Assembly: GCA_026709935.1 (NCBI GenBank)
Contig: JAPOSC010000048.1
Location: forward strand, 62,001-126,000
DNA length: 64,000 bases
Direction of reading: 5' to 3'
Source of the DNA: Thiotrichales bacterium
Lineage (GTDB): Bacteria; Pseudomonadota; Gammaproteobacteria; HK1
In this document: in pieces, positions 1 through 64,000 of the stretch
Position numbering within the stretch: position 1 is the first letter of the stretch
Layout of the letters: each line of letters begins with the position of its first letter
Program-made: the position numbers and the translations under genes
Notes under the pieces: model-generated
Seen by the model: only the letters and a program-made list of their open reading frames with translations
Told to the model about the DNA's origin: nothing
The model's database searches: none

Positions 1-1
1 G

Positions 2-1009
2 CTCGACCTCGGGCTTCACCCGGGCGCGCGCGCCTACGTGCTGCCGTGCGTGGCGGGGCATGTGGGCGCCGACACCGCCGGGGTCATCCTCTCCGAAGCG
101 CCGTACCTGCGCGACGAGGTGAGCCTGGTGGTGGATGTCGGCACCAACGCCGAGATCGTGCTCGGCAACCGGGACCGGATGCTCGCGGCGTCGAGCCCGA
201 CCGGTCCTGCGTTCGAGGGCGCCCAGATCAGCGGCGGACAACGGGCCGCGCCCGGCGCCATCGAGCGGGTGCGCATCGATCCGGCGACTCTGGAACCGCG
301 GCTCCGGATCATCGGCAGCGACGCCTGGTCGGACGAACCGGGCTTCGATGCGGCTGCGGTCACCGGGATCTGTGGCTCGGGCATCATCGAGGTGGTGGCG
401 GAGATGTACCTCGCCGGGATCCTCGACGAGGACGGAGTGATTCGCGCGGATGCCGCCCGGCACAGTGACCGCGTGGTCCAGGACGGGCGCACGTACGCCT
501 ATGTCCTGCATCGGAGTGGTATCGAGGTGCGGGTGACGCAGAACGACGTGCGGGCCATCCAGCTCGCGAAGGCGGCACTGTACGCCGGAGTACGGCTGCT
601 GATGGATCGCCTCGGGGTGGATCGGGTCGACCGTATCCGCCTCGCGGGGGCGTTCGGGAGCCACATCGACGTCAAGTACGCGATGGTGCTCGGGCTGGTG
701 CCGGACTGCGCCCTGCCGCACGTGACCTCGGCCGGCAACGCGGCCGGTACCGGCGCCCGTATCGCACTGCTCGACCGGAGCGCACGCTCGGAGATCGAGC
801 GCACGGTACGCCGCATCGAGAAAATCGAGACCGCCGTCGAGCCCCGCTTCCAGGCGCACTTCGTCGAGGCGATGGCCATCCCCCACAAGACCGCCGCCTA
901 TCCGGAGCTTGCGAAAGCGGTCACGCTGCCGGCCCGCAAACCCTCGGGTGCGCGCGGAGAAGGCGAGGGCGGAGACCGCCGGCGCCGGCGGCGGGCGAGG
1001 GCGCGCTGA
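2..1009 (+). CDS. ASKHA-domain (DUF4445) corrinoid-activation type protein, C-terminal part
   Basis: The frame is open from the window edge, so the start and the N-terminal part are missing. The roughly 335 visible residues match the C-terminal ASKHA ATPase region of the DUF4445/RACo family, which reductively reactivates corrinoid proteins using ATP and normally carries an N-terminal 2Fe-2S domain (not visible here). Supporting motifs are VVDVGTNAEIVLGN (phosphate loop), GICGSGIIE and LAGAFGSHID. The last 30 or so residues are rich in Arg, Gly and Ala and look like a disordered tail. In proteobacteria such genes accompany corrinoid methyltransferases for methylamine or betaine demethylation; any partner would lie upstream of this window. 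Confidence 0.85.
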   Translation, partial: LDLGLHPGARAYVLPCVAGHVGADTAGVILSEAPYLRDEVSLVVDVGTNAEIVLGNRDRMLAASSPTGPAFEGAQISGGQRAAPGAIERVRIDPATLEPRLRIIGSDAWSDEPGFDAAAVTGICGSGIIEVVAEMYLAGILDEDGVIRADAARHSDRVVQDGRTYAYVLHRSGIEVRVTQNDVRAIQLAKAALYAGVRLLMDRLGVDRVDRIRLAGAFGSHIDVKYAMVLGLVPDCALPHVTSAGNAAGTGARIALLDRSARSEIERTVRRIEKIETAVEPRFQAHFVEAMAIPHKTAAYPELAKAVTLPARKPSGARGEGEGGDRRRRRRARAR

Positions 1010-1073
1010 ACGTCGGTCACCTCGGTCTTGTGAAGAGGTCATCGAGGAGAACAGACGCGGCCGTGATGAGCAG

Positions 1074-1681
1074 ATGGCCTCTCTGCGGTTCTACGATCTG
1101 ACTGCCGATTGTCCGACGAACGCGGGTGTCCTGTTGTTCGCCAAGGATCCCTTGCACTGGATACCCGGGGCCTGGGTGCAGTTCGTCCGCTGGGCGGGAA
1201 CAACGAACGCGGACGACCCGATCGCCACCAAACGATTCAGTGGCGATTTGCTTCGGTCCTGCGAGACGTCAGTGCGTTCGTCTCGCTCCCTACGCAATCC
1301 CACCCGGTTGCCGAATCGGTGCTCCGGGAATGGACCGAGACCGACTATCCTCCGGTAGCGATTCGCGAGTTGCTGTTGAACGCGATCATGCACCGCTCGT
1401 ACGAATCGAACGCTCCGGTACGTTTCTACTGGTACGATGACCGCATCGAAATTCAGAACCCGGGCGGTCTGTACGGGATGGCCTCGCCCGAGAATTTCCC
1501 CGGGCAGACGGACTACCGCAACCCTGTCATCGCCGGGGCGATGGCGGCGATCGGTTACGTCAACGCGTTCGGGCGTGGTGTGATTCGTGCGCAGGAAGCG
1601 TTGCGCAGGAACGGGAACCCTGCTGCAGAGTTCGCGTGCGAGCCTTCGCACGTGCTTGCGACCATCCGGAGAAAGTCGTGA
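1074..1681 (+). pseudogene. Frameshifted, 5'-truncated AlbA_2/HATPase (RecG-like C-terminal) regulator
   Basis: Two frames together encode one protein of the 'putative DNA-binding, ATP-binding C-terminal' family (AlbA_2 plus HATPase_c_4). From about 1074 one frame gives NAGVLLFAKDPLHWIPGAWV and DPIATKRFSGDLL. Near 1245-1260 the match moves to the frame ending at 1681, giving VLRDVSAFVSL, the ATP-binding IRELLLNAIMHRSY and IEIQNPGGLYG. The N-terminal AlbA_2 domain is absent. So there is at least one frameshift plus a 5' deletion, and the gene looks dead. Its stop overlaps the GTG of the following parA-like gene. A second remnant of the same superfamily lies at 47458-47705. Confidence 0.75.
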
Positions 1682-2691
1682 TCACCATCGCTTTCTTCAA
1701 CAACAAGGGTGGTGTCGGCAAGACGAGTCTGGTGTACCACCTTGCATGGATGTACGCGGACCTCGGCCTTTCCGCGGTCGCGGCAGACATCGACCCCCAG
1801 GCGAATCTGAGCACGATGTTCCTGGAGGAGGATCGGCTGGAGGAACTCTGGCCCGATGGTGATCATCCGCAAAGCATCATGGGAGCCGTGTCGCCGATCC
1901 TCCGAGGCACGGGCGATATTTCCGAACCCCATGTCGAGCTGATCGCAAGCAATCTGGGGTTGGTCGTCGGTGATCTCGGCCTGTCCCGTTTCGAAGCGAG
2001 GCTGTCGTCGGCGTGGCCGGCATGCCTGGATCGGGACGAAGCGGCATTTCGAATCGAATCGGCCTTCTATCGCACGATCCTCAAGGCGGCCGAGTTGCGC
2101 GATGCCGATGTGGCATTGATCGATGTCGGCCCGAATTTGGGCGCTATCAACCGGTCGGCAATCATCGCGGCGGATTTCGTCGTCTTTCCGCTTGCCCCCG
2201 ATCTCTTCTCCCTTCAAGGGCTTCGCAACTTGGGGCCGACGCTTCGGGACTGGCGCACCGAGTGGAGGGATCGGCTGGATCGCCGGCCTGCCGATTCGGG
2301 CCTGCCACTGCCATCGGCCGAAATCAACCCGGCGGGCTATATTGTGATGCAGCACGCGGTCAGGGCGGGCCGCCCAGTGCAGGCGTACCAGAAATGGATG
2401 CGTCGGATTCCCGGCGTGTACCACGAAACGGTACTTGACGGTATGGATGCAAACGCCTCCTCGACCGAAGACGACACAGAGTGTCTCTCTACACTCAAGC
2501 ACTACCGCAGCCTGATGCCTATGGCCCAGGAGGTCCGCAAGCCGATGTTCCACCTCAAGGCGGCGGACGGTGCGCTCGGCGGCCACATCTACGCCGTGCA
2601 GGACTGTTACCAGGACTTTAATGTGCTCGCGAAATCGATCGCCGCCAAGTGCGGAGTGACCATCGAGTCAGCCGCAGATATCAAGGGATGA
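1678..2691 (+). CDS. ParA-like AAA ATPase (CbiA/MinD fold)
   Basis: P-loop ATPase of the ParA/Soj family. The deviant Walker A motif NNKGGVGKTSL stands at the extreme N-terminus, followed by ADIDPQANLS (switch I) and VALIDVGPNLGAINRSA (Walker B). I chose the GTG at 1678 because GGAG at 1668-1671 lies six bases upstream and the protein then begins VITIAFFNNKGGVGK, as the family does; an in-frame ATG exists at 1636. The protein is 337 residues. No parB or partition site is visible next to it. It sits between two decayed genes, which suggests a remnant of an accessory or defence-type cassette rather than the chromosomal par locus. It overlaps the upstream stop by GTGA. Confidence 0.85.
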   Translation: MITIAFFNNKGGVGKTSLVYHLAWMYADLGLSAVAADIDPQANLSTMFLEEDRLEELWPDGDHPQSIMGAVSPILRGTGDISEPHVELIASNLGLVVGDLGLSRFEARLSSAWPACLDRDEAAFRIESAFYRTILKAAELRDADVALIDVGPNLGAINRSAIIAADFVVFPLAPDLFSLQGLRNLGPTLRDWRTEWRDRLDRRPADSGLPLPSAEINPAGYIVMQHAVRAGRPVQAYQKWMRRIPGVYHETVLDGMDANASSTEDDTECLSTLKHYRSLMPMAQEVRKPMFHLKAADGALGGHIYAVQDCYQDFNVLAKSIAAKCGVTIESAADIKG

Positions 2692-2710
2692 GGACACTGA
2701 ATCGGAATGA

Positions 2711-3586
2711 ACCACCACCTTCCTCTCCCGTCTGCGACGTTTCGGTAAGAGTCTGTTCCTGGACACACTGAAAGAGCTGTTCGAAGGTAACCGACCGCTG
2801 TTCGAAGGACTTACCATTCACGACTTCTGGGACTGGTCGGTTCCACATCCTGTCCTGCATCTCGACTTCAGCCGCGACGACTATCAGACGCGTGGATATC
2901 TGAATCAGAACCTGATGGCACAACTGGATACCTTGGAGCGTCAGTGGGAGGTGACGTCGGATTACACCATGGGACCTGAGCGATTCGGTTACCTTCTGTG
3001 AGTGTTGCACGAACGCACAGGCCGGCGTGTCGCAGTGCTGGTGGATGAATACGACAAGCCGATTCTTGACGCACTTGATATCCCGGAGGTCGCGCGTGCC
3101 AACCGTGACTACCTTCGGGGTCTGTACTCATCTGTCAAATTCTCGGATGCACACGTCAGATTCACGTTTCTGACGGGGGGTAGCAAGTTTTCCAAAGTCA
3201 GCCTGTTCTCCGGACTGAACAACCTCACCGACATCACGCTGAACCCGAACTACTCGTCGATTTGTGGTTACACCTACGATGATCTGGATACGGTGTTCGC
3301 CCCGGAGTTCGGGGGCTTGGATCGGCAGACCATTCGCGACTGGTACAACGGCTACAACTGGCGGGGCGCGGAAAAAGTCTACAACCCCTTCGACATCCTC
3401 CTGCTCTTCTTCAACCGCGCGTTCGATCCCTACTGGTTCGAGGTCGGCACACCGTCATTTCTGATCAAGACGCTCGCGGAGCGCAAGATCGCCTCGCCGT
3501 CTCCGGACGGAATGCTTGGGACGAGCACTCTGCTGTCGAAATTCGACGTGGATGCAATCTCGACAGACAAGGTGGAGCATACCTGA
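2711..3586 (+). pseudogene. Degraded AAA-ATPase-like / PD-(D/E)XK (DUF1703) family gene
   Basis: The product matches the predicted AAA-ATPase-like family (PF09820). The frame is open from 2711, just after a stop, with FLSRLRRFGKSLFLDTLKELF (Walker A-like region) and WSVPHPVLHLDFS. It is then interrupted by an in-frame TGA at 2999-3001 and continues as VAVLVDEYDKPILDAL (Walker B), LTGGSKFSKVSLFSGLNNLT and WYNGYNW. It ends at 3586, before the C-terminal nuclease domain. It therefore lacks its start, has one nonsense codon and lacks its 3' end. Family members are usually longer than 500 residues and often multicopy and decayed. Confidence 0.8.
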
Positions 3587-3891
3587 GAGGCGCAGGGTGA
3601 TTTCGCGCCACAGCGCCCCGGATTGTCGGAGAGGAGCTTGCGGATGACGAGGACACCAAAGGAACGAGTGGAGCGCGGAGCATTCGAGCACCTGAAGGCG
3701 AAGCTTGCCGGGCCTTTGCGGCATTCGATTCGTCCTATCATCCCATCTCGGCAGCTTCTGCACGAGCGCATGCACCAGACCGACCGGTTTCGGGATGAAA
3801 TAGAGGTGCGAACCCGTCGCACGGCGCGACATCCCCGGCCGTCGCGCGTACCATGTCGGCCGATGCCGCCGTTCCTCTTCCGGAGCCACCG
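3587..3891 (+). other. Gene-free gap after the AAA-like pseudogene
   Basis: About 300 bases without a convincing gene. Open frames here have no recognisable motif and no ribosome-binding site. The stretch may hold degraded 3' sequence of the preceding pseudogene and the promoter of the downstream dehydrogenase, but I see no clear promoter elements. Confidence 0.4.
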
Positions 3892-5274
3892 ATGAGCGTT
3901 CCCGCCGAAGCGATCGCCACTCTCGTCGACGAGTTGCGCGAGTTCCTGGGCGACCGCGTTTCCACCGCCGCGGCGGTGTGCGAGCAGCATGGTCGCGACG
4001 AGTCCTATCACGAGACCGCACCTCCGGACATCGTGGTCTTTCCCGAAAGTACCGAGGAGGTGGCGCAGGTGGTGAGCCTGTGTGCCCGGCACCGCTGCCC
4101 CATGATTCCGTTCGGGACCGGGACGTCGCTCGAGGGGCATGTCCAGGCCCTGCACGGCGGGGTCTCGATCGACGTGAGCGGAATGAACGAAATTCTCGAG
4201 GTGAACGCCGAGGATCTCGACTGCCGGATCCAGCCGGGGGTGCGACGCAAGCAGCTCAACGAGCATCTCCGCGACACCGGTCTGTTCTTCCCCATCGATC
4301 CGGGTGCCGACGCCTCGCTCGGCGGGATGACCGCGACCCGTGCCTCGGGGACCAACGCGGTGCGCTACGGGACGATGCGCGAGAACGTGCTGGGACTGAC
4401 GGTGGTGATGGCAGACGGGCGCGTTGTCAGGACCGGGGGGAGGGCGCGGAAGTCCGCCGCCGGATACGATCTCACCCGGCTCTTCGTGGGTTCGGAGGGT
4501 ACGCTGGGGGTCATCACGGAGATTCGCCTGCGTCTGTACGGCATTCCGGAGGCCATGTCCGCAGCGGTATGTTCGTTCGACACCCTGGCGGGCGCGGTCG
4601 ACACGGTCATCCAGACCATCCAGTGCGGGGTGCCGGTGGCGCGGATCGAATTGCTCGACGAGGTTCAGATGGACGCCATCAACCGTTACTCCGGGCTTGG
4701 CTACCCGGCCACTCCGACCCTGTTCTTCGAGTTCCATGGAAGCGAGCAGGGGGTCCACGAGCAGGTGGAGACGGTCGGCGCGCTTGCGGCGGAGAACACC
4801 GGCGGGGAGTTCCGCTGGGCGACACGGCCCGAGGAGCGATCGCGCCTGTGGCAGGCGCGTCACGACGCGTACTACGCGGCGTTGGCGCTTCGCCCGGGAG
4901 CGCAGGGCTGGGCCACCGATGTTTGCGTCCCGATCTCGAACCTCGCCGAGTGCATTCTCGAGACCCGCGCCGATATCGACGCGTCCGGGTTGCTCGCCCC
5001 CATCGTCGGTCACGTCGGGGACGGGAACTTCCATCTCGCGTTCATCCTCGACCCCGACGATGCCGGGGAACTCGCGCGGGCCGAGGCGGTCAACGAACGC
5101 ATGGTCGCCCGAGCTCTCGACATGGGAGGCACCTGCACCGGCGAGCACGGTATTGGCTATGGCAAGATCGGATTCCTCAACCGCGAGCACGGCGAGGGAG
5201 TGTCCGTGATGCGCTCGATCAAACGCGCCCTCGATCCCGGGAACCTGATGAATCCCGGAAAGATTCTTCCTTGA
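3892..5274 (+). CDS. FAD-binding D-lactate/glycolate-type dehydrogenase (GlcD/Dld-like)
   Basis: Flavoprotein of the vanillyl-alcohol-oxidase family, oxidising a 2-hydroxy acid such as D-lactate or glycolate to the 2-oxo acid and passing electrons to quinone or cytochrome. The FAD-binding PCMH region starts near residue 44 (PDIVVFPESTEEV) and includes PFGTGTSLEGH at 73-83, GMTATRASGTNAVRYGTM and GSEGTLGVITEI. The FAD-oxidase C-domain has GHVGDGNFH and TGEHGIGYGK. I chose ATG 3892 because GGAG at 3882-3885 precedes it; an in-frame ATG at 3853 lacks one. The length of 460 residues is normal. No iron-sulphur or glcE/glcF partner is adjacent, which favours a single-subunit D-lactate dehydrogenase (cytochrome). 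Confidence 0.88.
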   Translation: MSVPAEAIATLVDELREFLGDRVSTAAAVCEQHGRDESYHETAPPDIVVFPESTEEVAQVVSLCARHRCPMIPFGTGTSLEGHVQALHGGVSIDVSGMNEILEVNAEDLDCRIQPGVRRKQLNEHLRDTGLFFPIDPGADASLGGMTATRASGTNAVRYGTMRENVLGLTVVMADGRVVRTGGRARKSAAGYDLTRLFVGSEGTLGVITEIRLRLYGIPEAMSAAVCSFDTLAGAVDTVIQTIQCGVPVARIELLDEVQMDAINRYSGLGYPATPTLFFEFHGSEQGVHEQVETVGALAAENTGGEFRWATRPEERSRLWQARHDAYYAALALRPGAQGWATDVCVPISNLAECILETRADIDASGLLAPIVGHVGDGNFHLAFILDPDDAGELARAEAVNERMVARALDMGGTCTGEHGIGYGKIGFLNREHGEGVSVMRSIKRALDPGNLMNPGKILP

Positions 5275-5307
5275 GACCGCCTTGTTTAATCGCCAGGGAG
5301 GCATCGG

Positions 5308-6264
5308 GTGACCAGACGGACCCTGCAGGTGGTTCTGGCGCAGCCACGGGGGTTCTGCGCCGGAGTCGTGCGGGCGATCGACATCGTCGAGCGAGCCCTG
5401 CAGGTCTACGGCCCGCCGGTCTACGTTCGGCACGAAATCGTCCACAATCGGCATGTCGTCGCCGCGCTGCGCGAGAAGGGCGCCCGCTTCGTCGAGGAGG
5501 TTGACGAGGTTCCACTCGGTGCTGTCACCGTCTTCAGTGCCCACGGGGTGTCCCGAAAGGTCGAGGACGACGCCGGCGCTCTGCATCTGCAGGTGATCGA
5601 CGCGACCTGTCCCCTGGTGAGCCGGGTGCACAACGAAGCCGGACGGTACGCAGGCAACGGCTACGAAATCGTTCTCATCGGGCACTCCGGACACCCCGAA
5701 GTCGAAGGAACGATGGGCCGGATCACCGGTCCGGTGCACCTCGTGTCGAACCTGGATGACATTGCTTCGTTGGCGCCGGGGAATCCTGCAAAGCTCGCCT
5801 ACGTGACCCAGACCACGCTCAGCGTCGACGATACCCGGGAGATCATTGCGGCGCTTGTGGAGCGTTTTCCGCACATTGTCGGTCCCGACGTCAAGGACAT
5901 CTGTTACGCCACGCAGAACCGCCAGACTGTGGTGCGCCGGCTGGCGGAGCACTCCGACGTGATCCTGGTGATCGGCGCCGACTACAGTTCGAACTCTCGG
6001 CGGCTGCAGGAAATCGGTCAGGAGGCGGGGACCGCAAGCCATCTCATTCCGGATGCCGGCAGTCTGGACCCCATCTGGCTGGAGGGGGTCCGGACAGTAG
6101 GAATCACCGCGGGCGCATCGGCGCCCGAATCACTCGTGCAGGGCCTGATCGAGCGTCTCCACGGCATGTTCGACGTCACCGTGAGTACCCTCGGCGGAAT
6201 CGAGGAGAACGTGGTCTTCAAGCTGCCGCGCACGCTGTATGACACCACGGAGCAGTCCGTGTAG
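5308..6264 (+). CDS. ispH: 4-hydroxy-3-methylbut-2-enyl diphosphate reductase
   Basis: Last step of the MEP pathway: the 4Fe-4S enzyme converts HMBPP to IPP and DMAPP. The three cluster-binding cysteines are visible at C17 (QPRGFCAGV), C101 (DATCPLV) and C199 (KDICYATQNRQ), with the substrate histidine region HEIVHN at 42-47 and IGHSGHPEVEG. The length of 318 residues is normal. The GTG start at 5308 is backed by AGGGAGG six bases upstream. It lies 33 bases after the dehydrogenase and may be co-transcribed with it. Confidence 0.97.
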   Translation: MTRRTLQVVLAQPRGFCAGVVRAIDIVERALQVYGPPVYVRHEIVHNRHVVAALREKGARFVEEVDEVPLGAVTVFSAHGVSRKVEDDAGALHLQVIDATCPLVSRVHNEAGRYAGNGYEIVLIGHSGHPEVEGTMGRITGPVHLVSNLDDIASLAPGNPAKLAYVTQTTLSVDDTREIIAALVERFPHIVGPDVKDICYATQNRQTVVRRLAEHSDVILVIGADYSSNSRRLQEIGQEAGTASHLIPDAGSLDPIWLEGVRTVGITAGASAPESLVQGLIERLHGMFDVTVSTLGGIEENVVFKLPRTLYDTTEQSV

Positions 6265-6444
6265 CGCAGCGCAATCGGGCCTCGCACGGAATCGGAGACG
6301 CTCGGCTGCATCGTCGGGAAGTTCAATGTCGAGGGGACACTGCGTTCCGGGGCCGCAAGTTCACCGGCTTCGGGGTGTGGGTCTGTCCGTGCGTCGCCCC
6401 GCGGTGGCGGTGAAACAAGTATGGGCGGCGCTCATCCGCCCGCA

Positions 6445-6473
6445 CTGCCGGCCGCCACCTGGCCGGCCGGCAG
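6445..6473. terminator. GC-rich hairpin between ispH and the SOUL gene
   Basis: CTGCCGGCC at 6445-6453 pairs perfectly with GGCCGGCAG at 6465-6473 around an 11-base loop. There is no T tract, so it may be a Rho-independent terminator of a high-GC type or simply a structured leader for the downstream lipoprotein gene. The remaining bases of this 250-base gap show nothing else. Confidence 0.3.
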
Positions 6474-6514
6474 GACCGCAACGCTGCAACCGGCTCGTGA
6501 GCAGGGGACCGTCG

Positions 6515-7192
6515 ATGCGCAACGAAGTACTTCGGGGCCTGTTGGCCGGCCTGACCGGATTGTTCATCGCCGGATGTTCGATATTCGGAGGCAAGGCTGC
6601 GGAAGAACCGCAGTATCGCGTCATCGAGAGTGACGGCGTAATCGAAATCCGCCATTACGAGGCGTTCACCGTTGCCCGAACCGTGGTCGACGCTCCGTTC
6701 GATGACGCGATCCGCCGGGGATTCCAGCGGCTGTTCGACTACATTACGGGCGCCAATCGTCGGCAGACGGACATCGAGATGACCGCTCCGGTGCTGGTGA
6801 ACGTGGACTCGGATCGGGCGGATGCGACGGCGCCGATCGTCTTCCTGCCGCGGCGAGGGACCCACCCGGGCTCAGGTCGCGCTCCGGATGACGGTGGAAT
6901 GGTCGGATGGACCACCAGCTTCGTACTTCCGCCGGGCTATACGAGGGAGAGCGCTCCGATTCCGGACGATTCCGCCATAGCGATTATCGACATCGACGCA
7001 CAACGCGTTGCGAGCATCACGTTCAGTGGCAGACTTCGCAATCATGCGGCGGAGACGTACCGTCAGGACTTGGCGCGCTGGCTCGACATGCGCGGCATCG
7101 AACACCTGAACGACTGGCGCATTGCCGGCTACAACCCTCCCTGGAGCATTCCCGCGTTTCGGCGCAACGAGGTTCTTGTCACTCTGCAATAG
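6515..7192 (+). CDS. SOUL-family haem-binding lipoprotein
   Basis: 225-residue exported protein. The N-terminus is a lipoprotein signal with lipobox IAGC (Cys21). The rest matches the SOUL/HEBP haem-binding fold: [20 protein letters not shown], the middle block [24 protein letters not shown] and a C-terminal [16 protein letters not shown], all signatures of bacterial SOUL proteins. It probably binds haem or tetrapyrrole at the outer or inner membrane; its physiological role is not established. Its 3' end abuts a converging nhaA fragment. Confidence 0.88.
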
Positions 7193-7214
7193 CCGGGCGG
7201 GAGTGCGAACGGAT

Positions 7215-7566
7215 GTCGACCCTGGTGGCGATGGCGATGAATCGCACCTTCGGGGAGAGCGACGCCCGGCTGCCGACGAGCGCCAGAATGCCGAGAGCGA
7301 AGGCGATATCGGTGGTGGCCGGGATTGCCCAGCCATTCAGCGTCGGAGGATCGTGACCGTAATTGATGTAGACATAGATCGTGGCCGGTACGATCATGCC
7401 GCCGACGGCGCCGAAGAACGGGAGGAGCGCCTGCTTCTTTGTCGAGAGCTGCCCCTCGATGAATTCGTGCTTGGTCTCGAGGCCGACAAGCAGAAAGAAC
7501 ACCGCCATCAGTCCGTCGTTGATCCACAGCAGCAGGGGCTTGGCGAGACCGTCGCCGGCGATGGGA
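7215..7566 (-). pseudogene. Internal fragment of a Na+/H+ antiporter NhaA gene
   Basis: Read on the minus strand, this stretch gives [20 protein letters not shown], then [39 protein letters not shown] and [12 protein letters not shown]. These are consecutive membrane segments of NhaA including its TDIAFALG motif. Only about 115 of some 390 residues remain. Both ends are missing: one runs into the SOUL gene and the other stops before the aminotransferase. It has no start with a ribosome-binding site and is a dead fragment left by deletion or rearrangement. Confidence 0.85.
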
Positions 7567-7610
7567 TGAAGACGCGGGCTTCACTTCGAGACACTGAAGG
7601 AGAGGACACG

Positions 7611-8861
7611 ATGTCCCGCATTCCCGGTCGCAACTTCCTGTTCGTCCCCGGCCCCACCAACGTCCCCGATCGTGTCCAGCGCGCCATGGTGGTGGCCATG
7701 GAGGACCACCGCTCGTCGAAGTTTCCGGAGCTCTCCACGAGTGTGCTCGCGGATCTGAAGCGGATCTACAGGACCGAGGGGGGTCGGGTCTTCATCTTCC
7801 CATCGTCGGGTACCGGCGCCTGGGAAGCGGCGCTGACCAACACGCTTTCTCCCGGGGACAAGCTGCTCGCGACGCGCCTGGGCCATTTCAGCCACCTGTG
7901 GATCAGCATGGCCGAACGGCTCGGCTTCGTGGTCGAGGTGCTGGAAGTCGGCTGGGGCGAGGGGATGCCGCTCCCGCGCGTCGAGGAGGCCCTGCGAGCG
8001 GACACCCGAAGTGAAATTCGCGGCATCCTCGCCTGCCACAACGAGACCTCGACAGGGGTCACCAACGACATCGGAGCCCTGCGTGCGGTGATGGATGGCT
8101 GCAACCATCCCGCGATGCTGTTCGTGGACGCGGTGAGCTCGCTCGGAAGCATCGACTTCCGCATGGACGAGTGGGGCGTCGATCTCGCGGTGAGCGGTTC
8201 TCAGAAGGGACTGATGCTGCCAGCCGGGCTCGGCATCCTGGCCGCCAGCGAGAAGGCTCTGCATTCAATGCAGAGCGCCACGTCGCGTCGCTGCTACTTC
8301 GACCTCGCCGACATGATTTCCGCCAACGCCACCGGGTATTTCCCCTACACCCCGGCGCTCCCCATGCTCTACGGGCTGCGAGAGAGCCTGAACCTCATTT
8401 TCGAGGAGGGACTCGACCTTGTCTTCGGACGCCACCACTACCTGGCTGAAGGCGTGCGCGCCGCCATCACCGAGGGGTGGGGACTGGCACTGTGCGCGCA
8501 GGAGCCGGCGCGGTACTCCGACACGGTCAGCGCGGTGATGGTCCCGGAGGGCATCGACGCCGCCCACGTCATCGACGTCGCCTTCCGGCGCTACAACCTG
8601 GCGCTCGGCTCCGGGCTCTCGAAGGTGGCGGGGAAGCTTTTCCGGATCGGCCACCTCGGTGACCTCAACGAACTCATGCTCATGGGTGCCATCGCGGGGA
8701 GCGAGATGGCGATGCTCGATGCGGGTATCGGCGTCACCCCTGGCAGCGGGGTGGCGGCCGCCTCGAACTACTGGCGCAGCAATGACCGGGTGCCGAGGCG
8801 CCGGGCCGGCCAGGCCCAGCAGTACTACGCCGGACACTCCACGGGAACGGTAAGCGGTTGA
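7611..8861 (+). CDS. Serine-glyoxylate / alanine-glyoxylate-type aminotransferase
   Basis: PLP-dependent class V aminotransferase of 416 residues, close to serine-glyoxylate aminotransferase (SgaA/AGXT type), which makes glycine and hydroxypyruvate from serine and glyoxylate. Family features are FVPGPTNVPDRVQRAM at the N-terminus, PSSGTGAWEAAL, FVDAVSSLGS and the PLP lysine K199 in SGSQKGLMLPAG. AAGGAGAGG lies just upstream of ATG 7611. It stands alone between two gene fragments. A link to C1, serine-cycle or photorespiratory-type glyoxylate metabolism is inferred from the family only. Confidence 0.9.
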   Translation: MSRIPGRNFLFVPGPTNVPDRVQRAMVVAMEDHRSSKFPELSTSVLADLKRIYRTEGGRVFIFPSSGTGAWEAALTNTLSPGDKLLATRLGHFSHLWISMAERLGFVVEVLEVGWGEGMPLPRVEEALRADTRSEIRGILACHNETSTGVTNDIGALRAVMDGCNHPAMLFVDAVSSLGSIDFRMDEWGVDLAVSGSQKGLMLPAGLGILAASEKALHSMQSATSRRCYFDLADMISANATGYFPYTPALPMLYGLRESLNLIFEEGLDLVFGRHHYLAEGVRAAITEGWGLALCAQEPARYSDTVSAVMVPEGIDAAHVIDVAFRRYNLALGSGLSKVAGKLFRIGHLGDLNELMLMGAIAGSEMAMLDAGIGVTPGSGVAAASNYWRSNDRVPRRRAGQAQQYYAGHSTGTVSG

Positions 8862-8880
8862 CCCGACGGCGCGGCGGGAG

Positions 8881-9050
8881 GTGCTGATCGAGCTGCTCGA
8901 CGAGCTTGCCAGGTGGCTCGAGCGGCGCAAGGTGCGGGCCCAGGTCTACCTGATCGGCACCGCCGCAATGAGCCTGGTGCTCGACCGCTTACCCGCGCGC
9001 GTTGTCATCGGTCGACTCGCGGCATCCCCCATCCCCCGAAGGAGTCGATG
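8881..9050 (+). pseudogene. N-terminal fragment of a nucleotidyltransferase (DUF6036/AbiEii-like)
   Basis: Directly after the aminotransferase, a plus-strand frame gives LIELLDELARWLERRKVRAQ, then VYLIGTAAMSLVLDR. This resembles the N-terminal helix and the glycine motif of DUF6036-type nucleotidyltransferases. The catalytic Asp motif that should follow is gone; the frame continues with unrelated residues to a stop at 9048-9050, antisense to the next gene's 3' end. It appears to be a truncated remnant. A more complete member of this broad class lies at 46930-47454. Confidence 0.55.
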
Positions 9051-9759
9051 AGAACACGATGGTGACGTCCAGGTTCCTGCCGCTCGCGTCACGAAGGTTC
9101 GAGATGCCTTCGTAGCGGAGCATCGCTCGGGTCGATGCGTCGTACCATACGCGTATCGCGGGCACCACGAGCCGCAACAGGGCCGAATCGATCGCCAGCT
9201 CGAACCCGATGGTGTTGTCGTCGTCGCGGCGGGACAGCCGGCGAATCCGCATGTCGACGGAGTCGAGCCGGCTCGGGACCAGGAACGGCCGGATCAGCGC
9301 CTCGCCCCCCACCAGCCGGTCCCAGCTTCCGGCGATGAACCAATCGAAGCCGGCGTCGACGATCAGTCCGGCGGCGGAGGGAATCGTTGCGGATCGCTCG
9401 GCCTCGTCCTGCGATGCGCGGTAGCGCACCACCAGCGCATCCCCCTGCCTTTCGAACGCTTCCCCGTGTCCGGTGGCCGAGTTCGACAGCTCGAAGTCGG
9501 GGGCGACGAAGTCGGTCCGATAGTCGACCCGCTTGGTGGCGAAGATCTCTCCGTCCGGCCGGCGGTAGGTCACCCGTTCCTCGACGAGTCGACCATTCTC
9601 CCGACGCACCTCGTGAAATTCCCGGTACAGCGGCTTTCCCGACGACCGCTCGCAGGCCATGCCGGTACGGTCGTGCATCCAGTCTTTCCCGCTCTGCGCG
9701 GCGAGCATCGATGAAACCGGCAGCAGTGCGAGGGCCAGGATCAATCTCCGCGTGATCAT
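8989..9759 (-). CDS. Exported protein of unknown function, last gene of the lipid operon
   Basis: 256 residues with a clear signal peptide (ITRRLILALALLPVSSMLA, likely cleaved after AQS). I do not recognise the family. The mature part is rich in beta strands and charged residues (VTYRRPDGEIFATKRVDYRT, VVRYRASQDEAERSATIP, GFDWFIAGSWDRL) and could be a periplasmic beta-sandwich or lipocalin-like lipid-handling protein; that is a guess. The ATG at 9757-9759 overlaps the stop of the DUF1475 gene (ATGA), so it is translationally coupled to the operon above it, which implies a role in the same lipid modification. Confidence 0.75.
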   Translation of the reverse strand: MITRRLILALALLPVSSMLAAQSGKDWMHDRTGMACERSSGKPLYREFHEVRRENGRLVEERVTYRRPDGEIFATKRVDYRTDFVAPDFELSNSATGHGEAFERQGDALVVRYRASQDEAERSATIPSAAGLIVDAGFDWFIAGSWDRLVGGEALIRPFLVPSRLDSVDMRIRRLSRRDDDNTIGFELAIDSALLRLVVPAIRVWYDASTRAMLRYEGISNLRDASGRNLDVTIVFSSTPSGDGGCRESTDDNARG

Positions 9760-10208
9760 GCTGTCTCCCTCCCGGCGCGGTGCGCGCCAAGCCAGAATCG
9801 CGCCGCGCTGCCCCGGCAGTGGCGCGCCGCGAGGACCACGTAGCAACCGGCTACCACGTTGCCGAGCAGACAGAGCGCGACAATCCAGGCCCCTGCGACC
9901 ACCGCGTGCGGTTCGCGGAAAAGAACCCACGCGGCGAACAGGGCGAAGCCCGCATACACATCGATCAGTGCGACTCGCCCCCACGCCAGCGCAAGGAGGA
10001 GGGCGCCTTCCTCGAAGAAGTCTCCGCCCGTGACGCCATGCACGAGGGCTCCCCCCATCAACAACGTGATTCCCGCCCCGAGCCCTGTCACCGCCGTCAC
10101 CGGAAACCCGTGCCGGCGCCCTGCGGTCGCTCGTTCTCCGCGCCCCCCCGTATTCGGCGCCGATTCGTCCTCGCCACGATCCGCGGGTCGCTTGCCCGGG
10201 GTGTTCAC
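9756..10208 (-). CDS. DUF1475-like small membrane protein
   Basis: 150 residues with about three to four hydrophobic segments (GLGAGITLLMGGALVHGV, LIDVYAGFALFAAWVLF, WIVALCLLGNVVAGCYVVLA). The pattern LIDVYAGFALFAAWVLFRE and LLGNVVAGCYVVLA is what I expect of DUF1475 proteins, which recur beside CFA-synthase-like genes. The GTG at 10206-10208 overlaps the stop of the upstream methyltransferase (GTGA). The first 35 or so residues are polar and low in complexity. Function unknown; a membrane partner of the lipid methyltransferases is inferred from position. Confidence 0.65.
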   Translation of the reverse strand: MNTPGKRPADRGEDESAPNTGGRGERATAGRRHGFPVTAVTGLGAGITLLMGGALVHGVTGGDFFEEGALLLALAWGRVALIDVYAGFALFAAWVLFREPHAVVAGAWIVALCLLGNVVAGCYVVLAARHCRGSAARFWLGAHRAGRETA

Positions 10209-11278
10209 CGTTGGCTCCCGGACGCTTCGTCCCGGTGTCCGGTGGCCGGCTCGAACAGGTAGTGCGACACCCACCACTCCTGTCCCTTCGCATACCCGAA
10301 CAGCTCCGAGCAGGCCATGAAGAACAGCCGCCATCGGACCCACCACCGCGGCGCCTCGGCGCCGTAGACGGATTCGAGGATCGGCTCGATCCGATCCCGG
10401 CGCAGGTCCATGTTCGCGAGCCAGGCATCGGCGGTGCGCTGATAGTGGCGTCCCGACCAGCGCCACCGATCGACAATGCGCAGGTGTTCGGGAAAGCCGA
10501 GCGGCAGGGCGTCGCTCGGCATCATGCCACCGGAGAAGAAGTATCGGCTCATCCAGTCACTCTCGTCCTTCGGCACGAAGGCGTAGGGGGCGTCGCGGTG
10601 GCAGAAGATGTGCACGAACGCCCGGCCGTGCGGTTCGAGCCACGCTGCGATGCGCCGAAACAGCGCGCGGTGGTTGCGCATGTGCTCCAGCATCTCGACC
10701 GAGACGATGCGGTCGAAGCGACCTCCGGGGTGAAAGTCGTTCATGTCCGCCGTCACCACCCGCAGGTTGCGCAGGCTGCGCCGCTCGGCCTGCGTCTCGA
10801 TGTGGTGGCGCTGCGAGGCCGAGTTGGACACCGCCAGGATCCGCGCCCCGGGGTACCGTTGCGCCATCCACAGGGTGAGTGACCCCCAGCCGCAGCCGAG
10901 TTCCAGAATCCGCATCCCGTTCTCGAGGCCCGCGCGCTCGGCGGTGATTTCGAGCGCCGCCGTCTCGGCCGCGGCCAGGTCCTCGACGCCGTCCCCCCAA
11001 TAGCAGCTCGAGTACTTGCGGTGCGGTCCGAGCACTTCGCAGAAGAACGCCGCGGGCAGCTCGTAGTGCTGCCGGTTCGCCTCGTCCGGCATCAGGGCGA
11101 TCGCCGAGGCATCCATCGCTTCGACGAACCGTCGTGCATTCCTCGCCGTCGCCTCGCAGTCGTCGGCGTGGATTTCGGCGAGTCGCGCCCGCAGCAGGCG
11201 CCGGATCCCGCGTCGCACTATCCAGTCGGGGACCCATCCCCGCTCCGTCCAGCGAATCGCGAGCGAGGCGGCGCTCAT
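10205..11278 (-). CDS. CFA-synthase-like SAM methyltransferase (second copy)
   Basis: 357-residue SAM-dependent methyltransferase of the cyclopropane-fatty-acid synthase superfamily. It shows ILELGCGWGSLTLWMAQRYP (SAM motif I), VSVEMLEHMRNH, FVHIFCHRDAPYAF and SRYFFSGGMMPSD. Compared with the copy at 12699-14069 it is shorter at the N-terminus and more divergent, resembling the Coq/UbiE-like side branch. Such proteins methylate or methylenate unsaturated acyl chains of phospholipids at the membrane. ATG 11276-11278 overlaps the DUF1295 stop (ATGA). Two paralogues in one operon suggest successive modification steps rather than redundancy. Confidence 0.88.
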   Translation of the reverse strand: MSAASLAIRWTERGWVPDWIVRRGIRRLLRARLAEIHADDCEATARNARRFVEAMDASAIALMPDEANRQHYELPAAFFCEVLGPHRKYSSCYWGDGVEDLAAAETAALEITAERAGLENGMRILELGCGWGSLTLWMAQRYPGARILAVSNSASQRHHIETQAERRSLRNLRVVTADMNDFHPGGRFDRIVSVEMLEHMRNHRALFRRIAAWLEPHGRAFVHIFCHRDAPYAFVPKDESDWMSRYFFSGGMMPSDALPLGFPEHLRIVDRWRWSGRHYQRTADAWLANMDLRRDRIEPILESVYGAEAPRWWVRWRLFFMACSELFGYAKGQEWWVSHYLFEPATGHRDEASGSQR

Positions 11279-12078
11279 TGCGCGCGCCCCGCCTTGGTCC
11301 GGACCGGGGGACGCGGAAAGAACGCGGGCACCCGCTCGCGGTAGCGACGGTACGACTCGCCGCGGCTGCGAAGCGCCTGTTTCTCCGTGTAGGGGATGCC
11401 GGTAAGGCGAGTGATGAATACATACATCACGACCACGCCGGCGACGGTGAACCACCAGTAATCGGATCCCACGCCCAGCACGACGAAGCCCCACCATTGC
11501 AACCACTCGAAGAAGTAGTTGGGATGCCGCGACCAACCCCACAGACCGGTATCGCAGACTTCGCCCGCGCGGCCGGGGTCGGCGCGAAAGCGCGCGAGCT
11601 GCCGGTCCGCGATGGTCTCGCCGAGCACCCCGGCCACCCACACCGCGATACCGACTGCATCGAGCCAGTCGAGCCCGCGCATCGCCTCGCTCGCCGCCCA
11701 TATCGGCATCGCGAACATCACCGTCCAGGCCGCCTGGATCTGGAAGAACACGAACAGCCCGATTTCCGCCCGGGTCCCGAGCGCGTCGCGCAGGTACCGG
11801 TACCGCCCCTCCTCGCGGGCGCTGGCGCGGACCCGTCGCCACAGGTACACGCCGAGACGCAGGCTCCATGCCGCGACCATCACCGCCGCGAGCCACCGGC
11901 GGGCGGGGTCGCCGTCGCTGGTCATCGTCACCAGGACCACCGCCACCGCTCCGGTGCCGAAGGTCCATCCGACGTCCACGATGCTCGCATCGCCGGTGCG
12001 GCGCTGGACGAGCCACAGCACCGCCATTGCGACGGCCATGCACGCCCAGGCGATCAAGATTGTCTCGGCCAGGCTCAT
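11275..12078 (-). CDS. DUF1295 membrane protein (steroid 5-alpha-reductase-like fold)
   Basis: 267 residues with six to seven membrane segments. The C-terminal signature DTGLWGWSRHPNYFFEWLQWWGFVV and TGIPYTEKQALRSRGESYRRYRERVPAFFP is that of DUF1295, related to the steroid 5-alpha-reductase and isoprenylcysteine methyltransferase (ICMT) folds that act on membrane lipids with NADPH or SAM. The start follows the DUF2878 stop by nine bases, the only non-overlapping junction of the operon. It plausibly reduces or methylates an acyl-chain intermediate; activity is not established. Confidence 0.9.
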   Translation of the reverse strand: MSLAETILIAWACMAVAMAVLWLVQRRTGDASIVDVGWTFGTGAVAVVLVTMTSDGDPARRWLAAVMVAAWSLRLGVYLWRRVRASAREEGRYRYLRDALGTRAEIGLFVFFQIQAAWTVMFAMPIWAASEAMRGLDWLDAVGIAVWVAGVLGETIADRQLARFRADPGRAGEVCDTGLWGWSRHPNYFFEWLQWWGFVVLGVGSDYWWFTVAGVVVMYVFITRLTGIPYTEKQALRSRGESYRRYRERVPAFFPRPPVRTKAGRAQ

Positions 12079-12087
12079 CCTCCTTCG

Positions 12088-12702
12088 CTATCCTTCGCTT
12101 CTGGCCGCGGCCGGCGCGCCGCGCCCATCCGTCGCCACGTCGGCGCGGGGGTCGAACCGCTCGCGCAGCCACAGCAGCAGAGGCATCGCCAGTGCCCATG
12201 CTGCGGCGACCGCAAGCCATCCGCGCGGCGGGGCGGCGAGCGCGACTCCACCAAGCGCCTCGCCGGCGGTGTAGGCGATCGGTCCGAAGATCGCCCCGGC
12301 GGCGGCGCCCAGCGCATACCGGCGCCGCGCCCAGTCCAGGCTGTGACGAAGCGTCGCCGCGAAGGCCATCCACAGTGCGATCATCCAAGGCGTGGTCGGA
12401 GCGGCGGGTCCGGCGTGGTCGGGGAAGGCGAGGGCGCCGCCGAGCACGAGCACGCTGTCGCATCCGTAGCCCAACATCGCCGCCGCCGCCAGCAGCTTGA
12501 GCTCGGCCGCCCGGTTGGCAGTGCGTCCGCGGAAATCCTGGTCGGCTCCAACGAAGCTCACCAGGTGCAGCGTCAGCCACAGGGCGGCAGCGAACGGTCC
12601 GAGCATCGGGTAGCCCTGCCCGGCGCCGATGATGCAGGCGAACCACACCGCCTGGAATCCTGCGAAGTTGGCGCCGGTGCGCCACACGGCCGCGGACTTC
12701 AT
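12088..12702 (-). CDS. DUF2878 membrane protein
   Basis: 204 residues, about five membrane segments. Features match DUF2878: NFAGFQAVWFACIIGAG near the N-terminus, GYGCDSVLVLGGALAFP and WMIALWMAFAATLRHSLDW. DUF2878 genes are usually found next to CFA synthase and DUF1365. ATG 12700-12702 overlaps the stop of the CFA synthase gene (ATGA). Function unknown; the conserved neighbourhood ties it to fatty-acyl modification. Confidence 0.85.
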   Translation of the reverse strand: MKSAAVWRTGANFAGFQAVWFACIIGAGQGYPMLGPFAAALWLTLHLVSFVGADQDFRGRTANRAAELKLLAAAAMLGYGCDSVLVLGGALAFPDHAGPAAPTTPWMIALWMAFAATLRHSLDWARRRYALGAAAGAIFGPIAYTAGEALGGVALAAPPRGWLAVAAAWALAMPLLLWLRERFDPRADVATDGRGAPAAARSEG

Positions 12703-14069
12703 GTGGATTGCCCCGGTAATCGCTCGGACAGTTGGTCTGACAACTGCTCAGGCAACTGTCCGGGCAACTGTCCGGGTAACTGTCTAGGCAACTGTCCGAG
12801 CACCGGCGCCGCGCGGCAACCGGACTTGCGCAGCAGGAGCTGCACGTCGCCGATGTAGCGCTCCTCGAAGCCCGCTTCGCAGTAGGCGAGATAGAACCGC
12901 CACAGGCGGATGAAGCGCTCGTCGAAGCCGAGCCCGCGCACCGCGTCGAGCTGTGACTCGAACGCCGCGCGCCAGCGCCGAAGCGTTTCCGCGTAGTGTG
13001 GTCCGATGTCCTCCAGGTGCACCGGGCTGAGGTCGGCGCCGCCGGCCGCCGCGGACAGGATCGCCCCGAGCGACGGCACGCAGCTCCCCGGAAACACATG
13101 GCGGCGGATGAAGTCGCTGTGGCGGAGATATTGCCGATAGCGCCACTCGGGCATGGTGATGGCCTGGATCAGCGCCTCGCCGCGTTCGTGCAGGAGCCTG
13201 GCGCACACATCGAAGTAATGCGGCAGGTGTTCGTGGCCGACCGCCTCGATCATCTCGATGGAGACCAGCTTGTCGAAGGTGCCGCGCAGGTCGCGGTAGT
13301 CGCTGTACAGCACCTGCACCCGATCCGCGAGATCTCGCTCCCGGACCAGCCGCTGGACGAAGGCGTGCTGCTCACGCGAGATGGTGGTGGTGGTGACGTG
13401 GCAGCCGTAGCGGTGTGCCGCGTGCACCGCGAAGCTGCCCCACCCCGAGCCGATCTCGACTACCCGATCATCCGGCGAGAGCGCGAGCTTTCGGCAGATG
13501 CGGTCGAGCTTCGTGCGTGAGGCGTCCGCCATGGTGGCATCTGCGTTTTCGAAGATGCCGGCCGAGTAGGTCAGCGTCTCGTCGAGGAACAGCGCGAAGA
13601 AGTCGTTGCCGAGGTCGTAGTGGGCGCCGATGTTGCGCCGGGCGCCGACGCGGGTGTTGCGCCGCGCGAGGTCGCCGAACCAGGCCAGCGCGCCGGCGAG
13701 GGCGGCCGTGCCTCTCTCCATGGCGTCGGTGACTGCGATATCCCGTGCGAACATCCGGATGAGCGCGGTGAGATCGTTCGTGCTCCAGTCACCGTCCATG
13801 TACGACTCCGCCACCCCGAGGCTGCCCCCGAGCAGCACGCGCCGATAGAAGCGCGAGTGGTGTACGTCGATGTGTACCGGCGTCGGCTCCGCTCCGGCGT
13901 CGCCGAATTCCGCCTCGCCCCGCGCGTCGCGCAGCCGCAGGCGTCCCGAGCCGAGCGCCCTCAGCCGGCGGTGCACCAGAGCGCGCGCCCAACCCCCGTT
14001 GCGCCGGCGGTCGGCCGAATGACGGCCCTCGAAACCCTCTCCTGCTTCGGTCCCGTTCATCGACTTCAT
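12699..14069 (-). CDS. Cyclopropane-fatty-acid-synthase family methyltransferase
   Basis: 456 residues. The N-terminal 100 residues are the CFA lipid-binding region, followed by NIGAHYDLGNDFFALFLDETLTYSAGIF, the SAM site VVEIGSGWGSFAVHAA, the Glu-containing SIEMIEAVGHEHLP, FIRRHVFPGSCVPS and FYLAYCEAGFEERYIGD. This is the standard CFA/tuberculostearate-type methyltransferase acting on cis double bonds of phospholipid acyl chains. The last 30 or so residues are an unusual tail of (G/E/D)QL(P/S) units encoded by 12-bp tandem repeats. The chosen ATG (14067-14069) overlaps the DUF1365 stop by ATGA; a second ATG is at 14058-14060. Confidence 0.93.
   Translation of the reverse strand: MKSMNGTEAGEGFEGRHSADRRRNGGWARALVHRRLRALGSGRLRLRDARGEAEFGDAGAEPTPVHIDVHHSRFYRRVLLGGSLGVAESYMDGDWSTNDLTALIRMFARDIAVTDAMERGTAALAGALAWFGDLARRNTRVGARRNIGAHYDLGNDFFALFLDETLTYSAGIFENADATMADASRTKLDRICRKLALSPDDRVVEIGSGWGSFAVHAAHRYGCHVTTTTISREQHAFVQRLVRERDLADRVQVLYSDYRDLRGTFDKLVSIEMIEAVGHEHLPHYFDVCARLLHERGEALIQAITMPEWRYRQYLRHSDFIRRHVFPGSCVPSLGAILSAAAGGADLSPVHLEDIGPHYAETLRRWRAAFESQLDAVRGLGFDERFIRLWRFYLAYCEAGFEERYIGDVQLLLRKSGCRAAPVLGQLPRQLPGQLPGQLPEQLSDQLSERLPGQST
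12720..12801 (-). repeat. 12-bp in-frame tandem repeat in the CFA synthase 3' end
   Basis: Seven or so imperfect copies of a 12-base unit, consensus CAACTGTCCGGG on the plus strand. Read on the minus strand they encode a repeated Gly-Gln-Leu-Pro-type motif that forms the C-terminal tail of the CFA-like methyltransferase. The copy number keeps the frame, so it can change without breaking the gene or the coupled downstream start. Confidence 0.85.
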
Positions 14070-14833
14070 CGACCCGGGGCCCGGGTCATGCGGTGTTTCG
14101 GGTGGGGATGGAATCGTACCCCCTTCAACGCGAGGCGAAGCGCCTGCCAGTAGATGCCGCCGAGCACCGTTGCGGTCATCCACGGATGCCGTACGAGCAC
14201 CGCCGCGAGATTGCGGCGGTCGAACGGGCGAGCCTGCATGGCGAGTGACGCATCGAAGACCACGCGCCCCTGCGTTTCGTTGCGCATGGCTACCAGCAGT
14301 CGTTCGCCGGGGGCGGAAAGCCGCCAGTGGTAGCGATGTTCCATGTCCATGAACGGTGAGACATGGAACGCCTTGTCGAAGCTGAAGCGATGCACGCGAG
14401 CGGTCCGGCCCCGGCAGTCGAGGGCGTAGGCGTGACGTTCGCCCCACGGAGTATTGGTGATTTCGGCCAGGACCGAGTGCAGCCGCACACCGTCGGCTTC
14501 GAAGCAGTAGTAGAACGTCACCGGGTTGAAGCATGCGCCGAGATAGCGAAGATGGGTCAGGGCGCGTACCGGGCCGTCCGGTCGGTGGCCGATGCGTGCG
14601 TGCACCGTGTCGCGCACCGCCGCCGCGAGCGGGCGATCCGGCGGGCCGTGGTAGTCGGCGCGCCGGAACCGGACCGGGGCGGGGCGTCGGGCGGACCACA
14701 GCCAGAAGGGGTCGAACAGTTCGGGCAGCTCGTCGAGATCGAGATACGGCATGAAGAGGCGGTAGGTGAAGGCGTGCGCCCGTCCCGCGTGGCGCCGGTG
14801 GCGTACCCTGCCCACGTACAGGCGGCTGTTCAC
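14066..14833 (-). CDS. DUF1365 protein
   Basis: 255 residues, matching DUF1365: LYVGRVRHRRHAGRAHAFTYRLFMPYLDLDEL at the start, ALTHLRYLGACFNPVTFYYCF in the middle, FDKAFHVSPFMDMEHRYHW and a C-terminal GGIYWQALRLALKGVRFHPHP. Family members are almost always encoded between an FAD-dependent amine-oxidase-like gene and a CFA synthase, as here. The GTG at 14831-14833 overlaps the upstream stop (GTGA). No catalytic role is established; it may be an acyl-chain-handling or carrier protein. Confidence 0.92.
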   Translation of the reverse strand: MNSRLYVGRVRHRRHAGRAHAFTYRLFMPYLDLDELPELFDPFWLWSARRPAPVRFRRADYHGPPDRPLAAAVRDTVHARIGHRPDGPVRALTHLRYLGACFNPVTFYYCFEADGVRLHSVLAEITNTPWGERHAYALDCRGRTARVHRFSFDKAFHVSPFMDMEHRYHWRLSAPGERLLVAMRNETQGRVVFDASLAMQARPFDRRNLAAVLVRHPWMTATVLGGIYWQALRLALKGVRFHPHPKHRMTRAPGR

Positions 14834-16083
14834 GCGTCGAGCCCCAGGCCGAATGCGTCGGTCACCGCGAGCGCGCTGTTCACGCCGTCCTCGTGGAAGC
14901 CGAAACCCCAGTAGGCGCCGCAGTAGGAGATGCGGCGGCGGCGCAAGAGCTGCGAGTGCGCGCGCTGGGCGCTCGCTCGACCGGGCATGAACATCGGGTG
15001 CGAATCGCGCAGGCGACGGATCACGCTCTGGCCGCGCAACGCGCCGTTCGGATTGAGGGTGACGCAGTAGTTGCGGTCGCTGTCGAGACGCTGCAGCCGG
15101 TTCATGTGATAGGTCACCATGACCGCGTCGTGGCGTTGGGCCGGGATGCGGTAGTTCCAGCTCGCCCACAACCCGGCGCGCTCCGGCAGCATCGCGGTAT
15201 CGGTATGCAGGGCGACTTCGTTCTGCTGGTAGGGGAAGCAGCGCAGCACCTCTTCCTCCTTCTCGTCGGGCGCATGCACCATCGCCAGTGCCTGATCTGC
15301 ATGGGCGGCGATCACCACTTCGTCGAACTCGCCGTCGCGTCCGTCCTCAAGACGCACGCGCACCGCGCCGCGCATGCGCTGCACCTGCGCGACGGCGGCT
15401 CCGAGCCGGAGGCGCTCCCGGTACGGGGCGACGAGCGCGGGGATATAGCGCGCCGCGCCGCCGGTGACGGTGCGCCAGGTGGGGCGGCCGCCGACTTGCA
15501 ACATCGCGTGGTTGCGCAGGAACTCCAGCACGAAGCGGGCGGGAAACTGTGCGAAACGATCGGCTGGACAGGACCACAGCGATGCCCCGAGGGGCAGGAA
15601 GTAATGTCGAGCGAACGCCTCGCCGTAGCCGGCGCTCGCGAGGTAGTGCTCCACGGTGACCCGTTCGTCCATCCCGGCGTCGAGAAGGCGCCGGGCGTCG
15701 CACTGGAAACGCACGATGTCGAGCAGCATGCGCCAGTGACCGGGATCGAGGAAGTTGCGCTTGTGCGCGAAGAGTCGGCCCACGTTGCTCGGGTTGTACT
15801 CGAACCGGGTCGCCTCGCAGTGGACGCTGAAGCTCATGTCCGAGGCGTGCGACGCAACGTCGAGCGCATCGAACAGTCGGCAGAGGTTGGGGTAGTTCCG
15901 TTCGTTGAACACGATGAAGCCGGTGTCGACGCCGATGTCGCGTCCGTTCTCGTCGACCCGGATCGTGCGGGTATGTCCGCCGGGCCGCGACGACGCTTCG
16001 AACACCGTCACCTCGTACCGGCGCGACAGCACATGGGCCGCGGTCATGCCCGCGATCCCGGCGCCGATGACCGCAATCTTCAT
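14830..16083 (-). CDS. FAD-dependent oxidoreductase of the CFA cluster (amine-oxidase fold)
   Basis: 417 residues. The N-terminal Rossmann motif IAVIGAGIAGMTAAHVL binds FAD; VFEASSRPGGHTRT is the second FAD motif; FMPGRASAQRAHSQLL and CGAYWGFGFHEDGVNSAL end the protein, as in the 'NAD/FAD-binding protein' linked to DUF1365. Homologues in the Rhodobacter sigma-E regulon take part in desaturating or oxidising methylated acyl chains on the way to furan fatty acids; assignment to that reaction here is inference. ATG 16081-16083 overlaps the desaturase stop (ATGA). Confidence 0.9.
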   Translation of the reverse strand: MKIAVIGAGIAGMTAAHVLSRRYEVTVFEASSRPGGHTRTIRVDENGRDIGVDTGFIVFNERNYPNLCRLFDALDVASHASDMSFSVHCEATRFEYNPSNVGRLFAHKRNFLDPGHWRMLLDIVRFQCDARRLLDAGMDERVTVEHYLASAGYGEAFARHYFLPLGASLWSCPADRFAQFPARFVLEFLRNHAMLQVGGRPTWRTVTGGAARYIPALVAPYRERLRLGAAVAQVQRMRGAVRVRLEDGRDGEFDEVVIAAHADQALAMVHAPDEKEEEVLRCFPYQQNEVALHTDTAMLPERAGLWASWNYRIPAQRHDAVMVTYHMNRLQRLDSDRNYCVTLNPNGALRGQSVIRRLRDSHPMFMPGRASAQRAHSQLLRRRRISYCGAYWGFGFHEDGVNSALAVTDAFGLGLDA

Positions 16084-17240
16084 CGCGACGATCGCCGATG
16101 GACCGTACGACCGGGCGGCGATACGTCGGGGCGCCGGGTCGGCGTCGTGCCTTCGGACCGGAGCGGTTCGCGCGTGGACCCATCTCCTTCCCGGGCGTGC
16201 GCTGTCACCGTACGGAGATCTCCGCTGGCGCGAAGCGACTCGCCGGTACGGAGAGCCGGGGAGGGCCGCGCCCTTGCTTCGGCAATCACCCGCGTCGGCA
16301 CCGGGGTCAGATCCGAGACGAGCCCCAGCGCAGCGAGGAAGCGCAGGCCCAGCCACGTGAGGTCGAGCTCCCACCACCGGAACCCCTGACGGGCCGCGGA
16401 CGGGTAGCGGTGGTGGTTGTTGTGCCACCCCTCGCCGAGGGTGATGGTGGCGAGAAACGCATTGTTGCGGCTGTCGTCGGGGGTGTCGTAGCGACGGCTT
16501 CCCCAGCCGTGGGCCAGCGAGTTGATGCTGTAGGTCGCGTGGTAGAGCAGAACCGTCGAGACTGCGAACCCCCACACGAACATCTGCCCGGCACTCGTGC
16601 CGAGCTCCGGCCGTGCGCTCTCGAGCCAGCCTCCGAGGGCCGCGCACCCGGCGCCGAGCGCGACGAACGGCACCCAGTCGATGCGTTCGACCATGCGCAA
16701 CTCCGGAAACCGCATCCAGTCCCGGACCCGGTCGGCCCGGATCGCGAAGCTCTCCGGGATGAGAAACCAGAGCGTGTGACTGAACCAGCGTCCGCGGTAC
16801 TGCGGCGAGTGCGGGTCGTCGGCGGTGTCCGAGTTCTGGTGATGCACCCGGTGATGGCCCGCCCACCACAGCGGGCCGCGCTGACCCGCGGTGCAGCCGA
16901 GCAGCGCCATCGCCAGGGTCACGGTGCGCGAGGCGCGGAATGCGCGATGAGAGAAGTAGCGGTGGTAGAAGGCGGTAATGAAGAACATGCGCGAGAGATA
17001 CAGCGCGGCGCAGACCCATAGCGCCACCGGCGAGACGCCCACCACCAAGATGAACGCACAGGCGATGTGCAGGGCGACGAATGGAGCCGCCCGCAACGGA
17101 TCGATTCGGCGGCTGCACGCGGAGTCCGGGGCTTCGAACGTGCACGGATCGTTGAACAGCCAGCGTCCTGCATGTGCCGCCGCGGTGCCCATGTCGCGGA
17201 TCATGCGGGCAGCGATGCCGGGAAGATGGATACCCTTCAT
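16080..17240 (-). CDS. Membrane fatty acid desaturase (acyl-CoA / delta-9 type)
   Basis: 386 residues, first gene of the operon. The three histidine boxes of membrane di-iron desaturases are present: HRYFSH, HRVHHQ (in WAGHHRVHHQNSDTADDPHSP) and HNNHHRYP, between hydrophobic segments. It should introduce a cis double bond into a saturated acyl chain, supplying the substrate for the CFA-like methyltransferases downstream. The C-terminal 60 residues after LTPVPTRVIAEA are Arg/Ser/Thr-rich and not part of the conserved domain. The ATG at 17240 has a decayed sensor-kinase fragment just upstream, so the native promoter may lie in the 17241-17600 interval. Confidence 0.92.
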   Translation of the reverse strand: MKGIHLPGIAARMIRDMGTAAAHAGRWLFNDPCTFEAPDSACSRRIDPLRAAPFVALHIACAFILVVGVSPVALWVCAALYLSRMFFITAFYHRYFSHRAFRASRTVTLAMALLGCTAGQRGPLWWAGHHRVHHQNSDTADDPHSPQYRGRWFSHTLWFLIPESFAIRADRVRDWMRFPELRMVERIDWVPFVALGAGCAALGGWLESARPELGTSAGQMFVWGFAVSTVLLYHATYSINSLAHGWGSRRYDTPDDSRNNAFLATITLGEGWHNNHHRYPSAARQGFRWWELDLTWLGLRFLAALGLVSDLTPVPTRVIAEARARPSPALRTGESLRASGDLRTVTAHAREGDGSTREPLRSEGTTPTRRPDVSPPGRTVHRRSSR

Positions 17241-17252
17241 TTGGTGTCGAGC

Positions 17253-17522
17253 CTACGGTCGGGGCGGTGAAACCGGCGTCATCGTGATGTGAACGCGGCG
17301 TGAAGATGGCGTCTCTTCTGCGGCCGGGGGGCGCGCACCCGGGAAGCACACCTCGACGTGCATACCGATCTCCGGCGTGCTTTCGATGCGCACCGACCAG
17401 CCGAATCGGTCGCAAAGCCTCTTGACGATCGAGAGTCCGACGCCATGACCGCCCCCAGCCCCATCCCGATCTCCGTGATCGTGCCGGTCTGCCTTGCCGG
17501 CCCGCACGAATGACCGGAACAC
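17253..17522 (-). pseudogene. Sensor histidine kinase C-terminal fragment
   Basis: The minus-strand frame ends with GGGHGVGLSIVKRLCDRFGW, then SVRIESTPEIGMHVEVCFPG, the G2-box end of a HATPase_c domain. Nothing of the dimerisation domain or N-box remains, and a stop codon stands directly before the first usable codon. It is a 3' remnant of a two-component kinase gene. Its position just before the lipid operon suggests a lost local regulator, though that is inference. Confidence 0.7.
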
Positions 17523-17607
17523 TGATCAGAATCGACTTGCTGCTTGCTGGCGACATCATGGTTCTGGTCGGCAGCCGTCCGGCTCGGGGATCGGTGAAAA
17601 ATGGCGC

Positions 17608-19884
17608 TCAGCCCGGCTCCCCGACGCGTTCTTCCTGCTGCTCGTACTCGAAGGCGAGGGCACCGTCGCGCGCCGTGACCCGGACGCGCCCACCGCCCTC
17701 CAGCCGCCCGAACAGCAACTCGTCGGCGAGCGGACGCTTGATGTGCTCCTGGATGACCCGTGCCATCGGGCGGGCGCCCATGAGGGCGTCGAAGCCGTGC
17801 TCGGCGAGCCAGGCGCGCGCCTCTTCGTCCACTGCCAGGATGACGCGTTTTTCCTCGAGCTGCCCTTCCAGCTCGATGATGAACTTGTCGACCACGTGGG
17901 CGATGGTGTCCGCTCCGAGCGGAGCGAACTGCACGATGGAATCGAGCCGGTTGCGGAACTCGGGGCTGAACATGCGCTGGATCGCGTCCAGACTGTCGCC
18001 GGAGTGATCCTGCACCGCGAATCCGATGGACGGCCGGCTCATCCGGTCCGCGCCCGCGTTCGTGGTCATGACCAGGATGACGTTGCGGAAGTCCGCCTTG
18101 CGTCCGTTGTTGTCGGTGAGGGTGCCGTGGTCCATGACCTGCAGGAGCAGGTTGAACACGTCCGGGTGGGCCTTCTCGATCTCGTCGAGCAACAGCACCG
18201 CATGGGGATGCTTGTTGATGGCTTCCGTCAGCAGGCCGCCCTGATCGAACCCCACGTAGCCCGGCGGGGCGCCGATGAGACGCGAGACCGTGTGTCGCTC
18301 CATGTATTCCGACATGTCGAAGCGCACCAGCTCGATCCCCATCACTTGGGCGAGCTGGCGCGTGACCTCGGTCTTGCCGACCCCGGTGGGGCCCGCGAAG
18401 AGAAAGGACCCGATCGGCTTGTCCCCCTCGCGCAGCCCCGAACGTGCCATCTTGATGGCCGACGCGAGGGTCGCGATGGCCTGGTCCTGACCGAACACCA
18501 CCAGCTTGATGTCGCGATCCAGGGTGCGCAGCACATCCTTGTCGGAGGTGGAGACGGTCTTCGACGGAATGCGCGCCATCTTCGATACCACCCGCTCGAT
18601 CTCCGGCGCGCCGATGGTCTTGCGCCGACGCGAGGGCGGCACGAGCTTCTGCGACGCACCGGCCTCGTCGATGACGTCGATCGCCTTGTCCGGCAGGAAC
18701 CGCTCGTTGATGTACCGGGAGGAGAGCTCCGCCGCGATGCGCATGGCGCTTCTGGAGTACCGGACCTGGTGGTGCTCCTCGAATCGGGACTTCAGTCCGG
18801 CGAGGATCTTCACCGTCTCCTCGACCGTCGGTTCGCGCACGTCGATCTTCTGGAATCGCCTCGACAGCGCCCGGTCCTTCTCGAAGATCCCGCGATACTC
18901 CTGGTAGGTCGTAGAACCGATGCAACGCAGATCGCCGGACGCGAGCATCGGCTTGATGAGGTTGGACGCGTCCATGACGCCGCCGGACGCGGCGCCGGCG
19001 CCAATGATGGTGTGGATCTCGTCGATGAAGAGAATCGCTCCCTCTTCCTTGTCGAGCTGGGCCAGGACCGCCTTCAGCCGCTTCTCGAAGTCTCCCCGGT
19101 ACTTGGTGCCGGCAAGCAGGGCGCCGAGATCCAGCGCGTAGATGTCGGACTTCGCCAGCACTTCCGGCACGTCGCCATCGACGATCATCTTCGCCAGCCC
19201 TTCCGCGATCGCGGTCTTGCCGACCCCCGCTTCCCCGACGAAGAGCGGGTTGTTCTTGCGCCGCCGACACAGAATCTGGACCGTTCGTTCGACTTCGTCA
19301 CGGCGTCCGATGAGAGGGTCGATCTTGCCGAGCCGCGCCTGCTGGTTGAGGTGGGTGGCGTAGGCCTCCAGCGGGCTCTTCCGGCTCGGCTCGGCGGCGG
19401 GCTTCTCGTCCTCTTCGGAAGAGTTGAACGCCTCGCCTTCCTCTTTGTCGTGCACCTTGGAGATGCCGTGCGAGATGTAGTTCACGACATCGAGCCGGGT
19501 GACGTCCTGTCGGTTGAGGAAGTACACCGCCTGCGACTCGCGTTCGCCGAAGATGGCGACGAGCACGTTGGCCCCGGTCACCTCCTTCTTGCCGGAGGAC
19601 TGTACGTGGAACACGGCACGCTGGAGCACGCGCTGGAACCCGAGCGTGGGCTGGGTCTCTCGCTCGTCGCCCGAGGAGAGCATCGGCGTGTTCTCCTCCA
19701 GATAGTGCACCAGCGCTCGCCGCAGCTTGTCGATTTCGACTCCGCAGGCGCGCAGCACCTTGCCCGCGGCGGGGTTGTCGATCAGTGCGAGCAGCAGATG
19801 CTCGACGGTCATGAATTCGTGCCGCTTCTCGCGGGCGTCGCGGAAGGCGCTGTTGAGGGTGAACTCCAGCTCCTTGCTCAGCAT
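17608..19884 (-). CDS. clpA: ATP-dependent Clp protease ATP-binding subunit ClpA
   Basis: 758-residue AAA+ unfoldase that feeds ClpP. The N-terminal repeat domain (1-145) is followed by AAA module 1 with Walker A GEAGVGKT at 217-224 and Walker B near 283-290 (AILFIDEI), then module 2 with Walker A GPTGVGKT at 498-505. The ClpP-docking loop IGF stands at 620-622. Length and architecture are normal for proteobacterial ClpA. It lies about 150 bases after clpS on the same strand, the classical clpS-clpA pair of the N-end rule pathway. Confidence 0.97.
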
Positions 19885-20035
19885 GACTTCAATCCTCCAC
19901 CTGGCCCGGAATTCCCATCCGTTCCCGTCTGCACGCCCTGACCCGTCTTTGCCTTAGCTGCTCTCGAACAGCTCGGGCAGTGAGCGGCAGTTCCACGCCT
20001 TCGCTTCGTGAACTGATGAGGATTCCGGGCGTACA

Positions 20036-20356
20036 TCACGCGCGCTCCATCGTACACAGAAGCGGATGATTGTTCTCGCGGGAATAATCGTTGACCTGCG
20101 CGACCTTCGTTTCCGCGATCTCGCGCGAATAGCACCCGCACACCCCCTTTCCGCGAGTGTGCACGTGCAGCATGATCCTGACCGACTGCTCGCGCGGCAG
20201 ACCGAAGAACATCTCCAGTACGTGGACGACGAACTCCATCGGGGTGAAGTCGTCGTTGAGGAGAACGACGTTGTAGAGCGGGGGCCGTTTGAGCGCCGGC
20301 CTGGCTTCCTGAACGGCCAGATCGTCGTCGCGGAGAGGGTCCGGTCGTTCTGCCAT
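20036..20356 (-). CDS. clpS: ATP-dependent Clp protease adaptor ClpS
   Basis: 106 residues. It delivers N-degron substrates to ClpA. The conserved core is [20 protein letters not shown] (N-degron pocket), then [20 protein letters not shown] and a C-terminal helix ending LLCTMERA. The 25-residue N-terminal extension is polar, as usual. A -10-like TATAGT on the minus strand (20475-20470) could drive clpS with a leader of about 105 bases. Confidence 0.96.
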
Positions 20357-20668
20357 GGTCGAAATCCGTTTCGCCGTACCGGCTCCGGGGATGGAAGCCG
20401 CTCACCCGTCGCGAGTGCCGAGCGCCGACCGTGAAACCGACCATCACCTCCTCTCCGGCACCGGCGAGAACTATATCACGCGGGTTGCGGCTGCCGTCCC
20501 CGCCGAAGGGGCGGTGACGGGGCCGGAAGCCGGAGTCGAACATGTGATCGACTCACTGGCGCCGGCGAGCCGATTGCAGGGCCGGGCTCGACGATCGGCA
20601 TCGCACCATCCGGGCGGGCCATCCAGTATCATCGCGCGCCTTGATCGAATCCGCGGGGAGTGACGACC
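20357..20668. promoter_or_regulatory. Divergent promoter region between clpS and the argD-type gene
   Basis: The 312-base gap separates divergent genes. On the minus strand TATAGT at 20475-20470 is a candidate -10 for clpS. On the plus strand TATCAT at 20628-20633 is a candidate -10 for the aminotransferase, with GGGGAG at 20655-20660 as its ribosome-binding site. Neither has a convincing -35. A GC-rich imperfect inverted repeat lies at about 20492-20519. Confidence 0.4.
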
Positions 20669-21967
20669 ATGCCGGGACAGCGCGCGCGCAATGACGGGAT
20701 GCCGGTTCCGCCGGGGGACTCCGGGCCGTCGGCGAAGTCCAGGGAGCTGGTGTCCACCGGGCAGCGCCGGTACGTCCCCAACTACGCGCCGAAGGAGATG
20801 ATTCTCGACCGTGGTGCCGGCGCCCGCATGTGGGACCTGGACGGGACCGAATATGTCGACTTCGGAGCCGGAATCAGCGTCACCTCGCTCGGTCACGGCG
20901 ACCCCGATCTGGCCGAGGCGCTGGCGGCGCAGGCAGGGCGTCTCTGGCATGTCAGCAACCTCTACTTCGCGGAGCCGGTGGTGCGTCTTGCCGACGAGCT
21001 GTGCGAGGCGTCGTTCGCGGACCGGGTGTTCTTCTGCAACTCCGGGGCGGAGGCGAACGAGGCCGCGATCAAGCTCGCCCGCAAGCATGCGAGCCTGAGT
21101 CACGACCCCGAGAAGCACGAGATCGTCACCTTCCACGGAGGATTCCACGGCCGCACCATCGCCACGGTCACCGCGACCGCGCAGCCGAAGTACCAGGAGG
21201 GCTTCGGGCCGATGCCGGGCGGCTTCCGGTACTGCGACTACAACAACGTCGCGGCGCTCGACGCGGCGATCGGGGAACGCACCTGCGCGGTGCTGGTGGA
21301 GCCGATTCAGGGTGAGGGCGGCGTGGTACCCGCCGAGGACGGCTTTCTCACCGCGATTGCGGAGCGTTGCCGGGCGCACGACGCGCTGTTGATGTTCGAC
21401 GAGATCCAGAGTGGACTCGCGAGGACCGGTCGGCTGTTCGCCCACCAGTGGGAGGAGGGGGTCGTCCCCGATGTCGTGACCATCGCGAAGGCGCTCGGCG
21501 GCGGTCTGCCCATCGGCGCGATGCTGGTCGGTGAGAAGGCGGCCGAGACCTTCCAGCCGGGGAGCCACGGCTCGACCTTCGGCGGGAATCCGATCGCGGC
21601 CGCCGTCGCGCGGGTGGTACTGCGCAAGCTGCGTTCCCCGGAGCTGCTCGCCAACGTGGCGCGGCAGGGCGAGAGGCTGCGCCGGCGGCTGACCGCGCTG
21701 CACAACGAAATCGGTTTCATCTCCGAGGTGCGCGGCAAGGGGTTGATGCTCGGCGCGGTGCTGCGCGACGAATGGGCGGGCCGCGCCGGTGAGCTGGGCG
21801 AGGTATGTCGTCGGCACGGCGTACTTGTGCTCCAGGCGGGTCCCGACGTGGTGCGTTTCCTGCCGCCGCTCAACATCACCGACGCCGAACTCGACGACGG
21901 GATGGACCGCTTCGAGTCCGCGATGCGCGAGGCGGCGGGGAGGGGTGGCGCGAAGGAATCCGGCTGA
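20669..21967 (+). CDS. argD: Acetylornithine / succinyl-DAP class III aminotransferase
   Basis: PLP-dependent aminotransferase of 432 residues, ArgD/DapC family, serving arginine synthesis (N-acetylornithine) and often lysine synthesis (N-succinyl-LL-DAP). Motifs are FCNSGAEANEAAIKLAR, LVEPIQGEGGV, MFDEIQSGLARTG and the PLP lysine K274 in TIAKALGGGLP. I chose ATG 20669 with GGGGAG eight bases upstream over a GTG at 20660. It converges with dapE, the next step of lysine synthesis, which supports a DapC role. The catabolic AstC is an alternative that cannot be excluded. Confidence 0.85.
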   Translation: MPGQRARNDGMPVPPGDSGPSAKSRELVSTGQRRYVPNYAPKEMILDRGAGARMWDLDGTEYVDFGAGISVTSLGHGDPDLAEALAAQAGRLWHVSNLYFAEPVVRLADELCEASFADRVFFCNSGAEANEAAIKLARKHASLSHDPEKHEIVTFHGGFHGRTIATVTATAQPKYQEGFGPMPGGFRYCDYNNVAALDAAIGERTCAVLVEPIQGEGGVVPAEDGFLTAIAERCRAHDALLMFDEIQSGLARTGRLFAHQWEEGVVPDVVTIAKALGGGLPIGAMLVGEKAAETFQPGSHGSTFGGNPIAAAVARVVLRKLRSPELLANVARQGERLRRRLTALHNEIGFISEVRGKGLMLGAVLRDEWAGRAGELGEVCRRHGVLVLQAGPDVVRFLPPLNITDAELDDGMDRFESAMREAAGRGGAKESG

Positions 21968-22012
21968 GTCCGGGTTTGCGAGAACCCCCGCCGGTCGGGT
22001 CGGCGCTCGGGC

Positions 22013-23149
22013 TCAATCGATGAGCAACTGCGTGACGATGCGCTCGTACATCTCGCTCAGGCAGTCGAGATCGGCGACGAGGACGCGCTCATCGATGCTG
22101 TGAATGGTCGCGTTGACGGGGCCGAGCTCGACCACCTCGGCACCGGTGGGAGCGACGAAGCGACCATCCGATGTGCCACCGCCGGTCGAGAGCTCGGGGC
22201 GATGGTCGGCGACTGATTCCACCGCGTCGATCACCGCATCAATGAGCCGTCCGGGCCGGGTGAGAAACGGCTCCCCGGAGTGTCGCCATTCGACGTGGTG
22301 GTCGGGAGCAATCTCCCGGCCGACCGCCTCCACCGCGGCGACCAGCGAGTCGCGGTCGTGGCGGGTCGAATAGCGAAAGTTGAACACCGCCTCCGCATGT
22401 CCGGGAATGACGTTGTCCGCCCCGGTTCCGGCGGTGATGTTCGACACCTGGAAGCTCGTCGGAGGGAAGTGCTCGTTGCCTTCGTCCCACACCGTGTCGG
22501 CCAGTTTCGCGAGCAGCCGCGTGAGGTCGTGCACGGGGTTGCGGGCGAGATGCGGATAGGCGACATGGCCCTGAATGCCCCGAACCACGATGGTTCCGCT
22601 CAGTGAGCCGCGCCGTCCGATCCTGACCGTGTCGCCCAGCCGGTCGGCGCTCGAGGGCTCGCCCACCAGGCACCAGTCGATGCGTTCACCGCGCTGCCCG
22701 AGGGTCTCCATGACCCGGCGGATCCCGTTCACCGACGGGCCCTCCTCGTCGCTGGTAATGAGCAGCGCGACGGAGCCATCGTGCTCCGGGTGCCGATCGA
22801 TGAAGCGTTCGAGCGCGGTCACCATGGCTGCGATGCTGCCCTTCATGTCGGCGGCGCCGCGGCCGTAGAGGTACCCGTCGCGGAGCGTCGGTTCGAACGG
22901 TGGACTGGTCCATTCTGCGAGGGGGCCGGGCGGCACCACATCGGTATGTCCCAGCAGCACGAGCAGCGGACCTTCGGTCCCACGGCGCGCCAGGAGATTG
23001 TCCACGTCGTCGAAGCGCATCGTTTCGGCCCGGAAGCCCCGCGTGGCAAGTCGATCGGCGAGGTGCGCCTGGCAACCCGCGTCATCGGGGGTCACGGAGG
23101 CCCGGCGGATGAGCTCACAGGCGAGCGCGAGGGTGGGAGACGTACTCAT
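22013..23149 (-). CDS. dapE: Succinyl-diaminopimelate desuccinylase
   Basis: 378 residues, M20 metallo-amidohydrolase of lysine and DAP synthesis. Zinc-site residues are visible: H68 and D70 in LLGHTDVVPPG, D101 in YGRGAADMKGS, and the E135/E136 pair in SDEEGPSVNG. The C-terminal TSDGRFVAPTGAEVVELGPVNATIHSIDE is the DapE signature and contains the last ligand region. The length is typical. It is convergent with the argD-type gene. Confidence 0.95.
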   Translation of the reverse strand: MSTSPTLALACELIRRASVTPDDAGCQAHLADRLATRGFRAETMRFDDVDNLLARRGTEGPLLVLLGHTDVVPPGPLAEWTSPPFEPTLRDGYLYGRGAADMKGSIAAMVTALERFIDRHPEHDGSVALLITSDEEGPSVNGIRRVMETLGQRGERIDWCLVGEPSSADRLGDTVRIGRRGSLSGTIVVRGIQGHVAYPHLARNPVHDLTRLLAKLADTVWDEGNEHFPPTSFQVSNITAGTGADNVIPGHAEAVFNFRYSTRHDRDSLVAAVEAVGREIAPDHHVEWRHSGEPFLTRPGRLIDAVIDAVESVADHRPELSTGGGTSDGRFVAPTGAEVVELGPVNATIHSIDERVLVADLDCLSEMYERIVTQLLID

Positions 23150-23198
23150 GGGGCTGGAGATGCATTCATTTCGCCGGGGTCCTCACTGGCGCCTGGAT

Positions 23199-23280
23199 GG
23201 CGGTCCGGGCCGGTGCCCTCACCGGCGGTCCGGGCCGGTGCCCTCACCGGCGGTCCAAGCCGGTGCTCTCACCGGCCGTC
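23199..23280. repeat. 25-bp tandem repeat upstream of dapE
   Basis: Three copies of a 25-base unit beginning GGCGGTCCGGGCCGGTGCCC at 23199, 23224 and 23249, plus a partial fourth copy. The third copy carries a few substitutions. It fills the gap between the yciB stop and the dapE start, which are both on the minus strand. Confidence 0.85.
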
Positions 23281-23307
23281 TGCGATGGTCGAGCCGGACT
23301 GCCGGGA

Positions 23308-23874
23308 TCAACCGGTGCCGCTTGCATCCTCTTCCGGCGTGATGTGCCGCATCATGTACAAGCCCTGGCCGAGCACGAACACCAGGGTGAGCCCCATCAG
23401 CCCGAACAGCTTGAAATCGACCCAGGTGTCGATGTCGAAGTTGTAGACCACGTAGAGGTTGAGCGTGCCGCACAGGCCGAAAAAGACCACCCAGCTTGCA
23501 TTGAGTCGCGTCCACACCGGGTCGGGCAGCTTCACTCTGGACTCCATCAGCCGGCGTACGATGTTCTTCGAGCCGATGAACTGACTCCCTAGAAAGACGA
23601 GTGCGAACAGCCAGTTGACGATGGTCGGCCTCCATTGCAGGAACAGTGGATCGCCAAGGGCCAGGGTAATCCCGCCGAAGACCACAACGATGACCAGGAC
23701 CGCGACGTGCATCTTCTCCACCCGGCGCTCGCGGAGCCACATCACCAGTATCTGGACCAGGGTCGCGACGATGAGCACGGCGGTGGCGTACATGAATCCC
23801 TGGTGCGGGTCGTCGTGTGTCTTGTACACGATGAAGAACAGCACCACGGGGAAGAAGTCGAAGAGCAGCTTCAT
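23308..23874 (-). CDS. yciB: Inner membrane septation protein YciB (IspZ/IspA family)
   Basis: 188 residues, five to six membrane segments. Family motifs are KLLFDFFPVVLFFIVYK at the start, LALGDPLFLQWRPTIVNWLFA, FIGSKNIVRRLM and WVVFFGLCGTLNLYVVYNF. YciB is an inner-membrane protein linked to cell-envelope integrity and septation. A TATAAT element upstream suggests its own promoter. It is divergent from trpS. Confidence 0.95.
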   Translation of the reverse strand: MKLLFDFFPVVLFFIVYKTHDDPHQGFMYATAVLIVATLVQILVMWLRERRVEKMHVAVLVIVVVFGGITLALGDPLFLQWRPTIVNWLFALVFLGSQFIGSKNIVRRLMESRVKLPDPVWTRLNASWVVFFGLCGTLNLYVVYNFDIDTWVDFKLFGLMGLTLVFVLGQGLYMMRHITPEEDASGTG

Positions 23875-23902
23875 GGGGAGACTCTGGGAGTGCCGGCGCG
23901 GG

Positions 23903-23938
23903 GCGCGCGATTATAGCCGGGCGGTGCTGCGGCGGGGG
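23903..23938 (-). promoter_or_regulatory. Candidate sigma-70 promoter of yciB
   Basis: A perfect -10 hexamer TATAAT lies on the minus strand at 23915-23910, about 36 bases before the yciB ATG. Transcription would start near 23903. The -35 position falls in G-rich sequence and does not match the consensus. Confidence 0.5.
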
Positions 23939-23996
23939 CGGCCGGGTGGCGGCCGGGTGGCGGGTGGGTGTGCTGGGTGGGGGTGCTGGGCGGGTG
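23930..23996 (+). repeat. G-rich tract with many GGG runs
   Basis: About 65 bases upstream of trpS contain at least six runs of three or more G separated by short loops (GGGGG, GGG, GGG, GGGTGGG and so on) on the plus strand, in a degenerate repeat of GGCCGGGTG- and GCTGGGTG-type units. The sequence could fold as a G-quadruplex in DNA or in a trpS leader RNA. Confidence 0.6.
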
Positions 23997-24068
23997 TCGC
24001 GCCATCGCAGGCGGCTCTCTACAATGCGTTCATGGGGTGCGCCATTCCACCCGCCGCCGGAGCACCAC

Positions 24069-25292
24069 GTGAACGCAAGCACTGTCCCGCGTCAGCACCA
24101 GCGCGTCCTCTCCGGGATGCGTCCCACCGGCCGACTGCACCTTGGCCACTATCACGGCGTGCTGCAAAACTGGATCCGGCTCCAGCACGAGTACGAATGC
24201 TTCTTCTTCGTGGCGGACTGGCATGCACTGACCACCCACTACGAGGAATCCGGCGTCATCAGCGAGAACGTGTGGGACATGGTGATCGACTGGCTTGCGA
24301 CGGGCATCGACCCGGGCGACGCGACGTTGTTCATCCAGTCCCGGGTGTACGAGCACGCGGAACTGAGCCTGCTCCTGTCCATGGTGACGCCGCTCGGATG
24401 GCTCGAACGGGTGCCGAGCTACAAGGATCAGCAGGAGAAACTGCGCGAGCGCGACCTCGCCACGTTCGGTTTTCTGGGCTACCCCGTACTACAGAGCGCC
24501 GACATCCTGATCTACCGCGCGGGGCTGGTTCCGGTGGGCGAGGATCAGGTCGCGCACGTCGAACTGACGCGGGAGATCGCCCGCCGGTTCAACCATATCT
24601 ACGGGCGGGAGTCGGGCTTCGAGGAGAAGGCCGAGACCGCCATCGCGAAGATGGGCAAGAAGTACGCGAAGCTCTATCGCAAGCTCCGGCGCCGGTTCCA
24701 GGAGCAGGGCGACCCCGAAGCGCTGGAGACCGCGCGCGCGCTTCTCGATGATCAGCGCAACATCACCCTGGGCGACCGCGAGCGGTTGTTCGGGTATCTG
24801 GAGGGCGGGGGCAGGGCGATTCTCCCCGAACCGCAGGCCCTTCTCACCGAAGCGGCGAAGATGCCGGGACTCGATGGACAGAAGATGTCGAAGTCCTACG
24901 GCAACGTGATCGAGCTTCGCGAGGCGCCGGACGGAGTGCGGGAGAAGCTCCGCACGATGCCGACGGACCCGGCGCGGGTCAGGCGCAAGGATCCCGGGGA
25001 TCCCGGCAAGTGCCCGGTCTGGCAGTTTCATCTGGTGTACTCGGACGCGGAGACCCGCGGCTGGGTGGACAATGGTTGCCGGACCGCCGCCATCGGATGC
25101 ATCGATTGCAAGCAGCGGGTGATCGATGCGGTGCTCGCGGAGCAGGCGCCGATCCGCGAGCGTGCCCTGGAGTACGAATCGCAGCCCGATCTGGTCCGAT
25201 CGATCATCTCCGACGGATGCGACCACGCGCGGGACATCGCGCGCGAGACGATGGAAGCGGTGCGCCAGGTAATGGGGCTGGCGTATCGGTGA
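24069..25292 (+). CDS. trpS: Tryptophanyl-tRNA synthetase
   Basis: 407-residue class Ic aminoacyl-tRNA synthetase. The HIGH-type motif is PTGRLHLGHYHG near the N-terminus and the KMSKS motif is GQKMSKSYGN. The protein contains an internal stretch of about 60 charged residues (KMGKKYAKLYRKLRRRFQEQ) seen in the longer proteobacterial TrpS form. GTG 24069 follows GGAG at about seven bases. It begins the plus-strand series trpS, scpA, scpB, rluB. Confidence 0.96.
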   Translation: MNASTVPRQHQRVLSGMRPTGRLHLGHYHGVLQNWIRLQHEYECFFFVADWHALTTHYEESGVISENVWDMVIDWLATGIDPGDATLFIQSRVYEHAELSLLLSMVTPLGWLERVPSYKDQQEKLRERDLATFGFLGYPVLQSADILIYRAGLVPVGEDQVAHVELTREIARRFNHIYGRESGFEEKAETAIAKMGKKYAKLYRKLRRRFQEQGDPEALETARALLDDQRNITLGDRERLFGYLEGGGRAILPEPQALLTEAAKMPGLDGQKMSKSYGNVIELREAPDGVREKLRTMPTDPARVRRKDPGDPGKCPVWQFHLVYSDAETRGWVDNGCRTAAIGCIDCKQRVIDAVLAEQAPIRERALEYESQPDLVRSIISDGCDHARDIARETMEAVRQVMGLAYR

Positions 25293-25334
25293 GCCCGGCG
25301 CCCGCGTTCGGCGGGTGCGGGCCGGGGAGGGCAC

Positions 25335-26204
25335 ATGGCCGATTTGCGCACCGTACCTGCGCATCCGCATTCCCCCGGGGCGCCGCAACGGCCCTGGCAG
25401 GAAGAAATGCCGTTCGCGATGGTGGAAGGCGAGCCCCTCGTCGAGCTTCCCCGCGATCTCTACATTCCGCCCGACGCTCTGGAGATCTTTCTGGAGGCGT
25501 TCGAGGGACCCCTCGATCTGCTGTTGTACCTGGTCAAGCGCCAGAATCTCGACATCCTCGACATCCCGATCGCCCGGATTACGCGGCAGTACATGGAGTA
25601 TATCGATCTGATGAAGGTGTTCCGGCTCGAGCTTGCCGCCGAGTACCTCGCGATGGCGGCGATGCTGGCGGAGATCAAGTCACGCCTGCTCCTGCCGCGG
25701 CCCGAGAGCATCGACGACGAAGAGGACCCGCGTGCCGAGCTCGTGCGTCGGTTGCAGGAGTACGAGCGGTACAAGCAGGCGGCGGAGCGGATCGACGAGC
25801 TGCCTCGTATCGGACGCGATCTGGTCGAGATCCGGGCCGCGACGCCCCATGTGCGCATGGAGCGCCCGCAGCCGAAAGTCGAGCTCGATGATCTGCTGGC
25901 AGCCCTCGTCGATGTGCTCGCCCGCGCGGAGTCGTACCGCCATCATCGCGTGCAGATGGAGTGGCTCTCGGTCCGCGAGCGGATGTCCCTCGTGCTGGAG
26001 CGGGTCCAGGGGGCACGATTCGTCGAGTTCACCGCTCTGTTCACGCCCCGAGAGGGCCGCCAGGGGGTGGTGGTCACCCTTCTCGCGTTGCTGGAACTGC
26101 TGCGGGAATCGCTCGTCGACATCGTGCAGGCGAAGCCGTTCGGACCGCTCCACGTCAGGGTGGCGCGCGGTGGTGCGGCACGGGACGAGGCGGTGAGACC
26201 GTGA
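25335..26204 (+). CDS. scpA: Segregation and condensation protein A
   Basis: 289 residues. ScpA is the kleisin of the SMC-ScpAB condensin-like complex that organises the chromosome. The kleisin N-terminal signature is FEGPLDLLLYLVKRQNLDILDIPIARIT, then YLAMAAMLAEIKSRLLLP. The C-terminal winged-helix part ends at LLELLRESLVDIVQAKPFGPLHV. The first 45 residues are an extension before the domain. Its stop overlaps the scpB GTG. Confidence 0.95.
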   Translation: MADLRTVPAHPHSPGAPQRPWQEEMPFAMVEGEPLVELPRDLYIPPDALEIFLEAFEGPLDLLLYLVKRQNLDILDIPIARITRQYMEYIDLMKVFRLELAAEYLAMAAMLAEIKSRLLLPRPESIDDEEDPRAELVRRLQEYERYKQAAERIDELPRIGRDLVEIRAATPHVRMERPQPKVELDDLLAALVDVLARAESYRHHRVQMEWLSVRERMSLVLERVQGARFVEFTALFTPREGRQGVVVTLLALLELLRESLVDIVQAKPFGPLHVRVARGGAARDEAVRP

Positions 26205-26905
26205 GTCGCGACGCGCTGGTTCTGCACGTCGAGGCAGCGCTGCTTTCGGCCGGACGGCCGGTGGCGGTCGACGAACTGGTCGCGATGTTCGAGGGCGCGG
26301 ACGATGCGCCGGATCGCGCCGCCATCCGGGAGGCGGTGACCGAGATCGCGGAGCACTGGCGGGGCCGATCGCTGGAGGTGACCGAGGTGGCGAGCGGGTT
26401 TCGGGCCCAGATCCGAAAAGACTACTCGCACGCCCTGTCGGTGCTGTGGCAGGAACGCCCGACGCGCTACTCCCGGGCGCTGCTGGAGACGCTCGCGCTC
26501 ATCGCCTACCGCCAGCCCATCAGCCGCGGCGAGATCGAGGAAGTCCGCGGCGTGAGCGTGTCGAGCTCCATCATGAAGACACTGGTCGAACGCGAATGGG
26601 TGCGCGTGGTTGGCCACCGTGAAGCACCGGGGCGGCCCGCCCTCTATGGAACGACCAGAAATTTCCTCGACTCGTTCAACCTCAAGAGTCTGGAATCGCT
26701 GCCGCCCCTCGCCAGACTGAAGGATCTCGACGAACCGTTGCCGGATCTGTTCAACGAGGTTGCGGTCGAACCGAACACTGAGGTCGGGGCAGAGGCGCGC
26801 GAGACGGCCGCTGCCGACGAAGAGGAGGCCGCCGGCACCGCGCCCGTACCCGACCCGGAAATGCGCCCGGATTCCCGGTCGGGTGATGGCGGGGGAGCAA
26901 GCTGA
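26201..26905 (+). CDS. scpB: Segregation and condensation protein B
   Basis: 234 residues with two winged-helix domains (VEAALLSAGRPVAVDELV and LLETLALIAYRQPISRGEIEEVRGV, then GRPALYGTTRNFLDSFNLKSLESLPPL). Partner of ScpA in the SMC complex. GTG 26201 overlaps the scpA stop by GTGA. The C-terminal tail of about 50 residues is acidic and of low complexity. Confidence 0.95.
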   Translation: MSRDALVLHVEAALLSAGRPVAVDELVAMFEGADDAPDRAAIREAVTEIAEHWRGRSLEVTEVASGFRAQIRKDYSHALSVLWQERPTRYSRALLETLALIAYRQPISRGEIEEVRGVSVSSSIMKTLVEREWVRVVGHREAPGRPALYGTTRNFLDSFNLKSLESLPPLARLKDLDEPLPDLFNEVAVEPNTEVGAEARETAAADEEEAAGTAPVPDPEMRPDSRSGDGGGAS

Positions 26906-26913
26906 TCCGTCCA

Positions 26914-27735
26914 GTGCGCAAGCAGCGGCCGTCGGTGCCGGAGGACGGCGGATCGACCGAGAAGCTGCAGAAGGTTCTGGCCGCCTCGGGTCTGGCGTCA
27001 AGGCGCGAGATCGAACGCTGGATCGCCGCCGGGCGGGTCAGCGTCAATGGCCATACGGCCGCCCTGGGAGCGCGGGTGGCTGCCGCCGACGTACTGCGGG
27101 TCGACGGCAAACCGGTGCGCCGGGCCGGTCTCCGGCACCGGATCATTCGCTATCACAAGCCGGCCGGTGAGGTGACCGCGCGTCGCGATCCGCTCGCGCG
27201 GGCCACCGTGTTCGATCGGCTCCCGGCCCTGGGGCGGGCGCGGTGGATCGCGGTGGGTCGTCTGGACCTCAACACCACCGGTCTGCTCCTGTTCACCGAC
27301 GACGGCGAGCTGGCCCACCGGCTCATGCATCCGAGCTCCGGAATCGAGCGCGAGTATGCGGTCCGCATTCGCGGCGAACCCGGTTCCGGAGCGCTCGAAT
27401 CGCTGACTCGGGGAGTCGCGCTGAGCGACGGAGAGGCGCGATTCGAGTCGTTGCGGCCGGCGGGTGGAGAGGGCGTGAACCGCTGGTACCACGTCGTTCT
27501 GCGCGAAGGCCGCAATCGCGAGGTGCGGCGCCTGTTCGAGGCGATCGGGTGTACTGTGAGCCGACTCATTCGCGTGCGATTCGGGCCGGTGACACTGCCT
27601 CGCCACCTGCGTCCCGGCCGATACGAGGATGTCGATGGCGACGAGGCGAAGGCCCTCGTGCGCGCCGCGGGTCTCGTCCGACCGCGGCCGGCGAGCCGAC
27701 CCCGCCGCAAGACGCTCCGAACACGCCACCGCTGA
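26914..27735 (+). CDS. rluB: 23S rRNA pseudouridine synthase RluB-type
   Basis: 273 residues. An S4 RNA-binding domain (EKLQKVLAASGLASRREIERWI) is followed by an RsuA/RluB catalytic domain with catalytic D118 in GRLDLNTTGLLL and REGRNREVRRLFEAIGCTV. It should modify U2605 of 23S rRNA. The GTG start is eight bases after scpB, as in the widespread scpA-scpB-rluB order. The basic C-terminal tail (RPRPASRPRRKTLRTRHR) is usual for RluB. Confidence 0.93.
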   Translation: MRKQRPSVPEDGGSTEKLQKVLAASGLASRREIERWIAAGRVSVNGHTAALGARVAAADVLRVDGKPVRRAGLRHRIIRYHKPAGEVTARRDPLARATVFDRLPALGRARWIAVGRLDLNTTGLLLFTDDGELAHRLMHPSSGIEREYAVRIRGEPGSGALESLTRGVALSDGEARFESLRPAGGEGVNRWYHVVLREGRNREVRRLFEAIGCTVSRLIRVRFGPVTLPRHLRPGRYEDVDGDEAKALVRAAGLVRPRPASRPRRKTLRTRHR

Positions 27736-27906
27736 CCGCCGGCCGGTAGCCGCCGCCGTGCTCAGGCTCCGGCCGGCCCAGGACGCCGGAACGGCTCAAG
27801 ACTACCTGCGAACGATAGGAATGGTGGCCCGCGCGCCGTTCGAGATGACGACCGGCGTGTTGCTTATTCGGCGCTCGAAAGTGGAGCCCCTGGGGATGGT
27901 ATCGGT

Positions 27907-27934
27907 GGTCGGAGCCACATCGTCGGCTCCGACC
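27907..27934. terminator. Hairpin between rluB and tRNA-Val
   Basis: GGTCGGAGCC at 27907-27916 and GGCTCCGACC at 27925-27934 form a perfect 10-bp stem with an 8-base loop. It lies about 50 bases beyond the 3' end of the minus-strand tRNA-Val and after rluB, so it could terminate both. A second small hairpin (CTCGGA-AGA-TCCGAG) follows near 27952-27966. There is no T tract. Confidence 0.5.
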
Positions 27935-27986
27935 GCGGACGACAAGGCCCTCGGAAGATCCGAGGCTTCGCGGACGGTCCGGGTGA

Positions 27987-28061
27987 TGGTGGGCGCGGCT
28001 GGGATTGAACCAGCGACCCCCGCCGTGTGAAGACGGTGCTCTCCCACTGAGCTACGCGCCC
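27987..28061 (-). tRNA. tRNA-Val (CAC), CCA encoded
   Basis: Minus-strand cloverleaf: acceptor GGGCGCG/CGCGCCC, D-arm GCTC...GAGC, anticodon stem CCGTC/GGCGG with loop TTCACAC (anticodon CAC), T-arm GCTGG-TTCAATC-CCAGC, discriminator A and an encoded CCA. Confidence 0.95.
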
Positions 28062-28080
28062 GGAACGGCTAAGTCTAGAC

Positions 28081-28265
28081 CGCATTTCTCACTTGTTCCA
28101 GACAAGGGCCGGAGAGCCGTTCACGCGCGGGATGGCTCCGGTTCGAGGGTCTGTGAGAAATGCGGCCGAATGCTCGTTTCCTTCAACATGCGCCTTGATG
28201 CGTATTTCTCACTTGTTCCAGACAAGGGCCGGAGGACTTTCAGGCCTGGATGGCTCCGATTCAAT
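28081..28265. repeat. Two copies of an intergenic element upstream of gltX
   Basis: A 34-base block beginning ATTTCTCACTTGTTCCAGAC occurs at 28081-28114 and again at 28201-28234 with one mismatch. Each copy is followed by GGATGGCTCCG about 16 bases later. The first copy is closed by an inverted 11-base end: GCATTTCTCAC at 28082-28092 and GTGAGAAATGC at 28153-28163. The layout suggests a small non-autonomous mobile element (MITE-like), intact once and truncated once. Confidence 0.75.
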
Positions 28266-28320
28266 GGCCACCGGCGCGTCATCCGACATCCGATCCGCAC
28301 CATTGATATCATGCGGAGCC

Positions 28321-29736
28321 ATGAACGTACGGACCCGATTCGCGCCGAGCCCCACCGGGCTCCTGCACGTCGGCGGTGCCCGCACCGCCCTGTTCTGCTG
28401 GCTGTTCGCCCGCCATCACGGCGGTACCTTCGTGCTCCGCATCGAAGACACCGATCGGGAGCGCTCGACGCAGGCGTCCATCGACGCGATTCTGGACGGG
28501 CTTCGGTGGCTCGGTCTCGACGCCGACGAAGGTCCCTGGTTTCAGACCGATCGGCTGGCCATCTATCAGGAGTACATCGAGCGCCTGCTGTGCACGGGCA
28601 GGGCGTACCGCTGCTGGTGCACTCGGGAAGAGCTCGACGCCATGCGAGATGCGCAGCGCGCCCGCGGCGAGAAGCCCCGCTACGACGGACGCTGCCGCCA
28701 TCGCACCGCCGCGCCGCCGGCCGGCGTCGAGCCCGTGATCCGATTCGCGAACCCGCTCGACGGCGCCGTCGTCTTCAACGACCTCGTGCGCGGCACGGTC
28801 TCATTCGACAATCGCGAGCTGGACGATCTCGTGATCGCGCGCGCCGACGGTATGCCGACCTACAACTTCGGTGTGGTGATCGACGATCTGGACATGGACA
28901 TCACCCACGTCATCCGGGGCGATGACCACGTGATGAACACACCGCGACAGCTCAACATCATCGCGGCGCTGGATGCGGCGCCCCCGCATTACGCCCACGT
29001 TCCCATGATTCTCGGCGCCGACGGCCAGCGGCTATCGAAACGTCATGGTGCCGTCGGAGTGATGCAGTTCCGGGACGACGGGTACCTGCCGGAGGCGCTG
29101 CTCAACCAGCTCGTGCGGCTGGGCTGGTCGCACGGCGACCAGGAGATCTTCTCCCGCGAAGAGATGGTTGCGAAGTTCGACATCGAGGACGTGAACCGCG
29201 CCCCCGCCGCTTTCGACTACGACAAGCTCGGCTGGCTGAACCAGCACTATATTCGGCAGGCGGATTCCGAACGCCTCGGGGCGTTGCTGGCCGAGCAGAT
29301 CGAGCGAATGGGACTTGGTGCGCCCAGTGCCGTATCTCCGTCGGCGCTGGCCGACATTCAGCGTGACCGGGCCCGCACCATGGCGGAGATGGCCGACAAG
29401 TCCCGCTTCGCATTCGAGGAGTACGGAGAGTTCGACGAGCGCGCCGCGAAGAAACACCTGCGACCGGTGGCGCTTCAGCCCCTGGAAGCGATCCGGGAGC
29501 GGCTCGGCGCGGTCGCGGGGTGGGAGCCGGAGCCCCTCCACGCCGCGGTGAACGAGTGCGCGGCCGCCTTGTCCGTGAACCTCGGAAAGGTAGCCCAGCC
29601 CCTTCGCGTCGCCCTGACCGGCACCGCCGCCTCGCCCGCGATCGAACTGACCCTGCAGATGGTCGGCCGGGAAGCGTCACTTTCACGCATCGACCGCGCC
29701 ATCGCCTACGTGCGCAATCGCGCGGATCAATCTTGA
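28321..29736 (+). CDS. gltX: Glutamyl-tRNA synthetase
   Basis: 471-residue class Ib synthetase. The HIGH-type motif is APSPTGLLHVGGARTALF at the N-terminus and the KMSKS-type motif is DGQRLSKRHGAVGV. The length and full anticodon-binding domain separate it from short Glu-Q synthetases. A TATCAT hexamer at 28307-28312 lies directly before the start, and GGAG is only two bases from the ATG, so initiation may be near-leaderless or the true promoter may be further upstream. tRNA-Glu lies just downstream. Confidence 0.96.
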   Translation: MNVRTRFAPSPTGLLHVGGARTALFCWLFARHHGGTFVLRIEDTDRERSTQASIDAILDGLRWLGLDADEGPWFQTDRLAIYQEYIERLLCTGRAYRCWCTREELDAMRDAQRARGEKPRYDGRCRHRTAAPPAGVEPVIRFANPLDGAVVFNDLVRGTVSFDNRELDDLVIARADGMPTYNFGVVIDDLDMDITHVIRGDDHVMNTPRQLNIIAALDAAPPHYAHVPMILGADGQRLSKRHGAVGVMQFRDDGYLPEALLNQLVRLGWSHGDQEIFSREEMVAKFDIEDVNRAPAAFDYDKLGWLNQHYIRQADSERLGALLAEQIERMGLGAPSAVSPSALADIQRDRARTMAEMADKSRFAFEEYGEFDERAAKKHLRPVALQPLEAIRERLGAVAGWEPEPLHAAVNECAAALSVNLGKVAQPLRVALTGTAASPAIELTLQMVGREASLSRIDRAIAYVRNRADQS

Positions 29737-29779
29737 CGGTGCAGCAGCACTTGTCTACGCTTCCGCAGCTTTGTCGCAC

Positions 29780-29855
<76 letters not shown>

Positions 29856-29894
29856 TCCTCCCGCCCGCCGGCCGATCCGGCGCAGAAATGACCC

Positions 29895-29972
29895 GTCCCC
29901 ATCGTCTAGCCTGGCCTAGGACACCACCCTTTCAAGGTGGCGACACGGGTTCGAATCCCGTTGGGGACGCCA
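29895..29972 (+). tRNA. tRNA-Glu (TTC), CCA encoded
   Basis: 78 nt: acceptor GTCCCCA/TGGGGAC, anticodon stem CCACC/GGTGG with loop CTTTCAA (anticodon TTC), T-arm ACGGG-TTCGAAT-CCCGT, discriminator G and CCA. It lies 39 bases after tRNA-Ala and downstream of gltX, probably co-transcribed. Confidence 0.96.
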
Positions 29973-30351
29973 ACCGCAGATCACGGCGGGTCGTCTTCAC
30001 ATATGAGCGACGCCTGAAACGCGTATTCCACTCCGGAGGCCCTAGGAGAGCGGGGTCTCACGTTGCACGGCCAGCAATTCGAGTCCGGCGACCGCCAGCG
30101 TCCGCCGTACTCGCTCAGCCGCTCTGAAGGTCAAGGGATTGGCGCGATCAACCGGCCATGGCCGGAGAGCGCGTTGGCGGGCCATGCAAATAGCGGTTAC
30201 CAAGATTATTCGAGCTTATTCCGGGCTTATTCGGTCTTATTCCGATCTCATTCGGGTCAATTTCGAATGTGTTGTCAGAAATTCCCAAGAATTGATCGTT
30301 TCAGAAAAACTCCCGAAACATCGATGTGGTACGCATCGTTCCGCCTCGCCG
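29973..30351. repeat. Gene-free gap with phased TTATTC repeat
   Basis: No gene is visible in this 380-base gap between tRNA-Glu and the ABC exporter. At 30207-30259 five units of about TTATTC(C)GGGC follow each other with alternating 10- and 11-base spacing (a 21-base double unit). The surrounding 30180-30330 is clearly more AT-rich than the genes on either side. Confidence 0.7.
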
Positions 30352-32220
30352 TCAGGATTCCGCAGCGACGGCATCCTCCGCCGAGAAGTCGTCGAACGAT
30401 GCGTGGTTGAGCCGGTAGAGGCGCGCGTAGAGTCCGCCGAGCCCGATCAGATCTTCGTGGGTGCCCTGTTCGACGAGCTGCCCGTCGCGTAGCACCAGGA
30501 TGCGGTCCGCTTCGCGGATGGTGGCGAGGCGGTGGGCGATGACGATGGCGGTGCGGCCTTCCAGCAGGCGGGCCAGCGCCCGCTGGATGCGGCGCTCGGT
30601 GTAGCTGTCGACGTTCGCGGTGGCTTCGTCCAGCACCAGTATCGGGGCGTCGGCGACCAGGGCCCGGGCGAAGCTGAGGAGCTGGCGCTGGCCGAGTGAC
30701 AGGTTCGCGCCGCGCTGGTCGAGCATGGTGTCGTACCCCTCCGGCAGGCGTTCGATGAAATCGTGGGCGCCAACCGCGCGCGCCGCCGCCTCCACCTGCC
30801 CCCGGGTCGCGTCCGCCTTGTTGTAGCGGATGTTGTCCCCGACCGTGCCGGTGAACAGGAAAGGCTCCTGCAGCACCATCGCCACGTGCGCGCCGAGGTC
30901 GCTCTGGCGCACGTTGCGCACGTCGTGTCCTCCGATCCGCACCGCCCCGTTCCACACGTCGTAGAAGCGGTGGACGAGCGCGGTGACGCTGGTCTTGCCG
31001 GAGCCGGTCGGCCCCACCAGGGCCACCGTCTCGCCCGGCTCCACCCGCAGCGTGACGTTGCGCAGCACCGGGCGGCCGGGCCCGTAGCCGAAGGTCACGT
31101 CGTCGAGCTCGATGGCGCGCGCCTCGCGCGGCAGCGGAGCGGCATCGGGAGCGTCGCGCACCTCGACGGGCACGTCGAGCACCTCGAAGATCCGCTGCCC
31201 CGCCGCCATCGCGCGCTGCATGATGCTGTACTGGATGGTGAGCGATCGGATGGGGTCGAAGAAGCGCTGCACGTAGAACAGGAAGGCGACCATCACCCCG
31301 AGCCCCAGCTCCTGCCCGAGCACCATGGCCCCGCCGACGACGATGACGATCGCCATCGCGATGCCGGTGAGGGTGTCGACAATCGGAATCATCACGCTGG
31401 AGAACTTCGACGCCCGCAGGTGCGCATGCAGGTTGTCCTTCGCCTTGTCGTCGAAAAGGTCGAGGTTGACGGCCTCCCGTCCCATCTCCTGGATGGTGCG
31501 CACGCCGTGCACGTTCTCCGCGAGCGCCCCGTTGACGACCGAACTCGCTTCCCGCGCCCGCATGAAGGCCCGCCGCGCGGGCGGCAACCAGACGATGCGC
31601 ACCACGATCAGCACCGGCACCACCGAGAGGGTGAGCAGACCGAGGCGTACGTCGAGGAACAGCAGGACGGTGATGATGCCGATGAGGAGCACGAAATCGC
31701 CGATCGCGAAGATGGAGGTCTCGAGGAACTCCTGCAACGCGTTGACGTCCCCCTGGAGCCGGGACATGAGCCGACCGACTTCGGTCTTGTCCATGAAGGA
31801 GAGGGAGACGTGTTGCAGGTGCGCGTACATCGCCCGGCGGAGATCGAACAGCAGACTCCCGGAGATCCGCCCGACGATGAGCTCCTGGGTGAAGTTGGAC
31901 GCGTAGTTGAGCGCCGCCACCGCGAAGAAGGCGATGACGATCCAGTGCAGCACCTCGATTCCCGCCCCACCCACCGCGAGCGCCCCGTCGATGGCGTGGC
32001 GCAGCACGAGCGGGATCGCGATCTGGGTGAGGGTGAAGACGAGCACCGCGGCCACGCCAATCCAGAGCCGCCGGCGGTGGGGAGTGACGAAGGACCAGAA
32101 GCGCCGCACCACCCGACCGTCGAAGGCGGCACCGAACATCTCCTCCTCGAACGAGACCTGGGAGCCGACCACCGCCCGCGGCGACCCGTGCGTCGGGCTC
32201 GGCGGTGCTGCCGCCTTCAT
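30352..32220 (-). CDS. ABC exporter half-transporter, catalytic-site partner (MsbA/multidrug type)
   Basis: 622 residues: six-helix ABC exporter membrane domain, then a nucleotide-binding domain with Walker A VGPTGSGKTS, Walker B ILVLDEATANVD (normal catalytic Glu) and switch AHRLAT. The signature is LSLGQRQLL instead of LSGGQ. Together with the neighbour at 32342-34240, which has a normal signature but Asp in place of the catalytic Glu, this is the pattern of heterodimeric exporters such as TM287/288 or BmrCD with one consensus and one degenerate site. I chose ATG 32220; an in-frame start also exists at 32268. Substrate (drug, lipid or peptide) is not predictable. Confidence 0.9.
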   Translation of the reverse strand: MKAAAPPSPTHGSPRAVVGSQVSFEEEMFGAAFDGRVVRRFWSFVTPHRRRLWIGVAAVLVFTLTQIAIPLVLRHAIDGALAVGGAGIEVLHWIVIAFFAVAALNYASNFTQELIVGRISGSLLFDLRRAMYAHLQHVSLSFMDKTEVGRLMSRLQGDVNALQEFLETSIFAIGDFVLLIGIITVLLFLDVRLGLLTLSVVPVLIVVRIVWLPPARRAFMRAREASSVVNGALAENVHGVRTIQEMGREAVNLDLFDDKAKDNLHAHLRASKFSSVMIPIVDTLTGIAMAIVIVVGGAMVLGQELGLGVMVAFLFYVQRFFDPIRSLTIQYSIMQRAMAAGQRIFEVLDVPVEVRDAPDAAPLPREARAIELDDVTFGYGPGRPVLRNVTLRVEPGETVALVGPTGSGKTSVTALVHRFYDVWNGAVRIGGHDVRNVRQSDLGAHVAMVLQEPFLFTGTVGDNIRYNKADATRGQVEAAARAVGAHDFIERLPEGYDTMLDQRGANLSLGQRQLLSFARALVADAPILVLDEATANVDSYTERRIQRALARLLEGRTAIVIAHRLATIREADRILVLRDGQLVEQGTHEDLIGLGGLYARLYRLNHASFDDFSAEDAVAAES

Positions 32221-32341
32221 CGGCGTTCCCGTCCGACCGATGCATTCACGCGCCACGACTCTCCGCACGGGGAACGGACTGCCGCCCTGTTCTCGGCGAC
32301 GCCGTTTCCGCGAACGGCCCCGGCGCTCGGTGCGGATGCAA

Positions 32342-34240
32342 TCATCCGGCGGGAGCCTCGTCCCCGGCTCCGTCCTCGACCTCGGCCCCGTCGTTCGATC
32401 GGGTCTGAAGCGCGTACAGCGCGGCGTAGTGCCCGCCGAGCGCGACCAGAACGTCGTGCGCGCCGCGCTCGACGATGCGGCCTTCCTCCAGGAAGAGAAT
32501 CTCGTCGGCGTACATCACCGAGGAGAGGCGGTGAGCGATGACGATCATCGCGCGATCGCGGGTCACGTCGGCCAGCGCTTCGTGAATCCGACGTTCGGTG
32601 GCGGCGTCCACCGCCGCGGTGGAGTCGTCGAAGACGATGACGCTCGATGCGGGCAGCACGCTGCGGGCGATCGCGAGGCGCTGGCGCTGTCCGCCGGAGA
32701 GTGACACGCCGCGCTCGCCGACCAGGGTCTCGTAGCCCTCGGGCAGGTGCTCCACGTACTTGTGGAGCTGCGCCGCTTCGGTGGCCCGGCGCACCGCGCT
32801 GCGCTCCGCCCACGGGTCGCCGTAGTTCACGTTGTTGTCGATGGCGGCGGTGAACAGGAAGGGGTCCTGCTGCACAACGCTTACCCGGCGGCGCAGCGAC
32901 CCCAGCGTCACGTCCCGCACGTCCTGACCGTCGATGGTGACGCGGCCGGCATCGACGTCGTAGTACCGGGGAATGAGGTGGGCGATGGTCGACTTGCCGC
33001 TGCCCGGAGGACCCACGATGCCGGTGACCCGCCCGGGGCGGACCTCGAAACTCACGTCGCGCAGCACCGGCGGACCCTTGCCCTCCTTGCGGTAGCGGAA
33101 CGACACGTTCTCGAAGCGGACCACCCCTTCGCGGATGTCGAGGTCGCGGGCGTCCGGGCGGTTCCGGATTTCCGGCTCCAGGTCGAGGACCTCGAACAGG
33201 CGCCCACCGCAGGTCGAGGTGCGCGCCACCGAGTTCACCGTCCACGCGATCTGGCGTACCGGCATCTGCAGGATGGCCATGAAGGCGAGGAAGGACGCGA
33301 ACTCTCCGATGGTCAGCGCGTCGGCCAGCACCTTCTCGCCGCCTGTCCACAGCACGAGCCCCATCGAGACGAAGAAGGCGAAGGTCATCGTGGTGGTGCT
33401 CTTGACGAAGACATCGATGCGGTGGTGCGCGATGGTGAGCGCACGGCGGGAGATCACGTCGAAGCGGGCCATCTCGAACGCCTGGGACACGAAAGCGCGC
33501 ACCACGCGGATACCGCCGAGGTTCTCCTCCATGACCCGGGTGAGCACCGCCAGCTCCTCCTGAAGCGCATACCACAGGGTGCGGAGCCGGAGCCGGGCGA
33601 GTGAGGCGCCGAGCGCCACGAACGGTACGAAGCTGAGCGCGAGGCATCCGAGCAGCACGTCGATCGACATCATCAGCCACGCTCCACCTCCGACCAGGAC
33701 CGAGAGCAGGAGCGAGCGCTGGACCCCGGTGCTCACCCAGAGCTTCGTACCCTCGATGTCGAGGATGCCGCGGGTCATCAGGTCGCCGGTGTGTACCCGG
33801 TCGTGGTAGCTGAAGGACAGCTTCTGGATCTTGGCGTAGAGGGCGAGACGCAGCCGGTAGGCGATGAGCTGGCCCACCGCCTCACCCTGGTAGTTCTGCA
33901 TCATCGTGAAGAGCCCGCGAAAGATGGAGGTAACGAGGATGAGTGCGGCGGCGTGGGCCAGAGCGTCGCGTGCGGCCGCGTCGTCGCCGGCCGACGCGAG
34001 GAGTCCCTGAGCGAAATCCACCGCATCACCGATGAGCTGTGGAATGACAAGCTGAGCCACGGCCGCGAGCAGGGTGCAGCCGAGCCCGAGCGCCATGCGC
34101 CACGGATGGGCAAAGGCCATGCGCGTGATGCGCAGCAGCACCCCCGCATCGAACGCGACCGCGGTGCGGCGAGTGCGCACCGATTCGGGAACGAGGGCGA
34201 GCGTGCGGTCGGGAGTGGTGGAAGGAGCGGGTGCGGACAT
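32342..34240 (-). CDS. ABC exporter half-transporter, degenerate-site partner
   Basis: 632 residues with a six-helix membrane domain and NBD: Walker A VGPPGSGKST, signature LSGGQRQRLAIARS, Walker B VIVFDDSTAAVD (Asp replaces the catalytic Glu), switch AHRLSS. It is upstream of and co-directional with the other half-transporter, separated by about 120 bases, and they should form one heterodimer. ATG 34240 has no good ribosome-binding site; a GTG at 34279 is an alternative that adds 13 residues. The C-terminal tail is acidic. Confidence 0.9.
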   Translation of the reverse strand: MSAPAPSTTPDRTLALVPESVRTRRTAVAFDAGVLLRITRMAFAHPWRMALGLGCTLLAAVAQLVIPQLIGDAVDFAQGLLASAGDDAAARDALAHAAALILVTSIFRGLFTMMQNYQGEAVGQLIAYRLRLALYAKIQKLSFSYHDRVHTGDLMTRGILDIEGTKLWVSTGVQRSLLLSVLVGGGAWLMMSIDVLLGCLALSFVPFVALGASLARLRLRTLWYALQEELAVLTRVMEENLGGIRVVRAFVSQAFEMARFDVISRRALTIAHHRIDVFVKSTTTMTFAFFVSMGLVLWTGGEKVLADALTIGEFASFLAFMAILQMPVRQIAWTVNSVARTSTCGGRLFEVLDLEPEIRNRPDARDLDIREGVVRFENVSFRYRKEGKGPPVLRDVSFEVRPGRVTGIVGPPGSGKSTIAHLIPRYYDVDAGRVTIDGQDVRDVTLGSLRRRVSVVQQDPFLFTAAIDNNVNYGDPWAERSAVRRATEAAQLHKYVEHLPEGYETLVGERGVSLSGGQRQRLAIARSVLPASSVIVFDDSTAAVDAATERRIHEALADVTRDRAMIVIAHRLSSVMYADEILFLEEGRIVERGAHDVLVALGGHYAALYALQTRSNDGAEVEDGAGDEAPAG

Positions 34241-34351
34241 GAAGGGAAGGAACCGGGGGCGCGTATTCTGGAACGGCACGTGCCGCCGGGCAAGCGCAGT
34301 CTGACAGCGGTCTGTCAGCGCAAGCGGAGTATTCGGAGCCAGCGCTACTGC

Positions 34352-35254
34352 TCACCCGAGCAGCAGAATCACGATCCCCGCCACGATGAGCACGATGCCC
34401 GCCACCTCCAGCGTCGTCGATCGCTCCCGAAAGAAAAAGTACGAGGCGGCGAAGGTAAAGACCAGTTCGACCTGCCCGAGCGCGCGGACGTAGGCGACGT
34501 TTTCGAGGGTCATCGCGGTGAACCAGCCGGCCGAGCCGAGCATCCCCGAGACGCCCACGAGCGAGGCGAGCCGCCATTCGCGGGCCACGCGCGTCAGCTC
34601 CCCGGGCTCGCGCCGCCGGATCCAGATGGTCATCACCGCGGTCTGGAACATCAGTACGCAGGCGAGGGTGAACGCGGCCTGCATCAGGAACCCCTCGCCG
34701 CCGAGGGAGAGCGAGGCGGCACGGTAGGCGACGGCACTCAGCCCGAAGAACGTGCCCGACAGGATCCCGATGAGGGCGGCGCGCCCGGTCCAGCCGAGGA
34801 GCAGGTTGGCGAAGTTCAGGCGGGTCTTCGCGACCGAGATGCACATCACCCCGACGAGGCTGACGCCGATGGCCAGGGCGGCAGCCACGCTCACCGCTTC
34901 GCCGAGGATCACGACGCCGAAGACCGCAGCCTGCACCGTCTCGGTCTTCGAGTAGGTGGTCCCGACCGCGAAGTTGCGCAGCGAGAACAGGTGTACGAGC
35001 AGCGCGGTGGCGGCGATCTGGGTGATGCCGCCGAGCATCGCGAAGACCACGAAGCGCGGATTCGGCGCTGGCCACTCGAAGCCGAACCCCTCGCCGAGCA
35101 GCGTCACGTAGGCGATCGCGAGCGGAACGGCGTACACGAACCGGCAGAAGGTGGCGCCGGCGGTGCTCAGTCTCCCCTTCAGGTGCTTCTGCAGGGCTGA
35201 GCGCAGGTTCTGCATGAACGCCGCGGCCAGCGTGACGGGTATCCAGAGCTCCAT
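34352..35254 (-). CDS. EamA/DMT-family transporter
   Basis: 300 residues, ten predicted membrane segments in two EamA repeats (first half ending near FGVVILGEAVSVAAALAIGV, second near YFFFRERSTTLEVAGIVLIVAGIVILLLG). Drug/metabolite transporter superfamily; substrate unknown. It lies 12 bases downstream of the MFS gene and in the same direction, so an operon with the MFS and proline-racemase-family genes is likely. Confidence 0.88.
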   Translation of the reverse strand: MELWIPVTLAAAFMQNLRSALQKHLKGRLSTAGATFCRFVYAVPLAIAYVTLLGEGFGFEWPAPNPRFVVFAMLGGITQIAATALLVHLFSLRNFAVGTTYSKTETVQAAVFGVVILGEAVSVAAALAIGVSLVGVMCISVAKTRLNFANLLLGWTGRAALIGILSGTFFGLSAVAYRAASLSLGGEGFLMQAAFTLACVLMFQTAVMTIWIRRREPGELTRVAREWRLASLVGVSGMLGSAGWFTAMTLENVAYVRALGQVELVFTFAASYFFFRERSTTLEVAGIVLIVAGIVILLLG

Positions 35255-35266
35255 GAAGTCTGCCGC

Positions 35267-36505
35267 TTACGACGGCTGACGGAAGTCCGCCTCAATCCGC
35301 GTCGGCTCCGCGCGAGGGCGCGCGAACACGAGCGCGACCACGCCGGTGAGGAACAGACCGCAGGTGACGAGGAAGGCGATGCCGTAGCCGCCGGAGAGGT
35401 CGTAGGACACCCCGGCGATGAGCGGCCCCGCACCGTAGGAGATCACGGTGCCGAGGTTCATCAGCCCCATGACGCTCCCGAAGTGGCGCATGCCGAACGA
35501 CTCCTGCACCAGCAGGATGTAGAGCACCCCGAAGCCGCCCATGAACAGGCCGAACAGCGGTGTTGCCAGCGCGAGCATCCAGGCGGGGAAGGCAAGGGCG
35601 AGGAGAGCGGCGAATACCGCCTGACCGGCGAGGTTCACCATCATCAGGCGCCGCGCGCCGAGGCGTTCGGCCAGCCAGCCGAACCCGAGTTTGCCGCCGA
35701 TGCCGGCGGTCGCGAGCGTACCGAGTACGGTCAGGGCGGAAGCATTCGTCATGCCCCGGTTCACCAGATGCGCAAGCACGTGGGGCAGGATGGAGGCGTA
35801 GGTGAACGTCCCGAGGGTGATCGTGATGAATACCGCCCAGAACATCCGGGTACGGATCGTCTCGCGAAGGTTCCGGTCCGGGAGCGGGGCGGCGGGCGCG
35901 GTGGCGCCTTCGCCCGGCGTACCGGGGCGGCGAGCATGCCCCTCCGGGGTCGGGGGCGCTTCCCGGATCACCAGCATCGCCACTCCGGCGATGGCGAACG
36001 CCGCGACTCCGATGATCACGGACGCCTCGTCCCACGCCATCACCGCGAACAGGGCGGCGATGAATGCGGGCATGACCAGTCCGCCGACGTTGTTGCCGGC
36101 CGTGACGATTCCCATCATCCGGCCGCGGATGTGCGGGAACCAGGCCGCGACCAGGCGCCCGGCCGGCAGCACCGTCAGTCCCGGAAAGGCGGCGAACTGG
36201 AGGAGGCTCAGCGCATACCAGTGCCACAGATCGGTCATCAGGGGCCGCAGGCAGAAGCTTGCCCCGAACACTGCGAGCGAGAACACGAGTACGGGGCGCG
36301 CGCCGACGCGGTCCATGGCCCGCCCGAGAAACGGAGCCGTCAGACCGCTCACCGCGGCAAAGGACAGCGACGCGCTGATCTCGGTGCGCGACCACCCGAA
36401 AGCTGCCTCGATGGGCACGATGAACAGCCCGAACGCGTACTGCGACACCCCCACCCCGATGGCGGTGGAGGAGAAGACAACGGCGATGATGTACGTCCCG
36501 CGCAC
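35267..36505 (-). CDS. MFS transporter (oxalate/formate- or monocarboxylate-type)
   Basis: 412 residues, twelve membrane segments. N-half motifs are GVSQYAFGLFIVPIEAAFGWSR and APFLGRAMDRVGARPVLV (the MFS loop 2-3 signature). C-half: FGWLAERLGARRLM. The initial helix resembles bacterial MCT/OFA proteins that carry carboxylates. The GTG start (36503-36505) is three bases after the stop of the racemase-family gene, so it may import the substrate of that enzyme; that is inference. Confidence 0.88.
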   Translation of the reverse strand: MRGTYIIAVVFSSTAIGVGVSQYAFGLFIVPIEAAFGWSRTEISASLSFAAVSGLTAPFLGRAMDRVGARPVLVFSLAVFGASFCLRPLMTDLWHWYALSLLQFAAFPGLTVLPAGRLVAAWFPHIRGRMMGIVTAGNNVGGLVMPAFIAALFAVMAWDEASVIIGVAAFAIAGVAMLVIREAPPTPEGHARRPGTPGEGATAPAAPLPDRNLRETIRTRMFWAVFITITLGTFTYASILPHVLAHLVNRGMTNASALTVLGTLATAGIGGKLGFGWLAERLGARRLMMVNLAGQAVFAALLALAFPAWMLALATPLFGLFMGGFGVLYILLVQESFGMRHFGSVMGLMNLGTVISYGAGPLIAGVSYDLSGGYGIAFLVTCGLFLTGVVALVFARPRAEPTRIEADFRQPS

Positions 36506-36508
36506 GTT

Positions 36509-37540
36509 TCAGTCCATCCGCGGCCAGGTGTCGCTCAGCCGATAGCCTTCCGGCCATGGGTCTTCCGGGTCCAGCGTGTGCTGGTGTGTGCCCGTGATCC
36601 ACGCCCGGCCGTCGAGCGACGGCACCACCGCCTCGCGATCTCCGACGCGCGCCAGGGCGTCGATGCGGCAGTCGAACCGCGAGCCGAGGGGCGAGAGACC
36701 GACAAACGGTTCGCCGATGCCGATCTCGCCCCGCGCGTGCAGCACCGCGAGCCGCGCCGAGCATCCGGTGCCGCAGGGCGATCGATCAATCTTGCCGGGC
36801 CGGATCGCGACCGCGTTCCGGCCGGTCTTCACGCCGTCGCGTCGCTCTACCGGCGCTGCCATCTGGCAGAACGAGACATGCGACCACTGCGGGTTCTCCG
36901 GGTGCGAGAAGCCGAGCTGCTCGTTCGCGGCGCGGGTGATGCGCACCCCGGTCAGCGCGAGGTCGCGCGCCTCGTCCGAAGTCAGCGAGAAGCCGAGCGC
37001 GTGCGCGTCGACGATGACGAAGCTGTCGCCCCCGTACGCAGTGTCAACCGCGAGGGTTCCGAGCCCCTCGACCTCCAGGGCGGCGTCCAGCCGGTCGACG
37101 AAGGAAGGGACGTTCGTCACGCGCACCCGCTCGACCCGGCCGTCGCGGCAGGATGCGGTCGCTTCGATCAGTCCGCCCGGGGCTTCGAGCACGAGCCGCG
37201 TCTCGGGCTTGTGCATCGGCAGGATGCCGGTCTCGAGCAGCACCGTGGCGACGCAGAGGCTGTTCGAGCCGGACATCGGGGGCGTGTCCTCCGGCTCCAT
37301 GATGATGAAGCCCATCTGCGCCTCCGGCCGCTTCGGCGGAACCAGAAGGTTCACGTGGCGAAACACGCCGCCGCGCGGTTCGTTCAGCACGAAGCCGCGC
37401 AGTCGCCCGTCGGTCGCGACGAAGCGCGACTGCTCCCAGAGCGTCTCGCCCGGTGGCGGGGCAACGCCGCCGACGATGACATCGCCGACCTCGCCCTCGG
37501 CGTGGGCGCTCACCACGTGAATAATCTGGCGGGCATGCAT
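36509..37540 (-). CDS. Proline racemase family protein, Ser/Cys active site (hydroxyproline epimerase type)
   Basis: 343 residues. Family members racemise proline, epimerise 4-hydroxyproline or dehydrate trans-3-hydroxyproline, depending on the two catalytic residues. Here the first position, normally Cys in MCGH, is S90 ([10 protein letters not shown]), while the second is C256 in DRSPCGTGC. The Ser-Cys combination is a described minority type with 4-/3-hydroxyproline epimerase activity, and differs from Cys-Cys racemases and the Cys-Thr dehydratases. It heads a likely operon with an MFS and an EamA transporter. Use of collagen-type hydroxyproline is a plausible but unproven role. Confidence 0.85.
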
Positions 37541-37899
37541 CTTGTCGTTCGTCTCCCGCAGCGCATTGCAGTCGATCGGTGGGGTCCCGGCTTGTCGATG
37601 GAAGCCACCGAGGCTGGATACGCGATTCTTTCACGGCGGCTTCCGGCACGGGTAGCCCAGCCCCGGGCCAGTGCGGGCCGTCGCGCGAAATGCTCCTGTC
37701 GACTCTCCCACGATCGCGATTTTCAGAACCCGTGACGCGGCGCCGGAAGCGGTCGGCGGGCCGCGCTGACCGCGGCCCTGCGGTCACCTGCGGTATGATC
37801 CCGGCGCACGCAGCGTTGCGCGGGGGAGTACTCGGTACAGTGGTGCCGCGCGTATGATCCCGGCGCACGAGGCTTCTACCGCACTTGGGAGCGGTACGA
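37541..37899 (+). promoter_or_regulatory. Divergent gap with a duplicated TATGAT-containing 18-mer before the SCO gene
   Basis: Between the divergent racemase-family and SCO genes, the 18-base sequence GTATGATCCCGGCGCACG occurs at 37793-37810 and again, identically, at 37852-37869. Each holds TATGAT, a good -10 hexamer, so the pair could be two tandem promoters for the SCO gene (start 37900). No -35 is obvious. An operator is another reading. The rest of the gap shows no gene. Confidence 0.45.
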
Positions 37900-38532
37900 A
37901 TGTCGAGGCTCTCTCACTACCTTGCGATGGGCGCGATCGTGATCGCGGCGCTCGCCGCCGGGCTCGTCTTCGGCGGTATGGTCCGTGACGACGCCCCCGG
38001 GCGCGTGGCACCCGAGGCCGCGGTGGCGCTCGAGAGATACGAGATCGGGGGAGATTTCGAACTCACGAACCAGCGCGGGGAGCGCATGCACCTGAGCGAT
38101 CTGCAGGGCCGCGCGCTGGTGATGTTCTTCGGCTACACCTTCTGTCCGGATGTCTGCCCGGCCACGCTGGCCCGCGTGCGCGAGGTCCGAGCCGCCCTGC
38201 CGCCGGAGGACGCTGCCCGGTTCACCGGCGTCTTTGTCTCCGTGGATCCCGTCCGGGACACGCCGGAACGACTCGGAGAGTACGTGGAGTTCTTCGATCC
38301 CGCGTTCGTCGGACTCACCGGCGGCAAGGACGAACTCCAGGACATCGCCCGCCGCTACGGAGCGCAGTTCACGATCCCGGAGGGGCAGCCGAAGGACGGC
38401 TATCTCGTGAACCATTCCACCGTCGCCTACCTCATCGACCCCCTCGGATACGTGCGTGCGCTGTACCACGGCGACGAACCCATCGATGCGATCGCAGCCA
38501 ACGTGCGCGAGGTACTCGAAGAACTCGGCTGA
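37900..38532 (+). CDS. SCO1/SenC/PrrC copper chaperone
   Basis: 210 residues: N-terminal membrane anchor (LAMGAIVIAALAAGLVFGG) then a thioredoxin-fold domain with the copper-binding CxxxC at C82/C86 (FFGYTFCPDVCPATL) and the third ligand H172 (GYLVNHST). It works in the periplasm in assembly of the CuA centre of cytochrome c oxidase or in redox sensing. Length and ligands are canonical. It converges with the glutaredoxin-DinB gene. Confidence 0.94.
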   Translation: MSRLSHYLAMGAIVIAALAAGLVFGGMVRDDAPGRVAPEAAVALERYEIGGDFELTNQRGERMHLSDLQGRALVMFFGYTFCPDVCPATLARVREVRAALPPEDAARFTGVFVSVDPVRDTPERLGEYVEFFDPAFVGLTGGKDELQDIARRYGAQFTIPEGQPKDGYLVNHSTVAYLIDPLGYVRALYHGDEPIDAIAANVREVLEELG

Positions 38533-38728
38533 GCGGCCCGAACTCGGGTTCGAGGACTTCGGCCCCGTGGACGCGACACCATGCGGCTCGATGCGCCCGT
38601 ACGGGGAACGACCGGGTAACCCCGAGCCACCTCGAGTGATCCTGATGATCCGAGGCAGCCACCCGATGGGAGCGTGTAACGGGGGTCTGCGTCTGCGGGG
38701 GGAGGGGGCGTAGTGTTCTCGCGAGGCG

Positions 38729-39490
38729 TCAATCCTCGTCCCAGACCGTGTCGGTGAGCGGCAGGCCCTGAAGGTCGTCCGTGGTCAGGGGCCGATCCGG
38801 CGCGACCCCCGCCTGCTCCAGCAGTGACGCCACCTGGCGGACATGCTGCGCGGTGTGCCAGACCGTGCGTTCCAGCATCTCGTGCCGGGTGGTGCCGCCG
38901 AAGTAGGTGGGCACCCGGCCCGAGAATTCCTCGCCGGCGACCCGGTCCCACCACGCCGCGAAACGCCCCCGCACCGCTTCCCCGTGGTCCGCCACCGCCG
39001 CGCTGGTGCGCATGTCGTCCGGCGGCGGTGCGGTCAGGGTTTCGTAGGTGAGGGTGGAGCCGTGCTCCTCCATGTCCAGATAAGCGATGGAGATCTGGAA
39101 TACGTGGTGCATCAGCACGCGCCAGGAGCGGGGCCGGTTCGGCAGAAGATCCTCCAGGCGCGCATCGGGCATCTGCCGCGTGAGACGGACAGCGGTCTCG
39201 AGGACCCGGTCGAGCCTCGCCGCGAGCGCCGCCGGGGAAAGCTCGGGCGCGGTGTCGTCCGGCAACTCCAGAAAGTCGACGACATCCTTGATGACCTGTG
39301 CGAAGACGAACCGACCGTCCCGGGCCACCACCGGTACGGACCGGGCACCCAGCGCACGCAGCGCCTCCGCCCCGTCGCCCTCCAGGACGTTGATGGATTC
39401 GTACTCGATCCCACGGACCGAGAGGTATTCCTTGACCCTGAGGCAGCTCGTTCAGTGCGGCTGCCAGAAGACTCTGATGGTGCCGGTCAT
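38729..39490 (-). CDS. Glutaredoxin-DinB fusion, candidate selenoprotein (in-frame TGA = Sec13)
   Basis: The frame from ATG 39488-39490 runs 254 codons to the stop at 38729 with a single internal TGA at 39452-39454 (codon 13). GGAG lies seven bases before the ATG. The N-terminal part reads TIRVFWQPH-(TGA)-TSCLRVKEYLS, then SVPVVARDGRFVFAQVIKDV, a glutaredoxin-like domain of about 70 residues. Family members have Cys at the TGA position, forming CxxC. The C-terminal 150 residues are a DinB-like four-helix domain (WRVLMHHVFQISIAYLDMEEHG, TVWHTAQHVRQVASLL). Because the only in-frame stop replaces precisely the nucleophilic Cys, selenocysteine insertion (UxxC) is more likely than decay. A weak downstream hairpin (CGAG/CUCG outer and CCU/AGG inner stems, loop CAGGGUCA) could be a SECIS. 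It ends a likely operon 48 bases after the amidase. Confidence 0.78.
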
Positions 39491-39538
39491 GAGGCGTCTC
39501 CGTATCTGTCTTGTTGTCCCCGCGGTGGCGTCAAGACC

Positions 39539-40963
39539 CTATGCCGCCCCGTTCTCCCGTTCCCACAGCGCATGTGACAGGATGCCGACTTCGGATTCGA
39601 TGACCTCCATCGCGTCGAGGATCAGATCCTCGCGGAAGCGGCGGCCGATGATCTGTACCCCGGCCGGCAGGCCGCCCGCGTACCCGATGGGCACCACCCC
39701 CGCCGGCAGGCTCAGGTAGTTGACGCCGGTGCTGTAGATGGCGGAGAGGAACTTGTCCCGGATCTGTTCGAACCCCTGCGCGTCGTAGTCCCACGGATAG
39801 ACCGTGCGCATCAGGAACGGGCACAGCACCAGAGGATGATGTTCGAGGAAGAGGCTCCACTCGCGGGTGAGCATGGTGCGGTCCGCGATGGCCTGCCGGT
39901 ATCCGGCCGCGTCGACCGGCGTCCCGATGCGCTGGTAGTGCTCGAAGATGGTCCGGATGGTCTCGCTGCCGTGCTCGCGCGCCAGGGGGCCGAGGAAGTG
40001 GGTGATCTCGCTCACCAGTACATCGAACCACGCGCGCGCGGGCTTCATGATCGAGGGTGTCGTCACCCGCTCCACCGCGTAGCCCGCATCGCTCAGGGTG
40101 TCCGCGGCGCGTTCGATGCCGGCCAGGATGTCCGGGTGCATCGGATAACCGTGCGTTTCGGTGGTCACCGCCACCCTGATCGGAGGATCGAGCCGCGGCC
40201 CGTCGAACGGGACCGGCATCCACCACGGATCGCGCGGGTCGCCGCCCGCGAGCACCCGGGTCGCGAGCCGCACGTCCCGCACCTCGCGGCAGATCGCGCC
40301 CTGCACGGAGATGAGCTGCGCGAGGAGGCCGCGCTCGGCCAATGCGCTCGGGTTGAAGGCGGGCACCCGCCCGAAGGTCGGCTTCACCGTGGCGAGACCG
40401 CAGGCGAACGAAGGGAAGCGGAGCGACCCCCCGATGTCGTTGCCGTGGTGGATCGGCCCGAATCCCATCGCCGCCGCGGCCGACGCGCCACCCGAGGAGC
40501 CGCCGGGCGACGCCTCACCGTCCCATGGATTGAGGGTGCGGCCGTGGAGCGGGTTGTCCGTGGTCCCGCGCATGGAGAACTCGGGGGTGTTGGTACGGCC
40601 CACGATGACCGCGCCGGCGTCGAGCAGGTTCCGCACCACCGGGGAGTGGTCCGGGGCGATGAGACCGGCGAACGCGGGCAGGCCGTTCGTGGTGGCCTGT
40701 CCCGCGACATCGACATTCACCTTGATGGTGACGGGGACGCCGTGCAGCGGCCCGAGAGCGCCGCCGGCGGCCACCTCCCGATCCTTCTGCTCGGCGGCGC
40801 GCAGCGCCTCCCCGGAGCATTCGGCAACGATCGCGTTGATGCGACCGTTGTGGGCGGCGATGCGATCGAGTACCGACTGTGTAACCTCGACGCACGACAC
40901 TTCGCCCGCCCGGATCATGGCGGCCAGCTCGACCGCGCTCTTGCGCCATGGAACGCTGTTCAT
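39539..40963 (-). CDS. Amidase (amidase-signature family)
   Basis: 474 residues. The Ser-cisSer-Lys triad is visible as K81 (GVPVTIKVNVD), S156 in PGGSSGG and S180 in GNDIGGSLRFPS. C-terminal YLSLPAGVVPIGYAGGLPAGVQIIGRRFRED is family-typical. It hydrolyses an amide of unknown structure; distant glutaminase (GatA-like) features do not imply a role in tRNA charging. A clear GGAG precedes ATG 40963. It lies 50 bases after the COG4091 gene and 48 before the glutaredoxin-DinB gene. Confidence 0.9.
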   Translation of the reverse strand: MNSVPWRKSAVELAAMIRAGEVSCVEVTQSVLDRIAAHNGRINAIVAECSGEALRAAEQKDREVAAGGALGPLHGVPVTIKVNVDVAGQATTNGLPAFAGLIAPDHSPVVRNLLDAGAVIVGRTNTPEFSMRGTTDNPLHGRTLNPWDGEASPGGSSGGASAAAAMGFGPIHHGNDIGGSLRFPSFACGLATVKPTFGRVPAFNPSALAERGLLAQLISVQGAICREVRDVRLATRVLAGGDPRDPWWMPVPFDGPRLDPPIRVAVTTETHGYPMHPDILAGIERAADTLSDAGYAVERVTTPSIMKPARAWFDVLVSEITHFLGPLAREHGSETIRTIFEHYQRIGTPVDAAGYRQAIADRTMLTREWSLFLEHHPLVLCPFLMRTVYPWDYDAQGFEQIRDKFLSAIYSTGVNYLSLPAGVVPIGYAGGLPAGVQIIGRRFREDLILDAMEVIESEVGILSHALWERENGAA

Positions 40964-41013
40964 ATTCGGATCTCCTCGCATGACCGTGATTGCGACGGCT
41001 GAGTCGGGAGCCG

Positions 41014-42342
41014 TCATGCTGCGGCGGGGCGCCGTTCCATGCCGAACCGCGCCTCCATCTCGCGCCGCGCCCGCACCGCCTCCTGTGCCGGGTCGTACTC
41101 CACGTCGTCCCATCCGACGACTTCGCCGGCCTCGACCGCGTGCTTCAGTGTCACCCCATGCGCAAGGCCGATCGGGAGCGCGCCGCGTTCGAGCGACGTG
41201 CGCGCGGGCAGGAGCTTCCCGTACACGGTGAAGCCGCCCTCGCCGTCGAGAGCCTCACCGGCGGCGAGGTCCCGCTTCGCGGTCGTCACCGCGTCGCCGG
41301 TGAAATCCCGGGCGGCGCCAGTCGGACGGCCGAGCAGGGCGGCGGAGAGGATCGACACGTTCAACTCCAGCCCGATGAGGTGGAACGGCTTGTACATGGC
41401 CGAGTATCGGCCCGAGGCATCGGTATTCATGCCGTACTGGCGGAAGCAGGCTGCGGTGTAGTCGTTGGGGGCCTCGATGACCACGTAGACCCCCCACCGC
41501 AGATCATTCGGGACTGGGCGGCCATCGCGTTCGATGGACGACACCACTTCCACCTGACCCCGGTGATGGAGCTGTCCGCCGTCTTCCGTGGGCCGCAGCA
41601 CATGGGCGAGGTCGTCCCGGCCGCAGGGCGGGAACCGCAGACCGTCCGGCGGCGGGGCGAGGCCGGTCGCGTTCGCGATCGCCGCCATCTCGATGGCGGA
41701 CTTGGTGCCGTCGAGAAAGGAGTTGAACATCCGGCTGTTCATGCCCGCGGCCCGCGCCTGCGCCGCGCTGAGGCCGTAGTGGTCCCACACCGTGTCCGGG
41801 GTCGAGCTGTGATAGGAAGGCAGGTACTTCGTGCCCTTGCCGGCCGCTACCACCTCGAAGCCGTTGACGCGTGCCCATTCCACCATCTCGCAGGTCAGCG
41901 CCGGCTGATCGCCGTAGGCCATGGTGCAGACGACTCCGGCGTCGCGCGCCTCCGCCGCGAGCAGGGGGCCCGCGAGCACGTCGGCCTCGACGTTGACCAT
42001 GACGAGGTGCCGGCCGGCCGCGAAGGCGGCGCGGGCGTGGGCGATCCCCGCCGCGGGGTCGCCGGTGGCCTCGACCACCACGTCGACATCGCCGGCGCGT
42101 ATCGCCTCGAACGCGTCGTCAGTGAACCGGGTGCGGTCGAGGAGGGCGTCGTTCCACCCCGTGGCGCGGCATGCGGCGCGGGCGCAGTCCGGATCGAGGT
42201 CGGCGATGATGTTCACTTCGAGGCCGGCCGTCGAGGGCACCTGAGCCAGGAACATCGACCCGAACTTGCCGGCCCCCACGAGCCCGACCCGCACCGGGCG
42301 GGCATGCGCCGCGCGCTCGTGAAGCAGCCCGTGCATGTACAT
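41014..42342 (-). CDS. COG4091-type homoserine-dehydrogenase-like oxidoreductase with SAF domain
   Basis: 442 residues. N-terminal NAD(P)-binding Rossmann motif VRVGLVGAGKFGSMFLAQV, followed by DVVVEATGDPAAG and MVNVEADVLAGPLL. The C-terminal region (YGKLLPARTSLERGALPIGLAHGVTLKHAV) is the SAF-like domain of COG4091. Members oxidise or reduce hydroxy acids in sugar-acid or amino-acid catabolism; the substrate here is unknown. ATG 42340-42342 is seven bases after the PhyH-type dioxygenase stop (ATG 42336 is an alternative). Confidence 0.85.
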   Translation of the reverse strand: MYMHGLLHERAAHARPVRVGLVGAGKFGSMFLAQVPSTAGLEVNIIADLDPDCARAACRATGWNDALLDRTRFTDDAFEAIRAGDVDVVVEATGDPAAGIAHARAAFAAGRHLVMVNVEADVLAGPLLAAEARDAGVVCTMAYGDQPALTCEMVEWARVNGFEVVAAGKGTKYLPSYHSSTPDTVWDHYGLSAAQARAAGMNSRMFNSFLDGTKSAIEMAAIANATGLAPPPDGLRFPPCGRDDLAHVLRPTEDGGQLHHRGQVEVVSSIERDGRPVPNDLRWGVYVVIEAPNDYTAACFRQYGMNTDASGRYSAMYKPFHLIGLELNVSILSAALLGRPTGAARDFTGDAVTTAKRDLAAGEALDGEGGFTVYGKLLPARTSLERGALPIGLAHGVTLKHAVEAGEVVGWDDVEYDPAQEAVRARREMEARFGMERRPAAA

Positions 42343-42349
42343 GGCGTGT

Positions 42350-43144
42350 TCAGGCCGCCGCTTGGGTGAGGGTGAGGCCGGCGAGGCAATCGTCGGCGAG
42401 CGGCTCGATGGGCCGGAAGTCGCGGTGCGCAACCCACTCCGGGCGCTTGAACCGGCGGATATGATTATCCACGTGACACAGCGAGAGGTAGACGATGGTG
42501 CGGCTCATGGGGCTGATGTTCGGCGGGCTCGCGTGCACCAGGGTGGACGAGAACACGATCACGCTGCCGGCGGGGCCGGTGGGGGCCACGCACCCGCCCT
42601 GTTCGGCGAGCCGGGTCACGGTGTCGCGATCGAGGGTCCACAGCGGGTAGGAGGTGGTCTCCAGATCGTGTCCGGCGTCGATCACGCCGAGCTTGTGGCT
42701 TCGCGGGAGGAACAGCAGCGGTCCGTTGGCGGCGGTCACCTCGTCGAGGAACACCGCGATGTTCATCGCGCGCGGCTCCGGCATCTCGTCGTCGCGGTGC
42801 CAGGTGCCGAAGTCCTGGTGCCACTGCCAGACCTCGCCGTCGAACGCGGCCTTGGCGTTGACCTTGTACTGATGCATGTACACCGGCCCGTCCACGAGCT
42901 GCATGACCGGTTCGACGAGGCGCGGGTGGCGCCCGAGGCGGCGGAACGCCTCATGGTAGGTGTGGGCGGCGAACGCGGTGCGGGCGACTCCGCTCGACTC
43001 GCGCCACACCTCCTCGCGGTCCATGGCGTAGACCTCGTCGGCGGCCCGACGCAGCCCCGCAGCTTCCTCGGCCGAGAAGCGTGAAGGCCAGAACAGGTAG
43101 CCTTCTTCGTCGAACCGCCTGATTTCTTCCGGGGTGAGCTGCAT
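42350..43144 (-). CDS. Phytanoyl-CoA dioxygenase family (EctD-like) Fe(II)/2-oxoglutarate oxygenase
   Basis: 264 residues. The facial triad is visible: H109 and D111 in WQWHQDFGTWHRDDEMP and H204 in TLVHASPPNIS, with R215 eleven residues later for 2-oxoglutarate. The WHQDFGTWHRDDEMP block resembles ectoine hydroxylase EctD, but no ectoine genes are adjacent, so it may hydroxylate another small molecule. GGAGG precedes ATG 43144. It heads the operon PhyH, COG4091 dehydrogenase, amidase, glutaredoxin-DinB, which suggests a pathway that hydroxylates, oxidises and then cleaves an amide. Confidence 0.88.
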   Translation of the reverse strand: MQLTPEEIRRFDEEGYLFWPSRFSAEEAAGLRRAADEVYAMDREEVWRESSGVARTAFAAHTYHEAFRRLGRHPRLVEPVMQLVDGPVYMHQYKVNAKAAFDGEVWQWHQDFGTWHRDDEMPEPRAMNIAVFLDEVTAANGPLLFLPRSHKLGVIDAGHDLETTSYPLWTLDRDTVTRLAEQGGCVAPTGPAGSVIVFSSTLVHASPPNISPMSRTIVYLSLCHVDNHIRRFKRPEWVAHRDFRPIEPLADDCLAGLTLTQAAA

Positions 43145-43784
43145 GACGTGTCCTCCTCGATCGTTCGGGGTGTCCCCCGCGTCGGAATACCGCGGTGCCG
43201 ACGGGCTGACGCTGTCCTGATCGGTCCCGATCGGTCCTGGTCGGCCCCGGTCGGCCTCGACAGTTCGGTGTGCCCCATCCGGCCCGGTCGGTCCTGCGCA
43301 CTTGACGCCGGCCTCCCGATGGAGCGCGGCAGCCGTATGCCGACCGTCCGGTCCGCCCCTGCGCGCCGCCGGCGGGGTTCTGCGAACCGATCGGCCGGTC
43401 GCCTCCCGGGGCTTGAAGATCGATTGTAACGCGCCAGAGTGCCCGGCGATTTGCTGGCGGCTCGATGGGCCGTCATGCGGTGCAGTGCCGGCGCGACATC
43501 GATCGCCGGAGCATGGCCCCCGAATCTCCTCCACCAGATGCGGTGGAGGTCGAAATCTCGCCGGATTGCGTCGCGGGACCGCTTTTTCGGCCCGTTCGCG
43601 GACATTGCCGGAGCACGGATGGGCAACTTGCCTCGCCTTGCGGATACAATCGCGGCCGTACACGCCGGCCCGCGGTGACGACGCGGGACGGACGCCCCAG
43701 GGTCGACCAACCAGGGTCGACGCACCAGCGTGGACCAACCAGGGGCGCCGCTCGCCGGCAGGCTCATGTCAGGGACGATTGCGC
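43145..43784. other. Gene-free divergent gap with short tandem repeats
   Basis: About 640 bases between the divergent PhyH-type and M50 genes. At 43218-43262 a 10-base unit (GATCGGTCCC/GGTCGGCCCC) is repeated four times; at 43697-43745 a 14-base unit (CCAGGGTCGACCAA-like) is repeated three to four times. Open frames here have no conserved motif. It presumably holds both promoters, but I see no clear hexamers. Confidence 0.6.
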
Positions 43785-44477
43785 GTGTTCGACGCCTTGT
43801 CGACGTTGATGTACTCCGTTTCGGTCTGGGCGCTGCCCGCGCTGACCGCGATCACGTTGCACGAGGCGGCGCACGGGTGGGTGGCGTGGAAGCTGGGTGA
43901 CGATACCGCGATGCGCGCGGGCCGGGTGAGCTTCAATCCCGCGCGACACGTCGATCCTGTCGGCACCCTGCTTGTGCCCGGGCTTCTGCTGGCGATGAAG
44001 GCGCCGTTCCTGTTCGGCTACGCGAAGCCGGTGGTACCGGTCGACTTCTCCCGCCTCCGCCAGCCCCGACGCGACATGATCTGGGTGGCGGCGGCCGGTC
44101 CGGGGGTCAACCTCGCCATGGCGTACCTAGCCGCGCTCCTGATGTATGTCACCATCCTGTTTCCCGATATCGCGCGTCCGTGGCTGTTCCAGAACCTCAA
44201 GAACGCGTTGCTGCTGAACGTCGTGCTCGCGGTATTCAACATGCTGCCGCTTCCTCCGCTGGACGGAGGCCGGGTGGTTCTGGGACTCCTGCCCCGATCC
44301 CTCGCGGTGCCCTACGCGAAGCTTGAACGCTACGGCATGGCCATCATCATCGGGCTGCTCATCGTGCCGCCCCTCATCGGTACCCAGATCGGGATGAAGC
44401 TCGACCTGCTGCCGTGGCTGATTCTGACCCCGGTGGAGATCCTCATCGACACGATCCTGACCCTCGCGGGGCACTGA
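43785..44477 (+). CDS. M50-family site-2-type zinc metalloprotease
   Basis: 230 residues, five or so membrane segments. Zinc motif HEAAH (H26-E27-H30) in TAITLHEAAHGWVAWKLGD and the third ligand D160 in FNMLPLPPLDGGRV. It lacks PDZ and CBS domains, matching the short M50 subgroup common in proteobacteria. The likely role is intramembrane proteolysis of an unknown substrate. I chose GTG 43785 with AGGGA nine bases upstream; the frame is open further upstream but without homology. Confidence 0.9.
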   Translation: MFDALSTLMYSVSVWALPALTAITLHEAAHGWVAWKLGDDTAMRAGRVSFNPARHVDPVGTLLVPGLLLAMKAPFLFGYAKPVVPVDFSRLRQPRRDMIWVAAAGPGVNLAMAYLAALLMYVTILFPDIARPWLFQNLKNALLLNVVLAVFNMLPLPPLDGGRVVLGLLPRSLAVPYAKLERYGMAIIIGLLIVPPLIGTQIGMKLDLLPWLILTPVEILIDTILTLAGH

Positions 44478-44516
44478 CTGCGCCGTTCTCCCTCCCTCTC
44501 GTCGTGCGCGGACGTG

Positions 44517-44541
44517 GCCCGGAAATTTTACCGATTCACGG
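44517..44541 (+). repeat. Dispersed repeat, copy 1 (GCCCGGAAATTTTACCGATT)
   Basis: Matches the copies at 59311, 59401 (inverted) and 61540 (inverted); consensus CCCGGAAATTTCACCGATT. It lies just after the M50 gene. This copy has one T for C change. Confidence 0.7.
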
Positions 44542-44560
44542 CCGCGGATCTGATCGAACC

Positions 44561-44583
44561 AACGCTTGCTCTGCAAGCGTTTT
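44561..44583 (+). terminator. Intrinsic terminator after the M50 gene
   Basis: AACGCTTG at 44561-44568 pairs with CAAGCGTT at 44574-44581 around loop CTCTG, followed by TT and a T-rich ACGTTTTC. It lies 85 bases after the M50 protease stop in the gap to the convergent GMC oxidoreductase. Confidence 0.65.
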
Positions 44584-44697
44584 ACGTTTTCGCCGCGTTG
44601 CACAAGGCCAGGGTGTGGCTCGGGGTGCTTGATGCCGCTCGCTTCGCAAGCTCGCTCTGTACCTGCGGGTACGTCTGCACGCCCCGAGAAATGCGAG

Positions 44698-46332
44698 TCA
44701 ATCGTCCGAGAAGTGGAACCGCGCCCTGAACGGCGGGAGCTGCTCCTTGCCGAGGATGAAGTCCGCCGCCCGGGCCGCGATCATCTGCGTCGGCGCGTTG
44801 AGATTGGCGCTGATCACCTGAGGCATGACGGAAGCGTCGACGACGCGCAGGCCCTCCATCCCGTGCACGCGCATCTCGCCGTCGACGACCGCCATCGCGT
44901 CGGTGCCCATGCGGCAGGTCGCGCAGGGGTGGTAGTCGGTTTCCACCGCGCTGCGGAGAAAGGCGAGGAGGTCGGCGTCACTGGTCGCGTCCTCACCCGG
45001 GCGGATCTCGGTGCCGCGCAGGGCGTCGAATGCCGGCTGGCGGATAAGATCGCGCGCGGCGCGTACGCCCTCGATCAGCTCGCGTCGGTCATGTTCGGTC
45101 GCGAGATAGTTGAAGTGGAGCGCGGGCTTCTCGAACGGGTCGGCGGATTTCAGATCGATGCGGCCGCGGCTCGTCGGGCGTAACTGGTCGACATGAAGCG
45201 CGAACGCCTGGTGCAGCCTGATGGCGCCATCCTCGTGGGAGAAGCCCACGGGACCGAAGTGATACTGGAGGTTCGGGTACGGGACGTCGCAGTTTCCGAA
45301 CACGAGACCGCCTGCCTCCCAGATGTTCGACGCGGCGATGCCGGAGCGCGTGAGCAGCCACCGCGCACCGGCCATCAGCTTGCGGTGGGGCTTCGCGATC
45401 CGGTCGATGGTGACCGGCCGGGTGCAGGCGACCTGGACGATGACGGTCGGATGGTCCTGCAGGTTCCGGCCCACCCCCGGCAGATCCAGCCTGGGCTCGA
45501 TGCCGACCGAGCGCAGGTGATCGGCCGGTCCGATGCCCGAGATCATCATGAGCTGGGGCGAGTTGATGGCACCGCCCGAGAGAATGACCTCGCGCTCGGC
45601 CCGGGCGGTACGGATCTCGCCATGGCGCTGATACTCGATCCCCACCGCGCGATGGCCTTCGATGACGATGCGGCGGGCCATGGCGCGGGTTTCCAGACGC
45701 AGGTTCTTCCGCCTCAACGCGGGTCCGAGGTGGGCGACCGCGGCGCTGCAACGGCGACCGTGCTTCTTCGTGCTGTCCAGCCGGGCGACGCCCTCCGGTC
45801 GATAGCCGTTGAGATCGTCCGAGCGTCCCTGCCCGGCCTGCTCCCCTGCGTCGAGAAAAGCGTCGAACAGCGGATTCCGGAAGTTGCCGCGCGTGACGCC
45901 GAGCGGGCCATCGGCCCCGCGCCAGTCGTCGGCTCCGCGGTCGCTCGCTTCGCCTGCCTTGAAGTAGGGCAGACACTGGTCGTAGGTCCATTGCCCGAGC
46001 CCGTACTCGCCGGCCCAGCGGTCGTAGTCCAGAGGATGCCCGCGCATGTAGACCATGGCGTTGATCGACGACGAGCCGCCCACGACCTTGCCGCGCGGCG
46101 TATACACGTTTCGCCCGTTCAGTTCGGGTTCGTCTTCGGTCTCGTAGTTCCAGTTGAGGGTGGGATCGTTGTGGACGGCGTGGACGCCGGCCGGGATGTG
46201 GATCATGAGGTTTCGGTCCATGGGACCAGCTTCCAGCACCAGAACCCGCAGGCCCGGATCCGCGCTCAGCCGGTTCGCCAGCACGCAGCCGGCGGAGCCG
46301 GCGCCGCAGATGATGTAGTCGTACGTCATCAT
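44698..46332 (-). CDS. GMC-family FAD oxidoreductase (choline-dehydrogenase-like)
   Basis: 544 residues. FAD motif YDYIICGAGSAGCVLANRLS at the N-terminus, GMC signature GKVVGGSSSINAMVYMRG, second signature SGGAINSPQLMMISGIGPA, and the active-site region HPCATCRMG with the C-terminal NAPTQMIAARAADFIL. The overall form is that of BetA-like alcohol dehydrogenases. Choline is only one of the possible substrates, because no betB or betI is adjacent; long-chain or aromatic alcohols are alternatives. The start is at one of two adjacent ATG codons (46332 or 46329). Confidence 0.9.
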   Translation of the reverse strand: MMTYDYIICGAGSAGCVLANRLSADPGLRVLVLEAGPMDRNLMIHIPAGVHAVHNDPTLNWNYETEDEPELNGRNVYTPRGKVVGGSSSINAMVYMRGHPLDYDRWAGEYGLGQWTYDQCLPYFKAGEASDRGADDWRGADGPLGVTRGNFRNPLFDAFLDAGEQAGQGRSDDLNGYRPEGVARLDSTKKHGRRCSAAVAHLGPALRRKNLRLETRAMARRIVIEGHRAVGIEYQRHGEIRTARAEREVILSGGAINSPQLMMISGIGPADHLRSVGIEPRLDLPGVGRNLQDHPTVIVQVACTRPVTIDRIAKPHRKLMAGARWLLTRSGIAASNIWEAGGLVFGNCDVPYPNLQYHFGPVGFSHEDGAIRLHQAFALHVDQLRPTSRGRIDLKSADPFEKPALHFNYLATEHDRRELIEGVRAARDLIRQPAFDALRGTEIRPGEDATSDADLLAFLRSAVETDYHPCATCRMGTDAMAVVDGEMRVHGMEGLRVVDASVMPQVISANLNAPTQMIAARAADFILGKEQLPPFRARFHFSDD

Positions 46333-46655
46333 CCTGGCCCGGTGCTCTCGTGCGAGTCGAGGTGGAAGGTCACCTTCACGAACCCATCCAAATCGCTTGT
46401 TCTTCGGTCGGGACGTATCCGAATGCGTTGATGTCCGATCATTCCACAGGCGACGCCCGTCGCACTACCAATGCCCGATCATGAATCCGAGTGCGCATTC
46501 GTGGCGCTGTTGGTGCAGAGCTCCCACGGATTGTCGCCGGGGTATCCCCGGGCGCGCAGGCAGTCGCGGTGTGATTCGGGCGAAATTTCGACTTCCGGAG
46601 CGACCATTCGGGCGATAATGGTGTCGATTCGGGAATTCAATCCGGGAGGTGTGTC
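46333..46655. repeat. Gap with the left direct repeat of the nucleotidyltransferase module
   Basis: The 323-base gap carries, at 46393-46446, a 54-base copy of the 5' end of an AlbA_2/HATPase gene that recurs at 47651-47704 with three mismatches. In this copy the coding frame begins with a stop codon, so it is non-functional. A strong ribosome-binding site GGGAGG (46644-46649) near the right end serves the small gene at 46656. Nothing else is recognisable. Confidence 0.75.
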
Positions 46656-46922
46656 GTGACCGGGTACCGGCGCATCCTGATCGATGTTCGGCCGGCTGCC
46701 GTGACCCGAGCGAGCGATCCGTTGCACGCTCGGGGCGGACGGTCCGTTACGGTCGAGGGCGCGTACCATCCCCCCCTGATCGAGTCGCTCGCGCCCGACT
46801 ACCTCCGGCGCATCCTTCGCCTCGAAGCCATGTCCGGAAATGCATCCGGTGCGGACAAGAGCTGGGTCCACCAGGCGCACGCGGCTGCCGTACGTCACCT
46901 GAATTCGGCAAGGCGGCGCTGA
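46656..46922 (+). CDS. Small protein upstream of the nucleotidyltransferase (possible antitoxin)
   Basis: 88 residues from GTG 46656, backed by GGGAGG about six bases upstream. I do not recognise a family. The second half looks helical (LAPDYLRRILRLEAM, WVHQAHAAAVRHL) and the protein is basic. It ends seven bases before the GTG of the nucleotidyltransferase gene, so the two form an operon. The arrangement is that of a two-gene toxin-antitoxin or AbiE-type module with the antitoxin first; this is inference from layout. Confidence 0.55.
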   Translation: MTGYRRILIDVRPAAVTRASDPLHARGGRSVTVEGAYHPPLIESLAPDYLRRILRLEAMSGNASGADKSWVHQAHAAAVRHLNSARRR

Positions 46923-46929
46923 GAGTCCC

Positions 46930-47454
46930 GTGGATCGGTTCGCCTCGCTTGCCGGTGCCCTCTCGGCGCGTGGGGTGCGCTATCTGGTCATCGGCGTATG
47001 GGGTGCGAACTACTACGCGCCTTCTGGCAGTGCGATGTTCACCACGCTCGATCGCGATCTTTTTCTACCCGCGGACACCGGGAATTTGCTTGTGGCCTGG
47101 CAAGTGTGCCTGGACAGTGGATTCGAGTTGTTCGCCGGGATGGAGCGGCTCGACGAACCGCGAGATGCGGATCTGGCCCGTGCGATAGTCGAGCGACGTG
47201 CGCTCACCCGTGCCAGCGACGGGATGGGGACGGATGTCGATCTGTCGCTCGTGATGAGTGGTTTCGATTTCGAGGCGATCTGGCCGGCGCGCCGAATATT
47301 CGAAGTCGATGAGATCGCGATTCCGGTGGCGCGGCTCTCCCATATCGTGGAATCGAAGGCGAGAGCGGGGAGGGAGAAGGATCGACTATTCCTCGCAACC
47401 CATCGGGAGGCGCTCGACTCCATCCTCTCCGAAATTTCGGGTCCGCGCCGGTAG
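46930..47454 (+). CDS. Nucleotidyltransferase-fold protein (DUF6036/AbiEii-like)
   Basis: 174 residues. FASLAGALSARGVRYLVIGVWGANYY resembles the helix and glycine motif of pol-beta-type nucleotidyltransferases; LDRDLFLP (D41, D43) would be the metal-binding pair. VARLSHIVESKARAGREKDRLFL near the C-terminus is the region conserved in this family (KxxAGRxKD). The glycine motif is VWG rather than GGxA, so activity may be altered. It could act as a toxin or antiviral transferase with the 88-residue upstream protein. Its stop abuts the converging AlbA_2 fragment. Confidence 0.65.
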   Translation: MDRFASLAGALSARGVRYLVIGVWGANYYAPSGSAMFTTLDRDLFLPADTGNLLVAWQVCLDSGFELFAGMERLDEPRDADLARAIVERRALTRASDGMGTDVDLSLVMSGFDFEAIWPARRIFEVDEIAIPVARLSHIVESKARAGREKDRLFLATHREALDSILSEISGPRR

Positions 47455-47457
47455 CGC

Positions 47458-47705
47458 TGCGGATCCTTCCCGAAGGCCAGAATCCCGTAGAGCGTTGCGT
47501 GCAGTTCCCCTCCGGTCTCCACGACAACGTCGCGATTGCGTAGATCGTCCCCGCGGTCCGGCTGCGGGTCGTTCACGGTGTCGAAGCCCGGACGCTCCAG
47601 ATAGGTGCGGAATGCACCGAGATCGATGTGCTCCGGCGTGGCATCCGGAATCGCCTGTTCTTCGGTCAGGACGTATCCGAATGCGTTGATGTCCGACCAT
47701 TCCAT
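47458..47705 (-). pseudogene. 5' fragment of an AlbA_2/HATPase regulator gene
   Basis: The minus strand gives MEWSDINAFGYVLTEEQAIP, then DATPEHIDLGAFRTYLERPG, ETGGELHATLYGILAFGKDPQRY. This is the region preceding and entering the ATP-binding part of the family also seen at 1074-1681. Homology stops at 47458, exactly where the nucleotidyltransferase gene ends; beyond that the frame is merely antisense. Its first 54 bases (47651-47704) are the right direct repeat of the module. Confidence 0.7.
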
Positions 47706-48986
47706 TTTCAGAGCCTCCAGAACCCGCTACGTGCCGTTTCGGCACGGTTCAACTCACCACTGAGACCCTGACCACGACCGACCTTTCCGGATACTACCGC
47801 TCCGCGGTGCGCATCGGTGTCTACCTGCACCCACTGCCACGGGGCCGCACGCTGCACCGAGGGGGCCGCCGGCGTCCTGTTCGCCCCGAACAACCCCCGG
47901 TGCCCGGTGGCGTTTCTGCGCAAGATGCGCGCACGCCATCGTGGCCGAGTACGCCGTGAAGTTCGGTGAGACGTGGGCATTCGAGCCGGACAGATCGGTG
48001 AAATCCCCGGCTCGGTGGGGACACACATATCCCGGTCGGCACTGGGCGGCAGTCTGTGAGAACCGACGCACAAATGCCTGTAAACGCTCGAAAAAAGAGC
48101 GATACGGCGAATGGTGAGGGACGGCGAGGAATTCAGGTACAGTGGGTGTGACTGCATATTGGCTCGAATCGCAGCCAGGAAAGACCCACACACGAGCGGG
48201 AGAAAGCATACTGTTTCGTGTGTGTTGGCAAATACTCTTGAACGACAGGAATGTCTTGAATGCGACATTTTTGCCAGTGAGCCTTTCTGCCATTTGGTGA
48301 AGGTATCTGTAAGGTATCTGTTCGGAACTGTGCGCCTTTTTTTCTGCATTTACAACTACTTGGCGCAGCGTCTGGTCGGACGCGGAGGGCCTCTGGGGCC
48401 GTGACTGGCGGGCACAGTGAGGCGTTCGCTCGAAATCCGGGAATCCTCCCTCTCACCCCCTCAATTCGCCCCCCGCCGGGACCTCGATGGTGACCGGCTC
48501 GGGACGCATTTTCCCCCTCTGGGTAACAACTGGGGACACGTGGGTAACAAATACAGCGCCTGATGAGAACCGGATGCGAAGCATTCGTATTGTTGTTGAG
48601 CGAGTTCTAATCCTCTGTTTTAGCTGGTAATTCCTCTCTGATGCATGGCCCCGAGCGAGCACTTTCGTGCTCGCGAGGACGCGCAACCCCCCAATCACAC
48701 CCACAGTACCTGACTCGACCCGTCGAGATCAGACCTCAAAACGCCGGGTGGATTCGCACTCCACGGCCAGGAATACACGCGCGCAGCAAGGCTTGTACGA
48801 CCCCACGGCTTCATCGCGTAGGGGACCGGCGAAGGCCGATGCGAAGTGAAGGGCCAACGCCGATGCGTAGTGGGGGGTGCTATGTCGGAATCTCGGGGCG
48901 GTTCTCTGAGCCCACCCGCCGTGTGGCCCTCCGAGGTGGTCGCCGCCGACCGGGCGGTGAATCTTCAGATACCAGGAGCGCACGAA
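47706..48986. other. Gene-poor, more AT-rich interval
   Basis: About 1.3 kb without a recognisable gene. Open frames on both strands lack conserved motifs; a plus-strand stretch near 47940-48117 is open but unknown. The sequence becomes clearly less GC-rich after about 48050. Short direct repeats are seen: AGGTATCTGT twice near 48300-48320, GGGTAACAA at 48521 and 48542, and CCGATGCG(A/T)AGTG twice near 48835-48872. It may be foreign or decayed DNA attached to the following lipoprotein gene. Confidence 0.5.
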
Positions 48987-50541
48987 ATGATGAAAGCACG
49001 AGCAAGCCTATGGGCGAGCATGGCCATCGCGGCCAGCATCGGCCTCGCGGGATGCGGGGGGGTCGAGCAACAAGACAGAGACGGACGACGACACGACGAC
49101 GTCGACTCCCGCCCAGATGCAGGCGGAGAAGCAGGCTCTTGACGGCGCAATCACAGTAGCGCGTGAAGCCATTGGAGACTTGGTTGGCGTAACTGCCACG
49201 GATAGCCTCACGACCCCGCTCAGTCAAGCGATCACCACACTGAAGGGTCTGATCGATGGAGTTGAGCACGGTACCGATACCGGTGAAGCGACCGGAGTCC
49301 TAGCAGATGCCGAGGAGGCCCTCCGAATCGCGACCGGCAAGGTTACGGAGGCGGCTGGAAAGGCGAGCCTCGATAAGGGGAAGGCGCTGTACGGGAAGCT
49401 CAATCGTTTCGATAGGGCTTCTTTTGCCACTAGCGGAGATCTCGACATTGATGCGAATTCTAATGCTGATGGTGATGACGTATCTCCATCTTTTACAGGA
49501 CTCGAAGAGCAGAGTGCACCTGTCTCTCCTCTCGGCGGCTGGAGCGGCGCAGACTACATGAATGAGGATGGCAAGGGAGACTCTAAGGTCACGAATACTG
49601 CGCGCATCTATTCAAATGCTGATGCTCCTAAGTCATTTTCGTTTCTGTCTGAGAAAGCAGGGCACGGTCTAGACGCAGCAGAAGGAGATGATGTTTATAC
49701 AGTACCGTCTGATACGGCTAACGCTAATATCGGTGGTAGTGGATTTCCGTCAGGCGGTCAACTCACCTATCGAACAGATAGTTCGCGAAAGTTCTCAGGC
49801 ACTTTTATGGGAGCGTCAGGCGAATATGCGTGTACTGCTAGTGATGAGACTGGCTGCACAGCAACGCATGGAGAAAATGGGATTACTCTTGCTGGAACAT
49901 GGACATTCACCCCTGTCGCCGGCGCTACGGTTATGAGGGAAGATAGAAGCTACCTGTTCTTCGGTTGGTGGCTGCGCGAAGACAAGGATGGCCCAGTCCG
50001 AGCAAGCGCGTTTTATGGGACGACCGGAGTTACTGGCGATCTTGCTCCTGCGGCATTAGCAGGAAGTGCTCTGCCTGCTTCTGGCACTGCTACTTATGAG
50101 GGCGAGGCTGCTGGAAAGTTTGCCATTCGGTACGGAGATAACGCCGATGCCGGTCATTTCACGGCTGATGCAGAGCTAGAGGCAACCTTTGGTGAAGGAA
50201 GCAACTCGAAACTCTCCGGGACTATCGATAACTTCCGCCTGAATGATGGATCTACCGATCCAGGTTGGAGCGTATCCCTAGAGGAAGAGGAAGGGGTCAC
50301 GAATTCTATGTTCACGAGGACTGGAACTACTGGAGACGATGCTGTCGTTGCTACAAAGTGGTCGATGGGAGAGGATGATGCTGCGCCAGGGCAGACGGGA
50401 TATTGGGAAGCTCAAATGTTCCAAGAAGGCGAGGCAGTTGACGGTGTAACGAGCAACCTCCCGACGACCGTAGTTGGCAAGTTCCACGCTGGTTTCGGTG
50501 GCACGCATAAAATGGTCGGTGCGTTCGGAGCTACGCGGTAA
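48987..50541 (+). CDS. TbpB-like surface lipoprotein with a frameshift at a G7 run
   Basis: ATG 48987 (AGGAG nine bases upstream) starts a lipoprotein signal (SMAIAASIGLAGC). Directly after the lipobox Cys is a run of seven G (49056-49062). With seven G the frame ends after about 50 residues; with six G the protein continues as CGGSSNKTETDDDTTTSTPA and on to 50541, about 515 residues. The C-terminal half has a beta-barrel pattern resembling transferrin-binding-protein-B-type barrels: GTATYEGEAAGKFAIRYG, FTADAELEATFG, LSGTIDNFRL and a final VVGKFHAGFGGTHKMVGAFG. Codon use is AT-richer than in neighbouring genes, suggesting transfer. It is probably an outer-surface lipoprotein. The frameshift may be phase variation, decay or a sequencing error. 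Confidence 0.75.
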
Positions 50542-50559
50542 CTGAGTACGGGGCACTGA

Positions 50560-50585
50560 AGGGCGCTTCCCCTAGGGAGCGCCCT
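50560..50585 (+). terminator. Hairpin after the lipoprotein gene
   Basis: AGGGCGCT-T-CCC pairs with GGG-AGCGCCCT around loop CTA (11 bp with one T bulge), 19 bases after the stop at 50541. The following ATACTCCCTCCCC has no T run, so efficiency is uncertain. Confidence 0.55.
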
Positions 50586-50628
50586 ATACTCCCTCCCCTA
50601 CAACGGCATCGTTCAGGAGCAATCACCA

Positions 50629-50832
50629 ATGGCGACTAAACGATTCCTGCACATGCGGCTCTCCCGCCAAGACTGCGCGAATCTCGATGCGCTCGTCGAT
50701 CGGGTGAACCGCGAAGAGGGAGAGGGAGGAACCAGCTTGAACCGCATGACGGCACGGACACAGACGCGAAGTGATGTCGTGCGGCTGGCGATTGCGGAAG
50801 CGTTGTTAAGGCGGTTCGAGGGGCGCGTCTAA
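50629..50832 (+). CDS. Small ribbon-helix-helix-like protein
   Basis: 67 residues. RFLHMRLSRQDCANLDALVDRVN at the N-terminus could be the beta strand and first helix, and TRSDVVRLAIAEALLRRFEG is the second helix typical of RHH/CopG-type DNA-binding proteins. A ribosome-binding AGGAG precedes ATG 50629. No toxin partner is seen next to it. It may regulate the preceding lipoprotein gene or be an orphan antitoxin. Confidence 0.6.
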   Translation: MATKRFLHMRLSRQDCANLDALVDRVNREEGEGGTSLNRMTARTQTRSDVVRLAIAEALLRRFEGRV

Positions 50833-51266
50833 GCCGCCGGTGGTCATGCCCCACAAGGGCACAGGAAGCACAGAGCAGGTCGGTTGACCGGAGTGGGTGA
50901 GCCGGCGTCGCCTCATAAGGATTCGTCGCCTCAGCAGGATTCAGAGTCTTTCGAGGGCGCTCCCGGCGTCGTCATCCTCTCCACCTTCACCCTCGGCCGC
51001 AGACGCGGCCAGAGCCCGGACAGGGAAGCGGTGTCGGTGCTCGCGGGGATATCACAAGCGGTCCCTGCGGGCGACTCCGACCGGCATCGCTTCCTTCCCC
51101 GGTGCCGGGACTATGGCCGGTAAGGGCCGTTACCGAACACTCGACCTTCCGCCACTCCAGAGTGAAACGCATGTAACGGCTTGCCTTCATGGCCACGCTG
51201 GCGCTGGCGCTGGCTCCTGCGGCGGGAGGACCGAGAGACGCCGCGGTGCAGGACGGGTGAAGAAGA
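50833..51266. other. Gene-free gap before the trypsin-fold gene
   Basis: About 430 bases between the RHH gene and the 3' end of the minus-strand protease-like gene. Short open frames are present but without conserved features. I see no RNA gene or strong hairpin. Confidence 0.4.
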
Positions 51267-52151
51267 CTACCCCTCGCCATCGTAGCCGATGCCCTCGGCG
51301 TCGAGGAATCCACGGATGACGCGCGCATGTACCGCGAGGCCGGTATTGAGGAACTGGTGCTCTACCTGACCGGGGAGTCCGCCTGGCGCCAGGGGGCGGA
51401 ATCCGAGCGCGTGGTGCATGGTGTGGGACTGGATGCCCCATACCACCGCCTCGGGGTCGAAGACGGGGCCGCCCATCTGACCGAGCAAGCTCGGGGTCGA
51501 GGTTTCGATGAAAGCGCTGGGCGCTCCCTCGCCGCTTCCGGGCGCCCGGGTGTTGACCACCCTCGTGAACATCCCCTCCAGCGGAAACATCGGCAGTGGC
51601 ACCGAGCCTTCGGGCAGGGCGAACGCGTTCTCCTGTTCGTCGTACTGCGGCTCGATGCGGTGCAGGGGGAAGCCGAGCTTGCAGAGGCTGCGGCCAGGTT
51701 CGTATCCGCGGGAGGGATTCTTGAAGACCGGGAATTGTGCGACGGAAGTCGGATCGAACGGCTCGATCCGCCCCAGGGCAAGGTCCGCGGCGGGCATGAG
51801 CCTTGCGTCGACCAGGCGGGCGCCGTCGACGCCCCACCAGACCGAGTGGTTGCGCACCGACAACCCGCCCGGCCGGTGGAAGGTTCGCACGCCCCTCTTG
51901 CGGAACCGCTTGTCCGCCGCGAGGTCGCGCTGGAACTCGACCACATTGCCGCGGTAGCCCTGGTAGCGGCGGGCGCTCTCCTGATGCTGGCGCACGATGT
52001 CGAGGAGGTGGCCCGCGGTGAGAATCCAGCCGTCGCGGTTGACCACCACGTACGCGCCGATGGTGCTGCTGCGCTCACCCCTGGTGGTGCGGCTGGAGAT
52101 GACCATCGGCCGCGTGAAGCCGGCCGCGATGGGAACCGCCTTGCTGAACAT
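51267..52151 (-). CDS. Trypsin-fold protein lacking the catalytic Ser
   Basis: 294 residues, chymotrypsin/trypsin-like fold. His is present at H48 (VNRDGWILTAGHLL) and Asp at D123 (ADLALGRIE). The nucleophile motif, normally G-x-S-G-G, reads GQMGGPVFD with M226 at the Ser position, so it is probably not a protease. The start has GGAG upstream. It is 12 bases after the oxidase gene on the same strand and probably belongs to that operon. It may bind peptides or be a decayed protease. A 64-base part of it is duplicated in inverted orientation just upstream. Confidence 0.75.
   Translation of the reverse strand: MFSKAVPIAAGFTRPMVISSRTTRGERSSTIGAYVVVNRDGWILTAGHLLDIVRQHQESARRYQGYRGNVVEFQRDLAADKRFRKRGVRTFHRPGGLSVRNHSVWWGVDGARLVDARLMPAADLALGRIEPFDPTSVAQFPVFKNPSRGYEPGRSLCKLGFPLHRIEPQYDEQENAFALPEGSVPLPMFPLEGMFTRVVNTRAPGSGEGAPSAFIETSTPSLLGQMGGPVFDPEAVVWGIQSHTMHHALGFRPLAPGGLPGQVEHQFLNTGLAVHARVIRGFLDAEGIGYDGEG
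51751..51814. repeat. 64-bp inverted repeat, copy A (inside the trypsin-fold gene)
   Basis: The inverse of 52192-52255 with one mismatch. In this copy it encodes the conserved LVDARLMPAADLALGRIEPF region around D123, so it is the original and the other copy the duplicate. Confidence 0.9.
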
Positions 52152-52163
52152 CGGATCGTCTCC

Positions 52164-53366
52164 TCAACGTCCCCGGTCATGGGCATGGTCATGGTCGACG
52201 CAAGGCTCATGCCCGCCGCGGACCTTGCCCTGGGGCGGATCGAGCCCTTCGATCCGGCTTCCCTGGTCTGCGGCGTCGTCGCTGCGCACCGCCTCCAGAC
52301 GGGCCGGATCGAACGGTGCGAGATCGACGCTCGACGATGCGCCGTCGCAGAGCAGCTCGGCCATCGCGCGTCCGCTCGCCGGGGCGTTCAGCATGCCCCA
52401 GCAGTTGTGTCCGGTCGCCACGTAGGCGCCCGGGACATCGGGAACCGGGCCGAGCAACGGCATGGCGTCGGCGCAGATCGGCCGGTAGCAGGCCTGGGTG
52501 CGCAGAACGTCCGCGCCGTCGAGACGGCTCGACAGCGCAGCGCAGATGCGGGCGATCTCCCGGCACTTCACCTCGTCGACGCTGATATCCGAGGGATCGA
52601 TCGGCAGCGGATCGTCCGAAGACAGGCCGCAGGCCCACACCTCGCCGTCCGCCCGCACGACGATCTCCGGCGAAGTCCGTTCGCCCGACGCGTTCTCGTA
52701 CTCGACAAACAGCGCCTGTGCGGGCACCGGCACGCGGGGCGCGAGCACCACGCTGTAGCCCTTGAGTCCGGCCACCGGCGGAAGCGGCAGCCATTGCGTG
52801 GCGAGGATCGACCACGGACCCATCGCGATGACGACCGCGTCGGCGGCAATCTCCGTGCCGTCGACCCGCACCCCGCGCACCGCGCCGCCGAGGTCGCGGG
52901 CGATGCCGTCCACTGTGCCTCGCACCAGCCGTACGCCGCGCGCGCATGCGGCATCGACCAAGGCGCGGGTGAATCGCTCGGGATGGATGGTGGCGGTGGT
53001 GCGGGGGGAGCCGATGGCGGAGTGGACGGCGCAACGTCCGTCCAGCCACTCCGGCGACGCCGCTGCCCCATACCGCTCGAAGCCGCCTCGATCGCTCCCG
53101 GCGACGAGCAGGGTGTCGATGCGCCGGTATCCGTAGTCCGTATCGAGGGTACGGGCGAGTTCTGCGTGCAGGTCGAAGCTCGCCCGCGCCAGTTCGGCCT
53201 GCGGTTGGCCGTCGCACCAGTCGCGGGCGATGAACCCGCCGGACTTGCCCGAGGCTGCACCCGCAATGTCCGCCCGTTCCACGAGGGTCGCGGAAGCGCC
53301 GCGTTCACCGAGGAAGTACGCGATGGAAGCGCCGATGACGCCACCACCGCATATCACGATGTTCAT
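52164..53366 (-). CDS. FAD-dependent D-amino-acid/glycine-oxidase-type oxidoreductase
   Basis: 400 residues of the DAO/DadA family: FAD motif IVICGGGVIGASIAYFL, ADIAGAASGKSGGFIARDWC after it, VVIAMGPWS, and CYRPICADAMPLLGPVPDVPGAYVATGHNCWGMLNAPASG at the C-terminus (family-typical FAD-binding end). It should oxidise an amine or amino acid. The natural domain ends near SVDLAPFDPARLEAV; the last 30 or so residues come from the inverted 64-bp copy of the neighbouring gene. ATG 53366 overlaps the HD-gene stop by ATGA. Confidence 0.88.
   Translation of the reverse strand: MNIVICGGGVIGASIAYFLGERGASATLVERADIAGAASGKSGGFIARDWCDGQPQAELARASFDLHAELARTLDTDYGYRRIDTLLVAGSDRGGFERYGAAASPEWLDGRCAVHSAIGSPRTTATIHPERFTRALVDAACARGVRLVRGTVDGIARDLGGAVRGVRVDGTEIAADAVVIAMGPWSILATQWLPLPPVAGLKGYSVVLAPRVPVPAQALFVEYENASGERTSPEIVVRADGEVWACGLSSDDPLPIDPSDISVDEVKCREIARICAALSSRLDGADVLRTQACYRPICADAMPLLGPVPDVPGAYVATGHNCWGMLNAPASGRAMAELLCDGASSSVDLAPFDPARLEAVRSDDAADQGSRIEGLDPPQGKVRGGHEPCVDHDHAHDRGR
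52192..52255. repeat. 64-bp inverted repeat, copy B (in the oxidase 3' end)
   Basis: Inverted duplicate of 51751-51814 with one mismatch. Read on the minus strand it encodes part of the oxidase's C-terminal tail, in a frame unrelated to the original gene. Confidence 0.9.
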
Positions 53367-53965
53367 CCTTCGACCGGCCAGCCCTCCCGCGTGTGCGCGC
53401 CCCACGGGGGGCGGGCGAAGATGCGCTCGACCATCGGCCGGAAGTATTCGATGGGCCGGGTCTCGTAGGCGGGGTCGAACGCCATCTGGTCGTACTCGCC
53501 GGTGAAGCGCACGGTCATGTCGTACGCGGGGTGATCCCGGTAGCGGTCGCGTTCGTCCCGGTTCTTTCCGACCTTGTCCCAGAAGTAGTACCCCTGAAAG
53601 ATGCCGTGGTGCTTGAGCATCCAGTAGGTGTGGCGCGAGACGTAGGGACGCAGGATGTCGGCGCCGACATCCGCGTGGTTGTGCGGCGCGAGCGAATCTC
53701 CGATGTCGTGCAGCAGGCCCGCGACGATGATCTCCTCGCACTCTCCCGCATCCTCCGCCCGGGTCGCGGTCTGGAGCGAGTGCGCGTAGCGGTCGATCTG
53801 CCCACCCGGAAACGTGAAATGCAGCGATTCCATGAACGCGAGAAGCCGCTCCGGCGTCGCGGCCATGAACGGCGCCGCAAGCGCCCCCTGGAGCGCATAG
53901 TCCTCCACCGTGCCTTCGTCCATCCGCACGTAGCTCACCTTTCGCGGTTCCGCGACTTCGGTCAT
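53363..53965 (-). CDS. HD-domain protein (possible PhnZ-like diiron oxygenase)
   Basis: 200 residues. HD pair H86-D87 in VAGLLHDIGD, with further histidines H62 (RYAHSLQTATRAED), H97 and H119/H120 (YWMLKHHGIFQGYY), and EYDQMAFDPAYETRP near the end. The H-x-x-Q and K-H-H elements and the small size recall mixed-valence diiron oxygenases (PhnZ, TmpB) more than nucleotide phosphohydrolases, but this is inference. AAGGAGA precedes ATG 53965. It starts the unit with the oxidase and trypsin-fold genes. Confidence 0.75.
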   Translation of the reverse strand: MTEVAEPRKVSYVRMDEGTVEDYALQGALAAPFMAATPERLLAFMESLHFTFPGGQIDRYAHSLQTATRAEDAGECEEIIVAGLLHDIGDSLAPHNHADVGADILRPYVSRHTYWMLKHHGIFQGYYFWDKVGKNRDERDRYRDHPAYDMTVRFTGEYDQMAFDPAYETRPIEYFRPMVERIFARPPWGAHTREGWPVEG

Positions 53966-54187
53966 TGTCGATCTCCTTTGGTGTTCAAACGGGACACGTT
54001 TTCCTTCATGCACTGGTGGTCGTCAAACGAAACATGAGCGACTCCGGTTCGGCGGACTCAGCGTGTCGGCAAACGCCCTGACCGCTTGGACGCCAATGTA
54101 GCGTGACACGCCAAGTCCGAACACCGCAGGCGACCGCAGGCGACTGCGGTTGACGAAGCGCACATATCTGTTCGACGATGACCTGTC

Positions 54188-54391
54188 ATGAAGACGCGCC
54201 AGTTTCTCAGGAAACTCCGAGCGCAAGGCGCCACGGTGGACGTGGGCCGCGGCAAGGGCGGACACGTCTACGTGAGATACAGAGGCCGCAAGTCAATCGT
54301 CAAGATGCACGGCTCGAAGGATCTCGACAACCGCTACATCAGGCTGGTTTGTAGCCAGCTTGGTATCGATCCTGGAGATCTGCAGGAGTGA
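54188..54391 (+). CDS. hicA: HicA-family toxin
   Basis: 67 residues of the HicA mRNA-interferase fold: helix KTRQFLRKLRAQGATV, then the beta strands with catalytic H26 (GKGGHVYVRYRGRKSIV). It ends in DLDNRYIRLVCSQLGI, common in one HicA branch. It precedes the hicB-type gene with a 5-base gap to the chosen start, the usual toxin-first order. Confidence 0.85.
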   Translation: MKTRQFLRKLRAQGATVDVGRGKGGHVYVRYRGRKSIVKMHGSKDLDNRYIRLVCSQLGIDPGDLQE

Positions 54392-54396
54392 CTGGC

Positions 54397-54825
54397 ATGC
54401 AGTTCCGCTACCCTCTCGATCTGACCCGATCCGAAAGTCAGGTCATCGCACGGGTGATCGACGTGCCCGAAGCCATCACCTTCGGCGAGGATGCCGAACA
54501 CGCCATCCATGAAGCCGAAGACGCCCTCGCCGTTGCCCTCGGTGGCTATATCGCCGACCGCGAACGGATCCCGGCCCCGAGCGAATCGGGTCCAGGCCAG
54601 CCAGCCGTCACATTGTCGCCGCTCGTCACGGCCAAGGTTGCACTCCACAACGCAATGCTCGAACGCGACATGACGAAGGTCGCCCTGGCGCGCAAGCTCG
54701 GTGTCACCGAGACGACCGTACGCAGACTGCTCGACCTTGATCATCGCTCGCATATCGGTCAGGTCGAGCTGGCGCTGGAGCAGCTTGGATACCGCCTCGT
54801 GACCTCGGTGGCGAAGGTTGCCTGA
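54397..54825 (+). CDS. hicB: HicB-family antitoxin
   Basis: 142 residues. The N-terminal RNase-H-like HicB domain (RYPLDLTRSESQVIARVIDVPEAITFGEDAEHAIHEAEDAL) is followed by a helix-turn-helix region (KVALARKLGVTETTVRRLLDLDHRS). It neutralises HicA and represses the operon. I chose ATG 54397, eight bases after CAGGAG, over the GTG at 54388 that overlaps the hicA stop. Confidence 0.88.
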   Translation: MQFRYPLDLTRSESQVIARVIDVPEAITFGEDAEHAIHEAEDALAVALGGYIADRERIPAPSESGPGQPAVTLSPLVTAKVALHNAMLERDMTKVALARKLGVTETTVRRLLDLDHRSHIGQVELALEQLGYRLVTSVAKVA

Positions 54826-55005
54826 ACGCCCGCCGGGCGCAAGCCAACCCTTCAGGTCGTAGTCGGCGCAGCACGTTCAGAATGATGGTGGATTGTGATG
54901 CGAAACAGGCCGCCGCGCCGACGCCGAAGCACGCAGCCTCGGAGCGCCAACGGTAGCGTGACGTCGTGCGGGCTGTCCGCGCGCGCATGTTGGCGTCCGA
55001 TCGAT

Positions 55006-55098
55006 TCAGCGCACGCTCTCGAGTCCGCCCCCGCCGAGCCACGCGATCGTCCCGACGGCGCCGATAACCGCGGCGGCGACCCCCGCGTGAGCGCTCAT
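55006..55098 (-). CDS. 30-residue membrane micro-protein coupled to the SDR gene
   Basis: A 30-residue frame whose ATG (55096-55098) overlaps the SDR stop as ATGA. It encodes a single hydrophobic helix (AGVAAAVIGAVGTIAWLGG) with a short charged tail ending ESVR. There is no family to compare. The coupled start and membrane-helix composition argue that it is translated, though it is too short for certainty. Confidence 0.45.
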   Translation of the reverse strand: MSAHAGVAAAVIGAVGTIAWLGGGGLESVR

Positions 55099-55799
55099 AC
55101 GCTGCGGGTCAGGCCACCGTCGACCCGGAGGTTCTGGCCGGTGATGTAGCCGGCGCCGTCGCCGAGGAGGAACGCGGCGGTCTTCGCGATTTCCGCCATC
55201 GTGCCGATGCGGCGCATGGGCACCTTTGCGGACTTGTCCTCGCCGTGCGGGAGGCTGTCGATGAACCCGGGGAGAATGTTGTTCATGCGGATGTTGTCCG
55301 CGGCGTAGCGCTCCGCGTAGAGCTTGGTGAAGCTCCCGAGGCCGGCTCGCAGGGTGCTGGAGACGGGATAGTCGAGCGATGGCTCGAACGCCGAGAACGT
55401 CGAGATATTGACAATGGCGCCGCCGCCCTGCGCGCGCATCACCGGCGTGACCAGCCGTGCCATCCGCACCACGTTCAGCAGGGCCATGTCGAGCGACGCA
55501 TGCCAGGCCGCGTCGTCGAGGTCGAGCAGATCGCCCTTGGCGACGTGACCGGTGTTGTTGACCACCGCGTCGATGCGCGCGTGCCGTTCCAGCGTCGCGT
55601 TCACCAGCCGCTCCAGATCGGCGGGCTCGGTCACCGAGCCGGTCAACCCGAGACCGCCAAGCTCGTCCGCCAGGGTCTCCGCCGCGCCCGACGAAGAGAG
55701 GAGGGCGAGCGTGTAGCCTTGCGCGGCGAGTTCGCGGGCAATGGCCGCGCCCATGCCACGTCCGGCGGCAGTGACGATGGCGATTCGTTCGGATTGCAT
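55095..55799 (-). CDS. Short-chain dehydrogenase/reductase with altered YxxxK motif
   Basis: 234 residues. Cofactor motif TAAGRGMG at 10-17 and VNNTGHV at 80-86. The active-site part reads NISTFSAFEPSLDYPVSSTL: Y144 is present but position 148, normally the catalytic Lys, is Ser. The C-terminal GAGYITGQNLRVDGGLTRSV is typical of SDRs. It might be a specialised SDR branch with a different proton relay or a non-catalytic protein. It is followed by the overlapping micro-gene. Confidence 0.85.
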   Translation of the reverse strand: MQSERIAIVTAAGRGMGAAIARELAAQGYTLALLSSSGAAETLADELGGLGLTGSVTEPADLERLVNATLERHARIDAVVNNTGHVAKGDLLDLDDAAWHASLDMALLNVVRMARLVTPVMRAQGGGAIVNISTFSAFEPSLDYPVSSTLRAGLGSFTKLYAERYAADNIRMNNILPGFIDSLPHGEDKSAKVPMRRIGTMAEIAKTAAFLLGDGAGYITGQNLRVDGGLTRSV

Positions 55800-55899
55800 G
55801 GTCGATCTCCTTGCTCGATGGGGGATTCCGTGGCCGCCGCGACTTTAGCAGCATCCCTGCTATATTCGCGTTCCGTCACCTCCGATACGAACCCGTTCG

Positions 55900-56475
55900 A
55901 TGTCGTCACGCCTCGTCGCCTCCTGGCTCGCCATCTTCGCCGTTCCCCGGTCTGCGATTCTCGCAGCCGTCCTCGGACTCGCAGCCGTTGCGGGGTGCAG
56001 CGAGGAAGGCGCGCCGTCGCAGTCGGACGGCGCCGGGGCTCCCGCCACCGAAACCTCCGCCGGGGCGACGGAGGACGAGGTGTCTGGAGCGGAGGCGGGG
56101 GGTGGGACGGCGGGCGGTGGGACGACGGGTGGCAAGAGGGCCTCTGCCGTCACCCTCGCGGTCACCGCGGACAAGACCCACGCGGTGCAGCCGAACGACG
56201 AGATCCGCATCGAGGTGACGGTCGAAGGGTTCGTGCTCGACGCGGCGGCGATCGGCGGCGAGGCTCAGCCGGGCGCCGGTCACTATCACGTGTATCTTGG
56301 TGACCCGGACGGCGAGCCCCTGCTCGTCTCCGCCGAGACGAGCGCGGTGGTGAAGATTCCGGCCGACGTCACCGACGGCACCCACACGCTGCGAATCCAG
56401 CTCCGTCACCACGATCATTCGCCGCTCGATCCGCCGGTCGAAGCCGGGGTGCGGCTCATCATCTACCGGCTCTGA
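55900..56475 (+). CDS. Small His-rich lipoprotein (DUF4399-like)
   Basis: 191 residues. Hydrophobic N-terminus with lipobox AVAGC, a low-complexity Gly/Thr/Glu linker of about 60 residues, then a beta domain with AGHYHVYLGDPDGEPL, ADVTDGTHTLRIQLRHHDHS and a C-terminal VRLIIYRL, resembling DUF4399 (HHxH-type) domains. The clustered histidines suggest metal binding. It lies three bases before the kinase-like gene. Confidence 0.7.
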   Translation: MSSRLVASWLAIFAVPRSAILAAVLGLAAVAGCSEEGAPSQSDGAGAPATETSAGATEDEVSGAEAGGGTAGGGTTGGKRASAVTLAVTADKTHAVQPNDEIRIEVTVEGFVLDAAAIGGEAQPGAGHYHVYLGDPDGEPLLVSAETSAVVKIPADVTDGTHTLRIQLRHHDHSPLDPPVEAGVRLIIYRL

Positions 56476-56478
56476 ACC

Positions 56479-57354
56479 ATGACCAATCCGATGGAGCGCG
56501 CGGCCCGACTCCCGTGCTGGCGGGGCGAAGTCGCACCGCAGCCGCTCGGCGGCGGGATCTCCAACTTCAACTTCACCGTGGACGATGCCGGCGAGCGTTA
56601 CGTCGTGCGTATCGGCGAGGACGTTCCGGCGCACGGGGTGTATCGCACGAACGAACTGGCCGCGTCCCGAGCGGCGCACGCGGCCGGCGTGTCCCCGGAG
56701 GTCGTGCACGCGGAGTCCGGCGTGCTGGTGATCCGGTGGGTGGACGGGCGCACCCTGGAACCGGCGGATGTGCGCGATCCGGCCAACCTGGAGCGCATCC
56801 TGGACACCGTGCTCCGATGCCACTGCGAGATCCCCGCGCACTTCCGCGGCACCACGACCCCCGCCTTCTGGGTCTTCCAGGTGGTGCGCGCATACGCCCG
56901 CACGCTCCGCGAGGCCGGGAGCCGGATGACCGCCCAACTCGACGATTACCTCGCGCGGGCTCGGCGCCTCGAATCGCTGGTCGGTCCGGTGCGGATCGTG
57001 TTCGGCCACAACGATCTGCTCGCCGCGAACTTCATCGACGACGGGGATCGGATCTGGCTGATCGACTGGGAGTACGGGGGCTTCAACAGCCCGCTCTTCG
57101 ACCTCGGTGGCCTCGCCTCGAACAACGAGATGGACGCGGAGCAGGAGCGCCGGATGCTGGAGTGCTACTTCGGCGCCTCGCCCGACGCGCCGCTGCTCGC
57201 AAGCTACGCTGCGATGAAGTGCGCCTCGCTGCTGCGCGAGGCGATGTGGAGCATGGTCTCGGAACTTCACTCGGAGATCGATTTCGACTACGTCGCCTAT
57301 ACCGGGGAGAACCTGACGCGCTTCGAACGCGCGTGGGAGACGCTCGCGCGGTGA
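56479..57354 (+). CDS. Choline/ethanolamine-kinase-like (APH-fold) phosphotransferase
   Basis: 291 residues. N-terminal GGGISNFNFTVDDAGERYVVRIG, the catalytic (Brenner) motif FGHNDLLAANFI and the metal motif LIDWEYGGFNSPLFDLGGLAS are those of the LicA/choline-kinase family. It likely phosphorylates choline, ethanolamine or a similar amino alcohol for lipid or surface modification. The betaine-type transporter at the end of the window may provide related substrates; that link is inference. Confidence 0.87.
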   Translation: MTNPMERAARLPCWRGEVAPQPLGGGISNFNFTVDDAGERYVVRIGEDVPAHGVYRTNELAASRAAHAAGVSPEVVHAESGVLVIRWVDGRTLEPADVRDPANLERILDTVLRCHCEIPAHFRGTTTPAFWVFQVVRAYARTLREAGSRMTAQLDDYLARARRLESLVGPVRIVFGHNDLLAANFIDDGDRIWLIDWEYGGFNSPLFDLGGLASNNEMDAEQERRMLECYFGASPDAPLLASYAAMKCASLLREAMWSMVSELHSEIDFDYVAYTGENLTRFERAWETLAR

Positions 57355-57430
57355 ATCGGGGTCGTGCCCGGGGCTGATGGACCCGCCGGCCGGACGCGAT
57401 GGGCCGGATACAGGCGTGGGTGTCTCCAGT

Positions 57431-57447
57431 TGCACCAAATCGGTGCC
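57431..57447. promoter_or_regulatory. NtrC-binding site upstream of amtB
   Basis: TGCACCAAATCGGTGCC agrees with the NtrC consensus TGCACC-N5-GGTGCA except for the last base. It lies about 180 bases upstream of the sigma-54 promoter, a normal enhancer distance. Confidence 0.75.
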
Positions 57448-57611
57448 GTCAGAGGTTGGTGTCCCGAGATCGGGTAATGTCTTACTCTGACTCCTGAACT
57501 TTCGGGAAAGCCCGTGCATACAGGCCGGAGCCCCCGGGGCAGAATTTGAAAGTCAGGCACCCGCGATCGTATCTGCTTGATGTCCTGTGGTTCCCGTCCT
57601 CATTCGGGCGA

Positions 57612-57627
57612 TGGCACGGCCCGTGCA
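57612..57627 (+). promoter_or_regulatory. Sigma-54 promoter of amtB
   Basis: TGGCACG-GCCC-GTGCA: a perfect -24 element (GG at 57613-57614) and a -12 GC at 57625-57626, with the required 12-base offset. Transcription should start near 57638, giving a leader of some 65 bases to ATG 57703 or 255 to ATG 57895. Confidence 0.8.
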
Positions 57628-57810
57628 TCTCCCAGCCTCCGAACGAGTCCGTCACGCAGTCCGACGGCTTCGAACTCGTGAAACTCAGGAGGCGGCACTT
57701 CAATGACATACCACACGACGATGCACACTGCGTCGGGGCCCGCAGGTCGCGGTCCGGCGGTGACTGCGACGGCAAATGACAAGAATGATGATCAGGCGCG
57801 GGGGCAGCCG

Positions 57811-57828
57811 TTCCCGCGAAGGCGGGAA
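57811..57828. repeat. REP-like palindrome in the amtB leader
   Basis: TTCCCGC-GAAG-GCGGGAA forms a 7-bp stem followed by TCCAG, the widespread proteobacterial intergenic repeat type recognised by the translation 'WIPAFAG' on one strand. It lies between the likely ribosome-binding site at 57687 and the conserved part of amtB. Confidence 0.75.
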
Positions 57829-57894
57829 TCCAGTGGGTTACGGCCGGAACGGGGATCTGGTTCGGACCCGGGGGTGCGCCGCCGCTCGGGTTGG

Positions 57895-59178
57895 ATGTCC
57901 GCCGTGCGGCAGCTCGGCGCGGCGGGCGGGTTGCTCGCAACCCCCGCCCTCGCGTTCGCCGACGAGCTGAATGCCGGCGACACCGCATGGATGATCACCG
58001 CCACCGCGTTGGTCCTCCTCATGACCATTCCGGGCCTGTCGCTGTTCTACGCGGGGATGGTCCGCAGCAAGAACGTGCTGTCGGTCTTCATGCAGTGCTT
58101 CGCGATCACCGGCCTGATGAGCATCCTCTGGGCCGTCTACGCCTACAGCCTCGCGTTCGACGAGGGGAATGCGTTCATCGGCGGACTCTCGAAGATGTTC
58201 CTCTCCGGGGTCACGGTGGACTCGCTGAGCGGCACCATTCCGGAGACCGTGTTCATGACGTTCCAGATGACGTTCGCGGTCATCACCCCGGCGCTCATCG
58301 TGGGCGCGTTCGCGGAGCGGATGAAGTTCTCGGCCATGCTCGTGTTCATGGCGCTCTGGCTCACGCTCTGCTACGCGCCGGTGTGTCACTGGGTCTGGGG
58401 CGGCGGCTGGCTCGGCGCGTACGGCATCCTCGATTTCGCGGGCGGGACCGTGGTCCACATCAACGCCGGCATCGCGGGGCTCGCCGCCGCGCTGGTGCTC
58501 GGGCCGCGCAAGGGGTACCCCGCCACGCCGATGCCGCCGAACAACCTCGCGTACACCATCGTCGGCGCCGCCATGCTGTGGGTCGGCTGGTTCGGGTTCA
58601 ATGCGGGCTCGCAACTCGCCGCGGACGGCGTGGCGGGCATGGCGCTGGCGGTGACCCAGCTCGCCACCGCCGCGGCGGCGCTGGCGTGGATGCTCTGCGA
58701 GTGGATCCGCCACGGCAAGCCGAGCGTGCTCGGCATCGCCTCCGGCGCCATCGCCGGTCTGGTGGCCATCACCCCGGCCTCGGGGTCGGTGGGGCCGATG
58801 GGCGCGATCGTGATCGGAGCCGCTTCGGGCGTCGTGTGCTTCGTCGCCTCCACCGCGGTGAAGCGGGCGATGGGCTACGACGATTCCCTCGACGTGTTCG
58901 GCATCCACTGCGTGGGCGGCATCGTCGGCGCGCTGCTGACCGGCGTGTTCTGCGCGGTGTCGCTCGGCGGAGCCGGCTTCGGCGACGGCAACGAGTCGAT
59001 CGGCGGCCAGGTCGTCGCCCAGGCGATCGGCGTGGGGGCGACCATCGTCTACACCTTCGTCGTGAGCTTCGTGGTGCTGAAGATCCTCGATGCGGTGATG
59101 GGGCTGCGGGTCGACGCGGATCAGGAGGAGGAAGGGCTCGACCTTGCCCTGCACGACGAGCGCGGCTACATCCTGTGA
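57895..59178 (+). CDS. amtB: Ammonium transporter
   Basis: 427 residues: signal peptide (LGAAGGLLATPALAFA) then eleven membrane segments. Amt signatures are TIPGLSLFYAGMVRSKNVLS, GAYGILDFAGGTVVHINAG with the first pore His, and FGIHCVGGIVGALLTGVF with the second. Conducts ammonia/ammonium across the inner membrane, usually under GlnK control; no glnK is adjacent. ATG 57895 gives the normal N-terminus but has a weak ribosome-binding site. An in-frame ATG 57703, ten bases after AGGAGG, would add 64 residues that include the REP-like insertion. NtrC and sigma-54 sites upstream show nitrogen control. Confidence 0.93.
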   Translation: MSAVRQLGAAGGLLATPALAFADELNAGDTAWMITATALVLLMTIPGLSLFYAGMVRSKNVLSVFMQCFAITGLMSILWAVYAYSLAFDEGNAFIGGLSKMFLSGVTVDSLSGTIPETVFMTFQMTFAVITPALIVGAFAERMKFSAMLVFMALWLTLCYAPVCHWVWGGGWLGAYGILDFAGGTVVHINAGIAGLAAALVLGPRKGYPATPMPPNNLAYTIVGAAMLWVGWFGFNAGSQLAADGVAGMALAVTQLATAAAALAWMLCEWIRHGKPSVLGIASGAIAGLVAITPASGSVGPMGAIVIGAASGVVCFVASTAVKRAMGYDDSLDVFGIHCVGGIVGALLTGVFCAVSLGGAGFGDGNESIGGQVVAQAIGVGATIVYTFVVSFVVLKILDAVMGLRVDADQEEEGLDLALHDERGYIL

Positions 59179-59207
59179 CGAGCTCTGTGTCGGGCCTTGT
59201 GAATCAG

Positions 59208-59240
59208 AGCCTTGGGGGCCGCCGTGCCACCCCCAAGGCT
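59208..59240 (+). terminator. Strong hairpin after amtB
   Basis: AGCCTTGGGGG at 59208-59218 pairs perfectly with CCCCCAAGGCT at 59230-59240 (11-bp stem, 11-base loop), 29 bases after the stop. It is followed by GTCGTTGTCG, with only scattered T. Confidence 0.7.
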
Positions 59241-59310
59241 GTCGTTGTCGTCATGCTCCCGGAGATCAGGGACCGACCATCATCTCGCCTACCACGGGCG
59301 GGAGGCCCCG

Positions 59311-59419
59311 GCCCGGAAATTTCACCGATTCGCGAAGCGAGGGTGCGTAGATGGTCGTGTTCAACGCGGCGAAAGCAGTCAGACCCGTGCCCGCAGCCGT
59401 AAATCGGTGAATTTCCGGG
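59311..59419. repeat. Inverted pair of the dispersed repeat between amtB and the permease
   Basis: CCCGGAAATTTCACCGATT at 59312-59330 and its inverse AAATCGGTGAATTTCCGGG at 59401-59419 (one base shorter T run) flank about 70 bases. The right arm abuts the permease stop codon. The arms could form a long hairpin acting on both converging transcripts, or be the ends of a small mobile element. Confidence 0.75.
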
Positions 59420-61429
59420 TCAATCCAGGCCCATCTCGCGCTTCCGGCGCTGTACCCAGGCCCGGATGAGGCGGTCCGCGATGATCGCGATGAACGCGAC
59501 GCAGAGCCCCGCCACGATCCCGCGTCCGGTATCGGCCTTGGTCAGCGCGATGTAGACCTCCTGGCCGAGGTCGCGGGTGCCGACGAGGGCGGTGATGACG
59601 AGCATGCTGAGCGCCAGCATGATGGTCTGATTGATCCCGAGCATGATCTCCGGGAGCGCAATCGGAAGCCGTACCTTCCACAGAGTCTGCCGGCGCGTGC
59701 AGCCGGCTGCGGTGGCGGCCTCGATGAGCTGCGCCGGGACCTGGCGCAGCCCGTGCGCGGTGTAGCGCACCGCAGGCGCCACCGCATAGGCGACCACCGC
59801 AATGAGCGCGGAGAAATCCCCGACCCGGAACAGCATCACCACCGGGATCAGGTAGACGAAGGAGGGCAGCGTCTGCAGCGTGTCGATGACTACCTGCACG
59901 ACGCGGTGCACCCGATCGTTTCCCGCCGTCCATATTCCGACGGGAATGCCGATGCACGACGCGATGAGCACGGACACCCCGCAGAGGTAGACGGTGATCA
60001 TCGACTTCTCCCAGTTGCCCGTGACCGCCATGAACAGGGCGAGGGTGCCGGTGAGCATCGCGAGCCGCCAGCCTCCGAGCCGGTGTCCCGCGATGGCGAC
60101 CGCGGCGATCACCGCCGGCCACGGTACGGTGGTGAGAAAGCGCTTGACCGGGATCAGCAGGTTGAACAGCAGCCAGGTCTTGATCGCCTCCAGATGGTCG
60201 TAAAAGTTGACGTTGATCCACTTGATGAGATCGGACCACAGGTGCGCGGTGCTCACCTCCAGAGATTCCGGATAATCCTGAACCCCGGGAGCGACGAATC
60301 CGACCAGCCAGCCACCGGCGAGCACCGCGACGGCCGCGATCAGGAAGGGGTGGCGCCGGAAGAAAGGCGCGGCGGCGGCGCCGTGCGCCGGGGGCGGGCG
60401 GTCGGCGAACGCCTGGGACAGCCGATCGAGCGCGATGGCGAGCAGCGTGATGGCGAGCCCGGCTTCCACGCCATCTCCGATGCGCAGGCGCTTGAGTGAG
60501 GTCAGCACGTCGTAGCCGAGCCCGCCGGCACCGATCATCGATGCGATGATCACCATGTTGAGCGAGAGCATGATGACCTGATTGATCCCGACCATCAGCG
60601 AGGGGCGGGCGGACGGCACCAGCACCTTCCACAGGAGCTGGCGGCGCGAGCAGCCGGCCATGCGCCCGAACTCGACGATCTCGGCCGGCACCTGGTGCAG
60701 CGCGAGCATTGTCACCCGCACCATCGGCGGCGTCGCGTAGATCACGGTGGCGATCAGTGCGGCCACCGGGCCGAATCCGAACAGGAAGAGGACCGGTACC
60801 AGATAGGCGAAGATCGGGACCGTCTGCATCAGATCCAGGACGGGCGCGAGCAGGCGTTCGACGCGGGCGCTGCGGAACCCCGCGATGCCGAGCAGCAGGC
60901 CCGCGCCGGCTCCGAGGGGCACCGCGATCACGATCGAGGCCAGGGTCACCATGGCGCTGTCCCACTGGCCGAACACCGCGAGATAGAGCAGGGCGCCGGC
61001 GACCAGCGCCGCGAGCCCGAAGCCGCGGGCGGAGAGCCCCATCAGCGCGCACAGCACAATGAGTGCGATCCACGGAACTCGCGGAACCACCTCCACCGCG
61101 TCGCGTCCGATGCCGCGCGAGAAACCTTCCGCGAACAGGCTCTGCGCGGCGCGCAGGGGCCATTCGAGCAGCCACGCGATGGAGCGGGTCATCTCCTGGA
61201 AGGTGAAGAGCCCGAGGTCGAAGTCGTTGACCAGCCACTTCATCAAGTCGCTGATCCAGAAGCGCAAGGGGACGATCCAGGACTCGGGGTAGACCGCCAC
61301 GCCAGGGAGCGCCTCCCGCCCGAGGTGTGCGCCCGTCGCGGCCGCCAGCAGGACGAGCCACGCCACGGCATGGCGGCGGGCGGGAATCCGTGCGAGCCAA
61401 CCGCCGCGCGGGACCGCCGCGATCGTCAC
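59420..61429 (-). CDS. Betaine/choline-type ABC transporter permease, two fused permease domains
   Basis: 669 residues made of two ProW-like halves. Half 1 has WDSAMVTLASIVIAVPLGAGAGLLLGI and the EAA-like LHQVPAEIVEFGRMAGCSRRQLLWKVLVP. Half 2 has WEKSMITVYLCGVSVLIASCIGIPVGI and LRQVPAQLIEAATAAGCTRRQTLWKVRLP. Each ends in a conserved IN(Q)xIMLxLxM segment. A tandem fusion would let one polypeptide provide both membrane subunits. GTG 61429 is the likely start. It lies about 165 bases after the ATPase gene on the same strand. Confidence 0.92.
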   Translation of the reverse strand: MTIAAVPRGGWLARIPARRHAVAWLVLLAAATGAHLGREALPGVAVYPESWIVPLRFWISDLMKWLVNDFDLGLFTFQEMTRSIAWLLEWPLRAAQSLFAEGFSRGIGRDAVEVVPRVPWIALIVLCALMGLSARGFGLAALVAGALLYLAVFGQWDSAMVTLASIVIAVPLGAGAGLLLGIAGFRSARVERLLAPVLDLMQTVPIFAYLVPVLFLFGFGPVAALIATVIYATPPMVRVTMLALHQVPAEIVEFGRMAGCSRRQLLWKVLVPSARPSLMVGINQVIMLSLNMVIIASMIGAGGLGYDVLTSLKRLRIGDGVEAGLAITLLAIALDRLSQAFADRPPPAHGAAAAPFFRRHPFLIAAVAVLAGGWLVGFVAPGVQDYPESLEVSTAHLWSDLIKWINVNFYDHLEAIKTWLLFNLLIPVKRFLTTVPWPAVIAAVAIAGHRLGGWRLAMLTGTLALFMAVTGNWEKSMITVYLCGVSVLIASCIGIPVGIWTAGNDRVHRVVQVVIDTLQTLPSFVYLIPVVMLFRVGDFSALIAVVAYAVAPAVRYTAHGLRQVPAQLIEAATAAGCTRRQTLWKVRLPIALPEIMLGINQTIMLALSMLVITALVGTRDLGQEVYIALTKADTGRGIVAGLCVAFIAIIADRLIRAWVQRRKREMGLD

Positions 61430-61539
61430 GCGCGAGCCTCCGGATGCCCCGAGCCGCGTCGATCCCTGCCGTCGCGCCGAATCTTCGAACCGGAGTCATC
61501 CAACGCTTGAGCGGTTCTCCGGCTCCTTGCCGATAACAA

Positions 61540-61555
61540 GTGAAATTTCCGGGCT
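61540..61555 (-). repeat. Dispersed repeat, copy 4 (inverted)
   Basis: GTGAAATTTCCGGGC is the inverse of the first 15 bases of the repeat found at 44517 and 59311. It lies between the ATPase and permease genes. Confidence 0.55.
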
Positions 61556-61594
61556 GGAGGGAGGAGGCTGTCGCCGGCGGTGACGGTCACGGTT

Positions 61595-62695
61595 TCAACG
61601 CGGGCCGGGTGACATCGACACGTGTCTCGCCGAGTCCGAGGGCGGCTTCTCCAGTCCGACCAGCACCGGGAGGACATCTTCCCGGCCGAGCGAGCCGACT
61701 ACCGCGCCATGCTCGTCGAGAACCGCGAAGGGGGTATCTTCGGCAGTGACGGCGATGGCCACCTCCTGCACCCTGGCGTCCGCGCGCACCTCGCCCGCCG
61801 TGGACTCGGCCGGCGCGCTCATGACCGCGCGCACGGAGAGCACCTTGGCGCGTGGGATCTCGCGGGTGAAGTCGGCGACGTAGCCGTTGGCCGGGCGGGT
61901 GACCAGGTCTTCGGGCGTACCGATCTGGATGATGGCGCCGTCCTTCATGATGGCGATGCGGTCGGCGAGCCGAATCGCCTCGTCGAAGTCGTGGGTGATG
62001 AAGACGATGGTCTTGCGCAGCATCGACTGGAGGCGCATGAACTCGTCCTGCATCTCCCGGCGGATGAGGGGGTCGAGGGCGGAGAACGGTTCGTCGAGGA
62101 ACCAGATCCAGGGCTCGACCGCGAGGGAGCGCGCAATGCCGACCCGCTGCTGCTGCCCGCCGGAGAGCTCGCGCGGGTAGTAACGTTCGCGCCCGCCGAG
62201 ACCCACCAGCTCGATGACCTCCAGAGCGCGCCGCTCGCGTTCGGCGCGCGCCATGCCCTGTACCTCCAGGGGAAAGGCGACGTTGCCGAGCACGTTCAGG
62301 TGCGGGAGCAGCGCGAAGTGCTGGAAGACCATTCCCATCTTGTGGCGGCGGAGCTCGATGAGCTTCTTCTCCGGCATCGCCAGGAGATCTTCGCCGTTGA
62401 AGAGGATCTGGCCGGCGGTGGGCTCGATCAGCCTGGACATGCAGCGCACGAGGGTCGACTTGCCGGAGCCCGAGAGTCCCATGATCACGAAGATCTCGCC
62501 CTCGCGTACCCACAGGGTCGCGTCCCGGACGGCGGGGATGAGTCCGGCGGCGTGCAGCTCTTCAAGGGAAACGGTGGCGGAACGCCGATCGAGGAAGCGC
62601 CCGGCGCCATCGCCGAAGAGCTTCCATACCGCTTCGCACTCGAGCATCGGTTCAGGCTCGGACATGGCGATCCGCACCTGGGGCTCTGCGGACAT
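61595..62695 (-). CDS. Betaine/choline-type ABC transporter ATP-binding protein (ProV/OpuAA-like)
   Basis: 366 residues. Walker A MGLSGSGKST, Q-loop FQHFALLPHLNVL, signature RELSGGQQQRVGIARS, Walker B WIWFLDEPFSALD and switch ITHDFDEAI. The region before Walker A (WKLFGDGAGRFLDRRSATVS) is the ProV/OpuAA-type insertion, and a CBS-like tail follows (PFAVLDEHGAVVGSLGRED). It is upstream of the permease and about 220 bases after the binding-protein gene. ATG 62695 has no clear ribosome-binding site; ATG 62665 is possible. Confidence 0.92.
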   Translation of the reverse strand: MSAEPQVRIAMSEPEPMLECEAVWKLFGDGAGRFLDRRSATVSLEELHAAGLIPAVRDATLWVREGEIFVIMGLSGSGKSTLVRCMSRLIEPTAGQILFNGEDLLAMPEKKLIELRRHKMGMVFQHFALLPHLNVLGNVAFPLEVQGMARAERERRALEVIELVGLGGRERYYPRELSGGQQQRVGIARSLAVEPWIWFLDEPFSALDPLIRREMQDEFMRLQSMLRKTIVFITHDFDEAIRLADRIAIMKDGAIIQIGTPEDLVTRPANGYVADFTREIPRAKVLSVRAVMSAPAESTAGEVRADARVQEVAIAVTAEDTPFAVLDEHGAVVGSLGREDVLPVLVGLEKPPSDSARHVSMSPGPR

Positions 62696-62913
62696 GGCGG
62701 ATTCGGGGGGTGGAACGCAATGACGCGCGTCGCCCGGGGGCAGCGCACGCCACCGCCCCCGAGCGGGGCTCGGGAGCTGGCCCGACGACCATCGTCGGGC
62801 TCCTCATCCCGGGTCGGACAGGATCATTCCGGTTTCACGCGAGCATCGTCGGTGATGCATCGTCCGCTGAATCCCGAATCTCGCCGGTCCGACATGTCAG
62901 GCGCGACATGAGC

Positions 62914-63864
62914 CTACTGCGTCCATGCCGTCCAGCGGTCCGTGTTCGCCGCCATCCAGGCCGCCACCACATCGTCCACGCTCTTGCCGGCGAGATCGAC
63001 CTCGCCCACCATCAACCCCATCTCCTGGTTGGTGAGGGTGAAGTTGCGTATCGCGCGATAGGCATTCGGCCACTTCTCCTCGCCACCCTTCCAGCCGACC
63101 TTCTTGATCCAGCCGCGCGGCTTGCCACAGTCGTAGGCCTTGTCGGGGTTGATGCCCCATGCCGGGTCCGAGTAGCACTCGTCGGTATAGCGGGGGAAGT
63201 CGACCCATTCGCCCTCGTACTTGATGGGCGCCCAGTGCGGCGTGTAGATCCAGAGCAGGATCGGCGCCTGACGCTGCACCGCGGACTCCAGCTCGGCGAA
63301 GAGCGCCGCGTCGGTGCCGGCGTGCACGACCTCGTAGTCGAGCTCCAGTGCGTCGGCGCGCTCGTCGTCGTAGCCACCCCACGTGACCGGGCCGCCCAGG
63401 TAGCGCCCCTTCGGGTGGGTCTCCGGGGTGGAGAACGCCTCTGCGCAGTCATTGAGCGCGTTCCAGTCCGGGAGCCCCGGGCATTTCTCCTTCATGTAGA
63501 GCGGATACCACCATTCCTCGATCGCGACCATGCCGGTCTCGCCGAGATCGACGGTCTTGGCGGTCGCGAGCGAAGCCTCCATGGCATCCTTGCCGGTGGT
63601 CTCCCACATCTCCATCGCGACGTGCAGATCGCCGGTCTCCAGGCCCGCGAACTGCGCGATGTAGTCGGCCTGCACGTACTCGACGTTGTAGCCCATCTCC
63701 TCGAGCACCGCGCCCATGATCTGGGTGGTGATGTACTGGCCGGTCCAGTCGTGGATAGTGAGCTTGATCGGATCCTTCGACTCCACGGCGGTCGCCGCGA
63801 GCGGTCCGGCGAGGGCCGTCGACGCCAGCGCCGCGGCCGCGAGTCTTTTCATGGTGGTCCTCAT
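62914..63864 (-). CDS. Betaine/choline-type ABC transporter substrate-binding protein
   Basis: 316 residues, signal peptide ending LAGPLAATAVESK. OpuAC/ProX fold: IKLTIHDWTGQYITTQIMGAVLEEMGYNVEYVQADY, LETGDLHVAMEMWETT, EEWWYPLYMKEKCPGLPDW and APILLWIYTPHWA supply the Trp/Tyr-rich cage for quaternary amines. It binds glycine betaine, choline or proline betaine in the periplasm. ATG 63864 follows AAGGAGA. It is the first gene of the importer operon; the promoter should lie in 63865-64000. Confidence 0.92.
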   Translation of the reverse strand: MRTTMKRLAAAALASTALAGPLAATAVESKDPIKLTIHDWTGQYITTQIMGAVLEEMGYNVEYVQADYIAQFAGLETGDLHVAMEMWETTGKDAMEASLATAKTVDLGETGMVAIEEWWYPLYMKEKCPGLPDWNALNDCAEAFSTPETHPKGRYLGGPVTWGGYDDERADALELDYEVVHAGTDAALFAELESAVQRQAPILLWIYTPHWAPIKYEGEWVDFPRYTDECYSDPAWGINPDKAYDCGKPRGWIKKVGWKGGEEKWPNAYRAIRNFTLTNQEMGLMVGEVDLAGKSVDDVVAAWMAANTDRWTAWTQ

Positions 63865-64000
63865 CGTCGTTCTCCTTGCACGTTTCGGTTGTGGGTCCGG
63901 TGGCTGGAACGCGTGACGGGTGATCCGAAGGATCCGCCGGCCTGCTCCGGCCCGCCGACCGGTGATCGATAGTGATGATCGCGCCACGATTCGGCGACTG

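Follow-up and report, generated by a model that had tools for sequence, protein, structure and literature searches.

A single operon of nine minus-strand genes (17240-8989) in a 64-kb window (the whole stretch of DNA that was analysed) is predicted to convert acyl chains on membrane phospholipids into a dimethyl furan fatty acid, a reading to which we give a probability of about 0.86 on sequence evidence. Lipids of this kind are thought to scavenge reactive oxygen produced by light. Proteins of the UfaD, UfaO, UfaM, and FufM types are all encoded in the operon, and the predicted product is therefore a dimethyl furan acyl chain; the original prediction of a product made in several steps, for example a methylated furan, was thus supported and sharpened. 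The furan pathway itself is already known, and its one-operon form appears to be new.

Organization of the operon

Genes were called from all in-frame starts in combination with Pfam. Seven of the eight junctions were 4-base overlaps (five ATGA and two GTGA), and the only non-overlapping junction was a 9-base gap between the DUF2878 and DUF1295 genes; on recomputation, the translationally coupled run described earlier was exact in every detail. The gene order is not due to chance, because other genomes and, in part, an Acinetobacter plasmid show it as well. The features are as follows:

17252..17537, minus strand: histidine kinase gene scar, C-terminal ATPase end only (homology to the kinases of loci L029 and L030)
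16080..17240, minus strand: gene 1, FA_desaturase of the stearoyl-CoA desaturase type (386 aa)
14830..16083, minus strand: gene 2, UfaD-like FAD-dependent fatty-acyl desaturase/oxidoreductase (417 aa)
14066..14833, minus strand: gene 3, UfaO-like DUF1365 protein, predicted furan-forming oxygenase (255 aa, GTG start)
12699..14069, minus strand: gene 4, UfaM-like fatty-acyl methylase, CMAS/Cfa-like (456 aa)
12741..12797, no strand: tandem repeat of a 12-base unit (TRF; 4.8 copies) at the 3' end of gene 4
12088..12702, minus strand: gene 5, DUF2878 membrane protein (204 aa)
11275..12078, minus strand: gene 6, DUF1295 membrane protein, steroid/sterol reductase fold (267 aa)
10205..11278, minus strand: gene 7, FufM-like second methylase, CMAS-like (357 aa)
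9756..10208, minus strand: gene 8, DUF1475-like small membrane protein (150 aa, GTG start)
8989..9759, minus strand: gene 9, exported protein with a signal-like N-terminus (256 aa)

Desaturase, FAD protein, and DUF1365 protein

The gene 1 product matched PF00487 (E = 4e-23), contains three histidine boxes (HRYFSH, HHRVHH, and HNNHH), and had SCD1 4ymk (E = 1e-27) and 4zyo as its closest solved structures; the operon-heading genes in L029 and L030 were 65% and 61% identical to it. The dedicated desaturase proposed for the multi-step pathway is indeed present, but it has no role in the published furan steps, in which the FAD protein UfaD desaturates. Gene 2 encodes an Amino_oxidase protein (PF01593, E = 7e-24), which, like UfaD, is an FAD oxidoreductase of the phytoene-desaturase/amine-oxidase kind adjoining UfaO, and it was 41% identical to the protein adjoining UfaO and UfaM in Rhodopseudomonas sp. 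AAP120 (L208). Gene 3 matched the UfaO family, DUF1365 (PF07103, E = 5e-82), and was 35% identical to the protein in the UfaO position of Rhodopseudomonas. Identity of genes 2 to 4 to Rhodopseudomonas UfaD, UfaO, and UfaM was only 35 to 41% (all Rhodopseudomonas references here being orthologues from other strains rather than the tested CGA009 sequences), and substrate or position specificity may therefore differ.

For DUF1365, no sequence-related protein was found among solved structures. The AlphaFold model of gene 3, a predicted beta-barrel (pLDDT 88), resembled nitrobindin, lipocalin-like barrels, and the spirocyclases OlmO and OssO at Z scores of only 6.7 to 7.4, which may reflect a common arrangement, and we therefore claim no UfaO mechanism from the fold.

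The two methyltransferases and alternative readings

Gene 4 (CMAS, E = 1e-79) fell inside the UfaM clade of a maximum-likelihood tree (support, 100/94), and its grouping with plain Cfa was rejected (AU test, p = 2.4e-8). It carries the residue set of that clade (A139/E236/A240/Q266/T269), of which E236, A240, and Q266 were present in 51/51 UfaM-type proteins, versus G236, H240, and H266 in 7/7 Cfa proteins. Clade, AU test, and residue signature together identify gene 4 as a methylase distinct from Cfa. Its 12-base repeat encodes a PGQL-type tail, as judged by translation. Gene 7 fell inside the FufM clade (100/100) and was 53% identical to the Rhodopseudomonas sp. AAP120 protein at L091; its nearest solved structure was the coclaurine N-methyltransferase 6gkv (E = 5e-68), with pavine N-methyltransferase also near. 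Placement of both methyltransferases within plain Cfa, named at the outset as the outcome contrary to the prediction, was tested and not found.

As members of the CMAS family, both enzymes would be annotated as such, and they share the SAM site with Escherichia coli Cfa, as would be expected of a plain cyclopropane operon in which one or both were ordinary Cfa and their neighbours unrelated membrane proteins. We consider such an operon very improbable, given the AU test for gene 4, the absence from this protein of Cys139, His240, and His266, and the position of gene 7 on a coclaurine-methyltransferase-like branch, where its separation from Cfa rests on the 100/100 FufM clade. Moreover, the same genome already has a plain Cfa with the intact residue set (G000:C18). 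In Cfa, His266 serves as a ligand of bicarbonate (PMC11387697), and gene 4, with Q266, departs from the ligand set Glu239, His266, and Tyr317.

In bfaAB, too, an FAD oxidoreductase gene overlaps the gene of a Cfa-like methyltransferase, by 4 bases (PMC5660069), and a Bfa/Tms-type operon would make a 10-methyl branched fatty acid by methylation and then reduction by the FAD protein. This reading, raised in the original prediction, found no support and is highly unlikely: instead of a BfaA-type FAD reductase immediately ahead of the methyltransferase, the operon has a UfaD-like protein of the Amino_oxidase family, separated by a DUF1365 gene as in ufa clusters, and gene 4 has a UfaM-type active site and lies in the UfaM clade, in a tree from which BfaB was absent. 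Alternatively, the furan pathway might operate with gene 7 acting as a coclaurine-type N-methyltransferase on a lipid headgroup or amine, so that the product would be a monomethyl furan lipid. The nearest solved structures would fit such an activity, but FufM itself is reported to share 38% identity with the plant methyltransferase AT4G33110 (PMC10940516), the ring-methylating FufM lies in the same clade as gene 7, the Rhodopseudomonas orthologue is more than half identical, and fufM is tightly linked to furan genes; we regard this variant as improbable.

Proposed route to a dimethyl furan acyl chain

In the published pathway, UfaM adds the first methyl, UfaD makes a conjugated diene, UfaO (DUF1365) forms the furan in an O2-dependent step, and FufM adds the second methyl (Lemke 2020, PMC7380195). 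We infer the order of steps in the operon from homology, every step having a counterpart protein that was tested in Rhodobacter or Rhodopseudomonas. The UfaM-like enzyme would place a methyl from SAM on a mono-unsaturated chain, probably supplied by the gene 1 desaturase, leaving a shifted double bond and no cyclopropane ring. A second, conjugated double bond would be introduced by the UfaD-like FAD enzyme, the furan ring would be closed by the UfaO-like DUF1365 protein with oxygen from O2, and the second ring methyl would come from the FufM-like enzyme. The DUF1295 protein would probably reduce a pathway intermediate or oxidised furan, as its steroid/sterol reductase fold weakly suggests. Judging from the studied pathway and from genes neighbouring the clusters of relatives, the furan lipid would most likely guard membranes against singlet oxygen.

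DUF1295 and the remaining genes

Gene 6 matched PF06966 (E = 2e-63) and also PF02544 (Steroid_dh, E = 5e-9). A sequence search of solved structures with DUF1295 gave nothing useful. The AlphaFold model (pLDDT 94) shared the fold of steroid and sterol reductases, aligning with 4quv (Z 15.2, rmsd 4.0, 238 aligned) and 7c83 (Z 14.9, rmsd 3.9, 210 aligned), and was also similar to ICMT (Z 12.3). DUF1295 occurred with fufM in 64/80 loci and adjoins it across distant bacteria, from alpha- to gammaproteobacteria; on a Streptomyces plasmid it was paired with ufaDOM, and fufM was not seen. Because of the reductase fold, the pairing with fufM, and the pairing with ufaDOM where fufM is not visible, we tentatively raise the rather doubtful possibility that gene 6 encodes a membrane ene reductase, dependent on NADPH and devoted to furan lipids, which would reduce a singlet-oxygen-derived enedione or a late intermediate. 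The link of DUF1295 to the furan pathway appears to be new. RPA0923 of Rhodopseudomonas is a probable homologue of gene 6, and no phenotype was found for it in the main text of PMC7380195.

Gene 5 matched PF11086 (DUF2878, E = 2e-34). The match of gene 8 to PF07343 (DUF1475) was weak (27.9 bits versus a Pfam cut-off of 22.3), and the gene is conserved in L029 and L030. Gene 9 had no family match in Pfam or NCBIfam; homologues lie inside the cluster in L028, L029, L030, L225, L226, and L231.

Occurrence and comparison with known clusters

The same gene order was found in L028, L029, L030, L032, L225, L226, and L227, some of which lack a few of the genes. FufM-type proteins and DUF1365 occurred together in 30/33 genomes, versus 121/365 (Fisher p = 6e-11, uncorrected for kinship), and the three FufM-positive genomes in which DUF1365 was undetected were all of one genus. 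UfaD and UfaO lay within 10 kb of fufM in 55/80 named loci. As published, the AAP120 reference genome had three strong family members (a DUF1365-adjoining UfaM, an RPA3082-like protein, and FufM). The actinobacterial plasmid matches examined were ufaDOM clusters, not bfaAB.

All four enzyme types of the Rhodobacter sphaeroides and Rhodopseudomonas palustris pathway are present in the operon, with the methyltransferases in matching clades, and DUF1295 lies directly upstream of fufM as it does in Rhodopseudomonas (L091, L092, and L104). However, ufaDOM and DUF1295-fufM are in separate places in Rhodopseudomonas, whereas here they form one overlapping operon with an added desaturase, DUF2878, DUF1475, and exported protein. 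A gammaproteobacterial ufaM operon is known in part from papers on Aeromonas, Pseudomonas, and Halomonas, and a UfaM cluster in Pseudomonas is light-inducible (PMC9758184). The ufaM operon of a Klebsiella plasmid (SDR, FAD, DUF1365, UfaM, DUF2878, and DUF3833) has the FAD-DUF1365-UfaM-DUF2878 core in the same order. It differs in having no FufM, DUF1295, or desaturase gene and in carrying a MerR-type regulator together with genes for SDR, NTF2-like, and DUF3833 proteins. The Acinetobacter sp. WY4 plasmid (NZ_CP053948) carries desaturase, FAD, DUF1365, UfaM-like, DUF1295, and FufM-like genes in the order found here, adjoining a photolyase; DUF2878, DUF1475, and a gene 9 homologue were not annotated in it, the annotation being by domain names only. 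Its attached two-component system is intact and downstream, whereas only a kinase scrap is left here.

Upstream region and regulation

The scar upstream of gene 1 matched HATPase_c (E = 6e-6), was 52% identical to the L029 kinase over 68 aa with an internal TGA, and was 65% identical to the kinase ends of L029 and L030. No intact copy of the lost kinase was found elsewhere in the genome (best, 31%), and a two-component system precedes the operon in sister genomes; such a system was likely the ancestral operon regulator, now deleted here. A search for a sigma-E/ChrR-type site upstream of 17240 had been suggested; the pattern TGATCC-N15-20-GTAA had 0 matches in the window. No ChrR homologue (PF12973) was found in the genome, a 96% complete draft. 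ECF sigma and ChrR control of the furan pathway is a feature of R. sphaeroides and not universal; genes for an ECF sigma factor and ChrR (the singlet-oxygen regulator type) lie between the cluster halves in L114 and L115. Matches to sigma-70 promoters or terminators in the region were at chance level only, and no operon promoter or regulator was found in this genome, in which the draft assembly could hide one.

Implications

Q266, A240, and E236 form a simple residue signature separating UfaM from Cfa, and many UfaM-type genes carry a cyclopropane synthase annotation. If DUF1295 is an ene reductase, the operon would both build the scavenger lipid and dispose of its spent form. Few enzymes of the pathway have been studied, and the operon adds to them a conserved putative partner, DUF1295, and an optional desaturase. 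The compact cassette should carry the whole dimethyl furan fatty acid route in one transcript and would help in tests of the pathway and of its part in resisting photo-oxidative stress.

Gene organization and conservation of the operon

The original prediction of a nine-gene operon on the minus strand was borne out by gene calls and computed junctions, which confirmed gene order, coordinates and junctions, with seven 4-base overlaps (ATGA or GTGA) and a single 9-base gap. The features concerned are as follows.

6239-8861, plus strand, convergent with the operon: SOUL heme-binding protein and class-V aminotransferase
8989-17240, minus strand: operon, genes 9 to 1
10205-11278, minus strand: gene 7, second methyltransferase, FufM-like
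12699-14069, minus strand: gene 4, Cfa-like methylase, UfaM-like
12741-12797: tandem repeat with a 12-base unit, encoding a PGQL-type tail at the 3' end of gene 4
17252-17537: remnant of a histidine kinase gene (C-terminal part) with a TGA inside it, lying between clpA and gene 1 (desaturase) of the operon

The order desaturase, FAD protein, DUF1365, Cfa-like protein, DUF2878, DUF1295, second methyltransferase, DUF1475 and exported protein was identical in two loci from other genomes (L029 and L030), and close versions were present in five more (L028, L032, L225, L226 and L227). Because the gene order is kept in related genomes, the nine-gene operon is a real, conserved unit. Directly upstream of the operon, L029 and L030 carry a response regulator and a histidine kinase. 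The kinase remnant in the window is orthologous to this kinase of the sister genomes, and the two-component regulator appears, from the sequence, to have been deleted upstream of the window operon; no intact copy of the kinase was found elsewhere in the assembly of the window's genome. Distant homologues of the convergent class-V aminotransferase were also observed in the neighborhood of fufM in three loci of the Caulobacter type (L133, L154 and L169).

Correspondence to the furan fatty acid pathway

The furan fatty acid pathway itself is already known from Rhodobacter and Rhodopseudomonas. It starts with the methylation of vaccenate by UfaM, which gives 11-methyl-12-enoate; the FAD/NAD phytoene-desaturase-like protein UfaD then forms a conjugated diene, the DUF1365 protein UfaO closes the furan ring with O2, and a second methyl group is attached by FufM (RPA0924; PMC7380195). 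By sequence, the putative counterparts of these four kinds of protein, UfaD, UfaO, UfaM and FufM, are genes 2, 3, 4 and 7, respectively. In the open-access literature searched, no description was found of a complete pathway held in one operon that includes FufM, DUF1295 and a desaturase.

Scanning genome contigs with FufM-type proteins yielded Rhodopseudomonas sp. AAP120 (L091), Rhodopseudomonas sp. B29 (L092) and R. palustris JSC-3b (L104). Three strong representatives of the methyltransferase family occur in AAP120, matching the published count for R. palustris: FufM, an RPA3082-like protein, and a protein in the UfaM position, adjoining DUF1365 and the FAD protein. Gene 7 was 53% identical to AAP120 FufM, and gene 4 was 40% identical to AAP120 UfaM versus 34 to 36% to plain Cfa, the references being orthologues from named Rhodopseudomonas genomes and not proteins of experimentally tested strains. 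In a tree of 61 proteins, UfaM-like proteins formed one clade (support, 100/94), FufM-like proteins another (100/100) and plain Cfa a third (93/63), and the nearest neighbor of each window methyltransferase was a protein of the same-genus genome G001. Gene 4 belonged to the UfaM-like clade, and a topology constrained to join gene 4 with plain Cfa was rejected (p-AU = 2.4e-8). The closest solved relatives of gene 7 were plant coclaurine-type methyltransferases, and a FufM look-alike, AT4G33110, has been described in plants (PMC10940516).

In Cfa, the catalytic bicarbonate is bound by Glu239, His266 and Tyr317 (PMC11387697). Every one of the 51 UfaM-type proteins, among them gene 4, retained Glu239 and Tyr317, and all of these proteins carried Gln266, Ala240, Glu236 and either Ser139 or Ala139. 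In plain Cfa (7 of 7 proteins, including E. coli Cfa and a further copy encoded by the window's genome), the latter four positions were occupied by His, His, Gly and Cys, respectively. The altered base site would suit an enzyme whose reaction ends in a methyl-branched alkene and not in a ring.

Desaturase and DUF1295 protein

Gene 1 encodes a desaturase of the stearoyl-CoA type in which the three His boxes are all present. Since the genome holds five further matches to the desaturase family, gene 1 need not be the only source of unsaturation. The model of the DUF1295 protein (gene 6) was confident (pLDDT, 94), and its fold is common to sterol delta-14 reductase (Z, 15.2), steroid 5-alpha reductase (Z, 14.9) and ICMT (Z, 12.3). 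Pfam favored the reductase side; on the predicted structure, gene 6 may instead carry out ICMT-like methyl transfer.

Linkage and genomic context of furan genes

Among 80 named fufM loci, DUF1295 was present in 64, mostly directly adjoining fufM, the FAD protein lay no more than 10 kb away in 56, DUF1365 in 55 and UfaM in 29. Across 398 genomes of the phylum, DUF1365 occurred in 30 of 33 FufM-positive genomes versus 121 of the 365 others (raw counts, with kinship ignored).

Related cassettes were also observed on plasmids. A mobilizable plasmid of Acinetobacter sp. WY4 (L250, NZ_CP053948.1, 2313-13988) carries a desaturase-ufaDOM-DUF1295-fufM cassette, in a region with a two-component system, cryptochrome/photolyase and lipocalin. 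A 550-kb Klebsiella pneumoniae plasmid (L251, NZ_CP129856.1, 4129-12593) has a UfaD-UfaO-UfaM-DUF2878-DUF3833 cassette, which differs in having a MerR-type regulator and lacking FufM. UfaD-UfaO-UfaM clusters on actinobacterial plasmids (L253, NZ_CP108251.1, 51-5916; L252, NZ_LR134464.1, 1804-7119) adjoin genes annotated as SigK and anti-sigma factor; the Streptomyces plasmid among these also has DUF1295, with FufM absent from the stretch read.

No ChrR was found in the draft assembly of the window's genome, and no consensus site was found in the window. The two halves of the furan gene set flank an ECF sigma factor and a ChrR-type protein in L114 and L115, and on the Acinetobacter sp. WY4 plasmid L250 a photolyase adjoins the cassette of desaturase, DUF1295 and the four genes of the pathway, with its two-component system. 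A UfaM cluster of Pseudomonas is light inducible (PMC9758184), and Vibrio VC1122, which is annotated as a Cfa, is induced by blue light (PMC5241685). The ECF sigma/ChrR and photolyase contexts fit a response to singlet oxygen or light.

Follow-up and report, generated by a model that had tools for sequence, protein, structure and literature searches.

Does the in-frame TGA in a gene that joins a glutaredoxin domain to a DinB domain encode selenocysteine (Sec), and what would such a protein do? The question was raised by a stretch of 64,000 nucleotides from a Thiotrichales bacterium, hereafter the window, in which a minus-strand frame starts at ATG 39490, ends with a TGA terminator at 38731-38729 and contains a single internal stop, at codon 13, in the context FWQPH-TGA-TSCLRVKE. 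A preliminary description of this DNA had reported a GGAG motif 7 nt upstream of the ATG and a lone in-frame TGA at 39454-39452, and direct reading of the sequence confirmed both. The features needed for the argument are the following.

38729..39490, minus strand: gene of the glutaredoxin-DinB fusion (Grx-DinB), a very probable selenoprotein gene with homologues, 253 codons through the TGA plus the TGA terminator
39498..39501, minus strand: GGAG ribosome-binding site, with a spacer of 7 nt to the ATG
39452..39454, minus strand: codon 13, the presumed Sec-UGA (U of UTSC), at the N-terminal Cys position of CxxC
39404..39422, minus strand: putative bacterial SECIS hairpin CUCGGUC-CGUGG-GAUCGAG, apical loop 36-37 nt after the UGA
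39539..41113, minus strand: amidase (PF01425), upstream of Grx-DinB on the same strand with a gap of 48 nt

To compare codon 13 among homologues, relatives were searched and the GTDB-species collection was scanned once, which gave 84 distinct full-length sequences. At exactly this codon, 17 of the 84 (the window gene and 16 relatives) carried TGA and the other 67 carried Cys, so that the Sec/Cys exchange, for which an alignment had been proposed as a check, was found at a single column. The TGA does take the place of the first Cys of the glutaredoxin CxxC, as first described, and its position is not due to chance, because it recurs in 17 genomes and is matched by Cys in 67 homologues. The 17 distinct TGA genomes were Gamma- and Alphaproteobacteria, including Gammaproteobacteria of the window's family, one Immundisolibacterales genome, Hyphomicrobiales/Filomicrobium, Acetobacteraceae, a groundwater proteobacterium and G314. 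Nearly all Sec forms came from metagenome assemblies, G314 being a single complete contig (5.4 Mb, rated 100% complete). Protein identity between the TGA forms and the window protein fell as low as about 51%, or lower, and none of the 17 had a second internal stop, the frame and the active-site residues being otherwise intact. Random stops elsewhere in the homologues, which had been named beforehand as grounds for abandoning the selenoprotein reading, were therefore absent from the TGA forms.

In a tree built with IQ-TREE, the Sec/Cys label took three changes, and a single origin is conceivable. Members of the family are uncommon: only two of 399 evenly drawn Pseudomonadota genomes, the window's own and G314, had one at E<=1e-20, both with TGA. 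Its distribution is also patchy, as the congeneric genome G001 (96% completeness) had no match at all, while the Sec form occurred in three further members of the window's genus and the Cys form in three members of the window's family. One Cys form (L074, VRUB01000210.1) came from a bin labelled Nitrospira and grouped among proteobacterial sequences, reflecting either transfer or mis-binning. Cys forms of Burkholderiales and Rhodospirillales are annotated as 'glutaredoxin domain-containing protein' or 'DinB family protein', and several are annotated as whole genes in plasmid records. For the Sec forms, ordinary gene calling would be expected to truncate the gene to a DinB-only fragment or to miss it.

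The selenium machinery was then sought in the host genome, a draft of 3.78 Mb with a completeness of 95.9%. All four genes whose presence had been proposed as a check were found: a tRNA-Sec (selC) scoring 73.6 bits and called SeC(tca) by ARAGORN, selB and selA adjoining it on contig C68, and selD. Across genomes, a tRNA-Sec of at least 70 bits was present in 13 of 14 Sec-form genomes tested and in 7 of the 25 with the Cys form (Fisher p=1.4e-4, with no correction for kinship); the remaining Sec-form genome has a full-length selB, as does G314. When formate dehydrogenase was considered as a second selenoprotein of the host genome, no match above the cut-off and no in-frame TGA were found.

Two side observations concern this machinery. 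The host SelD (L018, G000:C51:77009-80926) makes up the C-terminal portion of an open frame of 808 codons, with a pyridine-nucleotide-oxidoreductase-like part in front of it, matching the Ndh-SelD fusions known from Global Ocean Sampling data (PMC2398784), and its active-site loop has Cys rather than Sec (MRCGGCGAKVG). Two genomes, G149 (C32, C35) and G162 (C38, C40), each gave two strong tRNA-Sec matches (73.6-79.8 bits) on separate contigs, which may be a gene duplicate or mixed bins.

Decoding of this UGA as Sec would be guided by a hairpin within the coding sequence. The motif UCGRUC-CGUGN-GAUYGA was present in 16 of 16 aligned Sec forms and in L118, and in none of the 67 Cys forms, and its apical loop lay 36-37 nt downstream of the UGA in the Sec forms. 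The search for a bacterial SECIS that had been advised thus returned a hairpin that fits the model, is kept throughout the Sec forms and is missing from every Cys form. The published bSECIS rules call for a loop of 3-9 nt with G within the first two positions, a stem of 4-16 bp, a distance of 16-37 nt after the UGA and an MFE of at most -7.5 kcal/mol (PMC13188914). The window hairpin lies within these limits, with a loop GUG closed by C-G, a stem of 8 bp, a distance of 37 nt and -10.1 kcal/mol (counted alternatively, the loop is CGUGG, the stem 7 bp and the distance 36 nt). Its spacing sits at the upper end of the allowed range, and by our own calculation the energy rule is missed by 4 of the 16 Sec forms. 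RNAalifold, applied to the 66 bases from the UGA onward, predicted the helix at 39404..39422 alone.

Conservation at the nucleotide level points to the same place. In the Sec forms, the identity of synonymous codons had its whole-gene peak at codons 24-31 (0.87 vs a median of 0.49), and over the same codons it was 0.53 in the Cys forms. The Arg26 codon was invariably CGT in the Sec forms, a codon that makes up 19 of 366 Arg codons (5%) in ten window genes. No two-sided covariation was seen in the helix, the only changes being G-U/A-U and G-C/G-U, because the helix barely varies. As 9% of synonymous shuffles of the window gene yielded some bSECIS-like hairpin, this one counts through its conservation alone. 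Within the host genome, the exact motif occurred at the Grx-DinB gene only; eight places were listed as hairpin loci, and the other seven had no plausible TGA-interrupted gene.

The hairpin that had originally been put forward, just after the TGA with the loop CAGGGUCA, did not hold up as a SECIS. Its stem has no more than 3 bp (CCU/AGG), and other TGA forms do not preserve its sequence, the Acetobacteraceae form having TCTGAAACTCA in place of the loop CAGGGUCA; we rejected it, and the candidate lies instead at 39422-39404.

Several other readings of the TGA were weighed against these data. It might be a true stop, so that a leader of 12 codons would precede a protein with DinB alone, translated from an internal start such as GTG 39331. 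An internal GTG frame of 200 codons does exist inside the gene, and it is the one an ordinary gene caller would report. However, codons 14-53, from the TGA to GTG 39331, are strongly conserved in protein with the Cys forms, and S15, C16, K20, S32, V35, G48 and P53 are invariant before the internal start; moreover, the TGA is kept in 17 genomes, always in place of Cys, and the genomes that bear it have the Sec machinery. We consider a true stop very improbable. A pseudogene or a sequencing error would fit one in-frame stop in one draft genome, but the same codon stands in independent assemblies of 17 genomes, one of them complete, and the frame and active-site residues are intact apart from the TGA; the comparative data refute this explanation, and hardly any weight is left to it.

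Reassignment of TGA occurs in some bacteria, and the codon might accordingly be read as Trp through a code change, or as Cys or Arg by suppression. Against this, the window gene and its relatives terminate in TGA, the genome has a tRNA-Sec with the anticodon TCA, and the SECIS is confined to the TGA forms, so we regard such readings as extremely unlikely. On the comparative sequence evidence, selenium insertion at codon 13 is near certain, and Grx-DinB can be taken with very high confidence to be a selenoprotein gene: the candidate first proposed gains support from the machinery, from the Sec/Cys exchange at one column and from a SECIS restricted to the Sec forms. UGA codon 13 would be decoded as Sec by SelB and tRNA-Sec under the guidance of the coding-sequence hairpin, which has its apical loop (C)GUG 36-37 nt past the UGA.

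We further investigated the protein by profile searches and structure prediction, which placed the following features.

39305..39478, minus strand: glutaredoxin domain, residues 5-62, UxxC at 13-16, cis-Pro candidate P53
38771..39235, minus strand: DinB/YfiT four-helix domain, residues 86-240, match 6iz2
39104..39106, minus strand: His129, first ligand of the putative metal triad, invariant in 42 homologues
38843..38857, minus strand: His212 and His216 (HxxxH), second and third putative ligands of the triad, invariant in 42 homologues

The Pfam Glutaredoxin profile (PF00462) matched residues 6-62 with 38.4 bits, above its gathering cut-off of 22.9. Pfam DinB_2 gave 21.9 for the window protein against a cut-off of 24.8, and 34 of 42 family members matched it at E<=0.001. 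AlphaFold2, run on the 42-member alignment (pLDDT 94.9, pTM 0.91), predicted a redoxin domain to about residue 75, followed by a helical domain. By sequence, the N-terminal half resembles solved glutaredoxins and NrdH; by fold, the C-terminal half resembles the DinB/YfiT protein DR0053 (6iz2), with a TM of 0.83 by target length and an rmsd of 2.6 over about 150 columns. The claimed glutaredoxin-DinB fusion is thus borne out by a glutaredoxin profile above its cut-off and by a DinB fold in the predicted structure. A canonical GST was also considered and rejected, as the Foldseek GST matches had rmsd values of 10-16 A and TM values of 0.25-0.44; the GST_N_3 profile scored below its own cut-off for the window protein.

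In the 42 aligned sequences, W9, P11, U/C13, S15, C16, K20 and P53 were invariant in the redoxin half, and R119, R121, H129, W180, R208, H212, Q215, H216, R218 and Q219 in the DinB half. U13, C16 and P53 supply the C/UxxC and cis-Pro features of a glutaredoxin, and H129, H212 and H216 supply the three conserved His in the H..HxxxH pattern characteristic of the STL superfamily. In the model, the C-terminal half adopts a genuine DinB/YfiT four-helix fold and bears the invariant His triad of metal-dependent S-transferases acting on low-molecular-weight thiols.

The nearest known families share parts of this architecture. A single-domain Sec-containing glutaredoxin (PF00462, PMC13188914) is already known and likewise has Sec at the first position of UxxC, but that entry has no DinB domain, unlike the fusion of 253 residues encoded in the window. 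UXX-star proteins (NF041212, NF041211, NF047338, NF041114) share the glutaredoxin-like fold and an active-site Sec; similarity of the window protein to NF041212 is weak (25.7 bits, far under the curated cut-off of 66 bits), they lack a DinB domain, and the window protein keeps the resolving Cys (UxxC). The DinB/YfiT (STL) thiol S-transferases, such as Bacillus subtilis BstA-H and mycothiol S-transferase, share the four-helix fold and a set of three metal-binding His, of which the second and third form HxxxH, but have neither a glutaredoxin fusion nor Sec. They use bacillithiol or mycothiol, whereas the window's genome has a glutathione synthase. H67/H160/H164 of BstA are the sole residues common to eight B. 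subtilis metal-dependent bacillithiol transferases (PMC5815605), and H129/H212/H216 of the window protein resemble in pattern this site, which defines metal-dependent thiol transferases. The Cys-form Grx-DinB proteins of Burkholderiales and Rhodospirillales are 40-50% identical and have the same architecture, length and invariant residues, with Cys for Sec and without the SECIS hairpin.

No DinB-containing entry stands among the 119 prokaryotic selenoprotein families and subfamilies of the 2026 catalogue (PMC13188914), and no NCBIfam model of June 2026 attained its cut-off for the window protein. A DinB-containing selenoprotein gave no full-text match either, the families of Haft and Tolstoy 2025 being covered through the list in the 2026 review. 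Because the searched catalogues hold no such entry, Grx-DinB seems to be a novel type of selenoprotein, a Sec glutaredoxin with a novel fusion partner; the view that the fusion had not been described as a selenoprotein agrees with the 2026 catalogue and NCBIfam. It adds an architecture to the bacterial selenoproteome and, if the reading is true, would be the first selenoprotein to include a member of the DinB/S-transferase-like superfamily. With Sec and Cys forms in related genomes and the surroundings of the active site nearly fixed, the family also offers a clean natural pair for studying the benefit of Sec.

What the protein does can be outlined from its parts. The product would combine a redoxin domain, with the selenol/thiol site U13-T-S-C16, and a DinB/YfiT domain, with a putative metal site of three His. 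In two-domain DinB enzymes, the DinB part carries out thiol transfer and the second domain confers specificity (PMC5815605). The DinB half of the window protein may bind a divalent metal and glutathione and, like other DinB S-transferases, may form or cleave an adduct between a thiol and a small electrophilic metabolite, its metal site activating the thiol or the adduct. The Sec redoxin half would accept the mixed disulfide or adduct so formed, or reduce it, by way of a selenenylsulfide, and compared with the Cys form, Sec might make this step faster or more resistant to over-oxidation.

A role in the transfer or reduction of thiol adducts on glutathione is our tentative proposal, for which we would claim somewhat less than an even chance. 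The same caution applies to its fuller form, a one-chain selenoenzyme that would combine metal-dependent thiol transfer (DinB) with selenol-based thiol removal or recycling, using glutathione in Proteobacteria. The selenoprotein might instead be a plain disulfide reductase in which the DinB half serves only for the binding or docking of a partner, without S-transferase chemistry. Redoxin chemistry alone accounts for the UxxC, and the operons vary between lineages; but the His triad together with R119, R121, Q215, R218 and Q219 is invariant in 42 diverse homologues, and an invariant triad with such surroundings is the pattern expected of a catalytic site. We hold the plain reductase to be a real possibility, though less likely than not. 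The explanation as a whole, a Sec-decoded UGA in a redoxin-DinB enzyme with a putative role in thiol adducts, we consider highly probable. Grx-DinB would indicate that the DinB superfamily, large and for the most part uncharacterised, includes a redox step in bacteria that use glutathione.

The gene neighbourhood was compared for clues to a substrate, and no conserved operon was common to the lineages compared. An amidase, an isochorismatase-type hydrolase, an aconitase, a short-chain dehydrogenase and a DsbA-type isomerase recurred as neighbours, each in few lineages. In the window, the amidase gene and Grx-DinB probably share one transcript. An amidase also stands near Grx-DinB on a plasmid of the distant Roseomonas marmotae (L132:3994-5382), where the operon runs from ABC transporter through isochorismatase, Grx-DinB (Cys) and AtzG-like to amidase; an isochorismatase-type hydrolase adjoins Grx-DinB in R. 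marmotae, L036 and L038. These catabolic neighbours hint, not strongly, at a link to amide breakdown. In SAR116 and Rhodospirillaceae genomes with the Cys form (L085, L087, L096, L098), the gene immediately upstream of Grx-DinB, in the same orientation, encodes an aconitase.
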